A stretch of 64,000 nucleotides of DNA. Source: Blattabacterium cuenoti. GTDB taxonomy: Bacteria > Bacteroidota > Bacteroidia > Flavobacteriales > Blattabacteriaceae. The stretch covers positions 459,001-523,000 of the forward strand of contig NZ_CP059183.1 of assembly GCF_014251275.1 (NCBI RefSeq), in the 5' to 3' direction. The position numbers and the translations under genes are program-made. The notes under the pieces are model-generated. The model searched no databases. It worked only from the letters and a program-made list of their open reading frames with translations, and had not been told where the DNA came from. Positions 1 through 64,000 of the stretch are shown piece by piece (position 1 is the stretch's first letter; each line of letters begins with the position of its first letter).

Positions 1-48
1 GAAAAAATTATAATTATAATATGCAAATAATTTTTTCTTTTTTTTACT

Positions 49-399
49 TTAACTTTTTATTTTTGCTTTTTTACCTTTTAAAAATCTAAAATAATATATT
101 TTAGATCTTCTAACTTTTCCTTTTTTATTAATCTCTATTTTTTTTATATTAGGTTGATTAAAATTAAATATACGTTCTACCCCAATTCCAGAACTAATTT
201 TTCTAACAGTAAATGTTTTCATAAAATTTTTTCCTTGTTTTTTTATTACTACTCCTTTAAAAGACTGAATTCTTTTTTTATCTCCTTCTTTAATTTCAAA
301 AAAAATATTAATTGTATCTCCAGCTTTAAAATTAGGGTAAATATTTTCTTTTTTTTCAAAAAAAGTATTTTCTACGTATTTAACAATACTTTGTAACAT
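49..399 (-). CDS. rplS: 50S ribosomal protein L19
   Basis: A 116-residue protein of normal L19 length. It has the family core: an N-terminal helix, then a beta-barrel segment with FKAGDTINIFFEIKEG and IQSFKGVVIKKQG, and a basic C-terminus reading KVRRSKIYYFRFLKGKKAKIKS-like. L19 sits at the 30S-50S interface of the ribosome. It is the last gene of a minus-strand run that begins at sdhC, 51 bases after glmM, so it could be co-transcribed. The ATG start is clear and only A/T-rich sequence lies downstream. Identification is by recognisable family sequence. Confidence 0.96.
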   Translation of the reverse strand: MLQSIVKYVENTFFEKKENIYPNFKAGDTINIFFEIKEGDKKRIQSFKGVVIKKQGKNFMKTFTVRKISSGIGVERIFNFNQPNIKKIEINKKGKVRRSKIYYFRFLKGKKAKIKS

Positions 400-450
400 A
401 AATTATTCTTTATTTTTTATCATGTAAATGTAAATGAAATAACTTTTTTT

Positions 451-1830
451 TTATAATTCAGATAAAATTTCTTTTATCAAAAAATCTGATTTTTTTCTTG
501 AAAAACTTTCTGAACATATTCTAATAATATTTTCAGTTTTTGATTTTCTTATATGAATCCATTCATTTTCTGATAAATATATTTTAATTCCATCACGAAA
601 ATCCATTTTTTTACCTTTATATTTTTTTCGTATTTTTTTATAAAATATTTTATTTGCATAAACAGAATACCTAATTTTTCTTTTTGACATAAAATAATTA
701 GAATATTTTTTTTTTAACACTGATAACGAAATTTTCAATTTTGCAATTTGTGTTAAAAATAACGAAATTCCTAATAATGCATCTCTTCCATAACGAAGTT
801 TTGGATAAATAATCCCACCATTACCTTCTCCACCAATAACTGCATTAACTTCTTTCATTTTTTTTATAACGTTAACTTCTCCAACAGGAGTTGAATAAAA
901 AGATACTCCCTTTTTAATTGATAGGTCTCTTAATGCATGAGAAGAAGATAATGTTGTTACAACTGGTCCATGTTCATTTTTCAATATATAATCAGCTATA
1001 GATACTAGAGTATATTCTTCACCAAAAAAATCACCATTTTCACATATAAAAACTACACGATCAACATCAGGATCTACAGATATTCCTAAATTTGCTTTTA
1101 CTTCTGGAACTTTTTTTATAATATCCTTTAAATTATTTTTATTAGGTTCTGGATTATGTGAAAAATTTCCATTAGGATTACAATACATTTTTATAGTATA
1201 TACTCCTAAATATTTTAATAACATAGGAACTGCTATTCCACCTGTAGAATTTATTCCGTCAACTACAATTTTTAATTTTGCTTTACGTATAACATTTTGA
1301 TCTATTATAGGAAGTGAAATAATTTTTTCTATATGATTTTGAATATAATTGTTTTTACAAAACAATGTTCCTAAATTTTTAGAAGATGAAAAATCATAAT
1401 AGTTATGTTTTTTATCAGAAAAATAGAATAAATCTTTAAACTCTTTTTCAGTTAAAAATTCCCCAAAAGAATTAAACATTTTTAATCCATTCCAATTTTT
1501 AGGATTATGACTAGCTGTCAACATGATTCCTCCATCAGCCTTTTCATTTATAATAGTTAAACCCAACGTAGGTGTAGTTGATAATCCAATATCTATTACA
1601 TCTACTCCAAAACTCTGAAAAATACTTATTAATAATTTTTGATATAATCTAGACGTAATCCTCCCATCTCTTCCAGATATAATAAAATATCTATCATTTT
1701 TATTATGATTTTTTTTCATCCAATAAACATATCCAGATGAGAATCTTATTACTTCTATAGGAGTAAACCCATTACCTGTTTTTCCACCTAAAGTACCTCT
1801 AATTCCAGACGAAGATTTTACAAGTGTCAA
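451..1830 (-). CDS. glmM: phosphoglucosamine mutase (TTG start)
   Basis: 459 residues, the usual size for GlmM, which converts glucosamine-6-phosphate to glucosamine-1-phosphate for UDP-GlcNAc and cell-wall synthesis in the cytoplasm. The active-site phosphoserine loop TASHNP is at 105-110, the metal loop DPDVDR at 253-258 and the sugar-binding loop GGEGNGG at 333-339. The first codon is TTG (1830-1828). The resulting N-terminus MTLVKSSSGIRGT matches the family start so well that a downstream ATG would cut the domain, so TTG initiation is likely real. A phosphomannomutase activity cannot be excluded from sequence, but the peptidoglycan genes nearby (murA, murF, ddl) favour GlmM. Confidence 0.9.
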   Translation of the reverse strand: MTLVKSSSGIRGTLGGKTGNGFTPIEVIRFSSGYVYWMKKNHNKNDRYFIISGRDGRITSRLYQKLLISIFQSFGVDVIDIGLSTTPTLGLTIINEKADGGIMLTASHNPKNWNGLKMFNSFGEFLTEKEFKDLFYFSDKKHNYYDFSSSKNLGTLFCKNNYIQNHIEKIISLPIIDQNVIRKAKLKIVVDGINSTGGIAVPMLLKYLGVYTIKMYCNPNGNFSHNPEPNKNNLKDIIKKVPEVKANLGISVDPDVDRVVFICENGDFFGEEYTLVSIADYILKNEHGPVVTTLSSSHALRDLSIKKGVSFYSTPVGEVNVIKKMKEVNAVIGGEGNGGIIYPKLRYGRDALLGISLFLTQIAKLKISLSVLKKKYSNYFMSKRKIRYSVYANKIFYKKIRKKYKGKKMDFRDGIKIYLSENEWIHIRKSKTENIIRICSESFSRKKSDFLIKEILSEL

Positions 1831-1897
1831 AAATAATTTATTTTTAATAAAATTAAATTACAAAAATACAAAATCAATTTTGCATTTTTGTTTTAAA

Positions 1898-3337
1898 TTA
1901 AAAATTTTTTTTGTCTAAAACATTTTTTCTATAATCCTCCTCCCATGCAAGTCTAATATGTTTTTTTTCTTCTAAATTATCAAACCTCGATTGATCACTT
2001 ATAAATTTTAATCTAAATTTATCTAATCGTCCATTTCTATGCTTTGCTATTATAATTTCTGATTCTCCAACACAAGATTCATTTTCATTATCATTATCCC
2101 AAGTTTTAAATCCATAATATTCTGGTCTATATATAAATAATACTATATCTGCATCTTGTTCAATTGCTCCAGACTCTCTTAAATCAGATAATAAAGGACG
2201 TTTACTACCTCCTCTTATTTCTACTGCTCTAGACAATTGTGATAATGCTATTATAGGAATATCTAATTCTTTAGAAAGTGACTTTAAACTTCTAGATATA
2301 ATAGATATTTCTTGTTCTCTATTTTGAAATTTATTTACACTTCCACTATAATCCTTTGTACTCATTAATTGCATATAATCTATGAACACTAATTTTACTC
2401 CAAATTGAGATATTAAACGCCTACACTTTGCTCGTAAGTTAAAAATAGACAATGATGGTGTATCATCGATAAATAAAGGAGAATTTTTCAATCTATCAGT
2501 TTTATCATTCAAAGAATTCCAATCTTCATTAATTAAAGTAGCTTTTTTTATTTTTTCAAAAGAAATACAAGTTTCTGATGATATTAATTTTGTAACTAAT
2601 TGTATAGAAGCCATTTCCAATGAAAAAATTATAGAAGGAATTTTATTTCTTATAACTATATTTTTTACCATAGATAACATAAAAGTAGTTTTTCCCATTC
2701 CTGGTCGGGAAGCAATTATAATTAGATCAGAATTCTGCCATCCAGAAGTAATATCATCTAATTTATGAAATCCAGAAGAAATTCCACTTATTCCATCTTT
2801 ATTAGTTTTTTTTATTTTTTCAATGGCTTTTTGAACTAGATTTTGAGTAGTATCATACTTTTTTTGAATTAAGTATTTTTGATTCAATTCAAAAATTTTT
2901 GATTCAGCATAATCTAAAAGATCAAAAATATCTGCAGTTTCTTCATAACATTTTTTAGAAATACTAGAAGATAAACTTATCAAACTTCTTAAAAGAAATT
3001 TCTGCATTACTATTCTACTATGATACTCTATATGAGCAGAAGAAATTACTTTTTGTGTTAATTCTATCAAATATGATTCTCCACCTATAAATTCCAACTT
3101 TTTATTTTTTTTTAATTCATTAGATACTGTATACAAATCAATTGGAATAGATTTATGATATAAATTTTGTATACAAGTATATAGAATTTTATGTTCTTCT
3201 TTATAAAAAATTTCAGGAAATATTATATCTACTACTTCATCTAGTGCATTTTTATCAATCATTATAGCTCCTATTATTGCTTCTTCTAAATCTAACGATT
3301 GAGGTGGTATTATTCTTGTATTTTTATTCATAAGCAT
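1898..3337 (-). CDS. dnaB: replicative DNA helicase DnaB
   Basis: 479 residues, close to the 471 of the E. coli protein. An N-terminal helical domain (about 10-110) that binds primase is followed by a linker and a RecA-fold motor with Walker A RPGMGKT at 211-217 and a Walker B region reading LVFIDYMQLM. The later motif RESGAIEQDADIVLFIYRPEYY is typical of DnaB. It unwinds the fork as a hexamer. No intein interrupts the motor domain. Start is MLM at 3337; the third-codon ATG is an equally good alternative. It lies between accA and glmM on the minus strand with 43- and 67-base gaps. Confidence 0.96.
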   Translation of the reverse strand: MLMNKNTRIIPPQSLDLEEAIIGAIMIDKNALDEVVDIIFPEIFYKEEHKILYTCIQNLYHKSIPIDLYTVSNELKKNKKLEFIGGESYLIELTQKVISSAHIEYHSRIVMQKFLLRSLISLSSSISKKCYEETADIFDLLDYAESKIFELNQKYLIQKKYDTTQNLVQKAIEKIKKTNKDGISGISSGFHKLDDITSGWQNSDLIIIASRPGMGKTTFMLSMVKNIVIRNKIPSIIFSLEMASIQLVTKLISSETCISFEKIKKATLINEDWNSLNDKTDRLKNSPLFIDDTPSLSIFNLRAKCRRLISQFGVKLVFIDYMQLMSTKDYSGSVNKFQNREQEISIISRSLKSLSKELDIPIIALSQLSRAVEIRGGSKRPLLSDLRESGAIEQDADIVLFIYRPEYYGFKTWDNDNENESCVGESEIIIAKHRNGRLDKFRLKFISDQSRFDNLEEKKHIRLAWEEDYRKNVLDKKNF

Positions 3338-3380
3338 ATAATAAAATAATGTATTTAATCTTTTATAATATATTTATTTA

Positions 3381-4340
3381 TTATTCACCAAAAAAACCTA
3401 TGGAAACATATTTATTCTTTCTTTTTCTAACTATATCATCTATATCATTTATTTCATATAATTTTTTATAATATTTCATTATTTTTTTTTTTACTAATTT
3501 AAATGCATCTTTTGGACAAAAATGTGCCCCTCCTAATGGCTCTTTTATAATGTCATCTATAAGATTCAATTTATACATATCTTCTGCAGTTAATTTCAAT
3601 GATTTTGCTGCTTTTTCTTTTTTTTCCCAATTTCCCCAAAGTATTGTGGAACAACTTTCTGGAGAAATAACAGAATACCAAGAATTTTCCATCATTGAAA
3701 CACAATCTCCTATTCCAAGACCCAAAGCCCCTCCACTAGCACCTTCTCCAATAATTAAAACAATAATAGGAACTCTTAAAGACATCATTTCATATATATT
3801 TTTTCCAATCGCTTCCCCCTGACCTCTCTCTTCTGCTTCTATTCCTGGATATGCCCCAGGAGTATCTATAAAAGTAACAATTGGTTTACCAAATTTTTCA
3901 GCTAATTTCATTAATCTCAAAGCTTTTCTATATCCTTCAGGATTAGGCATTCCAAATCTTCTGTACTGTCTATCTTTTGTATTTTTTCCCTTTTGAGTCC
4001 CTATTAACATAAATGTAACATTTTCTATTCTACCAAAACCACCTACAATTGCTTTATCATCTCCAAAAAAACGATCACCATGTAATTCTATAAACGAATT
4101 TTTTTCTGTTATAGAATATATATAATCCAAAGTATAAGGTCTATTTGGATGTCTAGATAATTGAACTCTTTGCCATGGGGTCAGATTCCTATGCAATTTT
4201 TTTATAGTTTCTTCTAATTTATATTGTAATTGAATACAAATATTTTTCATACTTATACCACTTCTTTTTTCTATTAAAGTACAATTAACATATTGATCAT
4301 GAATTTCTTGTATAGGTTTTTCAAAATCCAAATATTCCAT
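3381..4340 (-). CDS. accA: acetyl-CoA carboxylase carboxyltransferase subunit alpha
   Basis: 319 residues, full length for AccA. This subunit pairs with AccD to move the carboxyl group from biotin to acetyl-CoA, giving malonyl-CoA for fatty-acid synthesis. The family opening [13 protein letters not shown], the [14 protein letters not shown] stretch and the oxyanion-hole segment [15 protein letters not shown] are all present. It follows sdhB after 20 bases on the same strand. No AccD is in the window. The malonyl pathway is also represented by a KAS III at 49783-50892. Confidence 0.96.
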
Positions 4341-4360
4341 AATTACATAAAAAAAATAAG

Positions 4361-5119
4361 TTAAAAAATAAATGCATTAACATATTCATTATTCATAATA
4401 GAAATATATTTTGTAGATATTCCTTTTGGACATTCTACTTCACAAACTTTAGTATTAGTACAAGTACCAAATCCTTCTTCATCCATTTTATTAACCATAT
4501 TAATTACTCTTTTACGCCTTTCTATTTTTCCTTGAGGTAAAAAAGATAATTGTGCTATTTTTGCAGAAACAAATAACATAGCAGATCTATTTTTACATGA
4601 AGCAACACAAGCTCCACATCCAATACATGTAGCCGCATCAAAAGATTTTTCAGCTATATTTTTAGCAATAGGAATTATATTCCCATCTATAGTTTTTCCA
4701 AATGTATTTACAGAAATGTATCCTCCTGACATTATTATTCGGTCAAATGATGTTCTATCTACAATAAGATCTTTAATAATAGGAAATGACTTTGCTCTCC
4801 AAGGTTCTACATATATAATATTATCATTACTAAAACTTCTCATATGTAATTGACATGTAGTAACTAAATTTTCTGGCCCATGAGCCCTACCATTTATATA
4901 CAAAGAACACATTCCACAAATACCTTCCCTACAATCATGATCAAATGATATAGGTGTTTCTTTTTTATTACGTATAATTTTGTCATTTAATAAATCCAAC
5001 ATTTCTAAAAATGAACTATCAGGAGATATATTATTAACTAAGTAAGTTTTAAACTTACCAATTTTTTCACTGTTTTCTTGCCTCCAAATTTTTAACTTAA
5101 ACTTTAACAGTTTTTTCAT
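4361..5119 (-). CDS. sdhB: succinate dehydrogenase / fumarate reductase iron-sulfur subunit
   Basis: 252 residues carrying the three clusters expected of SdhB/FrdB. The [2Fe-2S] ligands are C63, C68, C71 (CREGICGMC) and C89. The [4Fe-4S] ligands are C165, C168, C171, C175 ([11 protein letters not shown]). The third cluster has C220, C226, C230. It passes electrons from the SdhA flavin to quinone through SdhC. The order sdhC-sdhA-sdhB with a single membrane subunit is the Bacteroidota arrangement. Direction of the reaction (succinate oxidation or fumarate reduction) cannot be decided from sequence. The gap to sdhA is 16 bases. Confidence 0.95.
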
Positions 5120-5135
5120 ATGTAGTTATTTATTT

Positions 5136-7178
5136 CTATTTATATGTACGTGATTGTACTTTTGCAAAAGTATAAATCAAATCTTCTTTATAAAGTATTT
5201 CATCTTTAATAGATTTATTATCAATGTATTTCCATGTAGAAACATATTTATAATTATCATCGTCACGTAGTGCTTCTCCATCTATAGTTTTATATTCTTC
5301 TCTAAAATGACTACCACAAGATTCTTTTCTATTCAATGCATCCATTGCCATCAATTCTCCAATTTCTAAGTAATCTGCGACCCTAATAGCCTTTTCAAGC
5401 TCAGTATTTAATCCATTTCCAATACTTTTTGGAACATATACATCTTTCCAAAATTCATTACGAATTTCTCTTATATATTTTATAGATTTCAATAATCCAT
5501 TATTATTTCTGCTCATTCCTACATATTCCCACATTATTTTTCCAAGTTCTTTATGAAAAAAATCTACAGGAGTTTTTCCATTATTGTGAATAATTTTTTT
5601 TAAAGTATCTTTTACAATTTTTTCAGTATAAAAAAACTCTTTACTCTGTAATATATCATTATATTTTTCTTTTTTTCCTATGAAATATTTAGATATATAA
5701 TCAGCTATGGTATATGGTAAAATAAAATTTCCATCTGCTAATCCTTGCATTAACGCTGAAGCTCCTAATCTATTTGCTCCATGATCTGAAAAATTAGCTT
5801 CTCCTATTACAAAACAACCAGGAATAGAAGACATTAAATTATAATCGACCCATAACCCCCCCATTGTATAGTGAACTGCAGGATAAATTTTCATTGGAGT
5901 ATTATATGGATTGTTATCTGTTATTCTTTCATACATATGAAATAAATTTCCATATTTAGATTCTATTACTTTTTTTCCTAGTTTTTGTATTTCTATTATA
6001 GTTGGATCATATTTTCCAAATTCTTTATATTTTTCAATACCATACTTATTTATTGAATTTGAAAAATCTAAAAATACTCCTTCTTTAGTTTCATTATTCT
6101 CTATTCCAAAACCTTTATCACAACGTTCTTTTGCAGCTCTAGATGCTACGTCTCTAGGAACAAGATTTCCAAATGAAGGATAACGTCTTTCTAAAAAATA
6201 ATCTCTATCTTTTTCTTCAATATCTTCAGGATTTTTTTTACTATTTCTTATAAGTGTAGCATCTTCTAATTTCTTAGGAACCCATATTCTACCATCATTT
6301 CTCAATGATTCAGACATTAATGTTAATTTAGACTGATAATTTCCATGTATTGGTATACAAGTAGGATGTATTTGAGTAAAACAAGGATTTGCGAAAAGCC
6401 CACCTTTTTTATGTACTTTCCATATAGCACTAGCATTAGATCCCATTGCATTAGTAGATAAAAAAAATACATTTCCATATCCTCCAGATGCTATAACTAC
6501 AGCATGAGCTGAATGTTTTTCTATTTCTCCAGTTATTAGATTTCTAGCAATAATTCCACGAGCAAATCCATCTAAAACAACTAAATCCAACATTTCATGA
6601 CGATTAAAAATTTGTATTCTTCCTTTTACTATTTGTCTAGACATAGCAGAATAACAAGCTAATAAAAGTTGTTGCCCAGTTTGCCCTTTAGCATAAAAAG
6701 TTCTAGATACTTTTGTCCCACCAAAAGATCTTGTCTCTAAATATCCAGAATAATCTCTAGCAAATGGAACCCCTTGAGCTACACATTGATCAATAATATT
6801 AGAAGATATTTCTGATAAACGATAAACATTTTCTTCTCTTGATCTATAATCACCTCCTTTTATTGTATCTTTAAAAAGTTGATAAACAGAATCATTATCT
6901 CCTTTGTAATTTTTAGCAGCATTTATTCCTCCTTGTGCTGCTACAGAATGGGCTCTTCTAGGAGAATCTTGATAAAAAAATGCTTTTATTTTATATCCTA
7001 ATTCAGATAAAGTAGCAGATGCGGATCCTCCAGATAAACCAGTCCCAATTACTATTATTTCTATATTATTTCTGTTATTAGGTGATACTAATTTTAAAGT
7101 AGATTTATGATTCCTCCATTTATCCATTATTGGACCTTTTGGAACTTTTGAATTCAAATTTAAAGTATTTATATTCAT
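5136..7178 (-). CDS. sdhA: succinate dehydrogenase / fumarate reductase flavoprotein subunit
   Basis: 680 residues, typical of the Bacteroidota-type flavoprotein. It has an FAD dinucleotide fold GTGLSGGSA near 45-53 and the flavin-attachment motif [10 protein letters not shown] with the covalent His at 77. The later segments [15 protein letters not shown] and [16 protein letters not shown] are typical of the capping and FAD domains. It oxidises succinate to fumarate or the reverse at the inner face of the membrane. It is the middle gene of the sdhCAB cluster, with a 9-base gap from sdhC. Confidence 0.96.
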
Positions 7179-7187
7179 TAATAACTA

Positions 7188-7844
7188 TTAATTTCCATTT
7201 AAAAAAAACCATATAGCGATTATTGAAAATCCAGAACATATTATGAAAAAATAAATAAACCCTAATCTCTGTATCCAAATAATCCTATTATTATTACTAG
7301 AAATACCTAAAGATTTAAAAGAAGATTGAAATCCATGATTTAGATGAATCCCTAAAATAATAAAAGATAATACATAAATAGTTGTGTATACAGGATTTTT
7401 AAACAATTTAACAACTAAATAATAATCTGATATTTTACTGTATGTATAATATTTCATAGGGATCATAAAGTTTATTAAATGCAATATTAAAAAACATAAA
7501 ATTAAAATACCTGTATATATCATACTCCTACTACTAAATGAAGTTAGAAAATAAGGTGAATATATTTCGTAGTCATATCCTACTGTTATATTTTTGTTTT
7601 GAAAATGTAATTTAATACCCATTATAATATGTATTAAAAACCCAATTACCAAAACATATTCTAATATTTTAATAATAATATTACTTCTCATAAAAAGAAC
7701 AGCATCATTAAATGCCTTTTCTCCATAAAAAAGAAAAATATTAACAGTCAAATGCAATAGCAAAAAAACCATCAAAAACATTCCAGTAGTAGCCATTACA
7801 ACCTTTTTTCCAATAGAAGATAGAAAAAAATTACAAAATTTCAC
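7188..7844 (-). CDS. sdhC: succinate dehydrogenase cytochrome b556 / membrane anchor subunit
   Basis: 218 residues with five hydrophobic helices (about 12-35, 55-78, 105-130, 155-175, 190-215). This is the length and layout of the one-subunit, di-heme SdhC of Bacteroidota. Conserved His residues occur in the helices (for example HLTVNIFLF, HIIMGIKLHF, LHLINFMI, HLNHGFQS) and would bind heme. It anchors SdhAB and reduces or oxidises quinone, probably menaquinone given menG at 51100. It is the first gene of sdhCAB. Confidence 0.92.
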   Translation of the reverse strand: MKFCNFFLSSIGKKVVMATTGMFLMVFLLLHLTVNIFLFYGEKAFNDAVLFMRSNIIIKILEYVLVIGFLIHIIMGIKLHFQNKNITVGYDYEIYSPYFLTSFSSRSMIYTGILILCFLILHLINFMIPMKYYTYSKISDYYLVVKLFKNPVYTTIYVLSFIILGIHLNHGFQSSFKSLGISSNNNRIIWIQRLGFIYFFIICSGFSIIAIWFFLNGN

Positions 7845-7900
7845 TTATTTTTCTTTATAATAGTAAAGATAACATATTTGAAAGAGATTATAAAACATTT

Positions 7901-9085
7901 TTAAATTACTATATTTTTCTTTATTTCTTGTAAAGATTGTATCAATAGATCTACATCTTTCATTTTATTGAAAAATCCAAATGAAATTCTAATAGGCATC
8001 ATTTTTTTTAAAAAATTTTCACTTGTAATAGATTTAATAACATGAGAAATACCTTTATTACTATTGTCTCCACTATTATCACAAGAACTACCTTTAGAAA
8101 CAGATATACCCATTAAATCTAAACGAAAATATAATAAATTATCTATTTTATCTATTGGATACAAAAAATTTAATATAGTAGGAATACTTTTATAAAGATT
8201 ATAAGATAGTCCATTAAAAATAACATTAGGAATTATTTTTTTCAATTCTAAAATGCAATAACTTTTCAATTTTTTCATTTTATCTATATGATTAAAAGAC
8301 TCTTTGTAAGATAGTTTCAAAGCTTCTGAAATACCAACTATTCCATATGTATTTTCAGTACCAGAACGAATGCCATATTCTTGTTGCCCACCAGTAATAA
8401 AATATTTTATCTTATTTAAAATGTTTTTTCTTATAAATACAAAACCTATTCCCTTTGGGCCATAAAATTTGTGTGCACTTGCAGTTAAAAAATCAAACAA
8501 CATTTTTTTCATATTTACTGGAAAATTTCCAATAAACTGTACTGCATCTGAATGAAAATATGCCCCATATTTTTTACATATAGGAATTACTTTATCTATT
8601 TCTAGTATATTTCCTATCTCATTATTAGCATACATTAAACTTACAAGAGTTTTTTTAGAAGAATATTTTTTTAATAGATATTCTAAATGATCTATATCAT
8701 GAACCCCCTTTTCATTAAAATTAATAAAATGAACAGAAATTCCTATATTATTACTAGATAAATAAGTAACTGTTCTCAAAACAGATATATGTTCCAACTT
8801 AGAAGTTATAATATGTTTAATTTTTAAATCAGAAATAGAAGATCTTAATACTAAATTATTTCCTTCAGTTCCACCAGATGTAAATAGTATCTCAGAAGGA
8901 GATGCATGTATATTATTAGCTATAGAAATTCTAGATTCTTCTATTATAGAACGTGATTCTCTACCATAACTATGTTGAATAGAAGATGGGTTCCCAAATG
9001 AATATTTTAAAGTATCAATCATAGCTTTTAACACTTCATTTTTAACAGGTGTTGTTGCTGCATTATCTAAATATACACGTTTCAT
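7901..9085 (-). CDS. iscS: cysteine desulfurase (NifS/IscS family)
   Basis: 394 residues, class-V aminotransferase fold. The PLP lysine is K206 in SAHKFYGPKG, and the catalytic Cys is C335 in the loop SKGSSCDNSGD. Cysteine is split to alanine and a persulfide that feeds Fe-S cluster and thio-tRNA synthesis. The mobile-loop form and HSYGRESR opening fit the IscS/NifS group rather than SufS, but the symbol is a family-level choice. It stands alone, 57 bases upstream of sdhC on the same strand and divergent from RNase Y. A sufE gene is at 45526. Confidence 0.88.
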   Translation of the reverse strand: MKRVYLDNAATTPVKNEVLKAMIDTLKYSFGNPSSIQHSYGRESRSIIEESRISIANNIHASPSEILFTSGGTEGNNLVLRSSISDLKIKHIITSKLEHISVLRTVTYLSSNNIGISVHFINFNEKGVHDIDHLEYLLKKYSSKKTLVSLMYANNEIGNILEIDKVIPICKKYGAYFHSDAVQFIGNFPVNMKKMLFDFLTASAHKFYGPKGIGFVFIRKNILNKIKYFITGGQQEYGIRSGTENTYGIVGISEALKLSYKESFNHIDKMKKLKSYCILELKKIIPNVIFNGLSYNLYKSIPTILNFLYPIDKIDNLLYFRLDLMGISVSKGSSCDNSGDNSNKGISHVIKSITSENFLKKMMPIRISFGFFNKMKDVDLLIQSLQEIKKNIVI

Positions 9086-9289
9086 TTAAATTATATTTTT
9101 TAATATATATAAATATATAACGTATTCAAATTCTGTTTGTTAAATTTTACAATAAAAATAAAAATACTTTAATTTTATATATTAATTATACATATTATTT
9201 TCAGTTTAATTAAAGTATTTATATGAAAATATACTGTTTTAAAAATGTTATTAAAATGTCTATTTTATTTTTATTTAAATTGAGAAAAT

Positions 9290-10861
9290 ATGAAAATAAA
9301 TGTTGGAATTTCGATTTTCATGGGGGTCGTAATTGGAATTATTGTATGTTATCTTTTTGGAAAAAAAACAATATTAAAAAAATATATTCAACTATTGAAA
9401 ATTGCTAACTTACAAGCAAAAAAAATAGTTAAAAATGCTGAAAAAATAGGTGAAGTTATAAAAAGAAAAAAAATGATTCAAGCAAAAAAAAAATATATAT
9501 GTATTAAATTAAAACATGAAAAATTTATACGTATTAAAGAAAAAAAAATAATTAGCATAGAAAAAAAAATAAAAGAAAAAGAAAACTTTTTATCCAAAAA
9601 AGTAGAAACTTTTTTTAAAAAAAATCATTTTTTAGAATTAAAAATAAATGACTATGAAAATCAATATAAAATTCTTAAAAGAAAACGTAGTGAATTACGT
9701 AATATATACATTAAAAAAATAAATAATCTTGAAAATTTATCTCATTTTTCTTCAGAAAAAGCAAAAAAAGAATTAGTAAATATTTTTAAAGATAAAGTAA
9801 AAAATCAAGCACAATCTTATATTAATGATATTATAAATGAAAGTCAGTTAACTGCAAAAAAAAAAGCTAAAAAAATTCTCATACAAGCAATACAAAAAAT
9901 AGGAATTGAACAAGTTATTGAGAATTCTGTTTCAATTTTCAATATTGATTCAGAAGAAGTAAAAGGACGTATTATTGGAAAAGAAGGAAGAAATATAAAG
10001 GCTCTAGAAAAAGCTACTGGAGTAGAAATTATTGTAGATGATACACCAGAATCTATTTTGTTATCCTGTTTTAATCCTATACGTAGAGAAATAGCTAGAT
10101 TATCTCTTCATAGACTAGTAATAGATGGGAGAATACATCCTGCAAAAATAGAAGAAATAGTAGAAAAAACAGAAAAGAAAATTGAAAAAGAAATACTAGA
10201 AATAGGAAAAAAAAATATAGTAGATTTAGGAATTCGTAATATACATCCAGAACTAATAAAATTAATAGGAAAAATGAAATATCGTTCATCTTATGGACAA
10301 AATCTATTGCAACATTCTAGAGAAGTTGCTAGATTATCATCTATTTTAGCTGCTGAATTAGGTTTAAATGTAAAATTTGCAAAACGTGCTGGATTATTGC
10401 ATGATATAGGAAAAATTCCTGAAGAAATATCAGATATTCCTCATGCTATATTAGGAATGCAATGGGCAAAAAAATATGGAGAGGACATTGAAGTTTGCAA
10501 TGCGATAGGATCTCATCACGATGAAATAGAAATGAGTGTATTAATTTCTCCTATAGTACAAATATCAGATTCTATTAGTGGAGCAAGACCAGGAATTAGA
10601 AAAAATTCATTTGAATCTTATTCAAAAAGATTAAAAAATTTAGAAGATATAGCTTTCAGTTTTTATGGTGTTAATAAAGCCTTTGCTATCCAAGCTGGAA
10701 GAGAATTAAGAGTTTTAGTAGAAAGTAATAAAATTGATGACACAAGAGCATTTCAATTATCTTGTGATATAACAAAAAAAATAAAAAACGAAATGACCTA
10801 TCCAGGACAAATTAAAGTAACTGTAATTAGAGAAACTAGAGCTATACAAATAGCTAGATAA
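9290..10861 (+). CDS. rny: ribonuclease Y
   Basis: 523 residues, normal for RNase Y, an endoribonuclease that starts mRNA decay at the membrane. The N-terminal helix NVGISIFMGVVIGIIVCYLFG anchors it, followed by a long lysine-rich coiled coil (about 25-200). A KH domain begins near 224 with VKGRIIGKEGRNIKALE, and an HD domain holds the metal pair H371-D372 in LLHDIGK and a second site SHHDE. The start gives the expected short segment before the helix. The gene is divergent from the cysteine desulfurase. Confidence 0.95.
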   Translation: MKINVGISIFMGVVIGIIVCYLFGKKTILKKYIQLLKIANLQAKKIVKNAEKIGEVIKRKKMIQAKKKYICIKLKHEKFIRIKEKKIISIEKKIKEKENFLSKKVETFFKKNHFLELKINDYENQYKILKRKRSELRNIYIKKINNLENLSHFSSEKAKKELVNIFKDKVKNQAQSYINDIINESQLTAKKKAKKILIQAIQKIGIEQVIENSVSIFNIDSEEVKGRIIGKEGRNIKALEKATGVEIIVDDTPESILLSCFNPIRREIARLSLHRLVIDGRIHPAKIEEIVEKTEKKIEKEILEIGKKNIVDLGIRNIHPELIKLIGKMKYRSSYGQNLLQHSREVARLSSILAAELGLNVKFAKRAGLLHDIGKIPEEISDIPHAILGMQWAKKYGEDIEVCNAIGSHHDEIEMSVLISPIVQISDSISGARPGIRKNSFESYSKRLKNLEDIAFSFYGVNKAFAIQAGRELRVLVESNKIDDTRAFQLSCDITKKIKNEMTYPGQIKVTVIRETRAIQIAR

Positions 10862-10892
10862 ATTTATTTATTAATAAATTACATACATTATT

Positions 10893-11867
10893 ATGAAAGA
10901 TCATTCCATATCTTATTTTATTGAAAAATATTTTCTTCATTTTAACGCTTTAACTTTACATGAAGCTGCTAAATCATATAAAACACATATAAATAACAAT
11001 GGGAAAATGATGATAACACTAGCAGGTGCAATGAGTACAGCAGAACTAGGTAAAATTTTAGCTGAAATGATTAGGAATAACCAAGTTCATATTATTTCTT
11101 GTACAGGAGCTAATTTAGAAGAAGACATACTAAATTTAATTGCTAATTCTCATTATATTAAAATTCCCAATTATAGAGATTTAACTCCTAATGAAGAAAA
11201 AAAATTATTAAAAAAAGGTTATTGTAGAGTTACAGATACTTGTATTCCAGAGGAAAAAGCCTTTAAAAAATTACAAAGACATATACTTATGGTATGGGAA
11301 AGAGCTAAAAGAAAATCAGAACGATATTTTCCACATGAATATATTTATCAATTATTATTAGAAAATATTTTAGAACCATATTATGATATAAATCCAAAAT
11401 ATAGTTGGGTATTAGCAGCAGCAAAAAAAAATATTCCATTAATAATACCTGGGTGGGAAGATAGTACAATTGGGAACTTATTTGCTTCATATTGTATGAA
11501 AAAATTATTTAAACCATTTCTTGTTAAAAATGGAATAGAATATATGACGTATTTAGCAGAATGGTATAAAAAAGAATGTATTAATCATAAAATAGGATTT
11601 TTTCAAATAGGTGGAGGAATTTCTGGAGATTTTCCAATTTGCGTAGTTCCTATGTTATCACAAGATATAGGATATGATACTACTCCATTTTGGTCATACT
11701 TTTGCCAAATATCTGATTCAAATACTAGTTATGGATCATATTCAGGAGCAATCCCAAATGAAAAAATAACTTGGGGAAAACTTGATAAAGATACTCCAAA
11801 ATTTATTATTGAATCAGATGCTACTATAGTAGCCCCCCTTATTTTTGCATACATATTAAATATGTAA
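10893..11867 (+). CDS. deoxyhypusine synthase-like enzyme
   Basis: 324 residues of the deoxyhypusine synthase (DHS) family. NAD-binding segments ITLAGAMSTAELGKILAEMI and ISCTGANLEEDI are clear. The lysine that forms the imine with the aminobutyl group in DHS is kept as K296 in ITWGKLDKD. Eukaryotic DHS modifies eIF5A, which bacteria lack. Known bacterial relatives act on polyamines, for example as homospermidine synthases, so a polyamine reaction is my inference. It lies 31 bases after RNase Y and 32 before lpdA, with no polyamine gene beside it. Confidence 0.82.
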   Translation: MKDHSISYFIEKYFLHFNALTLHEAAKSYKTHINNNGKMMITLAGAMSTAELGKILAEMIRNNQVHIISCTGANLEEDILNLIANSHYIKIPNYRDLTPNEEKKLLKKGYCRVTDTCIPEEKAFKKLQRHILMVWERAKRKSERYFPHEYIYQLLLENILEPYYDINPKYSWVLAAAKKNIPLIIPGWEDSTIGNLFASYCMKKLFKPFLVKNGIEYMTYLAEWYKKECINHKIGFFQIGGGISGDFPICVVPMLSQDIGYDTTPFWSYFCQISDSNTSYGSYSGAIPNEKITWGKLDKDTPKFIIESDATIVAPLIFAYILNM

Positions 11868-11899
11868 TTTTATTCTTCATTTAAAATAAAATTTATTAT

Positions 11900-13324
11900 A
11901 TGAAGAATTTATACGATATTGTAATAATTGGATCTGGACCAGGAGGTTATATCTCCGCTATTCGTGCTAGTCAACTTGGATTTAAAATCGCAATAATAGA
12001 AAAACATAAAAATTTAGGAGGGACCTGTCTGAATGTTGGTTGTATTCCATCAAAATCGTTATTAGAATCTTCTAAACGTTTTTTTTTATCAGAAAAATAT
12101 TCTAAATCACATGGAATTTTTTTTGAAAAATTACATTTTGATTTAGAAAAAATGATGTATAGAAAAAATAAAATAATTGAAAATTTAAATAATGGAATAA
12201 ACTATTTAATAAAAAAAAATAAAATAGATATTTATAAAGGAATTGGAGTTTTTCAATCAAAAAATATTTTATCTATAAAAAATAGCATTTCTTTAAAAGA
12301 AGAAATAAAAATACATTTTAAATTCTGTATAATTTCTACTGGATCAAAACCATTAAAAATAAAAAATTTCAATTATCATAATATTAATAATAAAGTTATT
12401 TATTCTACAGAAGCATTAAACATGAATAATATTCCAAAAAAATTAATAATAATAGGAGGAGGAATAATTGGAATAGAATTAGGATCAATTTTTAGTAGGT
12501 TAGGGAGTAAAATTACTATTATAGATTCTATAGATAGAATTATTTCCAACATGGATATTTCTTTAAGTAAAGGAGTACAAAACATATTAAAAAAACATTC
12601 AATAAACATACAAACTTCTTTATCTATTTCTGATATAACTTTAGGAAAAAACGAAGAAGTTGTTGTAACAGCAAAAAATTTTCAGGGAGAAAATTTTTTA
12701 TTTACTGGGGACTACTGTTTAGTAGCAATAGGTAGAGTACCATATACAAAACATCTAGAACTAGAAAATATAGGAATTAAAACAAATGAAAAAGGATTTA
12801 TTATTGTTAATGATTATTTACAAAGTTCAGTAGAAAATATATACGCTATTGGTGATGTAATAGGTGGAAAAATGTTAGCACATAAGGCAGAAGAAGAAGG
12901 GTTGCATGTTATAGAACATATAAATGGGAAAAAACTAAATAAATTAAATTATCACTTAATTCCATCAGTAATATATACTTATCCAGAAGTAGCTAGTGTA
13001 GGATATACAGAAAATGAAATTATTAATAAAAAAATAAAATATAACATAGGTATATTTCCAATGAAATCATTAGGTAGGGCTCATACTAATGGATGTACAG
13101 ATGGTTTTTTAAAAATGATATCTAATAAAAAAACAGATGAAATATTAGGAATACATATAATAGGAGAACATGCAGGAGATATGATAATGGAAGGAACTGT
13201 TGCAATGGAATTTTATTCTTCTTCTGAAGATATATACAGAATATGTCATCCACATCCTACTTTAAGTGAAGCATTCAAAGAAGCAGCATTATTAAACTTT
13301 GAAAATCGTTCTATTCATATGTAA
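11900..13324 (+). CDS. lpdA: dihydrolipoyl dehydrogenase (E3)
   Basis: 474 residues, full length. It has FAD-binding GSGPGGYISA at 11-20, the redox disulfide GGTCLNVGCIPSK with C43 and C48, an NAD-binding GGGIIGIELGS, and the C-terminal catalytic HPHPTLSEAFKEA. E3 reoxidises lipoyl groups of the pyruvate dehydrogenase complex; pdhA and pdhC are in this window at 61353-63587. A hairpin followed by a T-run at 13351-13382 could end its transcript. It converges on ung with a 6-base gap. Confidence 0.96.
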   Translation: MKNLYDIVIIGSGPGGYISAIRASQLGFKIAIIEKHKNLGGTCLNVGCIPSKSLLESSKRFFLSEKYSKSHGIFFEKLHFDLEKMMYRKNKIIENLNNGINYLIKKNKIDIYKGIGVFQSKNILSIKNSISLKEEIKIHFKFCIISTGSKPLKIKNFNYHNINNKVIYSTEALNMNNIPKKLIIIGGGIIGIELGSIFSRLGSKITIIDSIDRIISNMDISLSKGVQNILKKHSINIQTSLSISDITLGKNEEVVVTAKNFQGENFLFTGDYCLVAIGRVPYTKHLELENIGIKTNEKGFIIVNDYLQSSVENIYAIGDVIGGKMLAHKAEEEGLHVIEHINGKKLNKLNYHLIPSVIYTYPEVASVGYTENEIINKKIKYNIGIFPMKSLGRAHTNGCTDGFLKMISNKKTDEILGIHIIGEHAGDMIMEGTVAMEFYSSSEDIYRICHPHPTLSEAFKEAALLNFENRSIHM

Positions 13325-13330
13325 TTTTTA

Positions 13331-13987
13331 TTACCAGCAAATATAACATAAACCAATTTTTTGTAAAAAAAAATTGGTTTTTAAAAAATGTTTTGATCCA
13401 AAAAAACCAATATTTGCTGAAAAAGGAGAAGGATGTGACGTTTTTAAAACATAATGGTTGTTATCAGAATTTATTAAATAAGATTTTTCTTTTGCATATT
13501 TCCCCCATAAAAGAAAAACAATATTCTTTTTTTTATTAGAAATAACATGTATAATACTATCTGTAAATATTCTCCATCCTATATTTTTATGAGATCCAGG
13601 GGAATCTTTTCTAACTGTCAATATAGAATTTAATAACAATACTCCCTGTATAGCCCAACGTATTAATGATCCACTATAAGGAAAAAATTTACGATTAAAA
13701 CAATTTTTTACTTCTAAAAATATATTTCTTAAAGATGGAGGAAATGGAATACCAATAGGTACAGAAAAACAAAGGCCATCAGCTTGATTCTCTTTATAAT
13801 AAGGATCTTGCCCAATGATAACTACTTTTAAATTAGAAAAAGGACAATACTGAAAAAAAGATAAAATTTTACTTTTATCTGGATAACAAACAAATTTATC
13901 ATATTCTAAAGTAAGAATTTCTTTTAATTCTTTGAAATAATCTTTTTTACTTTCCTGTTGTAAAAATATATTCCAATTGTATTTCAT
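13331..13987 (-). CDS. ung: uracil-DNA glycosylase
   Basis: 218 residues when started at the ATG at 13987. A longer in-frame reading to 14104 exists, but its extra 39 residues lie entirely inside the ferredoxin gene and match nothing in the family, so I reject that start. Ung removes uracil from DNA. The catalytic Asp is D61 in VIIGQDPYYKENQADG; the family normally reads GQDPYH, so Tyr replaces His here. The HPSP loop (SHPSPFSANIGF) holding the catalytic His is intact. The start lies one base after the ferredoxin stop, which suggests tight coupling. Confidence 0.93.
   Translation of the reverse strand: MKYNWNIFLQQESKKDYFKELKEILTLEYDKFVCYPDKSKILSFFQYCPFSNLKVVIIGQDPYYKENQADGLCFSVPIGIPFPPSLRNIFLEVKNCFNRKFFPYSGSLIRWAIQGVLLLNSILTVRKDSPGSHKNIGWRIFTDSIIHVISNKKKNIVFLLWGKYAKEKSYLINSDNNHYVLKTSHPSPFSANIGFFGSKHFLKTNFFLQKIGLCYICW
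13351..13382 (+). terminator. hairpin with T-run after lpdA
   Basis: AACCAATTTTTT (13351-13362) is exactly complementary to AAAAAATTGGTT (13368-13379), with a 5-base loop and a run of T directly after. It starts 27 bases past the lpdA stop and lies in the 3' end of the convergent ung gene. This is the form of an intrinsic terminator. Both strands carry a T-run, so it may serve both genes. Activity is inferred. Confidence 0.45.
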
Positions 13988-13988
13988 T

Positions 13989-14315
13989 TTATTTATTATG
14001 TAAAAATAATTTTTTATTAATAAGTTCTTCTTTAGTTTCTGTATTATTGCTATCAAAAATACAACAATTAACTGGACATATTGAAATACACTGTGGTTCT
14101 TCATAAAATCCTACACATTCTGTACATTTTTCTGATACAATGAAATAAATATCATTTTTTATTGGATTTTGCAAAAAAGTATATTTCATTTTTTTTTTTA
14201 AAGAAGTTCCATCTGACATCCTCCAATTTTTTCCTCCTTCATAAATTGCATTGTTAGGACATTCAGGTTCACAAGCTCCGCAATTTATGCATTCTTTTGT
14301 TATTTTTATAGACAT
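13989..14315 (-). CDS. two-cluster [4Fe-4S] ferredoxin
   Basis: 108 residues. The first cluster motif is CINCGACEPECP (from C9), and the second is CTECVGFYEEPQCISICP, with an eight-residue spacer between the second and third Cys. This insert and a C-terminal tail are typical of Alvin/YfhL-type ferredoxins with two low-potential clusters. It carries electrons in the cytoplasm; the partner is unknown. It sits between ribD (12-base gap) and ung (1-base gap) in a minus-strand operon. Confidence 0.9.
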   Translation of the reverse strand: MSIKITKECINCGACEPECPNNAIYEGGKNWRMSDGTSLKKKMKYTFLQNPIKNDIYFIVSEKCTECVGFYEEPQCISICPVNCCIFDSNNTETKEELINKKLFLHNK

Positions 14316-14327
14316 TATAAAAAAAAT

Positions 14328-15335
14328 TTAAAAATTTTTTCCTAAAGAAGATACAAAAATGATTTTATTTTTATTAAAATTTATTTCCTTAAAAATTTTT
14401 CCATTTATTTTAGGAATTATTAATCCATTTTTAAAAAAAGTATCATGTATTAAAATTCTACATTCATCCCAAATACTTTTTCTAATAACAGAATATAAAA
14501 TACTTATGTTCCCTTCTACAATAATAGATTGAATATTTCTATTATATAGATGAATTAATATATTTTTTATTGTTTTTTTATTAAAATTTATTCGTATATA
14601 TTCCGTATTTTTTTCGTTCTTCCTATTTTTTTCTGTAAAAACAATATTTTTTATATAATCATCTAAAAGTAAACAAGAATTATCCCCTTTTAATTCTTTA
14701 TCAATAAAAATTCTTATAGGATTTCTACCAAACCATTTAGTATAAAAAAATTTTTTATTACAATTTATTTTTCCTGTTAAAATTCCATTTTCTTCAGATA
14801 TCCATTTATGAACTATTTGTTTATAATAAATATTACAATGATTAATATTATTCATTTTTAATAATCCATTATAACTTTGACTCCATTGTAATATAATATA
14901 AGGGCGACGTTTTTTATAAAAAGTAAAAAAACGTTTATTTAAAATATAAATATTTTTTTTTAAAAAATCTTCTATAACTTCTATTCCGTTTTCTCTTAAT
15001 TTTTTTATACTTATTCCTTTATATTTAGGATTTTTAGTTCCAATTACTACTCTAGAAATAAGATTATTTATAATTAAATCAACACAAGATTGTTTTTTAC
15101 CGTTATAAAAACATGGTTCTAATGTTATGTAAATAGTAGATCCTAAAAAAAAATCTTTATTTTTTACATTATTAATAGCTTTTTCTTCTGCATGCCCTGT
15201 CCCTTTTTTATATAACCAATCTTCCGAAATGATTTTTCCATTTTTTTCTATAACACACCCCATCATAGGATTAGGATAAGTAAATCCAAGTCCATTTTTA
15301 GATAATTGTATGGCTCTTTCCATAAAAATTTTCAT
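14328..15335 (-). CDS. ribD: riboflavin biosynthesis bifunctional deaminase/reductase
   Basis: 335 residues, a little short for RibD (about 360), with the loss in the reductase half. The deaminase zinc site is H48-A-E50, C75 and C84 (PCFYNGKKQSC). The C-terminal half (about 145-335) is the reductase; it keeps RPYIILQWSQSYNG at its start but is more divergent. It catalyses the second and third steps of riboflavin synthesis from GTP. Gaps to aroE and the ferredoxin are 13 and 12 bases. It is the only riboflavin gene in the window. Confidence 0.92.
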   Translation of the reverse strand: MKIFMERAIQLSKNGLGFTYPNPMMGCVIEKNGKIISEDWLYKKGTGHAEEKAINNVKNKDFFLGSTIYITLEPCFYNGKKQSCVDLIINNLISRVVIGTKNPKYKGISIKKLRENGIEVIEDFLKKNIYILNKRFFTFYKKRRPYIILQWSQSYNGLLKMNNINHCNIYYKQIVHKWISEENGILTGKINCNKKFFYTKWFGRNPIRIFIDKELKGDNSCLLLDDYIKNIVFTEKNRKNEKNTEYIRINFNKKTIKNILIHLYNRNIQSIIVEGNISILYSVIRKSIWDECRILIHDTFFKNGLIIPKINGKIFKEINFNKNKIIFVSSLGKNF

Positions 15336-15348
15336 TTAGAAAATTATA

Positions 15349-16137
15349 TTATGAATTCCATATTTTCCAAGATTCTTCAGCTTGTATATATAACATTTCT
15401 AATCCATTTTTAATTTTAGTTCCTCTTTCTTCACCTTTTTTTAAAAAAAGTGTTTTTTCTGGATTATAAACTAAATCATAAAGATAATGTTCTTCAGAAA
15501 GATATTCATATGGTATATTAGGACATAAATTTATATTTGGATAAGTACCTACAGGAGTACAATTAATAATAATTTTATATGTTTTTAATACATCTTTATT
15601 TATTTCTTCATAAGATAGGATGTAATTGCATTTTTTTTTTTTTATTCTTGAAACATATTTATATGATATTTTAAATTTATTTAAAACATAAGAAATTGTT
15701 TTAGATACGCCACCTGTTCCTAAAATTAAGGCATTCATATTCATTTTAGTTCCAAATAAATATAAATTTTCATGTAAGTAATTTATTAAAGAGATCTCAA
15801 ATCCTAATATGTCTGTATTATATCCAATTTTATATTTATTATTTATTTTTATAACATTTATTGATCCTATATTTTTTGCAATAGGATCTATTTCATTTAA
15901 AAAAGGAATTATACTTATTTTATAAGGAATGGTAACATTACATCCTTTCAAATAAGGATTATCAAATATCATAATAACTTTTTCTATTGTAGAAATATCA
16001 TAAATTTTATAAACAGAATTATGTATAGAATCCTTTATAAATTTATCAGAGAAAAATTTTTTAGAAAAAGAATATTTTATATTTCTACCAATCAAACCAA
16101 AAACAGACTTTGAATCATTTTTATAAATAAAAGACAT
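15349..16137 (-). CDS. aroE: shikimate dehydrogenase
   Basis: 262 residues. The substrate site has SFSK (23-26), the catalytic Lys K73 in TIPYK and the paired Asp D109 in YNTDILGF. The NADP fold shows LILGTGGVSKT, and the end reads GLEMLYIQAEESWKIW, as in the family. It reduces dehydroshikimate in the chorismate route to aromatic amino acids. It lies 5 bases after rpsU and 13 before ribD, likely in one transcript. Confidence 0.94.
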   Translation of the reverse strand: MSFIYKNDSKSVFGLIGRNIKYSFSKKFFSDKFIKDSIHNSVYKIYDISTIEKVIMIFDNPYLKGCNVTIPYKISIIPFLNEIDPIAKNIGSINVIKINNKYKIGYNTDILGFEISLINYLHENLYLFGTKMNMNALILGTGGVSKTISYVLNKFKISYKYVSRIKKKKCNYILSYEEINKDVLKTYKIIINCTPVGTYPNINLCPNIPYEYLSEEHYLYDLVYNPEKTLFLKKGEERGTKIKNGLEMLYIQAEESWKIWNS

Positions 16138-16142
16138 AAAAA

Positions 16143-16340
16143 TTACTCTTCTTTTTTTGATTTTATACGTTCCCTATATTTAGCTCTTAATATTTCATTT
16201 CTTCTACATTCTGACCGTTTTATATATTGTTGTCTTTCTCTAAACTCTTTTAAGACTCTAGTCTTATCAAATTTTTTTTTGCATTTTTTTAATGCTTTAT
16301 CAATTGATTCACCTTCTCTTACTGTAGTAATTAAAATCAT
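16143..16340 (-). CDS. rpsU: 30S ribosomal protein S21
   Basis: 65 residues, with the family pattern of a short strand, a basic helix KALKKCKKKFDKTRVLKEFRERQ-like and an Arg-rich tail. In Bacteroidota bS21 helps to sequester the anti-Shine-Dalgarno tail of 16S rRNA, and in Flavobacterium its own mRNA has a strong Shine-Dalgarno. Here the bases just before the ATG read ACTAATATTCTTGTTTT on the coding strand, with no purine-rich motif. The gene is 34 bases downstream of tRNA-Val on the same strand. Confidence 0.95.
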   Translation of the reverse strand: MILITTVREGESIDKALKKCKKKFDKTRVLKEFRERQQYIKRSECRRNEILRAKYRERIKSKKEE

Positions 16341-16374
16341 AAAACAAGAATATTAGTATATTACACAGTTTATG

Positions 16375-16449
16375 TGGACATTAACGGATTCGAACCGATG
16401 ACCTATACTCTGTCAAAGTATTGCTCTAAACCTGCTGAGCTAAATGTCC
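16375..16449 (-). tRNA. tRNA-Val(GAC)
   Basis: The minus strand folds as a full cloverleaf. The acceptor GGACATT pairs with AATGTCC and the discriminator is A. The D stem is GCTC/GAGC. The anticodon stem ATACT/AGTAT closes the loop TTGACAG with anticodon GAC. The T loop is TTCGAAT. The T stem ATCGG/CCGTT has one U-U mismatch. The CCA end is not encoded. Stem layout and discriminator match bacterial tRNA-Val. It stands just upstream of rpsU and divergent from recG. Confidence 0.92.
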
Positions 16450-16504
16450 ATACTTTATTTTTTAACAAAATTAAATATTTTTTACAATATTGAATGAGAA
16501 TAAC

Positions 16505-18607
16505 ATGTCATGCAAAAATATTTTAAAAAAATCTATAGAACATTTAAAAGGTTTAAGTTCTATAAAAATTAATCTATTAAATTCCGAATTAAATATATAT
16601 ACATATGAAGATTTTCTTTTTTTCTACCCAAAAAAATATATTTTCTATTCTTTCGTAAAAAAAATATCAGAATTATCAAATACAAAAATTTGTAATAATC
16701 TAGTACAAATATTGGGTATTATTACAAATACAAAAGAAATAGATTATAAAAATAAACAAGGAAAGATTGTTATAGCTCGTTTAGAAGACGAAACTGGATT
16801 TATTGAATTAATATGGTTCCGTAAAACTTATTTTTTAAAAAATTTAAGAAAAAATATAAAAGTAATAGTTTCTGGAAAAATAATTATTTTTCAAAAAAAA
16901 ATTCAAATTATTCATCCAAACATTCAAAACTTACAAAATTATAAAAAAATTATATCTATATATCCTGTTTACAACATTTCTAAAAAACTTAAAAAAAAAG
17001 GTATTGATAATTTTCTTATAAGAAATATTTTATTGTGTATAATAAAAAAATTAAATAATAATAATATAAATATAGGTGATTTTTGTTTCCAAAATTATGT
17101 TAAAAAACAATTAATGTCAAGAAAATTAGCGTTAATTCAAATACATTTTCCAATATCTTTTAAAAAATTATTACAAGCAAAATATTCTTTAAAATTTGAA
17201 GAATTATTTATACTTAAATTATTTTTTTTATCAAAAAAAAAAATTTCATATAGTAGACCATTTAATAAAATAGGTGAAAAATTTAATATGTTTTACAAAT
17301 ATTTCATGCCTTTTGATTTAACCAATGGACAGAAAAAAGTATTTAGAGAAATTTGGAATGATTTGAAAAAACCAATTCAAATGAAGAGATTACTACAAGG
17401 AGATGTTGGTAGTGGGAAAACTATAATAGCAATATTATCAATATTAACTGCATTAGATAATGGATTTCAATCCTGTTTTATGGCTCCTACTGAAATTTTA
17501 GCAGTACAACATTATTATTATATAAAAAAAATATTTTCTAAAATTGGTATAAATACAGTTCTTTTAACAGGATCTGTTGAAAAATCAATAAGAAAAGATA
17601 TATACAACAAAATTTATTCAGGAAAAATTTCTGTTATAATAGGGACTCACGCTTTAATATATAAAAAAGTTATATTTAATAATCTAGGATTATTAGTGAT
17701 AGATGAAGAACAACGTTTTGGAGTAGAACAAAGAGAAAAAATATGCAAACAATGTAAATTTTTACCACATGTGTTAATAATGACTGCTACACCTATACCT
17801 AGAACTCTAGCAAAAGCTATATATAATGATTTAAATATTTCTATACTTGAAAATTTACCAAAAGGTAGAAAATCTATAAAAACTATTCATTGTTTTAGTG
17901 AAAACAGAGATAAAGCATTTGAAATTATAAAAAACCAATTGTTAGAAGGTAAGCAAATATATATAGTATATCCTATTATAAACGAATCTAAAATAAATAA
18001 ATATACTTGTTTAATAAATGGATATGAAAAAATAAAAGAAAAATTTAAAAATATAAAGAATGAAATAGGAATTTTACATGGAGAAATGAATATTCAAGAA
18101 AAAGAAATTCAAATGAAGCAATTTTTAAATGGGAAAACAAAAATAATAACTACTACAACTGTTATAGAAGTAGGAATAGATGTACCTAATGCTACAGTTA
18201 TTTTAATAGAAAATGCTAATTTTTTTGGATTATCTCAGTTACATCAGTTAAGAGGCAGGGTAGGTAGAAGTATTCATCAAAGTTATTGTATACTAATTAC
18301 AGAAAAAAAAATAAGTATAGAAGGAATACTTAGAATGAAAAAAATGTGTAGTACAAACGATGGATTGGAAATAGCGAAAGAAGATCTAAAATTAAGAGGT
18401 AGTGGGAACTTAATAGGTACAGAACAAAGTGGAAAAGACTATTTTAAAATTGTAAATTTTTCAGAAGATTTGAAAATAATAAAAGAAATAATTCCAATTG
18501 CTAAAAAATTTTTTGAAAAAAACCCCAATTTTCTTAGAAAAGAAAAACACATTTTTCAAAGATATTATAAAAAAAATAAAATACAAAGTTTATTCATAAA
18601 TGAATAA
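16505..18607 (+). CDS. recG: ATP-dependent DNA helicase RecG
   Basis: 700 residues from the ATG at 16505. A TTG five codons earlier (16490) is possible, but MSCKNILKKSIEHLKGL aligns with the usual RecG start. A wedge/OB domain (about 1-270) is followed by the motor with Walker A QGDVGSGKT near 300, the DEEQRFG box near 400, MTATPIPRTLA and RGRVGRS. RecG remodels stalled forks and branch-migrates Holliday junctions. It overlaps the next helicase gene by 8 bases, so the two are probably translated together. Confidence 0.95.
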   Translation: MSCKNILKKSIEHLKGLSSIKINLLNSELNIYTYEDFLFFYPKKYIFYSFVKKISELSNTKICNNLVQILGIITNTKEIDYKNKQGKIVIARLEDETGFIELIWFRKTYFLKNLRKNIKVIVSGKIIIFQKKIQIIHPNIQNLQNYKKIISIYPVYNISKKLKKKGIDNFLIRNILLCIIKKLNNNNINIGDFCFQNYVKKQLMSRKLALIQIHFPISFKKLLQAKYSLKFEELFILKLFFLSKKKISYSRPFNKIGEKFNMFYKYFMPFDLTNGQKKVFREIWNDLKKPIQMKRLLQGDVGSGKTIIAILSILTALDNGFQSCFMAPTEILAVQHYYYIKKIFSKIGINTVLLTGSVEKSIRKDIYNKIYSGKISVIIGTHALIYKKVIFNNLGLLVIDEEQRFGVEQREKICKQCKFLPHVLIMTATPIPRTLAKAIYNDLNISILENLPKGRKSIKTIHCFSENRDKAFEIIKNQLLEGKQIYIVYPIINESKINKYTCLINGYEKIKEKFKNIKNEIGILHGEMNIQEKEIQMKQFLNGKTKIITTTTVIEVGIDVPNATVILIENANFFGLSQLHQLRGRVGRSIHQSYCILITEKKISIEGILRMKKMCSTNDGLEIAKEDLKLRGSGNLIGTEQSGKDYFKIVNFSEDLKIIKEIIPIAKKFFEKNPNFLRKEKHIFQRYYKKNKIQSLFINE

Positions 18608-20741
18608 AGATTTGAATCATATTCAAAAAAAAATAATTGAAACCATTTATGGTCCTATACTTGTTATTGCGGGAGCAGGTTCAGGTAAAACCCGTGTAAT
18701 TACATATCGTATAGCTTATATGATAAAAAAAATAGGAATTAATCCTAGCAATATATTAGCAATAACTTTTACTAATAAAGCTGCAAGAGAAATGAAAAAT
18801 AGGATTTCTATAATGATAAATAAAACGGAATTAAGTAAAATTACCATAGGGACTTTTCATTCAATATTTTCTAGAATTTTAAGAGCCGAATCACATTACA
18901 TTGGATATAAATCAAATTATACTATTTATGATCAAAAAGATTCAGAAAATGTTATAAAACAAATATTAAAAGATATTAGTTTTGACAAAAATTTTCATCC
19001 TAAAGAAATAAAAAACAGAATATCAGAATATAAAAATAATTTGTATTGCATTAAAAATAAAAATAATTTTTTTTATAAAATATATAAATTATATGCAAAA
19101 CGTTGTTATAATGCAGGAGCATTAGATTTTGATGATATTTTGCTTCATACTAATCGTTTATTCTACTATTATCCTGATATTCTTATAAAATATCAAAATA
19201 AATTTAAATATATTTTAATTGATGAATATCAAGATACAAATATATCTCAAAATTGTATAATAAAAAATCTATATTATAAATACAAAAATATTTTTGCAGT
19301 TGGAGATGATGCTCAAAGTATCTATTCTTTTCGTGGAGCAAATATTTCAAATATTCTTAATTTTCATGTTCATTATAAAAAAGCAAAAATTTTTCGTTTA
19401 GAACAAAATTATCGTTCTACTGATTCAATAGTACAAGCATCTAATTATGTTATAGCATGTAACAAGAACCAAATATATAAAAAAATTTGGACCAACAATG
19501 AAAAAGGAGAAAAAATTAAAATATATTGTGCTTCATCTGAAACAGATGAAGCACAATATATTGCATCTTCTATTCTTTCTATAAAGAAACAAAAAGAATT
19601 ACAGTATAATAGTTTTGCTATTCTTTATAGAGCAAATTTCCAATCAAAAATTATAGAATTTACATTAAAAAAAATGAAAATTCCATATAAAATATATGGA
19701 AATATTTCATTAGAAAATAGAAAAGAAATTAGAGATTTTTTATCTTATTTACGTATTATAATAAATCATTACGATGAACCATCTCTATTACGTATACTAA
19801 AAAAAAAAATAGAATATAAAAAAACTTTTGATTCTATATTAAATTTTTCAAAAGAAAAAAAAATAAGAATATATGATATAGTAAAAAACATTAATTATTA
19901 TAAGATTTTTTTTAAAATAAAAAAAACTACAATAGACAAACTAAATAATTTCTTTTTTGAAATAGATAACATAAAAAAAAATTTAAATAAGAAAAATATT
20001 AAAGAAGATATAAAAAATATAATATATTTTTTCCTTAAAGAAAACCCAACAGAAAAAATTAATGACTTACAATATATTATTGATAATATAAGTTTTTACA
20101 TTGATGAAAAAAAACAATTTGGAAATAATGAAAATCCTAGTTTATCAGAATTTATACAAAATTTTTATTTAGAAGAACATGAAAATGATAAAGACATTAA
20201 TAAAAATAACATACATGAAAAAAACAAAGTTTCACTTATGACAATTCATTTATCAAAAGGATTAGAATTTCCTGTAGTTTTTATAACTGGATTAGAAGAA
20301 AATTTATTTCCATCAAAATCAAGTTATAATAATCCATTAAAAATAGAAGAAGAACGTAGATTATTTTACGTTGCTTTAACTAGAGCGAAAAAAATTGCTA
20401 TGTTATCTTATTCTAAATATAGATTTTTATGGGGAGAAAAAAAGAAAAATACCCATAGTAGATTTATTAACGAAATGAATAAAGTACTTATAAAAATAGA
20501 AAACAAAGAAAAAAAACTTAAATCTTTATCTTTTAATTTTAAAAAATATTCTTTTGAAAAAAAAAAAATAACATGTGAAAAAAAAATAGAAAAAGGAATG
20601 AAAGTATTTCATCCTAATTTTGGAATAGGAATTATTATTAATTTTGGATTTTATAAAACAAACGAAATTGTAACAGTCCTTTTTAAAAAATTCGGAGAAA
20701 AAAGAATTTTATTGAAATTAAATAAACTTATTTTAATATAA
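18600..20741 (+). CDS. uvrD: UvrD/PcrA-type superfamily 1 DNA helicase
   Basis: 713 residues with all SF1A motifs: Walker A GAGSGKTR at 25-32, TFTNKAAREM, DEYQDT near 208, GDDAQSIYSFRGA, LEQNYRS, the VSLMTIHLSKGLEFP block and YVALTRAKK. The C-terminus ends in the Tudor-like fold (GMKVFHPNFGIGIIINFG) typical of PcrA. It acts in excision repair and removal of roadblocks. UvrD and PcrA cannot be told apart by name alone. An exact 20-bp inverted repeat lies within the gene at 19520-19562, and a 9-bp one at 19681-19701. Confidence 0.94.
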   Translation: MNKDLNHIQKKIIETIYGPILVIAGAGSGKTRVITYRIAYMIKKIGINPSNILAITFTNKAAREMKNRISIMINKTELSKITIGTFHSIFSRILRAESHYIGYKSNYTIYDQKDSENVIKQILKDISFDKNFHPKEIKNRISEYKNNLYCIKNKNNFFYKIYKLYAKRCYNAGALDFDDILLHTNRLFYYYPDILIKYQNKFKYILIDEYQDTNISQNCIIKNLYYKYKNIFAVGDDAQSIYSFRGANISNILNFHVHYKKAKIFRLEQNYRSTDSIVQASNYVIACNKNQIYKKIWTNNEKGEKIKIYCASSETDEAQYIASSILSIKKQKELQYNSFAILYRANFQSKIIEFTLKKMKIPYKIYGNISLENRKEIRDFLSYLRIIINHYDEPSLLRILKKKIEYKKTFDSILNFSKEKKIRIYDIVKNINYYKIFFKIKKTTIDKLNNFFFEIDNIKKNLNKKNIKEDIKNIIYFFLKENPTEKINDLQYIIDNISFYIDEKKQFGNNENPSLSEFIQNFYLEEHENDKDINKNNIHEKNKVSLMTIHLSKGLEFPVVFITGLEENLFPSKSSYNNPLKIEEERRLFYVALTRAKKIAMLSYSKYRFLWGEKKKNTHSRFINEMNKVLIKIENKEKKLKSLSFNFKKYSFEKKKITCEKKIEKGMKVFHPNFGIGIIINFGFYKTNEIVTVLFKKFGEKRILLKLNKLILI
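19520..19562. repeat. perfect 20-bp inverted repeat inside uvrD
   Basis: The left arm AATATATTGTGCTTCATCTG (19520-19539) is the exact reverse complement of 19543-19562, with the loop AAA. It encodes residues around KIYCASSETDEAQYIA of the helicase. The DEA part is conserved in the family, so protein function is not obviously harmed. In the mRNA it would form a very stable hairpin. Confidence 0.95.
19681..19701. repeat. 9-bp inverted repeat inside uvrD
   Basis: TTCCATATA (19681-19689) pairs exactly with TATATGGAA (19693-19701) around the loop AAA, 120 bases downstream of the 20-bp hairpin. It encodes IPYKIYGN. On its own it could be chance in A/T-rich DNA. Confidence 0.7.
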
Positions 20742-20793
20742 AATATAAAAACTTATAATATAAATATAAATTGATTCCATAATATTTTTTTTA

Positions 20794-21807
20794 ATGAAAA
20801 GTTTAGAAAAAGTTAAAATAAATTTCATCTTGCAAAAGATAATTTGTTTTGTATCTATTATTTTTTTTATTGTTAAATGGAAAACTTGGAATATTACTTC
20901 TTCATTATCTATATTTAGTGATGCAATTGAAAGTGTAATTAATATAATTAGTGGATTTATAGGATTATTAAGTATTTATATTTCTTCTTTACCAAAAGAT
21001 AGAAATCATCCATATGGACATGGAAAAATAGAATTTATCTCCACAGCTATAGAAGGATGTTTAATATTCATTGCTGGAATAACCATTTTTGCAAATACTT
21101 TTGTACGTACTCAATATCATATGCATCATGATAAAATTTTATTATACAAATTAAACTATGGAATACTTTTAATGTCTATAACAGCAGTAATAAACTATTT
21201 TTTAGGATTTATAGCATGCAAGATAGGAAATAAAAATGGAACATTAGTTTTAATTGCTAGTGGTAAACATCTTAAAATAGATACTTATTCTACTTTTGTA
21301 ATAGTTTTAGGATTGATTATATTAAATAAAACTAAATGTATATGGATAGATCCTATTATATCTTCTGTATTTTCTACCGTAGTGTTATATACAGGGATTA
21401 AACTATTACAAAACTCTGCAGCTGGTATTATGGATGCTTCTGATAAAAAATTGCTACAAATATTATCTTCATATATAAACCAAAAAAGAAATATTTATTG
21501 GATTGACCTTCATCATTTAAAAATTATTAAATATGGAAGTGCACTTCACGTAGATTGTCATTTAACATTACCATGGTTTTTTAATATTAAAGAATCTAAT
21601 AAAGAAATAGAAAAATTATCTAAAATAACTAAAAATAAATTTGGAGATAGAGTAGAACTATCTGTTCACGTAGATGCTTGTTGTAAATATCATTGTTCAT
21701 ATTGTTCAAATATTTTATGTAGTGTAAGAAAAAATATTTTTAAAAAAAAAATTTTATGGACACTAGATGAAATATCTTATAAAGTACCTTATGAAAAAAA
21801 TAAGTAA
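20794..21807 (+). CDS. cation diffusion facilitator (CDF) family transporter
   Basis: 337 residues with about six membrane helices in the first 215 residues. The metal site segment FSDAIESVINIISG in helix 2 and the HPYGHGKIEF loop define the CDF family. A cytoplasmic domain follows (about 220-337) with HHLKIIKYGSALHVDCHLTLPW. An unusual Cys/His-rich end, HVDACCKYHCSYCSNILC, may bind metal. CDF proteins export divalent metals such as Zn, Mn or Fe; the metal is not clear here. It lies between the helicase and DUF4290. Confidence 0.9.
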   Translation: MKSLEKVKINFILQKIICFVSIIFFIVKWKTWNITSSLSIFSDAIESVINIISGFIGLLSIYISSLPKDRNHPYGHGKIEFISTAIEGCLIFIAGITIFANTFVRTQYHMHHDKILLYKLNYGILLMSITAVINYFLGFIACKIGNKNGTLVLIASGKHLKIDTYSTFVIVLGLIILNKTKCIWIDPIISSVFSTVVLYTGIKLLQNSAAGIMDASDKKLLQILSSYINQKRNIYWIDLHHLKIIKYGSALHVDCHLTLPWFFNIKESNKEIEKLSKITKNKFGDRVELSVHVDACCKYHCSYCSNILCSVRKNIFKKKILWTLDEISYKVPYEKNK

Positions 21808-21840
21808 GATAAAATATTAAATTTTTATATAAAAATTAAT

Positions 21841-22422
21841 ATGGAATATAATACAGATCGTTTAAAATTGGTTATACCAGAATATGGTAGAAATATTCAT
21901 AAAATGATAGATTATGCAATAAACATTAAAAATAGAGAAAAACGTAATCTTTGTGCATTAAAAATAATAAAGTTAATGAAAGAGTTTATGAATTTTAAAT
22001 TAAAAAAATCTTTTCCTTTTTTTCAATATAAATTATGGAATCAATTATTAATTATGTCAAAATACAAACTTGATGTTGATACTCCTTTCACTATAAGAAA
22101 TACAAAAAAATTTAGATTTTTTGAAAAAAAAATTGTGTATCCAGAATATTTAACTAGTTTCCGTTATTATGGAAAAATAGTTAGAAATATGATCAATGTA
22201 GCTATTAATTGTAAAAATGAACAAAAAAAGGAAGAATGGTTTTATGCTATAGCTAACACTATGAAAAAAAACTATTTAAGATGGAACAAAAATATAGTGG
22301 AAAATGATATTATTTTTAATGATCTAAAAAAACTTTCTAAAGGTAAAATATGTTTAAAAAAACATGATTTTTCTACCTTACTACAAGGTCCTTATTTCTT
22401 AAAAAAAAAAAAAATAAAGTAA
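21841..22422 (+). CDS. DUF4290 domain protein
   Basis: 193 residues. The opening EYNTDRLKLVIPEYGRNIHKM and the second copy-like stretch ILTSFRYYGKIVRNMI-like (near 105-120) are the signature of DUF4290, a Bacteroidota-specific family of unknown function. It ends 3 bases before murA, the gene that usually follows it in this phylum, which hints at a cell-envelope link. No signal peptide or membrane helix is seen, so it is likely cytoplasmic. Confidence 0.85.
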   Translation: MEYNTDRLKLVIPEYGRNIHKMIDYAINIKNREKRNLCALKIIKLMKEFMNFKLKKSFPFFQYKLWNQLLIMSKYKLDVDTPFTIRNTKKFRFFEKKIVYPEYLTSFRYYGKIVRNMINVAINCKNEQKKEEWFYAIANTMKKNYLRWNKNIVENDIIFNDLKKLSKGKICLKKHDFSTLLQGPYFLKKKKIK

Positions 22423-22425
22423 GTA

Positions 22426-23736
22426 ATGGGAGTATTTAAAATAAAGGGGGGAAATTCTTTAAAGGGTCAAATTTTTCCACAGGGATCTAAAAATGAATCT
22501 TTACAAGTTTTATGTGCTTCGTTACTAACATCTGATAAAGTTAGAATAAAAAACATTCCAAAAATAGGTGACGTAAAATGTTTAATTAAAATTATTAAAA
22601 ATTTAGGAGTAATTGTAAAAAAAAATGGAGAAAGAGATTATACATTTCAAGCAAAAGATATAAATACTGAATATCTAAATACAGAAAAATTTAGGAAACA
22701 TGGAAAATCTATTAGAGGTTCTATTATGATAGCTGGCCCATTACTTACAAGACTAGGAAAAGTATATATACCTATTCCAGGTGGAGATAGAATTGGACGA
22801 AGAAGACTAGATGCTCATTTAAACGGATTAAAATCATTAGGAGGTATTATCCATTATAACAATGAATTAAAATGTTTTTATTTACATTCTAAAAATAAAT
22901 TACATGGTAAATATATTTTAATGGAAGAAGCATCCATAACAGGAACTGCAAATATAATAATGGCTTCTACTTTAGCAAAAGGAAAAACTATAATTTATAA
23001 TGCTGCATGTGAACCATATATACAACAATTATGCAAAATGTTAAATAATATGGGTGCAAAAATAAAAGGTATTGGAACTAACTTATTAAATATTACAGGA
23101 GTATATGAATTAAAAGGATGTATACATACTATACTACCAGATATGGTAGAGATTGGTAGTTGGATAGGTTTAGCAGCTATAACTTGCTCTGAAATATGTA
23201 TTAAAAATGTAAGTTGGAAAAATTTAGGAATTATTCCAAATGTATTTGAAAAAATGGGTATAAAAATTAACAGAAAACAAGATGATATTTATATTCCATT
23301 TCAAAAATTTTATAAAATAAAAAAATTATTAAATAACGCTATTCTAACTATATCAGATGCTCCATGGCCAGGATTAACTCCAGATTTATTAAGTATTTTA
23401 ACTGTAGTGGCAACTCAAGCTGAAGGGTGTGTTTTAATTCATCAAAAAATGTTTGAGAGTAGATTATTTTTTATAGATAATTTAATTGAAATGGGTGCAC
23501 AAATAATATTATGTGATCCTCACAGAGCAACCGTAATCGGGCTAAATCATAAATCATATTTACGTGGATCTATACTAAATTCTCCAGATATAAGAGCTGG
23601 AATTTCTCTACTTATTGCTGCTCTTTCTGCTAAAGGTACTAGTATAATAAAAAATATAGAACAAATAGAAAGAGGATATGAAAATATTGAACTAAGATTG
23701 CAATCTATTGGTGCTAATATTACTAGAATAGAATAA
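22426..23736 (+). CDS. murA: UDP-N-acetylglucosamine 1-carboxyvinyltransferase
   Basis: 436 residues, the two-domain EPT fold. It adds enolpyruvate from PEP to UDP-GlcNAc, the first committed step of peptidoglycan synthesis. Lys22 in GSKNE is kept. At the position of the catalytic/fosfomycin-target Cys (C115 in E. coli) the loop reads IPGGDRIGRRR with Asp121. Asp variants are active and fosfomycin-resistant, and I recall this Asp in other Bacteroidota. The gene ends an apparent run CDF-DUF4290-murA; 265 bases without a gene follow. Confidence 0.94.
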   Translation: MGVFKIKGGNSLKGQIFPQGSKNESLQVLCASLLTSDKVRIKNIPKIGDVKCLIKIIKNLGVIVKKNGERDYTFQAKDINTEYLNTEKFRKHGKSIRGSIMIAGPLLTRLGKVYIPIPGGDRIGRRRLDAHLNGLKSLGGIIHYNNELKCFYLHSKNKLHGKYILMEEASITGTANIIMASTLAKGKTIIYNAACEPYIQQLCKMLNNMGAKIKGIGTNLLNITGVYELKGCIHTILPDMVEIGSWIGLAAITCSEICIKNVSWKNLGIIPNVFEKMGIKINRKQDDIYIPFQKFYKIKKLLNNAILTISDAPWPGLTPDLLSILTVVATQAEGCVLIHQKMFESRLFFIDNLIEMGAQIILCDPHRATVIGLNHKSYLRGSILNSPDIRAGISLLIAALSAKGTSIIKNIEQIERGYENIELRLQSIGANITRIE

Positions 23737-24001
23737 TTTTTTATTATTTTTTTCAATATTACTAACCACCCTATACCCTATACTTAGATATATTATATAT
23801 ACTTGTACTATATGCTAATTTTATATATTATAGGATATAATTAATAAATATCATTATTATTTAGTAATATCTTATTTATACATGATTATTGTTGTTGTAC
23901 ACATGTATTTAATTGAATTATATAGTATATGGATAAAATACACTAATATTTTTTTATAATCATATAACTTTAATTTTAAGAGTAACACAAAAAAAATAAT
24001 A
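23737..24001. other. 265-base gap between murA and greA
   Basis: No convincing gene, tRNA or decayed frame is seen on either strand. It holds a short tandem CCCTATA CCCTATA-like element near 23765-23784 and some A/T-rich imperfect palindromes. A TTGAAT...TAAAAT pair near 23913-23939 could be a promoter for greA, but the match is weak for a Bacteroidota sigma factor. Confidence 0.5.
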
Positions 24002-24484
24002 ATGAAAAAATTTGAGTATATAACTAAAGAAGGATTAAAAAAATTGAAAAAAGAAATAGAAAGATTGGAAAATGTAGAGAGACATAAGATTTCACTACAA
24101 ATAGCTGAAGCTAGAGATAAAGGTGATTTATCAGAAAATGCTGAATATGATGCGATAAAGGAAGCACAAGGTTTTTTAGAAATGAATATATCAAAATTAA
24201 AGAAAAAATTATCTAACGCACGTATTATAGATGGATCAAAAATAAACAGAACAAGAGTCTCTATACTTTCTACAGTAAAAGTAAAAAACTTAACTTATGG
24301 AGGTGAACAAATATACACTTTAGTTCCAGAAGGTGAAGCAGATTTAAAATTAGGAAAAATTTCTATTAATACTCCTATATCTATTGGATTACTTGGCAAA
24401 CAAGTAGGACAAATAACTAGGATAAATCTACCTAATAAAATGAAAATTGACTATGAAATTTTAGAAATTTATTTTAGTGAATAA
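24002..24484 (+). CDS. greA: transcription elongation factor GreA
   Basis: 160 residues, full length. The N-terminal coiled coil (about 5-75) contains ARDKGDLSENAEYDAIKEAQ, with the acidic tip that stimulates cleavage of backtracked RNA by RNA polymerase. The C-terminal FKBP-like domain includes VPEGEADLKLGKISINTPI and GLLGKQVGQ. Its last 8 bases overlap the HIT gene, so the two are probably co-translated. Confidence 0.96.
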   Translation: MKKFEYITKEGLKKLKKEIERLENVERHKISLQIAEARDKGDLSENAEYDAIKEAQGFLEMNISKLKKKLSNARIIDGSKINRTRVSILSTVKVKNLTYGGEQIYTLVPEGEADLKLGKISINTPISIGLLGKQVGQITRINLPNKMKIDYEILEIYFSE

Positions 24485-24881
24485 TAATATATTTCATAAA
24501 ATAATTAAAAATGAAGTACTTTCTTATAAAGTTGCTGAAAATGAGTTTTATATGGCATTTTTAGATATTAATCCAATAAAAATTGGACATACTTTAGTTA
24601 TTCCAAAAAAACATAATAAAGATAAAATATTCTCTTTATCAGAAAGAGATTTTATCTCTATTATGTCTTTTTCTAGAAAAATTGCTATAGGAATAGAAAA
24701 AGCAATTCCTTGTAATAGAATAGGATTATTTATCATGGGATTTGAAATTTCACATATACATATTCATTTAATACCTATGGATAAAGAAAGCGATGCTAAC
24801 TTTTTTAAAATTAGAATGAAGTTATCTGAAAAAAAATTTAAATTTATATCAAATAAAATAAAAAGATGCATTAATATTTAA
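24477..24881 (+). CDS. HIT family protein (GTG start)
   Basis: 134 residues with the histidine triad HIHIHLI (H93, H95, H97) and the N-terminal FLDINPIKIGHTLVIPKKH block. HIT proteins hydrolyse nucleotide conjugates such as AMP-lysine or dinucleoside polyphosphates. Translation begins at GTG (24477), 8 bases inside greA, and gives the normal N-terminus FHKIIKNEVLSYKVAEN. Substrate in this organism is unknown. It converges with coaX across a 2-base gap. Confidence 0.93.
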   Translation: MNNNIFHKIIKNEVLSYKVAENEFYMAFLDINPIKIGHTLVIPKKHNKDKIFSLSERDFISIMSFSRKIAIGIEKAIPCNRIGLFIMGFEISHIHIHLIPMDKESDANFFKIRMKLSEKKFKFISNKIKRCINI

Positions 24882-24883
24882 AT

Positions 24884-25675
24884 TTAAATTCCATATTTTA
24901 TATTAAATAAAATTTTCAAACCTTTTATTGTATGTAGTATATCGTTATAATGAATTTTTTTTGTCAAAGGAGAATATATATGAGACTGACCTCCAGTAGA
25001 AATTACCAAACATTTTGTTTTTAATTCTTTATTTATTCTGTTTATAAATCCTTCTACCATACCTAAATATCCATATATTAATCCACTTTGTATACAATCT
25101 ATTGTATTTTTTCCCAACAAAATAGGAGGATTTTTTAACTCTATTTCATTTTCATTTGATAATAAAGAAGTATTTGCAATTAAAGCCATTAAGGAAGAAT
25201 TTACTCCTGGAGCGATAATTATTCCTTTTATAATTCCATAAGGATCAACACAAATTAAACTTAATGCAGTCCCAAAATCTATTATTAAAATATTTTTAAA
25301 TTTTTTTTTATACAAAGTATATCCGGCAATAGCATTTGCATATAAGTCAGTACCTAGTTGATTATAATGATGTTTTATAGGAGATACAGAATATCTATCC
25401 ATTATTATAGGATAAATTTTATGTATTATATATAGAGAATATTTTATAACTCCTGTTAATTCAGGAACTACTGATCCAATAACAATATTTTTAATTTCAT
25501 GAAAAATAATATTATGTTTATTATATATATTTATAAATAAGTGTACATATTCATTTAACTGTCTGTATGGTTTGCTATTTATAATCCATGAACAATAACA
25601 TTTGAAATTAAATTGTTTTTTTATAAAAATTCCAAATCTTATATTGGAATTCCCAATATTTATTATTAATAACAT
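24884..25675 (-). CDS. coaX: type III pantothenate kinase with altered signature residues
   Basis: 263 residues of the CoaX fold (ASKHA ATPases). CoaX phosphorylates pantothenate at the start of coenzyme A synthesis. The domain is complete, with IIDFGTALSL (D133) and GIIIAPGVNSS intact. However, the first signature, normally DxGNT, reads INIGNSN with Asn6 for the metal-binding Asp (codon AAT). The GxDR motif reads LGTDLYAN with Leu111 for Arg. Either activity is altered or other residues compensate. It is divergent from the alpha/beta hydrolase, with a 78-base gap. Confidence 0.86.
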   Translation of the reverse strand: MLLIINIGNSNIRFGIFIKKQFNFKCYCSWIINSKPYRQLNEYVHLFINIYNKHNIIFHEIKNIVIGSVVPELTGVIKYSLYIIHKIYPIIMDRYSVSPIKHHYNQLGTDLYANAIAGYTLYKKKFKNILIIDFGTALSLICVDPYGIIKGIIIAPGVNSSLMALIANTSLLSNENEIELKNPPILLGKNTIDCIQSGLIYGYLGMVEGFINRINKELKTKCLVISTGGQSHIYSPLTKKIHYNDILHTIKGLKILFNIKYGI

Positions 25676-25753
25676 TATTTATGGTATTATTGAGTATTAT
25701 TTAATGAATAAAATTCAATTTATGATTAGCATTAATTTATTATTTGAAATAAT

Positions 25754-26566
25754 ATGACAATAGATTATAATTTTTTTTATGTAAAAAAAAATTTTCGATT
25801 AAAAAAAAAAGAAATCCCCACTATAGTTTTATTACATGGATTTATGGGTAGCTCAGAAATATGGAATTTAATATATGAAATTCTTTCTAAAGAATATAGA
25901 ATAATTTCTATTGATCTTCCTGGACATGGAAAAAGCATATTTCCAATAAAATGGAGAAAAAAAACCATTTTTACCATGGAAGATGGGGCTAATATAGTAG
26001 GTGAAATTTTGAAAAAAGAAAATATAGAAAAAGTAATTGTAATAGGTCATTCTATGGGGGGGTATATATCTTTAGCACTTGCAGAAAAAAATCCATATAT
26101 TTTTTTAGGACTATGTTTACTTCATTCTACTGCAAAACAAGACACAATTGAAAAAAAAAATAAACGAATACAAGGAATACATTTATCTAAACTAAATTTT
26201 CCTTTATTTGTATATAATAGTGTAAATTCATGGTTTAATAAAAATAATATATCTTCCTTACAAAAAGAAATTTTTTTTGCTAAAAAAATTGCTTTTTCTA
26301 CTGATTATGAATGCATATCTTGTTTTTTAAAAGGGATGATGTTACGTAAAAATAGGGAATTTTTATTAAAAACTACAAAATTTCCAAAATTATATATAGT
26401 TGGAGAATATGATAGTATCCTTGATATAAAAGAAATTATTAATAAAGAAACAAAAATAGGTATTAAAACTAACTTTACAAAAATATCAACAGGGCATATG
26501 AGCCATTTAGAAAAACCTAAAATACTCATAGATATACTAATTTCTTTTATAAAATCTATAATTTAA
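25754..26566 (+). CDS. alpha/beta hydrolase
   Basis: 270 residues. The oxyanion region LLHGFMGSSEIW is at 27-38, the nucleophile elbow GHSMGG has Ser100, an Asp lies in VGEYDSILD and the His in STGHMSHLEKP. This completes a catalytic triad. The fold resembles esterases, MenH and BioH. Menaquinone synthesis (menG is at 51100) makes MenH-like activity possible, but I see no proof. It is followed after 6 bases by the formyl-THF cyclo-ligase gene. Confidence 0.85.
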   Translation: MTIDYNFFYVKKNFRLKKKEIPTIVLLHGFMGSSEIWNLIYEILSKEYRIISIDLPGHGKSIFPIKWRKKTIFTMEDGANIVGEILKKENIEKVIVIGHSMGGYISLALAEKNPYIFLGLCLLHSTAKQDTIEKKNKRIQGIHLSKLNFPLFVYNSVNSWFNKNNISSLQKEIFFAKKIAFSTDYECISCFLKGMMLRKNREFLLKTTKFPKLYIVGEYDSILDIKEIINKETKIGIKTNFTKISTGHMSHLEKPKILIDILISFIKSII

Positions 26567-26572
26567 ATTATA

Positions 26573-27160
26573 ATGAATATAAAAAATATTCTTAGAAGAA
26601 AATATTTACAATATAGAAATTGTTTATCTAAAAAAGATATTTCAAGAATTAGTATAAATATTTTTTATAAAGTTAAAAAAATCTCTTTGTGGAATAAAAA
26701 ATACTATAATATTTATTTACCAATAAAAAAACTTAAAGAAATAAATACATTTATTATTATAAATTTTCTTATGAATAAAGGTAAAAATGTATTAATTCCT
26801 GTAACAAATTTTAATGATTTTTCTATGGGTAACTGTTGTTTTAATACAAAAACTATTTTAAAAGAAAATAAATATGGAATTTTAGAACCTATTAATAAAA
26901 AAAATATTCCTATTTATCTTATAGATGTAATATTTATTCCTTTAATAGTTTTTGATTTAAAAGGATATCGTGTAGGATATGGAAAAGGTTTTTACGATAG
27001 ATTTATTCCTTTGTGCAATAAAAATATTATAAAAATAGGATTAAGTTATTTTCCACCTATAGAAAAGATTGAAGATATACACAAAAACGATTTTTCTTTA
27101 GATATAGGAGTAACTGAAAGTAATATTTTTTTCTTTAACTACAAACAACAAAAAAATTAA
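26573..27160 (+). CDS. 5-formyltetrahydrofolate cyclo-ligase
   Basis: 195 residues. The basic N-terminus LRRKYLQYRNCLSKKDI and the ATP/folate-binding GYRVGYGKGFYDRFI loop identify the family. The enzyme converts 5-formyl-THF to methenyl-THF using ATP and so recovers folate. folP (58286) and metE (45999) show that folate chemistry is active. Its last 4 bases overlap the end of the convergent rseP gene. Confidence 0.92.
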   Translation: MNIKNILRRKYLQYRNCLSKKDISRISINIFYKVKKISLWNKKYYNIYLPIKKLKEINTFIIINFLMNKGKNVLIPVTNFNDFSMGNCCFNTKTILKENKYGILEPINKKNIPIYLIDVIFIPLIVFDLKGYRVGYGKGFYDRFIPLCNKNIIKIGLSYFPPIEKIEDIHKNDFSLDIGVTESNIFFFNYKQQKN

Positions 27161-28485
27161 TAAATAAAAACTTTAAATATATCCCAAATAATAATGGAAA
27201 GCATCATAAAACTAACTAATAAAAATCCAAGTATTGTACAACGTTCTATAAATTTTTCATTTAGTTTTTTTCCTATTAACATTTCTATTATAATAAAAAA
27301 AATATATCCACCGTCTAATGACGGAATAGGAAATAAATTTATAAAGGCTAACCAAATAGATAAAGTTGCTGTAAAATTCCAAAAAATCTCCCAATTCCAT
27401 TTAGATGGAAATTCTTTTGCTATAGAGAAAAAACTTCCTACTTGCTTATAAGCTTTAGTTTCTATATGAAAAACATTTTTAAAAAATAATATTTGATTTT
27501 TTAAAACATACCATGTTTTCATAAATCCATGATAAATACTATCAAAAATAGAATAATGCTTCCTTTCGAAAAAAAAGATATCGTCTAAATCCATAAATGT
27601 TTTTAAACAAACTCCTAAAATTCCTTTTGAATTCATATGTATTTTTTTTTGCATAAAATCTCCATCTCTATTAATAGAAATTAAAAATGTTTCATTCCTT
27701 TGTCTAAATAAAGCCTCTTTTATTTGATCATAGAACAGTATTTCTCCAGTATCAACAGATAATATTTCATCATCAATTTTTAGCTTATATTTCTCAGCAA
27801 TTGAGTTTTTGAAAATGTAACTTATAACAGATGGAATTCTTGGTTTAATAGGAAGCGTTGTGTATTTTCTATCAAAAATCAAACTTTTTTTACTGTTATT
27901 TAAATATAATTTCATTATTTTTCCCATACGATTTACAATTATAATATTACCTATAAAAATTTCTTGAGGTATTTCATTGAAATATTTTATTTTTTTACCA
28001 TTAATAGATAATATTACATCTCCATTTTTTAACCCTATTTCTTTACCTAAAGCATCAGTTTCTATTCCATATTTTGCATTTTCTATTGGTATATTAATTT
28101 CTCCATACTTAAACAATAAAAATGTGAAAATTAATATAGATAATATTGCGTTAAATATAATACCTCCTGAAATAATTAGTAATCTTCTAATTGAAGTTTG
28201 AGAATAAAATTTACAAGTATTTTCTGTTATTAATTTATCTTTTTTTTCATTATTTACCATTCCAGATATTTTAACATATCCACCAAAAGGTAACCATCCA
28301 ATTCCGTAAATTGTATCTCCTATTTTCTTTTTAAATAAAGAGAACCATGGATCAAAAAATAAAAAAAATCTTTCCACTCTAACTTTAAATAATTTTGCTA
28401 AAAAGAAATGACCCAATTCATGAAAAAAAATTAAAATAGAAATGCTAAATAATAGTTGTATTGATTTTATAAAAAAAGATGTCAT
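27157..28485 (-). CDS. rseP: RIP metalloprotease RseP
   Basis: 442 residues. The zinc site HELGH is at 22-26 in the first membrane helix, and the third metal ligand lies in SLDGG (D391) near the last helices. A PDZ-like region between about 125 and 300 (ETDALGKEIGLKNGDVILSINGKKI) is clear, with signs of a second one. It cuts membrane proteins within the bilayer, classically anti-sigma factors and signal peptides. Its start is only 37 bases from the divergent feoA start. Confidence 0.93.
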   Translation of the reverse strand: MTSFFIKSIQLLFSISILIFFHELGHFFLAKLFKVRVERFFLFFDPWFSLFKKKIGDTIYGIGWLPFGGYVKISGMVNNEKKDKLITENTCKFYSQTSIRRLLIISGGIIFNAILSILIFTFLLFKYGEINIPIENAKYGIETDALGKEIGLKNGDVILSINGKKIKYFNEIPQEIFIGNIIIVNRMGKIMKLYLNNSKKSLIFDRKYTTLPIKPRIPSVISYIFKNSIAEKYKLKIDDEILSVDTGEILFYDQIKEALFRQRNETFLISINRDGDFMQKKIHMNSKGILGVCLKTFMDLDDIFFFERKHYSIFDSIYHGFMKTWYVLKNQILFFKNVFHIETKAYKQVGSFFSIAKEFPSKWNWEIFWNFTATLSIWLAFINLFPIPSLDGGYIFFIIIEMLIGKKLNEKFIERCTILGFLLVSFMMLSIIIWDIFKVFIY

Positions 28486-28522
28486 TTCATAAATTTAATA
28501 AAAAAAATTTAAAACATAAATT

Positions 28523-28801
28523 TTGGATTTATATAATTTAAAAAAAGGAGAAAAAGGTATTATTAAAGGATTTAAACATAAAAATATACCAATAAAATTA
28601 TTAGAATTAGGAGTATTACCTGGAGTAAAAATAGAAGTAATTTTTATTTCTATTTTTTGTGATCCATTATGTATAAGTTATGAACAATCTTGTTTAGTTT
28701 TACGAAAAAAAGAAGCAGAAAATATTTTAATAGAACCTGTAAATGAAAAAAAAGATGATGCAAAGAAGAAATATAAAATTAGCTCTTTTGGGAAATCCTA
28801 A
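28523..28801 (+). CDS. feoA: ferrous iron transport protein A (TTG start)
   Basis: 92 residues with the SH3-like FeoA fold: LKKGEKGIIKGF, LLELGVLPGVKIEV and SCLVLRKKEAENILIEPV. FeoA is a cytoplasmic partner of the FeoB iron transporter. The start is TTG at 28523; no in-frame ATG gives a complete domain. The last 16 or so residues run past the normal family end and overlap feoB by 44-59 bases, as if the original stop had been lost. Only 37 bases separate it from rseP. Confidence 0.88.
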   Translation: MDLYNLKKGEKGIIKGFKHKNIPIKLLELGVLPGVKIEVIFISIFCDPLCISYEQSCLVLRKKEAENILIEPVNEKKDDAKKKYKISSFGKS

Positions 28802-30797
28802 TGTAGGAAAAACTTCTCTATTTAATAAATTAACTGGATTAAATCAAAAGGTAGGGAACTATTTAGGAGTTACAGTAGATAAAAAAATAGGGTATTTTTT
28901 TTATGATAAAATAAATTATCAAATAATAGATTTACCTGGAACTTATAGCATATATCCATCATCTGACAGTGAAAAAGTAATTAATAACTTATTATTAGAA
29001 AATATAGAAACTCCAGATCATATTATTTTTGTAATAGATTCGTCAAATTTGAAAAAAAGTTTACTTCTATTCAGACAATTACAAGATTTAGGATTTTCTA
29101 TTTTGCTCCTATTAAATATGTTAGACGAAGCAAAAAGAAAAGGAATTTACATAAAAATAAAAAAATTAAAAAAGTTTTTAAAAACAGAAATTATTTTAAT
29201 AGATGCAAGAAAAGGTATTGGTTTAGACATTGTTAAAAAAAAATTAAAAAAAATAAGAAATAAAAAAAAATCATCATATTTTTTTAATACAAATTTATCT
29301 TTATCTAATCACCTTGCAATAAAAGATGTAAAAAATAATCTTAAAATAGAAAATATTTACAAAGCTTGGTATTATTTAGCTTGTAATAAAATATTTTTGA
29401 ATAAAAATATTCTATTGGATAACATTAAGAAAAAATATAACATTATATCTAAACGTTTACAAGTAAAAGAAACTTTAAATAGATATGAAGAGATAAAAAA
29501 AATATTTTCCCATACTGTTTATGTATTTAATAAAAAAAATAATCAATTAGAATTTTTTAGAAAAATAGATAATCTTTTTGTTCTACATAATTTTTGGGGA
29601 TATGTAATTTTTTCCTTTTTTTTATTTTTTATTTTTCAATCTATATTTTTTTGGGCTGAAACTCCTATAAAATTTATTGAATTATGTTCTTCTTTTACAC
29701 AAGAAAAATTAAATAACACTATGTATTCTGGGCATTTAAAAGATTTTCTTTTACAAGGAATATTACCTGGTATTAGTACAGTTATAAGTTTTATCCCACA
29801 AATTTTTATTCTATTATTTTTTATTCTTCTTATGGAAGAAAGTGGATACATAAATCGTGTTATTTTTTTAATGGATAAAATTATGCGGCCATTTGGATTA
29901 AATGGTAGAAGTATAGTTCCTATTATTTCAGCTATGGCTTGTTCTATTCCAGCTATAATATCTTCTAAACATATAGAAAATCCAAGAGACCGTTTGATAA
30001 CAATTTTGATGACTCCTTTTATGACTTGTTCTGCAAAACTTCCTATTTATACTTTAATAATATCTTCAATTATCCCTAATGTAAAATGGGGTTTTGTACA
30101 ATTGAGAGGGATAGTTTTAATGGGAATGTATATTATAGGAATTTTATGTTCTTTTATTATAGCAATTTTACTTCATAAGTATTTAAAAAAGAATTATGAT
30201 AGTTGTTTTATTATGGAATTACCTACTTATAAAATACCTACATTTAAAAATGTATTTATAAGTTTATGGATACATATAAAATCTTTTATTTTAAATACAG
30301 GAAAAATAATATTATTGGTTAATGTATTAATTTGGGTTTTAGGGACATTTGGTCCAGTAAAAGATTATAATGATAAAAAAAAAAATATATTTTTTAATAT
30401 ACAAGAAAATGAATTAGATAATTCTTATTTGGGAATATTTGGAAAAAAATTAGAACCGATTATAATTCCACTTGGATATGACTGGAAAATAGGAATTGGT
30501 ATTCTATCCTCTATTGTAGCAAGAGAAGTATTTGTTAGTACCATGAATTCATTATATAAACTTGAAGAAAAAGAAAATAAAATAGAAAAAGATATTAAAA
30601 AAAATACTAAACTAATTTATTCATTTCCAACAGGAATTTCTTTATTATTTTTTTATGCATTTTCTATGCAATGTATAAGTACTATTTCTATAATAAAAAG
30701 AGAAACAAAATCTTGGAAATGGCCAATTTTACAATTTTTGTTTATGACTACGTTAGCATATATTTTTTCTTTTTTTATTTATCATATATTTAAATAA
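28743..30797 (+). CDS. feoB: ferrous iron transport protein B
   Basis: 684 residues. The N-terminal GTPase domain has G1 GNPNVGKT at 17-24 and G3 DLPGTYS. The membrane part (from about 285) has Gate motifs including GYINRVIFLMDKIMRPFGLNGRS and a later AMACSIPA, followed by SSIVAREVFV. It imports Fe(II). Three ATGs (28743, 28755, 28758) are possible; the third gives the most family-like start. It is followed after 16 bases by a small Cys-rich membrane protein. Confidence 0.95.
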   Translation: MKKKMMQRRNIKLALLGNPNVGKTSLFNKLTGLNQKVGNYLGVTVDKKIGYFFYDKINYQIIDLPGTYSIYPSSDSEKVINNLLLENIETPDHIIFVIDSSNLKKSLLLFRQLQDLGFSILLLLNMLDEAKRKGIYIKIKKLKKFLKTEIILIDARKGIGLDIVKKKLKKIRNKKKSSYFFNTNLSLSNHLAIKDVKNNLKIENIYKAWYYLACNKIFLNKNILLDNIKKKYNIISKRLQVKETLNRYEEIKKIFSHTVYVFNKKNNQLEFFRKIDNLFVLHNFWGYVIFSFFLFFIFQSIFFWAETPIKFIELCSSFTQEKLNNTMYSGHLKDFLLQGILPGISTVISFIPQIFILLFFILLMEESGYINRVIFLMDKIMRPFGLNGRSIVPIISAMACSIPAIISSKHIENPRDRLITILMTPFMTCSAKLPIYTLIISSIIPNVKWGFVQLRGIVLMGMYIIGILCSFIIAILLHKYLKKNYDSCFIMELPTYKIPTFKNVFISLWIHIKSFILNTGKIILLVNVLIWVLGTFGPVKDYNDKKKNIFFNIQENELDNSYLGIFGKKLEPIIIPLGYDWKIGIGILSSIVAREVFVSTMNSLYKLEEKENKIEKDIKKNTKLIYSFPTGISLLFFYAFSMQCISTISIIKRETKSWKWPILQFLFMTTLAYIFSFFIYHIFK

Positions 30798-30813
30798 ATA
30801 CAATATCAATATT

Positions 30814-30960
30814 ATGAAACATATGTTATATTTTTATACAGAATACATAATAATATGTTTTTCTTTTATTTTTTCTATATTAATTCTTTTTAAAAAATTT
30901 TTTTCTTTTTTTTTAAAAAAAAGATTTTTTTGCAAAAAAAAATGTCATTGTAAATTATAA
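30814..30960 (+). CDS. small FeoB-associated Cys-rich membrane protein
   Basis: A 48-residue frame starting with ATG 16 bases after feoB. It begins MKHMLYFYTEYIIICF, has one hydrophobic helix (about 5-26), a KKFF junction, then a basic end with C40, C44 and C46 (FFCKKKCHCKL). This layout, one helix, Lys/Phe stretch and a Cys cluster right after feoB, matches the small FeoB-associated Cys-rich membrane proteins of Bacteroidota and Firmicutes, which are thought to play a FeoC-like role. The frame survives several poly-A/T tracts. Its end overlaps ddl by 16 bases. Confidence 0.7.
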   Translation: MKHMLYFYTEYIIICFSFIFSILILFKKFFSFFLKKRFFCKKKCHCKL

Positions 30961-30972
30961 AGACATTTTTTT
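30936..30972. terminator. bidirectional hairpin between feo operon and ddl
   Basis: AAAAAAATGTC (30936-30946) is exactly complementary to GACATTTTTTT (30962-30972) around a 15-base loop. Both strands read T-run after the stem. It lies at the junction of the convergent feo and ddl genes, so it may end both transcripts. The stem has few G/C pairs, so strength is uncertain. Confidence 0.45.
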
Positions 30973-31940
30973 ATAGAAGAATCTATAAAATCATGAAAAA
31001 AATCGGATAAAGATATTCCAGCAGTTTTCAACTGTTTTGGAAAAATACTTTCTTTAGAAAGGCCAGGTACTGTATTAATTTCTAAAAAATATGGTATTTC
31101 ATCAACAATAATAAATTCTGACCTGGAAATTCCGTATAAATTCAAATATTTGTATACTTTTATAGCAGTATTTTTTATTTTAACTTCAATGTTAAGTGGA
31201 AAATTTGCGGGAGTTATCTCCTTAGATTTACCTGAATATTTAGATTCAAAATCAAAAAAATCATTTTTACTAATTATTTCTGTTATTGGAAGAACAACTA
31301 TTTCATTTCTAAATGAAAATACTCCAACAGATACTTCTCTACCTGATAAAAAAGATTCTATTATAATTTCATTATCTTCTTTGAATGCTGTAGATAATGC
31401 TTTATCAAAATCATCTTCCTTATAAATTTTTGTAATTCCAAAACTAGAACCAGATCTACTAGGTTTTACAAAAAAAGGGATTCCAATACTATTTAATATT
31501 TCTTTTTTACAAAAAGTTTGATTTTTGTTTAAAAAAAAAGATTTAGCTGTATTTATTCCTAAATATTTTAATAATGATAAACAATATTTTTTATTAAAAG
31601 TTATGTTTGCTTGATGAAAATTACATCCTGTATACGGTATTTTTAATAAATCAAAATATGACTGTAACATCCCATCCTCTCCTGGAGACCCATGTATTGC
31701 ATTAAAAATACAATCAAAATTTATACGACTATTTTCATTTACAAAAACAGAAAAATCATGTTTATCTATAAAAAATTTTTTATTTTCTTTATTTTTCATA
31801 AACCATTTATCTTTGAAAAGATAAACACAATATGGAATAAAACATTTTCTACATAAATTATCATAAACCATTTTTCCACTTTCTAATGAAATAGAAGATT
31901 CCTTAGAATATCCACCCATAACTACTGCAATATTTTTCAT
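30945..31940 (-). CDS. ddl: D-alanine--D-alanine ligase
   Basis: 331 residues of the ATP-grasp fold. GGYSKESSISLESG near the N-terminus, NAIHGSPGEDGMLQ, VKPSRSGSSFG and the late EINTVPGLSKES are Ddl hallmarks. It joins two D-Ala for the peptidoglycan peptide that MurF adds (murF at 59966). The gene is divergent from the PASTA gene, with 39 bases between start codons, an order common in flavobacteria (ddl, PASTA protein, rluD). Confidence 0.95.
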   Translation of the reverse strand: MKNIAVVMGGYSKESSISLESGKMVYDNLCRKCFIPYCVYLFKDKWFMKNKENKKFFIDKHDFSVFVNENSRINFDCIFNAIHGSPGEDGMLQSYFDLLKIPYTGCNFHQANITFNKKYCLSLLKYLGINTAKSFFLNKNQTFCKKEILNSIGIPFFVKPSRSGSSFGITKIYKEDDFDKALSTAFKEDNEIIIESFLSGREVSVGVFSFRNEIVVLPITEIISKNDFFDFESKYSGKSKEITPANFPLNIEVKIKNTAIKVYKYLNLYGISRSEFIIVDEIPYFLEINTVPGLSKESIFPKQLKTAGISLSDFFHDFIDSSIKKCLYNLQ

Positions 31941-31979
31941 TATTTCTTTTTTTATTGGTTTTAAAAATATTTTATATAA

Positions 31980-33869
31980 ATGAATTATTCAAAATACATT
32001 TTAATTTTTATTATTAATTTATTGATATCCATATTTTTATTCTATAAAATAATAAATTTTACTTTGAAATGGATTGATACTTATACTAAACATGGAACTT
32101 ATGTCATTATGCCTAATTTACGTAATTTAACTTTATCAAGATCTATATACATTTTGAAAAAATTAGGTTTAAAATATGATATAGATAAACGTCATTACAA
32201 TCCAAATTTAAAAAACAATCAGATTATTTTTTTTTCACCGGAAGCTGGAAATAGAATTAAAGAAGGAAGAAAAATATATATAAAAGTAAATTTTACTTCT
32301 ACAAAAAACATTGTATTACCTAGTATTTTAAATAAGAAAAAGAACATAGCTATAAAATTACTTAATGAAAATAAGATTTTAATTAGGAAAATTATATATA
32401 CTACTGGATTTTCCAAAGAAACAGTAGGTAAGGTTTTGTATAAAAAAAAACAAATTTTTCCAGGGGACCTATTCCCATATGATCATGAAGGTATTATTTT
32501 AATAATTGGAAAAGGATATGATAAAAACACATTTGAATCAATTCCAAATGTTATTGGAATGTCTTTATACAATGCAACTACTATTTTAAAACAAAAATCA
32601 TTTAATATTATTCATTTTTATTATGATAACTCTTCAACATTGAAGAATTCTAATATAGAAAATATAGAAAAAGTAGTATATCGTCAAAATCCACATTATG
32701 GAAATATATATAACAAAAGTAAACCAATTGAATTATGGTTAACTGAAAAAGAAATGTTAATGGAAAAATTAATACAAATGAAATATTCCTTTAAAGATAA
32801 AAAAAATAAAGAAAAAAATTTTATTAATAAAGATCATATTTTAATTAAAAATATTGAAAAAAACTATAAAAATACTGATTTAGTTATAGAAAAGAAATTA
32901 GAAAATTCTGTTAACTCTATAGTAAAACAAAAAGAAAAGAAATTAGAAAATTCTGTTAACTCTATAGTAAAACAAAAAGAAAAGAAATTAGAAAATTCTG
33001 TTAACTCTATAGTAAAACAAAAAGAAAAGAAATTAGAAAATTCTGTTAACTCTATAGTAAAACAAAAAGAAAAGAAATTAGAAAATTCTGTTAACTCTAT
33101 AGTAAAACAAAAAGAAAAGAAATTAGAAAATTCTGTTAACTCTATAGTAAAACAAAAAGAAAAGAAATTAAAAAACTATGGAAGTTCTATAATAAAACAA
33201 AAAGAAAAGAAATTAAAAAACTATGGAAGTTCTATAATAAAACAAAAAGAAAAGAAATTAAAAAACTATGGAAGTTCTATAATAAAACAAAAAGAAAAGA
33301 AATTAAAAAACTATGGAAGTTCTATAATAAAACAAAAAGAAAAGAAATTAAAAAACTATAGAAGTTCTATAATAAAACAAAAAGAAAAGAAATTAAAAAA
33401 TTATGGAAACTCTATAGTAAGACAAAAAGAAAAGAAATTAAAAAATTATGGAAACTCTATAATAAAACAAAAAGAAAAGAAATTAAAAAACTATGGAAGT
33501 TCTATAATAAAACAAAAAGAAAAGAAATTAAAAAACTATGGAAGTTCTATAATAAAACAAAAAGAAAAGAAATTAAAAAATTATGGAAACTCTATAGTAA
33601 GACAAAAAGAAAAGAAATTAAAAAATTATGGAAACTCTATAATAAAACAAAAAGAAAAGAAATTAAAAAACTATGGAAGTTCTATAATAAAACAAAAAGA
33701 AAAGAAATTAAAAAATTATGGAAACTCTATAGTAAGACAAAAAGAAAAGAAATTAAAAAATTATGGAAACTCTATAATAAAACAAAAAGAAAAGAAATTA
33801 AAAAACTATGGAAGTTCTATAATAAAACAAAAAGAAAAGAAATTAAAAGTATATGAACAAAATCAATAA
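31980..33869 (+). CDS. PASTA-domain membrane protein with 21-copy basic repeat tail
   Basis: 629 residues. One N-terminal membrane helix (about 6-28) is followed by three PASTA-like domains (about 43-108, 110-180, 185-255) and a Lys-rich linker. Residues 304-618 are 21 tandem copies of a 15-residue unit of the form EKKLENSVNSIVKQK or EKKLKNYGSSIIKQK. PASTA domains bind peptidoglycan, so the tail is probably periplasmic. Leu4, residue 8 and Ile11 spacing suggests a 15-residue coiled-coil periodicity. There is no kinase domain. It precedes rluD by 17 bases. The N-terminal part is like the flavobacterial family; the tail is not part of it. Confidence 0.85.
   Translation: MNYSKYILIFIINLLISIFLFYKIINFTLKWIDTYTKHGTYVIMPNLRNLTLSRSIYILKKLGLKYDIDKRHYNPNLKNNQIIFFSPEAGNRIKEGRKIYIKVNFTSTKNIVLPSILNKKKNIAIKLLNENKILIRKIIYTTGFSKETVGKVLYKKKQIFPGDLFPYDHEGIILIIGKGYDKNTFESIPNVIGMSLYNATTILKQKSFNIIHFYYDNSSTLKNSNIENIEKVVYRQNPHYGNIYNKSKPIELWLTEKEMLMEKLIQMKYSFKDKKNKEKNFINKDHILIKNIEKNYKNTDLVIEKKLENSVNSIVKQKEKKLENSVNSIVKQKEKKLENSVNSIVKQKEKKLENSVNSIVKQKEKKLENSVNSIVKQKEKKLENSVNSIVKQKEKKLKNYGSSIIKQKEKKLKNYGSSIIKQKEKKLKNYGSSIIKQKEKKLKNYGSSIIKQKEKKLKNYRSSIIKQKEKKLKNYGNSIVRQKEKKLKNYGNSIIKQKEKKLKNYGSSIIKQKEKKLKNYGSSIIKQKEKKLKNYGNSIVRQKEKKLKNYGNSIIKQKEKKLKNYGSSIIKQKEKKLKNYGNSIVRQKEKKLKNYGNSIIKQKEKKLKNYGSSIIKQKEKKLKVYEQNQ
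32889..33833 (+). repeat. 45-bp in-frame tandem repeat, 21 copies
   Basis: Exact period of 45 bases, 945 bases in total, then a partial copy to the stop. By DNA sequence copies fall into five types: A (copies 1-6, identical), B (7-10, 14, 15, 18, 21), a one-base variant of B (11), C (12, 16, 19) and D (13, 17, 20). The order C-D-B repeats at 12-14, 16-18 and 19-21, a 135-base higher-order unit. Near-identity including third codon positions implies recent expansion or homogenisation. Confidence 0.98.
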
Positions 33870-33886
33870 TAAAAATTTTCATAAAA

Positions 33887-34927
33887 ATGACAGAAAAAAG
33901 TATAAAAAAAATTAAAATTATTGTAAATGAAACTAAAAAATCTATTAGAATTGATAAATACCTAACAAAAAAAATTACTAAGGAAAATATTAGTAGAAAT
34001 CAAATACAAAAATTCATTAGATTAGGAAAAATTTTAGTAAATAAACATATAGTAAAAAATAATTATAAAATAAAACAGTATGACAATATTGAATTGGAAA
34101 ATTCAATAAAAATACCAGTGTTAAAAAAAAACTTTTTTGAAGAAAAAAATATTACTGCAGAAAAAATAAATATAAATATCATTTATGAAGATGAAGATAT
34201 AATGATTATAAATAAACCATCTGGAATTGTCGTCCATCCTGGATATGGAAATGAAAAAGGTACTTTAATTAACGGAATTAAATATTACAATTACAATCTA
34301 TCTAAATTACATAGATTTGGTCTAGTTCATAGATTAGATAAAGATACATCTGGACTGTTAGTTTTTGCTAAAAATGAATATACTCAAAATTTCTTATTGA
34401 AACAATTCTATACAAAAACAATTAAAAGAAAATATATTGCTTTAGTATGGGGAATATTACAAAATACAAAAGGATCTATTACTGGTTTTATAGGAAGAGA
34501 TCCAAAAAATAGAAAAAGAATGACAATTTTAGAAAAAAATAAATACATAAAAAATGCAAGATATTCGATAACTCATTATAAAGTTTTGGAAAAATTTAAG
34601 TATATAACATATATTTCTTGTAAATTAAATACAGGTAGAACACATCAAATAAGAGCACATTTTAAATATTTAGGTCATCCTGTTTTTCAAGACTCAATTT
34701 ACAATGGAAAAAAAATTATTAAAATTTGTTCAAGTAAACATATTAAATTTTTTAAAATTTGTTACAATATCTTGAAAAGACAAGCCTTACATGCTATATC
34801 TCTATCTTTTATTCATCCAAATAATAAAAAATGTGTTTTCAATTGTCCTATTCCTGAAGATATAAAAACTATTATTAATAAATTGAGATACTTTTTTCAT
34901 AGTAAAGTTCCATGTAAAAGAATATAG
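33887..34927 (+). CDS. rluD: RluA-family pseudouridine synthase
   Basis: 346 residues: an N-terminal S4 RNA-binding domain (about 18-80) and a catalytic domain with HRLDKDTSG, whose D151 is the nucleophile, then RKYIALVWG and TGRTHQIRAHF. Enzymes of this type modify U1911, U1915 and U1917 of 23S rRNA (RluD); the symbol is the most likely assignment. It follows the PASTA gene by 17 bases and overlaps the end of the convergent mgtE gene by 31 bases. Confidence 0.9.
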   Translation: MTEKSIKKIKIIVNETKKSIRIDKYLTKKITKENISRNQIQKFIRLGKILVNKHIVKNNYKIKQYDNIELENSIKIPVLKKNFFEEKNITAEKININIIYEDEDIMIINKPSGIVVHPGYGNEKGTLINGIKYYNYNLSKLHRFGLVHRLDKDTSGLLVFAKNEYTQNFLLKQFYTKTIKRKYIALVWGILQNTKGSITGFIGRDPKNRKRMTILEKNKYIKNARYSITHYKVLEKFKYITYISCKLNTGRTHQIRAHFKYLGHPVFQDSIYNGKKIIKICSSKHIKFFKICYNILKRQALHAISLSFIHPNNKKCVFNCPIPEDIKTIINKLRYFFHSKVPCKRI

Positions 34928-36246
34928 GACATAGAAAAATATATTATTAGGCCAATAACATCAACTATTGTTGCGACAAAAGGTGCAGATGAAGTAGCAG
35001 GATCCCCATTAAATTTTTTAATAATAAATGGTAACATTGAACCACTAAATGTTCCCCATAAAACTACTCCAATAAGAGAAAAAAAAATAGTAAATCCAAC
35101 CAAAATCCAATGTGGCCCATAATCAAATAATCTAGTACTATGCCAAGTTATAATACGAAGAAACCCTGTAATTCCTAATATACTTCCTAAAAAAAATCCA
35201 CAAATAATTTCTCTTTTCATTACTCTCCACCAATCTTTTACTTTAACTTCTCCTAAAGCCATAGCTTGAATAATCAAACTAGCGGCTTGAGATCCACTAT
35301 TTCCTCCACTAGAAACTACTAATGGAATAAATAAAGAAAGAACTATTGCTTTTTCTATTACACTGGTAAATTGCTGCATTACTGTAGTAGTGAACATCTC
35401 ACCTATAAATAATAAAATTAACCATCTTGCTCTTTTTTTTATTAATTTATACAAAGGAACGTTAAGATAGGATTGATTTAGAACTTCCATACCTCCTATT
35501 TTTTGAAAATCCTCTCTATAATTTTCATTTAAAACCCATAAAATATCATCTATTGTAACTATTCCAAGTAAATAATTTTGATTATCTACTACTGGAAGTG
35601 ACAATCTATTATTAATAGAAAATATTTGAGTTGCCTTTTCTTCTGTATCAGTTACTTTTAAAACTGAAGTATGTTGCTTATCCATTAAAGAACATACCAT
35701 AGTATTTGGATCAACTAATAAAAACTCTTTTATTTTTATATCTCCTATCAATTTCCCATTTTTATCTATAACATAAATAATTTCTATAAAATCACTATTT
35801 TTTATTTCTTTTCGTATATAGTTAAATACCCTTTGTACTCTCCAATTTTTCTGCACTGCCAAATAATGTGGAATCATCAATCTACCTACACTATTTTCAG
35901 GATAACCCAACGAAACCAAAGTTTTCTTTTTTTCTTCTGGATTTAAATATTTAATTAAATCTTTTAAAGAATGATTTGGTAGGTTTTCTAAAAAAGAAAC
36001 TCTATCATCTACTGATAATTTATTTAACAATTCCATTTTTTCAGTATAAGGTAAATCTTCTATAATTTTTTTTTTAATAGGAAGATCTATAATTCTGAAT
36101 ACAGAAATAGATTTATACAAGTTTAATAGCCTAAATATTTTTAATACATATTTAGGATTTTTATGAATGATTTTTATTAATACATTTACATTCTGATTAT
36201 TTAAAAATTTTTTATTTAAAAAATAATCTTTACGATCATTAAACAT
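34897..36246 (-). CDS. mgtE: magnesium transporter MgtE
   Basis: 449 residues, full length. A cytoplasmic N domain (about 10-125), a pair of CBS domains (about 130-250), a plug helix and five membrane helices (from about 275) make the standard MgtE gate. Conserved membrane segments include SGGNSGSQAASLIIQAMALGEV and GDPATSSAPFVATIVD. It imports Mg2+ under control of internal Mg2+. The last 31 bases are antisense to the end of rluD. Confidence 0.94.
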   Translation of the reverse strand: MFNDRKDYFLNKKFLNNQNVNVLIKIIHKNPKYVLKIFRLLNLYKSISVFRIIDLPIKKKIIEDLPYTEKMELLNKLSVDDRVSFLENLPNHSLKDLIKYLNPEEKKKTLVSLGYPENSVGRLMIPHYLAVQKNWRVQRVFNYIRKEIKNSDFIEIIYVIDKNGKLIGDIKIKEFLLVDPNTMVCSLMDKQHTSVLKVTDTEEKATQIFSINNRLSLPVVDNQNYLLGIVTIDDILWVLNENYREDFQKIGGMEVLNQSYLNVPLYKLIKKRARWLILLFIGEMFTTTVMQQFTSVIEKAIVLSLFIPLVVSSGGNSGSQAASLIIQAMALGEVKVKDWWRVMKREIICGFFLGSILGITGFLRIITWHSTRLFDYGPHWILVGFTIFFSLIGVVLWGTFSGSMLPFIIKKFNGDPATSSAPFVATIVDVIGLIIYFSMSYILLHGTLL

Positions 36247-36373
36247 TTTTTTTATTTTTTTAAACTATTTTTACTGTTTTTACATATATTTTTTAACAGA
36301 AAAAAAATTAAAATTACATAATAAAATCTATTGTAATTTTTACTAAAAAAAAATATTAAAAAAAAATATAATA

Positions 36374-39157
36374 ATGGAATATAATTTTCGTAAGATAGAA
36401 AAGTATTGGCAAAAATATTGGGAAAAAAATAAAATTTTCCATGTTAAGGAAAATGAAAAACAAAAATACTATATTTTAAATATGTTCCCATATCCTTCCG
36501 GATATGGATTGCATGTTGGACATTGTTTGGGTTATATAGCTTCAGATATATATGCAAGATACAAAATAACAAAAGGATTTAACGTTTTAAATCCTATAGG
36601 ATTTGATTCTTTTGGATTACCTGCAGAACAATATGCTATACAAAATAGAAAACATCCAAATTATATAATTAGTAAAAATGAAAAAAAATATACTAATCAA
36701 ATAAAAAATATAGGAATATCTTTCGATTGGAATAGAAAATTAAAAACCAGTGACAAGAATTATTATAAATGGACACAATGGATGTTCATTCAAATATTCC
36801 ATTCTTGGTACGATAAAAATGACAATAAAGCAAAACCAATACAATCTCTAATAAAAGAATTTATAAAAAACGGAAATTATTTTGTAAACGCTAATACTTC
36901 ATACTTATGTAAGTTCGATAGTAAAAAGTGGAAAAAATTCAATGATAATGAAAAAGAAAACATTTTACAAAATTATAGATTAGCTTATTTATGCAAAAGT
37001 ATGGTGAACTGGTGTCCAGATTTAGGTACTGTTTTAGCAAATGAAGAAATTAAAAATGGTAAAAGTATAAGAGGGGGATACAAAGTTTATAAAAAACAAA
37101 TGTTGCAATGGCATATTAGGATTAATGCATACGCAAATAGATTAATAAACGGATTAAATTATATTTGTTGTTCTTCATCTTTAAAAAAATCTCAAATAAA
37201 CTGGATAGGAAAAACAAAAAAAATTACAGTTTTTTTAGAAGTACTTCATTCAAAGGATAAAAAAATAATTGAATTTACTCTTTTACATCCAGAAAAGGTA
37301 TTTGGAATTACTTTCGCAATATTATCAATAAATCATCCATATGTTAATAATATTAGCTTATCTGCTGATTACAAAAAGAAAGTTAAGAATTACATAGAAA
37401 AAACTTTTTATATTAATAAAAAAAATATTACTGGTGTATTCACAGGAAATTATGTTTTAAATCCTATTACAAAAAAATTAATTCCTATTTACGTTACAAA
37501 TTTTTTCAATATGGAAAATAGTATGGAATCCATGATAGGAATTCCTGCCCATGAAGAAAAAAGTAAATTATTTTCGGAAAAATTTGGGATAAATACTATA
37601 AAAGTTATTAGATTTTGCAATAAAAAAAATCAAAAAGTGTGTTATAACTCAGATTTTTTAAATGGATTACCTATTAATATAGCAAGAGAAAAAATAATTA
37701 AAATATTAATAAATAAAAAAATTGGAGAGTTAAAAATAAGTTATAGAATACGTGATGCTGTATTCTCTAGACAAAGATATTGGGGGGAACCAATACCTAT
37801 ATATTTAAAAAATAAAATTCCAAAAACTATACCTATTGAAAAATTACCTGTTATTCTTCCAGAAATACATAATTTTCAACCAAAAAATGGAAAATCTGCT
37901 TTATTTAGAGCTAAGAACTGGGCATGGGATGAAAAAAATATGAAAATAGTTTCAAATTCATTTATTGATTATAAAAGTGTATTTCCTATAGAAACTAATA
38001 CAATGCCTAGTTGGGCAGGATCTAGTTGGTATTTTTTACGTTATATGGATGTTACTAATGAAAATTTTTTTTTATCTAAAAAAAAAGAAAATTATTGGAA
38101 AAATGTGGATTTATATATAGGAGGATCTGAACACAATACTGGACATTTAATTTATGCTAGATTTTGGCATAAATTCTTAAAAGATAGAGGATGGGTCCAA
38201 ACAGAGGAACCATTTAAAAAAATATTAAATCAAGGAATGATTCTTAGTTTTTCTGCTATTATATTAAAAGTAATTGGTAAGAATATATTTGTTTCTTATG
38301 GTCTAAAAGAAAAATCAAAAGTATTTCATATGTTTCAGGAAATATATATAGATATTTTTTTTATTGAAAATAATAATCATTTAAATATATCTAACCTAAA
38401 AAAAATTAGACCAGAATTTTATAATTCTATTTTTATATTAGAAAATGGTACTTTTTTATGTAAAAGAAAATTGGAAAAAATGTCCAAATCAAAATATAAT
38501 ATTGTAAATCCAGATGATATATATAAAAAATATGGAGCTGATGTTTTTAGACTTCATGAAATGTTTTTAGGTCCTATTGTTCAATCTAAACCATGGGATG
38601 ATAAAAAAATAAATGGAGTAAAAAAATTTATTAAAAAATTATTTAATTTGTTTCATCAAAATGGTGTTTTTCAGGTATTAGAAACAGATCCAACATTTGA
38701 AGAGTTTCATATATTACATTACACTATAAAAAATATAGAAAAACATATACAATTATTTTCCTTCAACGTATGTATTAGTTATTTTATGATTGCAATAAAT
38801 AAATTACTTATTTTAAAATGCAAAAAAAGAAAAATATTAGAACCATTAATACAATTATTGGCTCCATTTATCCCACATATATCAGAAGAATTATGGAATA
38901 AATTGGGAAAACAAAATTCTATTTTGTATCATCCTATGCCAATTATAGATGTAAAATATATTAAAAAAAATAAAATAACATATCCAATTATGTTTAATGG
39001 AAAATTCAAATTCTTAGAAGAATTTGATTATAATATTGAAAAAGAAGAAATAAAAAATAAAATTTTAAATAATTTAAAAACAAAAAATATATTAAAAAAA
39101 AATATAGTAAAAAAAATAATTTTTATTCCAAAAAAAATAATAAACATTTTATTCTAA
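36374..39157 (+). CDS. leuS: leucyl-tRNA synthetase with degenerate editing site
   Basis: 927 residues. The synthetic site is intact: HVGH at 47-50 and KMSKS at 702-706, with SRQRYWGEP and the anticodon-binding C-terminus. The CP1 editing domain is present in length but its hallmarks are not. The Thr-rich peptide, normally TTRPDT, reads FTLLHPEKVFG (301-311). The GTGAVMAVP-[x]-[x]-D stretch reads NSMESMIGIPAHEEKS (Glu394 where the amino-group-binding Asp is expected). Charging is therefore expected to work and editing to be weak or lost; this is inference from motifs. Confidence 0.94.
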   Translation: MEYNFRKIEKYWQKYWEKNKIFHVKENEKQKYYILNMFPYPSGYGLHVGHCLGYIASDIYARYKITKGFNVLNPIGFDSFGLPAEQYAIQNRKHPNYIISKNEKKYTNQIKNIGISFDWNRKLKTSDKNYYKWTQWMFIQIFHSWYDKNDNKAKPIQSLIKEFIKNGNYFVNANTSYLCKFDSKKWKKFNDNEKENILQNYRLAYLCKSMVNWCPDLGTVLANEEIKNGKSIRGGYKVYKKQMLQWHIRINAYANRLINGLNYICCSSSLKKSQINWIGKTKKITVFLEVLHSKDKKIIEFTLLHPEKVFGITFAILSINHPYVNNISLSADYKKKVKNYIEKTFYINKKNITGVFTGNYVLNPITKKLIPIYVTNFFNMENSMESMIGIPAHEEKSKLFSEKFGINTIKVIRFCNKKNQKVCYNSDFLNGLPINIAREKIIKILINKKIGELKISYRIRDAVFSRQRYWGEPIPIYLKNKIPKTIPIEKLPVILPEIHNFQPKNGKSALFRAKNWAWDEKNMKIVSNSFIDYKSVFPIETNTMPSWAGSSWYFLRYMDVTNENFFLSKKKENYWKNVDLYIGGSEHNTGHLIYARFWHKFLKDRGWVQTEEPFKKILNQGMILSFSAIILKVIGKNIFVSYGLKEKSKVFHMFQEIYIDIFFIENNNHLNISNLKKIRPEFYNSIFILENGTFLCKRKLEKMSKSKYNIVNPDDIYKKYGADVFRLHEMFLGPIVQSKPWDDKKINGVKKFIKKLFNLFHQNGVFQVLETDPTFEEFHILHYTIKNIEKHIQLFSFNVCISYFMIAINKLLILKCKKRKILEPLIQLLAPFIPHISEELWNKLGKQNSILYHPMPIIDVKYIKKNKITYPIMFNGKFKFLEEFDYNIEKEEIKNKILNNLKTKNILKKNIVKKIIFIPKKIINILF

Positions 39158-39271
39158 TTTAATATTTAAGTTTAATATATTATATAATATATTATAATTT
39201 TTCTACATAAAATGTAGATTTGTATTTTCATATATCTTTCATTTTTGAATTTTTTCATTCTATATTTATAA

Positions 39272-40720
39272 ATGTGTAAAAACTTTTTTATGTCAAAAAA
39301 AATCCAAAATAAAACTAATATATATAGTTTTTTTAATTGTATAGAAAAAAATTTTGATAAAGCTACACGATTTATTCCAATAGAAAAAGGCCTTTTAGAA
39401 CAAATTAAAGAATGCAATTCTGTATACAGAATGAATTTTCCTGTAAAAATAGGAAAACAAATAAAAGTAATTGAAGCTTATAGAGTCCAACACTCTCATC
39501 ATAAACTACCTTGTAAAGGTGGAATTAGATATAGTATGAAAGTCACACAAGATGAAATTATGACTTTATCTGCTTTAATGACATATAAATGTGCTATAGC
39601 AGATGTTCCTTTTGGAGGAGCTAAAGGAGGAATAAAAATAGATCCACAAACTATGTCTGAAGAAAATATTGAAAAAATAACTCGTCGCTATACTTCTGAA
39701 TTAATTAAAAAAAACTTTATAGGTCCAGGAATTGATGTCCCAGCTCCTGATTACGGAACTGGAGAAAGAGAAATGAGCTGGATATTTGATACCTTTTTAT
39801 CACTTAGACCAAGTGATGTAGATGCTTTAGCTTGCGTAACTGGAAAACCAGTATCTCAAGGAGGTTTAAGGGGAAGAAAAGAAGCTACTGGATTAGGTGT
39901 ATTTTATGGAATTAGAGAATTGTGCAAAATGAAAGAAGAAATGGATTCTATCGGACTTGAAGTTGGTATAATAGGTAAAAAAGTTATAATACAAGGATTA
40001 GGAAATGTAGGATACCATACAGCTAATTTTTTTTATGAAGCAGGAGCAATTATAGTAGCTTTAGCAGAAAGAGAAGGTGCAATATATAATAAAAATGGAT
40101 TAGATGTATCTCAAGTAATTTTACATTTAAAAAATACAGGATCTATATTAAATTTTCCTAAAGCAAAAAATATAAAAAATACAGAAAGTGCACTAGAGTT
40201 AGAATGTGATATATTAATTCCTGCTGCTTTAGAAAATGTAATACATATAAATAATGCTAATCGTATAAAAGCAAAAATTATTGGAGAAGCAGCTAATGGG
40301 CCAATTACTCCTGAAGCAGACGAAATATTAGAAAAAAAAGGTATTATTATAGTTCCAGATATTTATTTAAATGCTGGTGGGGTAACAGTTTCTTATTTTG
40401 AATGGTTGAAAAATTTAAGTCATGTACGATATGGTAGGATGGAAAAAAGATTTAATGAAAATATGAATGCCAGATTACTACAAGTTGTAGAAACAATTTG
40501 CAATAAAAAAATTTCAAAGAAAGAAAAAAAAATTATTTTAAGAGGTGCAAGAGAAATTGATTTAGTTCGTAGTGGATTAGAAGATACAATGATTAATGGA
40601 TTTCATAAGATTATAAATTTAAAAAAATCATCAAATATTGAAAATATGAGAACTGCAGCCTTTCTCCTTGCAATTAATAAAATTATAGATTCCTACGAAA
40701 AACTAGGAATATTTCCGTAA
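39272..40720 (+). CDS. gdhA: glutamate dehydrogenase
   Basis: 482 residues, or 476 from the second ATG at 39290, which gives the more natural start. The glutamate-binding KGGIRY and catalytic-Lys region CAIADVPFGGAKGGIKIDP are present, as is the NAD(P) fold VIIQGLGNVGYHTANFF. It interconverts 2-oxoglutarate plus ammonia and glutamate. In Blattabacterium, ammonia from urease is thought to enter metabolism through this enzyme. Urease genes are not in the window. The coenzyme cannot be named with certainty. Confidence 0.94.
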   Translation: MCKNFFMSKKIQNKTNIYSFFNCIEKNFDKATRFIPIEKGLLEQIKECNSVYRMNFPVKIGKQIKVIEAYRVQHSHHKLPCKGGIRYSMKVTQDEIMTLSALMTYKCAIADVPFGGAKGGIKIDPQTMSEENIEKITRRYTSELIKKNFIGPGIDVPAPDYGTGEREMSWIFDTFLSLRPSDVDALACVTGKPVSQGGLRGRKEATGLGVFYGIRELCKMKEEMDSIGLEVGIIGKKVIIQGLGNVGYHTANFFYEAGAIIVALAEREGAIYNKNGLDVSQVILHLKNTGSILNFPKAKNIKNTESALELECDILIPAALENVIHINNANRIKAKIIGEAANGPITPEADEILEKKGIIIVPDIYLNAGGVTVSYFEWLKNLSHVRYGRMEKRFNENMNARLLQVVETICNKKISKKEKKIILRGAREIDLVRSGLEDTMINGFHKIINLKKSSNIENMRTAAFLLAINKIIDSYEKLGIFP

Positions 40721-40749
40721 TATTCTTTTTATAAAAAAAAATCTTTTTC

Positions 40750-41469
40750 ATGAAGTATAAAAGATCATTATTGAAACTAAGTGGAGAAGCTCTTATGGGA
40801 AATAACGAATTTGGATTTCATTATAATCGTCTTAAACAATATGCTGAAGAAGTAAAACAAGTAGTAGACATGGGGGGGCAAGTTGCAATAGTAATAGGAG
40901 GTGGAAATATATTTAGAGGATTTACTACTTCTAAAAAAGAGGAAAAAACAATTAATCGTATCGAAGGAGATTATATGGGAATGTTAGCAACTGTTATAAA
41001 TGGAATAGCTTTTCAATCTTATTTAGAAAATGTAGGAATTTGCACATATATTCAAACAGCAATTAGAATGGATCAAATAGCTGAACCTTTTGGTAAAGAT
41101 AGAGCAATTAGACATCTGGAAAAAGGAAGAGTTGTAATATTCGTTGCTGGATTAGGAAATCCATATTTTACAACTGATACTGCAGCAGTATTACGTGCAA
41201 TAGAAATAAATGCCGATGTTTTATTAAAAGGCACTAAAGTAGATGGAATTTATACTACAGATCCAGAAAAAGATAAATTTGCAAAAAAACTTAAAAACAT
41301 ATCTTTTGATATGGTTTACAAAATGGGAATAAAAGTAATGGATCAAACAGCTTTTATTTTAGGAAATGAAAATAATTTACCAATTGTTATTTTCGATATC
41401 AATAGGAAAGAAAATTTTAAAAAATTAGTATCAGGTGAAGAAATAGGTACTTTAGTTTATAAAAATTAA
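40750..41469 (+). CDS. pyrH: UMP kinase
   Basis: 239 residues, a hexameric amino-acid-kinase-fold enzyme that makes UDP. The start KRSLLKLSGEALMG, the VIGGGNIFRG loop, the TDTAAVLRAIE segment and KGTKVDGIYTTDP are signatures of PyrH. It lies 7 bases before frr, the usual order in bacteria. Confidence 0.96.
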   Translation: MKYKRSLLKLSGEALMGNNEFGFHYNRLKQYAEEVKQVVDMGGQVAIVIGGGNIFRGFTTSKKEEKTINRIEGDYMGMLATVINGIAFQSYLENVGICTYIQTAIRMDQIAEPFGKDRAIRHLEKGRVVIFVAGLGNPYFTTDTAAVLRAIEINADVLLKGTKVDGIYTTDPEKDKFAKKLKNISFDMVYKMGIKVMDQTAFILGNENNLPIVIFDINRKENFKKLVSGEEIGTLVYKN

Positions 41470-41476
41470 TAATCTT

Positions 41477-42043
41477 ATGGAAGATCTTATGGAAGATTTA
41501 AATAAAATTTTCTCTTTTTGCAAAAAAGATATGCAAAATGTTTTTTTAAAATTAAAAAAGGAAATACATACAATTAGATTAGGTAGTAAATCGGTAGCTT
41601 ATTCATTAAGTAATATTAAAGTAAAATGCTACGGAGCATATTCACTATTATTAGAAGTATCAAATATTACTACTGTAGATAACATGAATATTATTATTAA
41701 ACCTTGGGATAAAACAATACTTTCACAAATAGAAAAATCAATTATAGATTCAAATTTAGGTGTAACTCCAACAAATAGAGGAGATACAATACATATATTA
41801 ATTCCTGTAATAACAGAAGAAGGCAGAAAAAATATTATAAAAAATATTAAAATACAATCAGAAAAAGCAAAAGTACATATAAGGAATATAAGAAAAAAAA
41901 ATAATAATAATATAAAAAAGTTAAAAATATCTAAAGATATTTATAAAAAAGGTGAGATCCATATACAAATAATTACAGATAAATATACTAAAAAAATAGA
42001 TGAATTCTTTTTATATAAAGAAAATGAGATATTAAAAATATAA
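41477..42043 (+). CDS. frr: ribosome recycling factor
   Basis: 188 residues (184 from the second ATG at 41489). The three-helix bundle is recognisable, with a conserved central part LLEVSNITTVDNMNIIIKPWDKT and LGVTPTNRGDTIHI. The Arg in helix 3 (HIRNIRKKNNNNIKKLK) that contacts rRNA is kept. It splits post-termination ribosomes with EF-G. It sits between pyrH and asnS, with gaps of 7 and 2 bases. Confidence 0.94.
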   Translation: MEDLMEDLNKIFSFCKKDMQNVFLKLKKEIHTIRLGSKSVAYSLSNIKVKCYGAYSLLLEVSNITTVDNMNIIIKPWDKTILSQIEKSIIDSNLGVTPTNRGDTIHILIPVITEEGRKNIIKNIKIQSEKAKVHIRNIRKKNNNNIKKLKISKDIYKKGEIHIQIITDKYTKKIDEFFLYKENEILKI

Positions 42044-42045
42044 AA

Positions 42046-43455
42046 ATGACAATAAAAAAATATTCTGTAAAAGAATTATTAGATAAAGGAATTATTTTTT
42101 TAAATAAAAAAATATTAGTTGAAGGATGGATTCGTTCTTTTCGTAATTCCATTTTTATTTCTTTGAATGATGGATCTACCGTTAAAAATTTACAAATTGT
42201 TCTTCCAAAAAATTTGGAAAAAAAAGTTTTAAATAAAATAACAATTGGAACTTCTATAAAATCAATTGGATTAATAAAAAGAAGCATAGGCAACAAACAA
42301 AATATTGAGTTACAATCTATAAATTTTACTATCTACAAATCAGTAGATAGTAAGTTACTTCAAAAATCTATTTTACAACCTAAAAAGCATAGTTTAGAAA
42401 AAGTTAGAACACAATCTCATTTACGTTTTCAGACAAATTTATTTAGTTGTATAATGAGAATTAGACACTGTATTTCTTTTTCTATACACAAGTATTTCCA
42501 TGAACATAATTTTTTTTATATACATACTCCAATTATTACTACTTCAAATTGTGAAGGTATTGGAAAAATGTTTCAAGTAACTACTCTTGATTTTAGTAAA
42601 AATACAATAGATTATGAAAAAGATTTTTTTAAATGCAAAACTTATTTGAGTGTATCAGGTCAATTAGAAGCAGAATCTGCTAGTATAGGATTAGGTAAAG
42701 TGTATACTTTTGGACCTGTTTTTCGTGCAGAAAATTCAAATACTTCTAGACATTTATCTGAATTTTGGATGGTAGAACCTGAAGTAGCTTTTTACAATTT
42801 AGAAAAAATTATAAACTTAGCTGAAAATTTATTAAAATTTGTTATACAATACATTCTTTATAATTGTACAGAAGATTTATCATTTTTAAATGACAATATA
42901 AAAAAATGGAATAAAGATAAATTTTATCTTATAGATAAATTGGAACATATATTACAGTCTAAATTTCAAAAAATTAGTTATACAGATGTAATAAAAATAC
43001 TAAATAAAAAAAAAAAAAAAGAAAAAAACAATACACATCCAATTACTTGGGGAATGGACATTCAATCGGAACATGAACAATATTTAGTTAATGAATATTT
43101 CAAAAAAATTCCTGTAATTATATTTGATTATCCGATTGGAATTAAAGCATTTTATATGCGTATTAATGATGATGGTAAAACTGTAAGAGCTATAGATATT
43201 TTATTTCCAAATATAGGAGAAATTGTTGGAGGATCTCAAAGAGAAGAACGTTATGAAATATTATTCAAACGAGTAAAAGATATGAATATAGATACAAATA
43301 AGCTTTGGTGGTATTTAGAAACACGTAAATTTGGATCAGTTCCTCATAGTGGGTTTGGGTTAGGTTTTGATAGATTAGTTCAATTTATTACTGGAATGAA
43401 TAATATTCGTGATGTAATTCCATTTTCCAGAACTCCTAATAATGCAGAATTTTAA
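42046..43455 (+). CDS. asnS: asparaginyl-tRNA synthetase
   Basis: 469 residues, class II. An OB-fold anticodon domain (about 15-110) is followed by the catalytic core with motif 2 FGPVFRAENSNTSRHLSEFWMVEPE, the IGSQRE-like GGSQREERYE and motif 3 GFGLGFDRLVQFITG. The SNC/EG segment ITTSNCEGIGKMF favours AsnRS over AspRS. It charges tRNA-Asn. A perfect 11-bp hairpin lies within it at 42326-42353. Confidence 0.96.
   Translation: MTIKKYSVKELLDKGIIFLNKKILVEGWIRSFRNSIFISLNDGSTVKNLQIVLPKNLEKKVLNKITIGTSIKSIGLIKRSIGNKQNIELQSINFTIYKSVDSKLLQKSILQPKKHSLEKVRTQSHLRFQTNLFSCIMRIRHCISFSIHKYFHEHNFFYIHTPIITTSNCEGIGKMFQVTTLDFSKNTIDYEKDFFKCKTYLSVSGQLEAESASIGLGKVYTFGPVFRAENSNTSRHLSEFWMVEPEVAFYNLEKIINLAENLLKFVIQYILYNCTEDLSFLNDNIKKWNKDKFYLIDKLEHILQSKFQKISYTDVIKILNKKKKKEKNNTHPITWGMDIQSEHEQYLVNEYFKKIPVIIFDYPIGIKAFYMRINDDGKTVRAIDILFPNIGEIVGGSQREERYEILFKRVKDMNIDTNKLWWYLETRKFGSVPHSGFGLGFDRLVQFITGMNNIRDVIPFSRTPNNAEF
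42326..42353. repeat. 11-bp inverted repeat inside asnS
   Basis: TTACTATCTAC (42326-42336) pairs exactly with GTAGATAGTAA (42343-42353) around the loop AAATCA. It encodes TIYKSVDSK, a poorly conserved linker after the OB fold. Confidence 0.85.
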
Positions 43456-43463
43456 ATATTATT

Positions 43464-44948
43464 ATGTTAAAACATAAATTAATACAAAAAGTACATCATA
43501 GACTTTCTCCTCAACAAATAAAATTATTAAAATTAGTTCAATTATCTACTTTGGATTTTGAGAAAAGAGTACAACAGGAATTAGAGGAAAATCCAGCTTT
43601 AGAAGAAGAACATTTTTCTATTTACGAATCTGAAGAAGATAATGTAATAGATTTTGAGTCTTTAAAAAACGAAAATAAATATGATGAAAATAATTCTTAT
43701 GAAACATATGATAATTTAAATGAAGAAGAATATGAAAGTTTTAATAAAGAAAATTTATATGTAACAAATAATAATAAAAATTCTATTATTTATAAGAACA
43801 TAACTGTTACTTATAATACTTCTTTTCAAGAATATTTAAGGAATCAATTACATACTTTTAGATTTTTAAATAAAGAAGATTTATACATTGCCGATTTTAT
43901 ATTGGGGAACATAGATGATAACGGGTATATAAGAAGAACAACAAAATCAATGGCAGATGATATTATGTTAATATTTGGAAAATCAATAAAAGAAGAAAAA
44001 ATAGAACAATTGCTTATAGAATATATACAAAAATTAGATCCAATAGGAATTGGATCTAGAAATCTACAAGAATGTCTTTTTATTCAATTGAATAGAGAAA
44101 GAAAATCAGAAGATATTTTTATAGCAGAAAAAATTATAAGTAATTATTTTGAATATCTAGTAAAGAAAAATTACCATAAACTGCAAAAAAAATTAGGAGT
44201 AACAAAAAAAAAATTAAAAAAAGCTATTTGTAAAATAAAAAAACTTAATCCAAAACCTGGAAAAATATTTTCTGAAAACTATAAAAATTTTCACAATATA
44301 ATTCCAGATTTCACTATTTCTATTTTAGATGAAAAATTAGAATTATCCATTAATCATAGAAATACTCCAGAATTAATAGTATCACCTTCATATGTAAAAA
44401 TGTTAAAAAAGTACTATAAATTTTCAAATAAAGAAAACCAAGAAAAACATGAAAAAACTTTTTATTTTATAAAAAGTAAAATAAATTCAGCAAAATGGTT
44501 TGTTGATGCAATTAAACAACGTAAAAACACTTTGCTTTTAACTATGAATGCTATTATGGATTATCAAAAAGAATATTTTTTAACTGGAGATCCAATAAAA
44601 ATTAAACCAATGATTTTAAAAAACATTTCTCAAAAAATTGGAATAGGAATATCTACTGTTTCCAGAGTCGCTAACAGAAAATATGTAAATACTCCATATG
44701 GAACATTTTTAATTAAAAGTTTTTTTTCCGAAAAAATGAAAAATAAAGAAGGAGATGAAATTTCTTCTATTAAAATAAAAAAATACTTAAAAGAATTTAT
44801 ATCTCAAGAAAACAAAAAAAAACCTCTTACAGATGAAAAATTATCTAATATTTTTAAAAAAAAAGGTTATATAATCGCGAGAAGAACTATAACAAAATAT
44901 AGATCTAAAATGAATATTCCTATATCAAAAATGAGAAAAACATTATAA
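43464..44948 (+). CDS. rpoN: RNA polymerase sigma-54 factor
   Basis: 494 residues. Region I at the N-terminus has LSPQQIKLLKLVQLSTLDFEKRVQQELEENPAL. An acidic spacer (about 50-110) follows, then the core-binding domain with LGNIDDNGYI and LDPIGIGSRNLQECL. The DNA-binding part ends in the RpoN box RRTITKYRSKMNIP. Sigma-54 needs an AAA+ activator; none is in the window. The gene is complete. It is followed by a 577-base stretch with a decayed gene. Confidence 0.95.
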   Translation: MLKHKLIQKVHHRLSPQQIKLLKLVQLSTLDFEKRVQQELEENPALEEEHFSIYESEEDNVIDFESLKNENKYDENNSYETYDNLNEEEYESFNKENLYVTNNNKNSIIYKNITVTYNTSFQEYLRNQLHTFRFLNKEDLYIADFILGNIDDNGYIRRTTKSMADDIMLIFGKSIKEEKIEQLLIEYIQKLDPIGIGSRNLQECLFIQLNRERKSEDIFIAEKIISNYFEYLVKKNYHKLQKKLGVTKKKLKKAICKIKKLNPKPGKIFSENYKNFHNIIPDFTISILDEKLELSINHRNTPELIVSPSYVKMLKKYYKFSNKENQEKHEKTFYFIKSKINSAKWFVDAIKQRKNTLLLTMNAIMDYQKEYFLTGDPIKIKPMILKNISQKIGIGISTVSRVANRKYVNTPYGTFLIKSFFSEKMKNKEGDEISSIKIKKYLKEFISQENKKKPLTDEKLSNIFKKKGYIIARRTITKYRSKMNIPISKMRKTL

Positions 44949-45064
44949 TTTTCTTAATTTTATTAAATAATAGATAAAATGTATAATTTACGTACATTAC
45001 ATATTTTTTTATTAATATAATAATGAATAATTAATAATGTTGGAGAAAAAAAAAGGCCTATTAT

Positions 45065-45461
45065 CTAAAATATTTTTATTATGTATTCTATTTTAGGATA
45101 TTTTTCAAATAAATTCCATATATAATATTTTTTCATTTCTTTATAAGAATCTACAACTTTATAAGTTGTCTATTTTTTTATTTTTTTTAACATATCTCAA
45201 TTTTATCTTCCTCTAAATTATAAAGATTATTTAATATTTTTTCCACATAAAGGGCTAAAGTCCCTAATAGTTTTTATAGTAAAAAAACTTACTGTAAAAG
45301 AACTCCTTGTATTGTATTGTTTTGTAAAATTAGATTTTATAAAATATTATTATAATAAAACGAATAAAATAATAAATACTTTTGTTAACTTATAAACTAG
45401 ATTAATCTATAGATTGTTCCATTTCTTCAGTTATTAAACATGATAAATAATCTATATTATT
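45065..45461 (-). pseudogene. frame-broken remnant of an unknown gene
   Basis: Read on the minus strand from 45461 down, three pieces look like protein but lie in three different frames. They are NNIDYLSCLITEEMEQSID (45402-45458), GTLALYVEKILNNLYNLEED and a few more residues (45187-45267), and VVDSYKEMKKYYIWNLFEKY continuing to KIEYIIKIF and a stop (45065-45169). At least two frameshifts and several stops separate them. Use of W, C, D and E is unlike that of random A/T-rich sequence. I do not recognise the family. It lies upstream of nothing on its own strand and could be a gene lost recently. Confidence 0.5.
45153..45187 (+). terminator. possible terminator downstream of rpoN
   Basis: ACAACTT, a 3-base loop TAT and AAGTTGT form a perfect 7-bp stem (45153-45169), followed by TA and a long run of T (45172-45188). 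It is 205 bases past the rpoN stop, inside the decayed gene. Placement makes it only a candidate. Confidence 0.3.
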
Positions 45462-45525
45462 TTATTATTTTTATTATTATTAAAAATTATTTTATTTATT
45501 CATTTAAATTTAAACCTTAATATGT

Positions 45526-45951
45526 TTATACAGTAATCTTAGTATTAAGAATAACTGAATAAAGTTTTATTTTTTTTAGCAATAAAACTATTCCATTTGC
45601 TCTAATGGGAGAAAGGAAATTATTAAATCCTATTTCATAAATAAAATTGTAATTAGAATAAACAATTTCAATAGGATGAAGACCTGAATACATTCTTATC
45701 ATTAAAGCAGCAATTCCTTTTGGAATTAAAGCATCGCTATCAGCATCAAAAAAAACACGTTTATTTTTCAATTTCGCTTCTACCCAAACTTGTGATTGAC
45801 ATCCATGAATTAATTTGTCTTCAGATCTAAATTCATCTGTTTTTTTTTTTAAAATATTTCCTAACTTAATTAAATACTTATATTTATCTTCCCAATTATT
45901 AATAATATTAAATTCATTTTTTATTATTTTCTCCCTTTTTTCTAAAGTCAT
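45526..45951 (-). CDS. sufE: cysteine desulfuration protein SufE
   Basis: 141 residues. The sulfur-accepting Cys is C51 in KLIHGCQSQVWVEAKL, exactly as in E. coli SufE. DSDALIPKGIAALMIRMYSG and the end GFNNFLSPIRANGI are family motifs. SufE takes persulfide sulfur from a SufS-type desulfurase for Fe-S cluster assembly. No other suf gene is nearby; a NifS-like desulfurase is at 7901. It is 47 bases downstream of metE on the same strand. Confidence 0.95.
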   Translation of the reverse strand: MTLEKREKIIKNEFNIINNWEDKYKYLIKLGNILKKKTDEFRSEDKLIHGCQSQVWVEAKLKNKRVFFDADSDALIPKGIAALMIRMYSGLHPIEIVYSNYNFIYEIGFNNFLSPIRANGIVLLLKKIKLYSVILNTKITV

Positions 45952-45998
45952 TTATTACTTTTTATTTACAAAATACAAAAATAGAAAAATATTACATT

Positions 45999-48287
45999 TT
46001 AATTATAAGTATTTTTTCTTGCTAATTTTGCAGCTTTTGTCATATTTTTAAGTGATTTTAATACTTCATCCCAATTTCTAGTTTTTAAGCCACAATCTGG
46101 ATTAATCCAAATATTTTTAATTGGTATTAATAAAGTAGCTTTTTTAATTAATTCAAAAATTTCTTTAACAGTAGGAATCCTAGGAGAATGTATATCATAT
46201 ACACCAGGCCCTATTTCATTAGGATAAGAAAATTCTGAAAAAGCTTTTAACAAGTCCATCCCTGATCTATATGTTTCTATAGTTATAACGTCTGCATCTA
46301 AATCTGCAATATATTTTAGTATATCATTAAATTGACTATAACACATATGCGTATGAATTTGAGTATCATCTTTTACTCCACTTGAAGAAATATGAAAAGC
46401 TTTAATAGACCAATTAAAATACTTTTTCCAATTCTTTTTCTTTAAAGGTAGTCCTTCTCTTAAAGCAGGTTCATCAATCTGTATTATTCGTATTCCAGAA
46501 TTTTCTAAAGATAGGACTTCTTCTCTAATAGCCCATGCTATTTGAAACGCAGTTTCATGTACAGGTTGATCATTTCTAACAAATGACCACTGTAAAATAG
46601 TTACTGGGCCAGTCAACATTCCTTTTATAAATTTATTTGTTTTAGATTTTGCAAAAGTCATCCATTCAATTGTCATATCTCCTTTTCTACTAACATCTCC
46701 ATAAATAATAGGTGGTCTTACGCATCTACTTCCATAACTTTGTACCCATCCATTATCAGTAGGAACAATTCCATTTAATTTATCTGAAAAATATTCTACC
46801 ATATCAGTTCTCTCAAATTCTCCATGTACTAAAACGTCTAAACCTATATCTTCCTGTATATTAATAACATTTACAATAAATTCCTGGATTTTTTTTATGT
46901 AATTTTTTTTACTTATCTTTTTATTACGAAATTTATTACGTATACTTCGTATTTCTTTAGTTTGTGGAAAAGATCCTATTGTTGTAGTAGGAAATATTGG
47001 AAGATTAAATTTTATTTTTTGTTTTTCTTGTCTATATTTAAAAACATTTTTTCTTTTCAAATTTTCCTTTTTATCAGATATTTCTTTAATCTTTTCATTA
47101 TAAGAACTAGATTTATTTTTAATTTTTTTCATTAAAAAATAATTTTCAGATAAAATTTTTTTATTCCCTTTTACAATTTTTTCTAAGTCATTTAATTCAT
47201 TAATTTTTTGCTTAGCAAAAGCTATTCTATTTTTTATATCTGTATGAATATTTATCTCATTTTCCACATCTATAGGTACATGTAATAATGAGCAACTAGG
47301 AGCTAACATTACATTATCTTCTCCTATTGATTTTATTGTTTTTTCTATAATTTTAATTGATTTATAATAATCATTTTTCCATATATTTTTACCATCTACA
47401 ATCCCTAAAGATAAAGTAATATCTGATTTTATAACAAAATCTATAACAATGTCTAATTGATTTATATCTTCTACTAAATCTATATGTATAGCTTTTATTT
47501 TAATGTTTTTTAATACAGATATATTTTCAGAAATTCCATCAAAATAAGTTGCCAATAAAATGCTAATTCCTGAACATTTTTCAGATAATTTATTATAAGC
47601 ATACTGAAAAATACTTTTATATTTTTCTGATAAATCCAATGATAAAATAGGCTCATCCAACTGTATCCAATAAATTCCTCTATTTTTTAATTTGTTAATT
47701 ATTTCTATATAAGTAGGTAGTATGTTATCAATTAAATCTATTCTATTAAAAAATTTATCTTTTTCTTTTCCTAAAAAAAGATAAGTTATTGGGCCAATCA
47801 AAATAGGTTTAACTTTTTCTATATCCTTTAACAAAAATTTTAATTCTTCTAATTCATTAAATATTTTGTTGGAATAAATATAAAATTTTTGATCTTTTTT
47901 AAATTCTGGAACAATATAATGATAATTAGTATTAAACCACTTAGTCATTTCCATAGCCTTAATATCCCATTCATTTTTTTGAAATCCTCTAGCCATAGAA
48001 AAATATAAATCAAAATGATTTTTAATTATTGAAATTTCTAAATAAGAATCAGGTATAACTCCTAACAATAAAGACATATCTAAAACATGATCATAAAAAC
48101 TAAAATCATTACATTGTATTAAATCCAATCCTGAACTTTTTTGTAAGATCCAATTTTCTTTTCTTATTTTCTCACCAACTTTTATTAAAGTATTTAAATC
48201 AATATTATTTGTCCAATAAGATTCACAAGCTTTTTTTAATTCTCTTTTATTCCCTATACGTGGGTATCCTAAATTATGTTTCAGCAT
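45999..48287 (-). CDS. metE: cobalamin-independent methionine synthase
   Basis: 762 residues from ATG 48287 (a TTG two codons earlier is possible). N-terminal HNLGYPRIGNKRELKKA matches the E. coli start. The C-terminal barrel has the zinc ligands in HTHMCYSQF and NPDCGLKTRNW, and ISSSGVKDDTQ before them. It methylates homocysteine with methyl-THF polyglutamate and needs no B12. The central linker (about 350-425) is Lys-rich and divergent. It stands between sufE and the alternative GlmU gene. Confidence 0.96.
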   Translation of the reverse strand: MLKHNLGYPRIGNKRELKKACESYWTNNIDLNTLIKVGEKIRKENWILQKSSGLDLIQCNDFSFYDHVLDMSLLLGVIPDSYLEISIIKNHFDLYFSMARGFQKNEWDIKAMEMTKWFNTNYHYIVPEFKKDQKFYIYSNKIFNELEELKFLLKDIEKVKPILIGPITYLFLGKEKDKFFNRIDLIDNILPTYIEIINKLKNRGIYWIQLDEPILSLDLSEKYKSIFQYAYNKLSEKCSGISILLATYFDGISENISVLKNIKIKAIHIDLVEDINQLDIVIDFVIKSDITLSLGIVDGKNIWKNDYYKSIKIIEKTIKSIGEDNVMLAPSCSLLHVPIDVENEINIHTDIKNRIAFAKQKINELNDLEKIVKGNKKILSENYFLMKKIKNKSSSYNEKIKEISDKKENLKRKNVFKYRQEKQKIKFNLPIFPTTTIGSFPQTKEIRSIRNKFRNKKISKKNYIKKIQEFIVNVINIQEDIGLDVLVHGEFERTDMVEYFSDKLNGIVPTDNGWVQSYGSRCVRPPIIYGDVSRKGDMTIEWMTFAKSKTNKFIKGMLTGPVTILQWSFVRNDQPVHETAFQIAWAIREEVLSLENSGIRIIQIDEPALREGLPLKKKNWKKYFNWSIKAFHISSSGVKDDTQIHTHMCYSQFNDILKYIADLDADVITIETYRSGMDLLKAFSEFSYPNEIGPGVYDIHSPRIPTVKEIFELIKKATLLIPIKNIWINPDCGLKTRNWDEVLKSLKNMTKAAKLARKNTYN

Positions 48288-48308
48288 AAACAATGTTTTT
48301 AAAAAAAA

Positions 48309-49511
48309 TTAAACATTTGACATTTTATATAAATGTTCTAATATTTTTTCTTCTAAAATAGATAATTTTTTTTTTCTTCTTTTCATCATTAAATTTGCAG
48401 TTTCACAAACTCTGTAAAAAGGAATTCTTTTATTACATTGAATTCCACCAAAAGAAAAAGATGGAATATATCTGGGAGGGAATCCATATCCAAAAATACT
48501 TGTACATACTCCTATTACAGTAGCGGTATTAAATTGAGTATTTATAGCAGATTTAGAATGATCTCCCATAATTATTCCAAAAAATTGCATATTAATTGGT
48601 GAAAAAATTTTTTTTTCATAATTCCATAATGTTACATCTCTGTAATCGTTTCTTAAATTAGAGACATTAGTTCCAGCACCTAAATTACACCACTTTCCTA
48701 AAATAGAATGTCCAAGGAATCCATCATGAGCTTTATTAGAATAAGAAAAAAGTAAAGAATTTTTAATTTCTCCTCCAACTTTACAAAAAGAACCTATAGT
48801 TGTATTTCCATATATTTTTGATCCCATATTTACTATTGTTTTTTTACCTATATATACTGGCCCTCTTATTAAACATCCTTCCATAATTTCAACTCCTTTA
48901 TCAATATAAATAGGTCCAAATTTTGCATTAAGTACTACATTGTTAGTTACTATATTTTCCTTTAAATAAATTCTTTCTTTACAAATAAGAATATTTCTAC
49001 CAAGTAAAGTGGAAGATCTTTTTCCTTTTGTATAAAACATAAAATCTTTTTTCAAAATATTCTTGTTTTGTACAATAATATCCCATACATTTTTAATATG
49101 AATAATTTTATTTATTTCATAAACTTTACTATATTTTTTTATAGAAAAAAAATTTTTATATTCATATTCTTCATAAGAAAAAATATTTATTCTTGCTGCT
49201 ACAATATTTTTTTGGAAAGAAATTGCTTCATTTTTTTTCAATGATATAATTGTGTTAATTAATTCTTCATTAGGAATAAATGAAGAATTAATTATAAATA
49301 CATTTTTAAATAAAATTTTATTTTTTTTAAATGAATTTTTCTTTAAAAGAAACGGTTGTGTAAAAATGCAAATAGCTTTATATCCAAGTTTTTTTTCCCA
49401 TCTTTCTTTTATTGTAAAAAGTCCTAAATGAATTTCCGATATAGATCTAGTAAGAGTTATAGGAAATAAATTTTTCCATTCAAACATTCCATCATATAAT
49501 ATGAAATTCAT
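48309..49511 (-). CDS. alternative GlmU-like sugar nucleotidyltransferase/acyltransferase
   Basis: 400 residues. The N-terminal part (about 1-175) is a divergent nucleotidyltransferase-like domain beginning FILYDGMFEWKNLFPITLTRS. The C-terminal part (about 180-375) is a left-handed beta-helix of hexapeptides, with GPVYIGKKTIVNMGSKIYG and LGAGTNVSNLRNDY. This is the Bacteroidota form thought to replace standard GlmU in making UDP-GlcNAc, and it fits with GlmM. A 16-bp perfect inverted repeat lies in the N-terminal half (49256-49294). Confidence 0.85.
   Translation of the reverse strand: MNFILYDGMFEWKNLFPITLTRSISEIHLGLFTIKERWEKKLGYKAICIFTQPFLLKKNSFKKNKILFKNVFIINSSFIPNEELINTIISLKKNEAISFQKNIVAARINIFSYEEYEYKNFFSIKKYSKVYEINKIIHIKNVWDIIVQNKNILKKDFMFYTKGKRSSTLLGRNILICKERIYLKENIVTNNVVLNAKFGPIYIDKGVEIMEGCLIRGPVYIGKKTIVNMGSKIYGNTTIGSFCKVGGEIKNSLLFSYSNKAHDGFLGHSILGKWCNLGAGTNVSNLRNDYRDVTLWNYEKKIFSPINMQFFGIIMGDHSKSAINTQFNTATVIGVCTSIFGYGFPPRYIPSFSFGGIQCNKRIPFYRVCETANLMMKRRKKKLSILEEKILEHLYKMSNV
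49256..49294. repeat. perfect 16-bp inverted repeat inside the GlmU-like gene
   Basis: TAATTAATTCTTCATT (49256-49271) is the exact reverse complement of 49279-49294, around a 7-base loop. It encodes IINSSFIPNEELINTII of the protein on the minus strand. Confidence 0.93.
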
Positions 49512-49522
49512 TTTTTTATTTT

Positions 49523-49777
49523 TTAAAACTTCTTATATTTTTCATATTTTTTTTTAAATTTCTCTGCTGGACCAGTTTTTCCAAAAAATCTTTTTTCTCC
49601 TGTAAAAAACGGATGAGAGTAACTAGATATTTCCATTTTGTATAAAGGGTAATTAATCCCATTTATTTTTATAACATCTTTTGTCCTTACAGTAGATCTA
49701 CAAATAAAAGTTTTTTCATTGTTAATATCTTTAAATACAACTTTTCTATAATTATTTGGATGTATATTTTTTTTCAT
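49523..49777 (-). CDS. rpmE2: 50S ribosomal protein L31 type B
   Basis: 84 residues. The start IHPNNYRKVVFKDINN and the end HPFFTGEKRFFGKTGPAEKFKKKY are typical of L31. It lacks the zinc-binding Cys pairs of type A L31, so it is the Cys-minus (type B) form, which is the usual one in this phylum. It lies between KAS III and the GlmU-like gene, with gaps of 5 and 11 bases. Confidence 0.95.
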   Translation of the reverse strand: MKKNIHPNNYRKVVFKDINNEKTFICRSTVRTKDVIKINGINYPLYKMEISSYSHPFFTGEKRFFGKTGPAEKFKKKYEKYKKF

Positions 49778-49782
49778 AAATT

Positions 49783-50892
49783 TTATTTTTTTGTAATTGG
49801 AAAACGGTAAATTATTCCATTAATATTCATACTAGCTCCCAAAGATACCATTAGTATTATATCTCCAGGATAAATTCTATGATTTGATATTTTTTTATTA
49901 ATAATTAAATCCAATAGTGTTGGTACAGTAGCAACAGAAGAATTTCCAAATTTATGAACAGTCATAGGCATTATTTTTTCTAAAAAATTATCACTTTCAT
50001 ATGAATAATCATATAGCTTTAATAATCTTTTTAAAATAGCATAATCCATTTTTGCATTAGCTTGATGAATAAGAATTTTTTTTATATCTCTTAAATGTAA
50101 ATTTGTATTATCTAAAATATTTTTCAAAAAATATGGAACTTCTGTTAATGCATATTCATAAATTTTCTTTCCATTCATTTTAATATTTACCAATGAATTT
50201 TTATACTTTTTATTTAACGATGGCCCATTAGTTAAATAATATAATTCATCATTATTATTACATTGACTATCATGATAAATAATTCCATATTTTTCAGAAG
50301 AATAATTATTCATAAGTACAGCAGATAAGACCGCTGCACCAGATCCATCTGAAAATATCATAGAATTTTTATCATAAGGATCAATTACCCTGGATAATGT
50401 TTCAGATCCAGTAATTAAAATATTTTTTGCATATTTAGCTTGTAAAAGTTGATTTGCTAAAATCATACCTTCTATCCATCCTGGACATCCAAAAATCATA
50501 TCATATGGCTTGCATTTTATATTTTTTATATTCAGTTTATTTTTAACTTTTGCAGATATAGAAGGAACAATATCAGATTGAAAAGAAATAGGATTAACAT
50601 TTCCATAATTGTGAGCTGAAATAATATAATCTATTTTTTCTTTACAAATTTTAGAATCTATAAGTGCTTTTTTTGCAGCAATTGCTGCAATATCAGAATT
50701 TAACAAATTTTTATCAATATATCTTCTTTCTTTTATTTCTGTAATTTTCTGAAATTTTTTTATAATATCACTAATAGATTTTTTAATTTTTAATCCTTTT
50801 TCATCACAAAAATTATGATTTAAAAAAAAATCATTTTTTACAATTTTTTTTGGTAAAAAATGGCCGGTTCCAGTTATTATTGATTGTATCAT
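49783..50892 (-). CDS. fabH: 3-oxoacyl-ACP synthase III family protein
   Basis: 369 residues, longer than classic FabH (about 320). The thiolase-fold triad is complete: C136 in MIFGCPGWIEG, H276 in LIHQANAKMD and N317 in FGNSSVATVP. It starts chains by condensing an acyl-CoA with malonyl-ACP. The longer form with CPGW around the Cys is a distinct Bacteroidota subgroup, so a role beyond primary fatty-acid initiation is possible. The symbol is a family-level choice. It is divergent from menG. Confidence 0.82.
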   Translation of the reverse strand: MIQSIITGTGHFLPKKIVKNDFFLNHNFCDEKGLKIKKSISDIIKKFQKITEIKERRYIDKNLLNSDIAAIAAKKALIDSKICKEKIDYIISAHNYGNVNPISFQSDIVPSISAKVKNKLNIKNIKCKPYDMIFGCPGWIEGMILANQLLQAKYAKNILITGSETLSRVIDPYDKNSMIFSDGSGAAVLSAVLMNNYSSEKYGIIYHDSQCNNNDELYYLTNGPSLNKKYKNSLVNIKMNGKKIYEYALTEVPYFLKNILDNTNLHLRDIKKILIHQANAKMDYAILKRLLKLYDYSYESDNFLEKIMPMTVHKFGNSSVATVPTLLDLIINKKISNHRIYPGDIILMVSLGASMNINGIIYRFPITKK

Positions 50893-51099
50893 TCCTGATT
50901 ATGATAAGATCAGGTTATAGGTTATAGGTTGTAATGTAAATGTAAATATAAAATATAAATAAAATAAATAAAATTCTTTATAAATAAAAAATAATACCAT
51001 TGTTTGTACAAATGTACAAATATTAAAATTAAATATTAAATGTTAAATATAAATTTGTAAAATAAAAAAATATTAATAAAGTCTTTTATTTTTCAAAAA
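50893..51099. promoter_or_regulatory. divergent intergenic region with exact TGTACA palindrome
   Basis: 207 bases between the KAS III and menG starts. It contains TTTGTACA-AA-TGTACAAA (51003-51020), an exact inverted repeat with 8-base arms and the only G/C-containing palindrome of the region. A stem CCTGAT/ATCAGG at 50894-50914 lies just upstream of the KAS III start. A heptamer duplication GGTTATAGGTTATAGG is at 50913-50928. Short A/T-rich repeats fill the rest. Operator function is inference. Confidence 0.35.
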
Positions 51100-51828
51100 A
51101 TGAAGAAAATAAAAAAAAAAAAATTGAACGAAATGTTTGATAATATTTCTAATAGATATGATTTAATTAATCATTTATTGTCATTAGGAATGGATATTGT
51201 ATGGAGAAAAAATGCCATTGTTCTATTAAATAAAATAAAAGTAAAAAAAAATTTAATAATAAAAAATATATTAGATTTAGCTACTGGAACTGGAGATTTT
51301 ATTTTATTATTAGCTAATACATTTCGTTCTTCTTCTATTGTAGGATTAGATCCTTCCAAAAAAATGTTAAAATTAGCTAGTAAAAAAATAGAAAAAAATT
51401 TACTAATAAATAGAGTAAGATTTATTCAAGGATTTTCTCATTCTCTTCCATTCAAAAATGAAACATTTGATTTAATAACTATTTCTTTCGGGTTAAGAAA
51501 CTTTCAATACATAAATCTTTCTATGAGAGAAATATTTAGAACTTTAAAATATAATGGAATATTGGAAATATTAGAATTTTCTTATCCATCTAATTTTTTT
51601 ATAAAAAAAATTTATAGTTTATATTCTAATTTTTTTATAAGAAAAATAGGTAGAATATTATCAGGAGATAATAATGCATATAATTATTTAGAAGAATCTA
51701 TTAAAAACTTCAACTTACACGGAAAAAAAATGAAAAAATTTCTTAAATATCATAAATTCCATTCTTTATACATAAAAGAACTAACTTTCAAAATTACTTC
51801 AATATATATTTCAAAAAAATATGTATAA
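51100..51828 (+). CDS. menG: demethylmenaquinone methyltransferase
   Basis: 242 residues of the UbiE/MenG family. The SAM-binding motif ILDLATGTGDF near 60-72, VGLDPSKKML, and the family block FGLRNFQYINLSMREIFRTLK are all present, with GDNNAYNYLEESI near the end. In an organism with a Bacteroidota-type Sdh and no sign of ubiquinone synthesis, menaquinone is the likely product. Its last 8 bases overlap an alternative start of the GH3 gene. Confidence 0.93.
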   Translation: MKKIKKKKLNEMFDNISNRYDLINHLLSLGMDIVWRKNAIVLLNKIKVKKNLIIKNILDLATGTGDFILLLANTFRSSSIVGLDPSKKMLKLASKKIEKNLLINRVRFIQGFSHSLPFKNETFDLITISFGLRNFQYINLSMREIFRTLKYNGILEILEFSYPSNFFIKKIYSLYSNFFIRKIGRILSGDNNAYNYLEESIKNFNLHGKKMKKFLKYHKFHSLYIKELTFKITSIYISKKYV

Positions 51829-51871
51829 AAATATTAGTTTTAATATTTTTAATATATATATAAATATAAAA

Positions 51872-53404
51872 ATGATAAAGTATTTATCTGGATATTTAAC
51901 ATCTTTTTTTCTTAAAAAAAGAATAAAAAATATAGAATCATTTATGCGTTATCCAATAGAAATACAAAAAAATTTAATGAATAAATTAATTTTTTATGCT
52001 AAAAATACAGAATTTGGAAATAAATATGGATTTAGTGATATTAAAAAATATAAACAATTTTCTGAAAGAATCCCACTTTGTAAATATTCTGATATAAAAT
52101 CTACAATAAAAAGAATTCAAAAAGGAGAAAAAAATATATTATGGCCTGGATCTGTAAAATGGTTTGCAAGATCATCAGGAACTACAAATGAAAAAAGTAA
52201 ATATATTCCTATTACTAAACTATCCATGTATGAATGTCATTATAAAGCTGGAAAAGATGTATTATCTATTTATATACATAATCATCCAAATACTAAAATT
52301 TTTTTTGGTAAAGCAATTAGACTAGGAGGAAGTTATACTTTATACAAAAATTACAATACATTCTTTGGAGATTTATCTTCTATTTTAATAAAAAATATGC
52401 CTTTTTGGGCAGAAAGTATTTGTATTCCTAAAAAAAAAATATCCTTAATAAGTGAATGGGAAAAAAAATTGTATAATTTAGTACAAACTACTGGAAATAA
52501 AGATGTTCGTATTTTGTTTGGAGTTTGTTCTTGGTTATTAATTTTCTTAAATAAATTATTAAGTAAATTAAATAAGAAAAATATTAATGAAATTTGGCCA
52601 AATATAGAAGTAATATTTCATGGTGGAGTTAGTTTAGAACCTTATATACAACAGTACAGAAAAATATTTAATAAACCTATAAATTATTATAATATATACA
52701 GTGCTTCAGAAGGATTTTTTGCAGTACAAGATAATAATAGTGTTGAAGATCTTTTACTTCTTTTAAATCATGGAATTTTTTACGAATTTATTCCAATAGA
52801 AGAAATAAATAATACTAGTCCAAAAGTATTATCTATTGATAGTGTTGAATTAAATAAAAATTATGCTATGGTAATTTCTACTAATGCTGGATTATGGAGA
52901 TATATTATTGGAGACACAGTAAAATTTACTAATTTATACCCTCATAGAATTTATATATCTGGTAGGATTACTCATTATATAAATTCTTTTGGAGAAGAAT
53001 TAATTGTTTCTAATGCAGAAAAAGCATTAAATAATACTTGTATGAAAACAAATTCTATCATTAATGAATATACTGTTGCACCAATTTATATTAGTGATAA
53101 TAATACTGGAGCTCATGAATGGGTAATAGAATTCAAAAAAACTCCAAAAAGTTTTTATAAGTTTAGAGATATATTAGATAAAGAATTAAAAATGTTGAAT
53201 TCAGATTATGAAACAAAACGACACAAAGATATGGTGTTAAGACCTCCTGTTTTGTGTATAGTAAGAAATGGATTATTTTACGATTGGTTAAAAAAAAATA
53301 AAAAATTAGGTGGACAAAATAAAATTCCTCGTTTATTTAACGATAGAAAATATGTAGATTCTATATTAAGTATGGAAAAGAATACATTTAAAAAATATTT
53401 ATAA
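51872..53404 (+). CDS. GH3 family protein
   Basis: 510 residues from ATG 51872. An earlier ATG (51821) overlaps menG and adds 17 A/T-coded residues that do not look like the family. The P-loop-like ATP site ARSSGTTNEKSKYIPIT, YSASEGFFAVQD and GLWRYIIGDTVKFTN are the adenylate-forming motifs of GH3 enzymes. Plant GH3 proteins link amino acids to jasmonate or auxin. The role of bacterial members is unknown. Survival in a reduced genome suggests a needed acyl-activating step. Confidence 0.85.
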   Translation: MIKYLSGYLTSFFLKKRIKNIESFMRYPIEIQKNLMNKLIFYAKNTEFGNKYGFSDIKKYKQFSERIPLCKYSDIKSTIKRIQKGEKNILWPGSVKWFARSSGTTNEKSKYIPITKLSMYECHYKAGKDVLSIYIHNHPNTKIFFGKAIRLGGSYTLYKNYNTFFGDLSSILIKNMPFWAESICIPKKKISLISEWEKKLYNLVQTTGNKDVRILFGVCSWLLIFLNKLLSKLNKKNINEIWPNIEVIFHGGVSLEPYIQQYRKIFNKPINYYNIYSASEGFFAVQDNNSVEDLLLLLNHGIFYEFIPIEEINNTSPKVLSIDSVELNKNYAMVISTNAGLWRYIIGDTVKFTNLYPHRIYISGRITHYINSFGEELIVSNAEKALNNTCMKTNSIINEYTVAPIYISDNNTGAHEWVIEFKKTPKSFYKFRDILDKELKMLNSDYETKRHKDMVLRPPVLCIVRNGLFYDWLKKNKKLGGQNKIPRLFNDRKYVDSILSMEKNTFKKYL

Positions 53405-53422
53405 CTTTACAATATTTTTATT

Positions 53423-53698
53423 ATGACCTCGAATAAGAATAAGGAAAATAAAAAAAAAATCTTCAAAAATTATGGTAAGTCTATTTTTGATACAGGATCT
53501 TCTCAAGTACAAGTAGCTTTGTTTACTTTTAGAATTAATCATTTAAGCAATCATCTTAAAAAAAATAAAAAAGATTTTAATACAGAAAGAACTTTGATAA
53601 AATTAGTAGGAAAAAGAAAAAAATTATTGAAGTACATAGAAAAACGTGATAAAAACAATTATAAAGATATTATTAAACATTTAGGATTAAGAAAATAA
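53423..53698 (+). CDS. rpsO: 30S ribosomal protein S15
   Basis: 91 residues. Helical S15 with FDTGSSQVQVALFTFRINHLSNHLKKNKKDFNTERTL-like core and LVGKRKKLLKYIEKRDKNNYKDIIKHLGLRK end. It binds the central 16S rRNA domain. It sits 28 bases before pnp, the classic rpsO-pnp order. Confidence 0.96.
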   Translation: MTSNKNKENKKKIFKNYGKSIFDTGSSQVQVALFTFRINHLSNHLKKNKKDFNTERTLIKLVGKRKKLLKYIEKRDKNNYKDIIKHLGLRK

Positions 53699-53726
53699 TG
53701 TTTATTATAATATAAAAAGATAAAAT

Positions 53727-55931
53727 ATGCTAGGATCATACACTCCATCAGATACAATAATAAAAGAAACAATATCATTAAAAGATGGAAGTAGCATTAT
53801 TATAGAAACGGGGAACTTAGCAAAACAAGCAAATGGTTCTGCAACAGTTAGAATAAATGATACGATATTGTTAGCTACAGTAGTTTTGTCCAAGGAAACA
53901 AAAAATGAAAATAATTTCCTTCCTTTAACAGTAGATTATAGAGAAAAATATTACGCATCAGGGAAAATACCTGGAGGATTTGTAAAAAGAGAAGGAAGAC
54001 CTACAAACGAAGAAATATTAATAATGAGATTGGTTGATCGTGTTTTAAGACCTATGTTTCCGTGTTATTTTAAAAGAGAAATACAAATATCAATTTTATT
54101 ATTGTCATACGATTATACTGTTTCTCCTGATGGATTAGCTGGATTAGCTGCCTCATCAGCTTTATCAGTTTCTGGAGTCCCATTTTATGGGCCGATATCT
54201 GAAGTGCGTATTGTTCGTTCAAAAGGAAAATTTTTTGTTAATCCAAATATTTATAGATTAGATTATAAAGATGTAGATATTGATTTAGTAATAGGAGCTT
54301 CCATTGATTCTATTTTAATGATAGAAGGAGAAATGAAAGAAATAAAAGAAAAAGAATTATTACAAACTATAATAGAAGCTCATAATATAATAATACCTCA
54401 AATAGAAGCTCAAAAACGATTAGCAAGTAAATTTAAAAATATATATGATTATACTTTAGACTTAGAAAAAAAAAACTACTTAAAAATTTTAAAAGAAAAT
54501 GAAAATTTAAAAAAATGTCTTTTAAATTTTTCATGTGAAAAGATTAAGGAAATTTACAATAGTTTTTTAGACAAGAAAAATAGATCTATACAGGAAGAAA
54601 TTATATTAAACGATTTTAAAAAATCTTTTTTAACGGAAGAAGAAATAATAAATAAAGAAATTATTATAAATCAATTTTATGAAGATATTAAAAAAGAAAT
54701 AATAATAAATTTTGTATTAAAAAAAGGAATTAGATTAGATGGAAGAAAACCAAAACAAATTCGTTCAATTTATAGTATAGTAAATTATCTTCCAAGTGTC
54801 CATGGTTCTGCATTATTTTCCAGAGGGGAAACACAATCTTTAACAACAGTAACATTAGGGTCATCATTAGACATAAATAAAATTGAAAATGTTACAATGG
54901 AAAATCAAGAAAAATTTTATTTGCATTATAATTTTCCGCAATTCTCAACAGGAGAAATAGGATCTAATCGTGGTGGGGGTCTATCTAGAAGAGAGATAGG
55001 TCATGGATACTTAGCTCAAAGAGCACTTAAAAATATAATTCCTGATGATAATCCATATACAATACGTATTGTTTCTGAAATATTAGAATCTAATGGATCA
55101 TCGTCTATGGCTACTGTATGTGCTGCTAGTCTAGCATTGATGGATGCTGGTATACCTATAAAACGACCAGTATCTGGAATATCCATGGGTTTATTTATTA
55201 ATGTAAAAACAGGAAAAAAAATTATTGTCTCTGATTTATCAGGAGAAGAAGATTATTTTGGAAATCTAGATTTTAAAATTGCTGGGACAGATAGGGGGAT
55301 TACTGCTTGTCAAATGGATGTTAAAAATCCAAAAGGATTTACATATGATGTATTAAATAAAATTTTAATACAAGCGTTAGAAGGTAGAATTTTAATTCTA
55401 AAAAAAATGCTTAAAACTCTTCCTAATTATAGAAAAGAATTAAAATCTAATGTTCCAAAAATATATACTTTTAATATTCCAAAAGATTTTATAGGTTTAG
55501 TTATAGGCCCAGGGGGAAAAGTTATTCAAGAAATACAATCATTTACAAAGACAAGTATTTTAATTGAAGAACGAGATGATTTCGGTCATATAGAAATTAT
55601 TGGAGCCGATAATAAACAAATAAAAAAAGCTATCGACAAGATTAAACAAATTATTTTTATTCCTGAATTAGGAAAAGTGTACAAAGCAAAAGTAAAATCT
55701 ATAAAGGATTTTGGTGCTTTTGTTGAAATACATAAAGGAGTAGAAGGTTTATTACATATTTCTGAAATAGTATGGAGGAGACTCAATAATATAGAAGAAG
55801 AATTAAAAGTTGATGATGTTATTGATGTAAAATTAATAGATATAGATAAAAAAAGTAAAAAAATGAAATTTTCCAGAAAAATTCTTATTCCTAATCCTAA
55901 TTCAAAAAAAAATAAGAAAATACAATTATAA
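53727..55931 (+). CDS. pnp: polynucleotide phosphorylase
   Basis: 734 residues. Two RNase PH domains (about 10-230 and 325-555), the second with FSTGEIGSNRGGGLSRREIGHG and DLSGEEDYFGNLDFKIAGT, flank a helical linker. A KH domain (about 585-640, with GLVIGPGGKVIQEIQ) and an S1 domain (about 645-715, with KDFGAFVEIHKGVEGLLHISEI) follow. It degrades RNA 3' to 5' by phosphorolysis. With RNase Y (9290) it makes up the visible mRNA decay machinery. It ends 3 bases before rpoD. Confidence 0.97.
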   Translation: MLGSYTPSDTIIKETISLKDGSSIIIETGNLAKQANGSATVRINDTILLATVVLSKETKNENNFLPLTVDYREKYYASGKIPGGFVKREGRPTNEEILIMRLVDRVLRPMFPCYFKREIQISILLLSYDYTVSPDGLAGLAASSALSVSGVPFYGPISEVRIVRSKGKFFVNPNIYRLDYKDVDIDLVIGASIDSILMIEGEMKEIKEKELLQTIIEAHNIIIPQIEAQKRLASKFKNIYDYTLDLEKKNYLKILKENENLKKCLLNFSCEKIKEIYNSFLDKKNRSIQEEIILNDFKKSFLTEEEIINKEIIINQFYEDIKKEIIINFVLKKGIRLDGRKPKQIRSIYSIVNYLPSVHGSALFSRGETQSLTTVTLGSSLDINKIENVTMENQEKFYLHYNFPQFSTGEIGSNRGGGLSRREIGHGYLAQRALKNIIPDDNPYTIRIVSEILESNGSSSMATVCAASLALMDAGIPIKRPVSGISMGLFINVKTGKKIIVSDLSGEEDYFGNLDFKIAGTDRGITACQMDVKNPKGFTYDVLNKILIQALEGRILILKKMLKTLPNYRKELKSNVPKIYTFNIPKDFIGLVIGPGGKVIQEIQSFTKTSILIEERDDFGHIEIIGADNKQIKKAIDKIKQIIFIPELGKVYKAKVKSIKDFGAFVEIHKGVEGLLHISEIVWRRLNNIEEELKVDDVIDVKLIDIDKKSKKMKFSRKILIPNPNSKKNKKIQL

Positions 55932-55934
55932 TAT

Positions 55935-56798
55935 ATGAGACAGCTTAAAATCACCAAACAAGTAACAAATAGGGAATCTGAATCATTAGATAAATATCTT
56001 CATGAAATAGGAAAAATTCCGTTATTAACACCAGAAGAAGAAGTAGAATATGCTAGAAGAGCAAGAGGAGGAGATACTTCTTCTATAAACAAATTAGTAA
56101 ACGCAAATTTACGTTTTGTTGTATCTGTTGCAAAACAATATCAAAATCAAGGACTTAGTTTGTGTGATTTAATTAATGAAGGAAATTTAGGATTAATAAA
56201 AGGAATTTTACGTTTTGACGAAACAAGAGGATTTAAATGTATATCTTATGTTGTATGGTGGATAAGACAAGCTATACTACAAGCGATAGCAGAACAGTCA
56301 CGTTCTATTCGACAACCAACAAATAAATTAGCATTATTAAACAAAATATTAAAAACATTAGCTCAACTAGAACAAGAATTACAAAGGACCCCTTCTATAA
56401 GGGAAGTTGCAGAATATTTAAACATGAATGAAAAAGAAGTAGAAGATTCTATAAAGAATTCAGGTAGACATGTTTCTATGGATGCTCCACTAATAGAAGG
56501 TGAAGATTCTAATCTATACGATTTGGTAAGATCAGATGAATCTCCAAGACCAGATGAACATTTAGAAAGAGAATCCTTAAGAAAGGATATAAAAAGAATT
56601 TTAGAAACTTTAAGTGAAAGAGAACGTCGTGTAATTATTCTTCATTTTGGTTTAAACGGTACTCCTCCAATGACATTAGAGGAAGTTGGACAATTTTGTG
56701 ATTTGACTAGAGAAAGAGTAAGACAAATAGAAAGTATTGCTTTAAAAAGATTGAAACATTCTTCTAGAAGTAATATACTTAAACCTTATTTAGGTTAA
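55935..56798 (+). CDS. rpoD: primary sigma factor RpoD/SigA
   Basis: 287 residues. Region 1.2 (YLHEIGKIPLLTPEEEVEYA), region 2 (ANLRFVVSVAKQYQNQGLSLCDLINEGNLGL and KCISYVVWWIRQAI), region 3 and region 4 (TLEEVGQFCDLTRERVRQIE) are complete. Region 1.1 is absent, as is normal for Bacteroidota primary sigma factors. It follows pnp after 3 bases, suggesting shared transcription. Confidence 0.95.
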   Translation: MRQLKITKQVTNRESESLDKYLHEIGKIPLLTPEEEVEYARRARGGDTSSINKLVNANLRFVVSVAKQYQNQGLSLCDLINEGNLGLIKGILRFDETRGFKCISYVVWWIRQAILQAIAEQSRSIRQPTNKLALLNKILKTLAQLEQELQRTPSIREVAEYLNMNEKEVEDSIKNSGRHVSMDAPLIEGEDSNLYDLVRSDESPRPDEHLERESLRKDIKRILETLSERERRVIILHFGLNGTPPMTLEEVGQFCDLTRERVRQIESIALKRLKHSSRSNILKPYLG

Positions 56799-56841
56799 TA
56801 TTAATATATAAACTGTAATGTAAAACTTAAAAAAAAAATAA

Positions 56842-56915
56842 AGGCCTCGAAGGGATTCGAACCCATAACCTTCTGATCCGTAATCAGATGCTCTGTCCAA
56901 TTAAGCTACGAGGCC
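56842..56915 (-). tRNA. tRNA-Arg(ACG)
   Basis: The minus strand gives acceptor GGCCTCG pairing with CGAGGCC, D stem GCTT/GAGC (one G-U), anticodon stem TCTGA/TCAGA around TTACGGA with anticodon ACG, and T arm ATGGG-TTCGAAT-CCCTT. A34 is expected to become inosine and read CGN codons. The base after the acceptor stem is T (U73), unusual for Arg. CCA is not encoded. It lies between rpoD and tpiA. Confidence 0.94.
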
Positions 56916-56952
56916 AAACCTAAAAATAACATAAATATACAATTAGATATAC

Positions 56953-57711
56953 TTATGATAATAAGATATTTAAAAATTTTGAAAATTCAAGAGAAGAATT
57001 CCCTATTAAACCTCCGTCAACATCTTCTTGTGAAAAAAAATTTTTTGCATTTATGTCATTTATACTTCCTCCATACAAAATTTGTAATTTATCAGAAACA
57101 TGTTTTCCATATTTTTCTAAAAACAAAAAACGTATAAAATAATGCATAGATTGGACCTCTTTTGGAGTAGCTGTGATTCCAGTCCCTATTGCCCATACTG
57201 GTTCATATGCAATACATAAAAATTTAATTTCATTAGTAGTAAATTTAAAAATTGTTTTGGATAATTGTTTTTTTATAACAATAAAATGTTTATTATTACT
57301 TCTTTCATCATATGTTTCTCCAACACAGAAAATAATATAAAATTTATGTTTCAATGCTATCTTTATTTTACTTAACAATATTTCTTCTGTTTCAGAAAAT
57401 ATAATTCTTCTTTCACTATGTCCAAGTATAATTTTATTAATACCTATAGATTCTAACATATGTGCGGATACTTCCCCTGTATATGCACCTTTATCCATAT
57501 GATGAAAATTTTGAGCTGCAATATTTATATTTGATCCTTTAACAATTTTATTTGAAATATGTAAAAAAGGAAAAGAAGGAGCAATAATTATCTTTTTTTT
57601 ATGATTAATTTTTTTATCCAAATTAATTTTTAGTAAATTTCTAATAAAACTAATTGTATCGTTAAAATCATAATTCATCTTCCAATTTGCTATTATAATC
57701 TTTTCTTTCAT
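56953..57711 (-). CDS. tpiA: triosephosphate isomerase
   Basis: 252 residues, a complete TIM barrel. Catalytic Lys11 lies in ANWKMN, the His in LGHSERR, the Glu in AYEPVWAIGTG, and the phosphate loop GGSIND near 210. It interconverts DHAP and glyceraldehyde-3-phosphate. The start overlaps the stop of the DUF1599 gene in an ATGA junction, so the two are co-translated. Confidence 0.97.
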   Translation of the reverse strand: MKEKIIIANWKMNYDFNDTISFIRNLLKINLDKKINHKKKIIIAPSFPFLHISNKIVKGSNINIAAQNFHHMDKGAYTGEVSAHMLESIGINKIILGHSERRIIFSETEEILLSKIKIALKHKFYIIFCVGETYDERSNNKHFIVIKKQLSKTIFKFTTNEIKFLCIAYEPVWAIGTGITATPKEVQSMHYFIRFLFLEKYGKHVSDKLQILYGGSINDINAKNFFSQEDVDGGLIGNSSLEFSKFLNILLS

Positions 57712-58193
57712 TTTTTATTTTCTAATAATTTTAGTGTTCCTTTTAGGATAATTAAAAGAACTTTTTTTAATTTTTCATATGAAAAAAAAATTTCCTTGTG
57801 ATTTTTTAAATATGAAATTTCTTTAAAAAGATCCTCTATAGAGGAAAATTTTTTTTTATATAAATTATTTTTCATACAATTTTTTATTACTTCAACCTTT
57901 TTATTGTATAAATTAATTATATTATTATGATTAATAACTTTTTCCATTTGTTTTTTCTTTACATATAACTTTATTAAAAGTATTATAATATAGTTAATAA
58001 TATCAATGTAAGTATCTATTATTTCCTCTTCTATTACCGATTGTGATTTTTTGATTTTAATGTTTTTTATTCTAAAAATTTTTATAAAAATTTGATCTAT
58101 AATAGAATTTTCTTTTAAAAATATCCAAGATAAATCATAATCTTCCAATTTTTCTAAAAACAATTTTTTACATTTTTCAAAAATTAAATCCAT
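57708..58193 (-). CDS. DUF1599 domain protein
   Basis: 161 residues. LEDYDLSWIFLKENSIIDQIFIKIFRIKNIKIKKSQ and the helix EEEIIDTYIDIINYIIILLIKL match DUF1599, a family linked to nucleotide modification. It usually lies beside folP and tpiA in Bacteroidota, and does so here. The Lys/Ile-rich C-terminal half is weakly conserved and may be eroding. Function unknown. A 14-bp GC-bearing palindrome TCCTCTATAGAGGA is at 57832-57845. Confidence 0.8.
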   Translation of the reverse strand: MDLIFEKCKKLFLEKLEDYDLSWIFLKENSIIDQIFIKIFRIKNIKIKKSQSVIEEEIIDTYIDIINYIIILLIKLYVKKKQMEKVINHNNIINLYNKKVEVIKNCMKNNLYKKKFSSIEDLFKEISYLKNHKEIFFSYEKLKKVLLIILKGTLKLLENKK

Positions 58194-58285
58194 AAAAAAA
58201 ATAAAAACTTATATAAATACAAAAAGATAATATAATTACATTACATATTAAATTAAATGCATTAAAAAATAATATACATAATTCT

Positions 58286-59119
58286 ATGACAATTAATTGT
58301 TCAGGAACTATATTAGATTTAAAAACACCAAAAGTAATGGGTATAGTGAATTTAACCCCAGATTCTTTTTATGATGGTGGAAATCTAAAAAATGAACGTG
58401 ATATATTAAAACATGTAGAACTTTTATTAAAAGAAGGAGCAGATATTATAGATATTGGAGGATGTTCTACAAGACCTGGATCTACAATAATAACAAAAGA
58501 AGAAGAATTAAAAAGAGTAGAAAAACCCATTATAAGCATTATAAAAAATTTTTCAAATATTAAAATATCAATAGATACTTTTAGAAGTGAAGTTGCAAAA
58601 ATGGCTTTAAACGAAGGAGCAGTAATGATAAACGATATATCAGGTGGAATTTTAGATAATAATATGTTTTCTTTATTAGAAAAATTTAAAATTCCCTATG
58701 TATTAAATCATATGAAAGTATTTCCTAAAATTATGCAAAAATATATATCGTATAACCAAAATATAATTATAGAAATTAATCACTTTTTTTCAAAAAAAAT
58801 ACACTATTTAAAAAAACATGGCATAAATGATATTATTTTAGATCCTGGATTCGGTTTTGGAAAAACATTAAAACAAAATTTAACATTGTTAAAATATTTA
58901 CAATTATTGGGTTTTCAAGATTATTTAATATTAATAGGTGTATCTAGAAAATCTATGATTAAAAAAATATTAAATATTTCTTATGAAGAATCATTAAATG
59001 GAACTTCAATTATTCATACTATATCTATTTTAAAAGGAATAAAATTTTTTAGAGTACATGATGTTAAAGAAGCTATAGAATGCATAAAATTAATAGAATA
59101 CTATAAATTTCTTGATTAA
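58286..59119 (+). CDS. folP: dihydropteroate synthase
   Basis: 277 residues. MGIVNLTPDSFYDGG, GADIIDIGGCSTRPGS, ISIDTFRSEVA, LDPGFGFGKT and the late GVSRKS are the pterin/pABA-site loops of DHPS. It joins pABA to a pterin, the target of sulfonamides. It is divergent from the DUF1599 gene (92-base gap) and followed by the cdaA remnant region. Confidence 0.95.
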   Translation: MTINCSGTILDLKTPKVMGIVNLTPDSFYDGGNLKNERDILKHVELLLKEGADIIDIGGCSTRPGSTIITKEEELKRVEKPIISIIKNFSNIKISIDTFRSEVAKMALNEGAVMINDISGGILDNNMFSLLEKFKIPYVLNHMKVFPKIMQKYISYNQNIIIEINHFFSKKIHYLKKHGINDIILDPGFGFGKTLKQNLTLLKYLQLLGFQDYLILIGVSRKSMIKKILNISYEESLNGTSIIHTISILKGIKFFRVHDVKEAIECIKLIEYYKFLD

Positions 59120-59212
59120 AAAATTTTAATATTATTATTTAAACTTATACATATTATACATAAACATACATGTTAGTTAGTTAATGTTAATTTATTTTTA
59201 TATTTTTTTTAA

Positions 59213-59332
59213 ATTTATTTCATTGATATTTTTTTATATATTCCCTTAGTAACTATTATACTTTTTCAGTTATATATATTATAAAATAATATTAATTATA
59301 GTGTTTTTGCAATTTTTACTTTATGAAAAGTA
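59213..59332 (+). pseudogene. decayed 5' end of cdaA (membrane helices 1-2)
   Basis: In the same frame as the intact domain that follows, the DNA reads IYFIDIFLYIPLVTIILFQL, YIL, a TAA stop (59282-59284), NNINYSVFAIFTL, a TGA stop (59324-59326) and KV-LEIYEMKFLS. Family CdaA reads roughly FIDI...LLYQLYKL...INIFIG...YLLWKVVE..EMKLLS, so FIDI, QLY and INxxxxxIxxL-x-KVxE line up. The TGA falls where a Trp is usual. A few codons are also missing after QLY. The two stops must be point-mutation damage (or recoding) rather than noise, because the flanking match is in one frame. Confidence 0.6.
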
Positions 59333-59953
59333 TTGGAGATTTATGAAATGAAATTTCTTAGCATAGTTGTATTTACTTTTTTTAAAGGAGTAATTTTAGC
59401 TTTAATTATTGTATTTCAACCAGAAATAAGAAAATTTTTTCTTCTACTAGTAAGTAGAATTTTTTTTAAAAAATTTATTATTTCTATTTTTAAAAGATCT
59501 GTAGTATCTATAAAAACGAAAACAATAGATAGTATTGTAAAATCTTGTTCTATATTTTCTGGAGATAAAACAGGAGTATTAATTGTAATTCAACTACATC
59601 AAGATTTAAAAGATTTTATTCAAAATGGAGATGAAATGGATGCAAAGATAAATATACCTATATTAGAAAGTATATTTTACAAAAATAGTCCATTACATGA
59701 TGGAGCTGTAGTTATTATAGAAAATAAAATAATAAAAACCAGAGCTATTCTTCCTGTATCTTACAATAAAGAAATTCCATCCCGTCTAGGTCTACGTCAT
59801 AGAGCAGCTATTGGATTATCTGAAAAAACTGACGCTATATGTATTGTAGTTTCAGAAGAAACAGGATACATATCTTACATAAAAGATAAAAAAAGAACTA
59901 TTATTACTAATATTAATAATTTAAAGATGAAATTAGAAAAAGATTTGTTATAA
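59333..59953 (+). CDS. cdaA: diadenylate cyclase, N-terminally truncated
   Basis: 206 residues; the family usually has about 260. It makes c-di-AMP from two ATP. The DisA_N catalytic motifs are intact: DGA at 123-125 (SPLHDGAVVI) and RHR at 155-157 (GLRHRAAIG). Only the third helix remains (about 9-28, LSIVVFTFFKGVILALIIVF). The start is TTG 59333 or ATG 59348. Sequence for helices 1 and 2 is visible upstream in the same frame but is broken by TAA and TGA. A single-helix or loosely anchored enzyme is expected. It precedes murF by 12 bases. Confidence 0.85.
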   Translation: MEIYEMKFLSIVVFTFFKGVILALIIVFQPEIRKFFLLLVSRIFFKKFIISIFKRSVVSIKTKTIDSIVKSCSIFSGDKTGVLIVIQLHQDLKDFIQNGDEMDAKINIPILESIFYKNSPLHDGAVVIIENKIIKTRAILPVSYNKEIPSRLGLRHRAAIGLSEKTDAICIVVSEETGYISYIKDKKRTIITNINNLKMKLEKDLL

Positions 59954-59965
59954 AATACTTATATC

Positions 59966-61279
59966 ATGGATTTCAAAAAAATATATGAAATATATAGTAT
60001 TATTTCTACTGGAATAGTAACAAATAGTAAAAAAGCAAGAAAAGGATCTATTTTTATAGCTTTTAAAGGAAAAAAACTAGATGGAAATAAGTTTGTTTCA
60101 GAAGCAATTTTAAATGGAGCAATACTAGCTATAATGGATAATAAAAAATATTTTTCTACATCTTGTAATAAAATGATCCTTGTAAATAACACATTACATT
60201 TTTTGCAAAAATTAGCAATTTATCACAGATACAAAAATAATCATATTCCAATTATAGCTATTGTAGGCAGCAATGGAAAAACAACTACAAAAGAATTACT
60301 ACATAAAATTTTTGCAAAAAAATATAAAAATGTTCATTCCACTAAAAAAAATTATAACAATCATATAGGAGTACCACTAACTATACTTTCTATGCCTAAA
60401 AAAACACAAATATCAGTTATAGAAATTGGAGCTAATCATGAAAAGGAAATAGAAAAGATGTGTAGGATAGTTAATCCAGATTATGGATATATTACAAATT
60501 TTGGAAAAGCACATTTAGAAGGATTTCATGATTTTATAGGAATTATACGTAGTAAATTAGAATTATATAAATATTTAGAAAATTCAAATAAATTAGCTTT
60601 TGTAAATGGTGATGATACTATTCAATTATCTAATTGTATAAATTTAAAAAAATTTATTTTTTCATCAGAAAAAATAAATATAAATCCCGATGTAAAATTT
60701 AAATATTTATGGAATTACAAAGGCCTAAAATCTGTATTATTAATTGGAAATACAAAAATTATTTCTCCTCTTATAGGAGATTATAATTTGTATAACATGG
60801 CTGCATCAGTTACTATTGGTATTTATTTTAAAATTTCTATTAACATAATAAAAAAAGCAATAGAAGAATACATTCCAAAAAATTATCGTTCTCAAATTTT
60901 TGAAAAAAAAGATAAAAAGATAATTGTAGATTGTTATAACGCTAATCCAACAAGCATGATAAAAGCTCTTAGATTTTTTAATAATAATATTGAAGGAAGA
61001 AAAGCTATTATACTAGGAGATATGTTAGAACTAGGACGTTTTTCAAATGAAGAACATGAAAAAATTATTAGTTTTGTAGAGAAAAGTAATATTGAGATTG
61101 CATTTTTGATTGGAAATAATTTTTTTTATACCAAAAAAAATTATACTAAAATAAAAAAATTTTTGAATGTTAAAATGTTTGCTGACTGTGTACTAAAACA
61201 TCCTATAAAAAGTGTAGATTTTATTCTTATTAAAGGATCAAGAAAAATAAAACTGGAAAAAATCATTTATTTAATATAA
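59966..61279 (+). CDS. murF: UDP-MurNAc-tripeptide D-Ala-D-Ala ligase
   Basis: 437 residues of the Mur ligase family. The ATP loop AIVGSNGKTTTKELLHKIF is near 100-118, followed by VIEIGANHEKEIEKM, GKAHLEGF and DCYNANPTSMIKALRFF. It adds D-Ala-D-Ala (made by Ddl, 30945) to the peptidoglycan precursor. N-terminal TNSKKARKGSIFIAFKGKKLDGNKFV is the substrate domain. It is preceded by cdaA (12 bases) and followed by pdhA (73 bases). Confidence 0.95.
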   Translation: MDFKKIYEIYSIISTGIVTNSKKARKGSIFIAFKGKKLDGNKFVSEAILNGAILAIMDNKKYFSTSCNKMILVNNTLHFLQKLAIYHRYKNNHIPIIAIVGSNGKTTTKELLHKIFAKKYKNVHSTKKNYNNHIGVPLTILSMPKKTQISVIEIGANHEKEIEKMCRIVNPDYGYITNFGKAHLEGFHDFIGIIRSKLELYKYLENSNKLAFVNGDDTIQLSNCINLKKFIFSSEKININPDVKFKYLWNYKGLKSVLLIGNTKIISPLIGDYNLYNMAASVTIGIYFKISINIIKKAIEEYIPKNYRSQIFEKKDKKIIVDCYNANPTSMIKALRFFNNNIEGRKAIILGDMLELGRFSNEEHEKIISFVEKSNIEIAFLIGNNFFYTKKNYTKIKKFLNVKMFADCVLKHPIKSVDFILIKGSRKIKLEKIIYLI

Positions 61280-61352
61280 AAATTATTCTTTGCAGATTTA
61301 TATATGAAAGATTAAATTTGTAAACAATTAATATTTCATAAAAGCATTCTGA

Positions 61353-62345
61353 ATGAAAGAAATAACCGAAAAAACTTATTTAAAGTGGTTTCGAGATATG
61401 TCTTTTTGGAGAAAATTTGAAGATAAATGTCGGTCGTTATATTTAAAACGAAAAATAAGAGGTTTTTTACATTTATATAACGGACAAGAAGCAATTCCAG
61501 CTGGATTAACTCATGCTATGGATATGTCTCAAGATAACATGATTACTGCTTATAGATGTCATATATTACCTATCTCAATGGGTGTAGATCCTAGAATAAT
61601 TATGGCAGAACTTCTAGGAAAAAAAACTGGAACTTCTAATGGAATTGGAGGATCTATGCATATATTTAGCAAAAAATATAGATTTTATGGTGGGCATGGA
61701 ATTGTTGGTGGACAAATTCCATTAGGTGCTGGAATTGCTTTTGCTGACAAATATTTTAGAAGGAAATCAGTTACTATAACTATTATGGGAGATGGTGCAG
61801 TTAGACAAGGAGTCTTGCATGAAACTTTTAATATGGCTATGATATGGAAATTACCTGTTGTATTTATCTGTGAAAATAATAAATATGCAATGGGAACTTC
61901 TGTAAAAAGAAGTGCAAATGTAGAAGAAATATATAAAATTGGGTTAAACTACGGAATGCCATCTTATCCAATAGATGGAATGAATCCAGAAAAAATAGCA
62001 AAATCAGCATTTAATGCAATAGAGAGAGCTAGAAATGGAAATGGAGCAACTTTTTTAGATATAAAAACCTACAGATATAGAGGCCATTCTATGTCAGATT
62101 CAGAATCATATAGAAGTAAAGAGGAAATTAATTTTTTTAAAAAAAAAGATCCCATTTTAAGTTTAAAAAATTTAATTATTAAAAAAAAATGGGAAACTGT
62201 AGAAAATTTGAATATTATAGAAAATGAAGTAAGAGAAAAAGTTGATTCTTGTGTAGAATTTGCAGAAAAATCTGATTATCCATCTTTACAAGATATGTAT
62301 GATGTTGTTTACGATGAAAAAAGTTATCCTTTTTTAGATTTCTAA
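61353..62345 (+). CDS. pdhA: pyruvate dehydrogenase E1 component subunit alpha
   Basis: 330 residues. The thiamine-diphosphate motif runs GDGAVRQGVLHETFNMAMIWKLPVVFICENN, and the phosphorylation-loop region YRYRGHSMSDSESYR is typical of E1 alpha. It decarboxylates pyruvate with E1 beta, which is not in the window. E2 follows after 48 bases and E3 (lpdA) is at 11900. Confidence 0.95.
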   Translation: MKEITEKTYLKWFRDMSFWRKFEDKCRSLYLKRKIRGFLHLYNGQEAIPAGLTHAMDMSQDNMITAYRCHILPISMGVDPRIIMAELLGKKTGTSNGIGGSMHIFSKKYRFYGGHGIVGGQIPLGAGIAFADKYFRRKSVTITIMGDGAVRQGVLHETFNMAMIWKLPVVFICENNKYAMGTSVKRSANVEEIYKIGLNYGMPSYPIDGMNPEKIAKSAFNAIERARNGNGATFLDIKTYRYRGHSMSDSESYRSKEEINFFKKKDPILSLKNLIIKKKWETVENLNIIENEVREKVDSCVEFAEKSDYPSLQDMYDVVYDEKSYPFLDF

Positions 62346-62393
62346 TACTTAATTAGTTTTTTATTCATAACATATAAAAAAAATATTTTAATA

Positions 62394-63587
62394 ATGGCAG
62401 AAATAATATCTATGCCCCAATTAAGTGATACAATGGAAGAGGGGACAGTAATTAAATGGAATAAAAAAGTAGGAGATACAGTATCGGAAGGTGATATATT
62501 AGCTGAAATAGAAACAGACAAAGCAATTCAAGATTTTGAAGTTGATGTTAGCGGAATTTTGTTATTTATTGGAGTTAAAGAAGGTGAACGAACTCGTGTA
62601 AATGATATATTAGCAATTGTTGGAAAAAAAGGAGAAGACATAAATAATATAATTTTAAAATCATCATCGGAAAAAACAGAAAAAAAAGATACTGATACTC
62701 AAAAAATAGAAAAAAATAATAATAAAGAAGAAAAAAATGAATATTGTGATGATAAAAAAAATGAAAAAAGAAAATTTATTTCTCCTTTAGCAAAAAAAAT
62801 GGCTAAAAGTAGTGGAATATCTTTGAAAAATATAAAAATAGGCAGTGGAGAATATGGAAGAATAATAAAAAAAGATATAGAACTTCAAAAAAATAAACAA
62901 TTTTATGAAAATAGAATAACTCATACATCAATGAGAAAAAAAATAGCAGCTCATTTGACTTTTTCTAAATTTTCTGCACCACATTATTACTTATTTAGTG
63001 AAATTTTAGTAGATAATCTGGTAGATATAAGAAAAAATATAAATAATAAAATTTCTTTAGAAGAAAAAATATCTTTTAATGATTTTATTATAAAAGCGGC
63101 TGCTCAATCTTTAAAAAAAAATACAAATATGAATATTTCTTGGAATGAAGAAGAAATATTAATTCACAAATCAATTAATATAGGATTTGCTGTAGCAATA
63201 AAAGATGGGTTAATAGTTCCAGTTATTAAAAATGCAGATCAAAAATCTATTTTACAAATATCTAAAGAAGTAAAAAACAAAATTTTGCATTCAAAATCTA
63301 GAATAATTAAAAAAGAAGAACTGGAAAATAGTACTTTTACTATTTCAAACTTAGGAATGTATGGAATAGATTGTTTTACCTCTATTATAAATATACCAAA
63401 TTCATCTATTTTATCTATTGGTTCAATAACAAAACGTCCTATTATAAAAAATTCTAAAATAGAGATAGGATATACTATGAAGATAACTTTATCTTGCGAT
63501 CACAGAATTATAGATGGAGCAACAGGAAGTAACTATATTCATACTTTAAAAGGATTTTTAGAAGATCCTATTACAATATTAATTTGA
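62394..63587 (+). CDS. pdhC: pyruvate dehydrogenase E2 (dihydrolipoyl acetyltransferase)
   Basis: 397 residues. One lipoyl domain (1-80) has the lipoylated Lys43 in EIETDKAIQDF. A Lys/Glu/Asn-rich linker leads to the E1/E3-binding domain (about 125-160, ISPLAKKMAKSSGISLKNI), then the acetyltransferase domain with HRIIDG near the C-terminus (SCDHRIIDGATGS). Only one lipoyl domain is present. It makes acetyl-CoA. Its end overlaps the terC end by 9 bases on the opposite strand. Confidence 0.95.
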   Translation: MAEIISMPQLSDTMEEGTVIKWNKKVGDTVSEGDILAEIETDKAIQDFEVDVSGILLFIGVKEGERTRVNDILAIVGKKGEDINNIILKSSSEKTEKKDTDTQKIEKNNNKEEKNEYCDDKKNEKRKFISPLAKKMAKSSGISLKNIKIGSGEYGRIIKKDIELQKNKQFYENRITHTSMRKKIAAHLTFSKFSAPHYYLFSEILVDNLVDIRKNINNKISLEEKISFNDFIIKAAAQSLKKNTNMNISWNEEEILIHKSINIGFAVAIKDGLIVPVIKNADQKSILQISKEVKNKILHSKSRIIKKEELENSTFTISNLGMYGIDCFTSIINIPNSSILSIGSITKRPIIKNSKIEIGYTMKITLSCDHRIIDGATGSNYIHTLKGFLEDPITILI

Positions 63588-64000
63588 TTTTCTAATAACT
63601 TTTTTTTTTATAAATGAAAAAAAAATTGGAAATATAAATAACACAAATGTAAATACATGAAAAATAATATCTAATGATAAATTTTTTGTATGTACTTTAA
63701 AAAAAGAAAAAATAAGTTTTATTCCAAGAATAATTATTACAAAAAATATTGAATTATTTAATTCCGGAAACTTTTTTACTAATTGTATAAAAAATTTAGC
63801 AATTAATTTAATAGATAAAATACCCGTAAATATTCCAAAAAATATTAATAAATAGTTATCAGATAATGCAACTGAAGCAAATATATTATCAATAGAGAAG
63901 GCCAAATCCATTATTACTATAGTTAATAATACTTTAAAAAAAGATCTTTTTTTATTACTCCTTATAATTTTTTTTTTTTTTTAAAAAATGACTAATTCCA
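63579..64000 (-). CDS. TerC family membrane protein, partial and possibly frameshifted
   Basis: The C-terminal half of a TerC/YkoY-type protein. FFKVLLTIVIMDLAFSIDNI begins the second TerC repeat, followed by ASVALSDNYLLIFFGIFTGI and further helices. The ATG at 63911 cuts into a helix, so it is not the real start; the match continues to about 63945. Further upstream the frame meets TAA at the edge of a 15-base poly-A tract (63968-63982, coding strand). The other frame before the tract reads GISHFLKKKK, like the usual linker. One A fewer would join them. The rest lies outside the window. TerC proteins handle metals such as manganese. Confidence 0.75.

Follow-up and report, generated by a model that had tools for sequence, protein, structure and literature searches.

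A truncated cdaA gene in Blattabacterium with eroded membrane helices and a diadenylate cyclase domain probably kept under selection

The window analysed here, a stretch of 64,000 nucleotides (bases 459001-523000 of a single-contig Blattabacterium genome of 594,902 bp, labelled G000), carries the only DAC gene of that genome, a cdaA caught half-way through erosion. The explanation that we consider probable is a truncated one-helix CdaA whose DAC domain was kept under selection past the loss of membrane helices 1-2. Because the DAC domain outlived the loss of the helices, as judged from its pattern of substitutions, the truncated product is most likely a functional one-helix enzyme, or was one until very recently. 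Among named sequences, strains of Blattabacterium cuenoti match G000 most closely. The locus was compared across 49 Blattabacterium genomes, G000 included.

Table 1. Features of the cdaA locus, in window coordinates.
Feature	Position	Strand	Details and basis
Truncated cdaA	59333..59953	+	206 aa from TTG 59333 or 201 aa from ATG 59348; ORF list, Pfam DAC match, partial TIGR00159 match
Fossil of CdaA helices 1-2	59210..59332	+	In-frame stops TAA 59210, TAA 59282 and TGA 59324; +3 and -15 nt indels relative to intact genes; profile match, DNA alignment
Membrane helix 3 with cytosolic flank	59348..59434	+	Hydropathy; AlphaFold helix 2-28
DAC (diadenylate cyclase) domain with DGA and RHR motifs	59540..59893	+	PF02457, invariant family positions, fold match
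folP, conserved upstream neighbour	58286..59119	+	Order the same wherever a genome retains folP
murF, conserved downstream neighbour	59966..61279	+	Follows cdaA or its former place in 49/49 genomes

The gene is orthologous to CdaA, with a folP-cdaA-murF order as in relatives and 87% identity to the best of them. As the original prediction held, it combines a complete DisA_N/DAC domain (PF02457, residues 70-187, 132.8 bits) with a single helix in the hydropathy profile. The DGA and RHR motifs are invariant in the alignment, every invariant family position is retained in the window, and the domain contains no stop and no indel. The CdaA family model TIGR00159 scores 153 bits, below its cut-off of 188.8, and aligns only from model position 56 on, as expected for a CdaA without its 5′ part; helix 3 is the only one of the three N-terminal helices left, helices 1-2 carrying stops. 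By sequence, the gene is classed as a truncated CdaA derivative rather than a full TIGR00159 member. The NCBIfam CdaM model NF038327 gives 108.1 bits, short of its cut-off of 225, and both hydropathy and the structure model show one helix followed by a DAC domain. The layout is thus CdaM-like, but the gene is a CdaA by descent and not a CdaM member. The AlphaFold model (mean pLDDT 82) consists of N-terminal helices and then a DAC fold, and a structure comparison ranked DacM of Mycoplasma ovipneumoniae first (E 2.7e-18), followed by CdaA of Bacillus subtilis. A promoter and terminator scan gave no signal exceeding chance, and an Rfam comparison returned zero matches.

Upstream of the DAC domain and in the same frame, the translation reads IYFIDIFLYIPLVTIILFQLYIL-stop-NNINYSVFAIFTL-stop-KV. 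A profile of helices 1-2 built from 42 intact Blattabacterium CdaA proteins matches this DNA in the DAC frame at 16.4 bits, against maxima of 8.4 among dinucleotide shuffles (n=1000) and 8.7 among control segments of the window (n=1025). These controls rule out chance resemblance, and the upstream residues align with the N-terminal helices of CdaA, as had been proposed. Two stops had been reported in this fossil, at 59282 and 59324. Both are real, but the count was incomplete: the DNA alignment reveals one more in-frame stop, the TAA at 59210, which brings the total to three. There the TTG-AAA of many relatives, a likely start before helix 1, has become TTT-TAA. Two in-frame indels relative to intact genes, an insertion of 3 nt and a deletion of 15 nt, had also been overlooked. 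Both lie, in that order, between the second TAA and the TGA. The TGA falls, as first noticed, on a position that is usually Trp (FWK, encoded by TTC TGG AAA in relatives; TTA TGA AAA in the window). One sequencing error could not account for so many lesions; several independent errors would be needed.

The alignment with other Blattabacterium strains that accompanied the original prediction as a proposed check shows that the N-terminal helices are kept in 42/49 genomes, where cdaA is a full-length frame with all three helices and 254-286 codons from stop to stop. The G000 frame has 208 codons and comprises helix 3 and DAC only; with 42 intact relatives, the short form is ruled out as the ancestral state. 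G029 (locus L166, about 1368-2185) also has degraded helices 1-2. Its helix 3 occupies a 62-codon frame with its own ATG, the DAC domain lies in another frame, and slippage at a T10 run could join the two. G000 and G029 probably lost the helices independently: they carry different lesions, and G029 groups with G038, whose cdaA is intact (weak support, 53). Five genomes (G006, G013, G009, G039 and G014) have no DAC match, and cdaA is dispensable in the genus since these relatives live without it. On a tree of MurF, PdhA and PdhC, the total losses fall on three branches: G006 with G013, G009 with G039, and G014. About 118 bases are left between folP and murF in G009 and G039. G014, with the smallest genome (511,065 bp), carries a decayed DAC fossil adjoining murF (L151, about 1410-1530) that shares an identical 24-base stretch with the window and is the end state of the erosion of cdaA.

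Two genomes present the reverse of the window's pattern: L123 (G010) and L124 (G022) keep three helices, yet their DAC domains are the most changed of the intact set, with 13 and 14 departures at conserved positions. The neighbouring genes vary as well. murF, normally an essential gene, is split by a frame break in 4/49 genomes (L140, L162, L172 and L175, in G003, G025, G035 and G038), for which slippage rescue, split genes or sequencing error are alternative explanations. Among the genomes tested, folP is missing from G006, G013 and G014, and it is broken in L169 (G032) and L177 (G040).

Selection was assessed with a joint codon model in which neutral time is shared across regions, chosen because separate per-region fits saturated (branch length of 20 for the fossil; omega of 20 for the helix 3 region). 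In this model the omega values on the G000 branch, which are rough because substitution times on that branch are large, were 0.249 for the fossil against a background of 0.041 (LRT 9.9), 0.113 against 0.042 for helix 3 with its flank (LRT 3.4, not significant; omega=1 rejected, LRT 9.7) and 0.022 against 0.029 for DAC (LRT 0.2; omega=1 rejected, LRT 13.5). When DAC was fitted alone, its omega came to 0.013 on the branch of G000 (omega=1 rejected, LRT 11.3) and to 0.016 on that of G029 (likewise rejected, LRT 27.5). Equality of fossil and DAC was rejected (LRT 24.9; 24.2 and 27.5 with other taxon sets), as was equality of helix 3 and DAC (LRT 10-11), helix 3 and its flank being faster than DAC on the G000 branch. 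The fossil evolves more quickly than the same region in any intact relative tested, and its omega is what neutral evolution along roughly 22% of the terminal branch would give. Had DAC been neutral over that span, about five stops would be expected, and the probability of finding none is 0.004. Positions conserved in intact relatives have changed in 7/35 cases in the helix 3 region and in 4/100 cases in DAC and the C-terminal part. The unequal release, the absence of stops and the distribution of departures show that selection on DAC continued once the membrane half had been set free. The claim that the gene lost its 5′ part and spared its catalytic part is thereby borne out by intact relatives, by the difference in omega and by a lesion-free DAC, and the further claim that the loss was recent fits the modelled 22%.

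These results bear directly on whether the entire cdaA could be a very young pseudogene with a DAC domain intact merely for want of time. The disappearance of cdaA from five genomes, including the related G014, G009 and G039, and the changes at conserved positions of helix 3 and its flank would suit such a history. We nevertheless consider it unlikely, given that a model in which fossil and DAC were released together is rejected with each taxon set and that DAC has few changes and neither stop nor indel. It is possible that DAC was selected after the truncation and that the gene died only very recently. It is highly improbable that the gene is in fact intact and was misread in sequencing or assembly, or that its 5′ part is rescued by unusual decoding, with TGA read as Trp or with slippage. 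The Trp position of the TGA and the frame-preserving indels speak for such a reading, as does the known transcript slippage at homopolymers in insect endosymbionts (PMC5009743). However, reading TGA as Trp leaves both TAA codons, slippage has nothing to mend because the net frame is already correct, and there are three stops (two TAA and one TGA), the loss of the start region and two indels to account for, all in a region that outpaces every intact relative tested.

A different question is whether the product still has a membrane anchor. One clear hydropathic helix is left before the juxtamembrane segment (residues 9-27), where intact relatives have three. A soluble cyclase starting inside or after helix 3, with this last helix also being lost, would be in keeping with the faster evolution of helix 3 and its flank relative to DAC and with the frameshift that cuts DAC off from helix 3 in G029. 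Against this, helix 3 is still strongly hydrophobic (2.66, above the value in relatives), it is not neutral in the joint model, and a conserved ATG directly precedes it, all of which makes the soluble form quite unlikely. Both starts given in the original prediction, TTG 59333 and ATG 59348, are confirmed by the ORF list, the frame being open over 59330-59953, and translation would begin at one of them. The ATG preceding helix 3 is nearly always kept in relatives, so that an internal start was available to the truncated cdaA. At window positions 59330-59338, five codons before this ATG, the GTA-GAA of relatives has become TTG-GAG, which creates a new start codon and also yields a GGAG motif nine bases before the ATG. 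Because G is rare in this genome, the change is suggestive, though it was noticed after the fact.

Under our preferred reading, a one-helix CdaA, the start region and helices 1-2 of an ancestral three-helix protein would have been lost by point mutations and small indels, and translation would have shifted to the internal start just ahead of helix 3. The product of 201-206 aa would be a one-helix diadenylate cyclase. Helix 3 would be inserted with the N-terminus outside and the C-terminus in the cytosol, a topology favoured by the positive charges that lie towards DAC (R33, K34, R42, K46 and K47). The cytosolic DAC domains would pair head to head and convert two ATP into c-di-AMP by ordinary DAC catalysis from a one-helix anchor, and PgpH would degrade the product. 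In B. subtilis CdaA, the catalytic domain retains activity when the helices are removed (PMC8573169), and CdaM of M. pneumoniae, which has one helix, makes c-di-AMP (PMC5508000). It is plausible that the loss of helices trims regulation, as was originally proposed.

As far as gene content indicates, G000 has the surroundings of a working c-di-AMP system, and other lineages are dismantling theirs. The PgpH phosphodiesterase occurs in 40/49 genomes, and the G000 copy is intact with sensor, membrane and HD domains. It is missing in eight genomes (G006, G009, G010, G013, G014, G029, G038 and G039) and stop-riddled in G002; all five cdaA-less genomes lack it, and it is missing or broken in 4/44 genomes with cdaA (Fisher p 6.6e-5, kinship ignored). 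The PgpH frame has only 522-537 codons in G041, G001 and G047 (loci listed with this protein: L191 in G041, L192 in G032). The match in G041 begins at residue 218, its N-terminal sensor part seemingly lost. A PGM_PMM protein of the type of GlmM, an inhibitor of CdaA in Firmicutes, is encoded in 49/49 genomes, and a TrkA_C protein, a possible K+ target, in 45/49. CdaR/YbbR, the known regulator that contacts the CdaA helices in Firmicutes, is absent from 49/49 genomes; loss of CdaR was rejected as the cause of the erosion in G000, since its absence is genus-wide. A DHH phosphodiesterase is uninformative as a c-di-AMP marker, as each of the 49 genomes encodes one DHH protein, whether or not it has cdaA. 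Among the matches listed in the literature search, none was a paper on c-di-AMP in Blattabacterium, which is weak evidence of absence.

Several lineages within a single symbiont genus are taking c-di-AMP signalling apart. With a fossil half and a selected half in one gene, and relatives that are intact or without the gene, the dispensability of the CdaA helices for c-di-AMP synthesis in nature becomes testable. The locus also points to a way in which CdaM and other one-helix cyclases may have originated. Tentatively, and at slightly less than an even chance, we extend this to the genus: Blattabacterium lineages, G000 and G029 independently, may repeatedly erode the membrane half alone and so turn a CdaA with three helices into a cyclase that is soluble or, like CdaM, has a single helix. 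Genome reduction could then be observed giving rise to CdaM-type enzymes, before cyclase and PgpH, and with them the entire c-di-AMP system, vanish.

The window gene resembles CdaA/DacA (TIGR00159) in sequence orthology, in its folP-cdaA-murF neighbourhood and in its DAC domain. It differs from these three-helix proteins in that the original start and helices 1-2 survive only as a fossil and that helix 3 seems to evolve faster than in relatives. With CdaM/DacM of Mycoplasma, which provided the top structural match, it shares one N-terminal helix, a DAC domain and a genome-reduced bacterium, but not descent, as the N-terminus of CdaM is not CdaA-like (PMC5508000). Engineered forms, the delta-100 CdaA of Listeria monocytogenes and the CdaA-CD of B. 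subtilis, demonstrate that DAC works without the membrane domain (PMC8573169); by comparison, the window holds a natural truncation with one helix retained. Length changes in domain and non-domain regions are known from endosymbiont proteins (PMC4007534). Relative to the known partial erosion of genes in reduced endosymbionts, the lost half of this cdaA is still readable and its kept half is under selection on the same branch.
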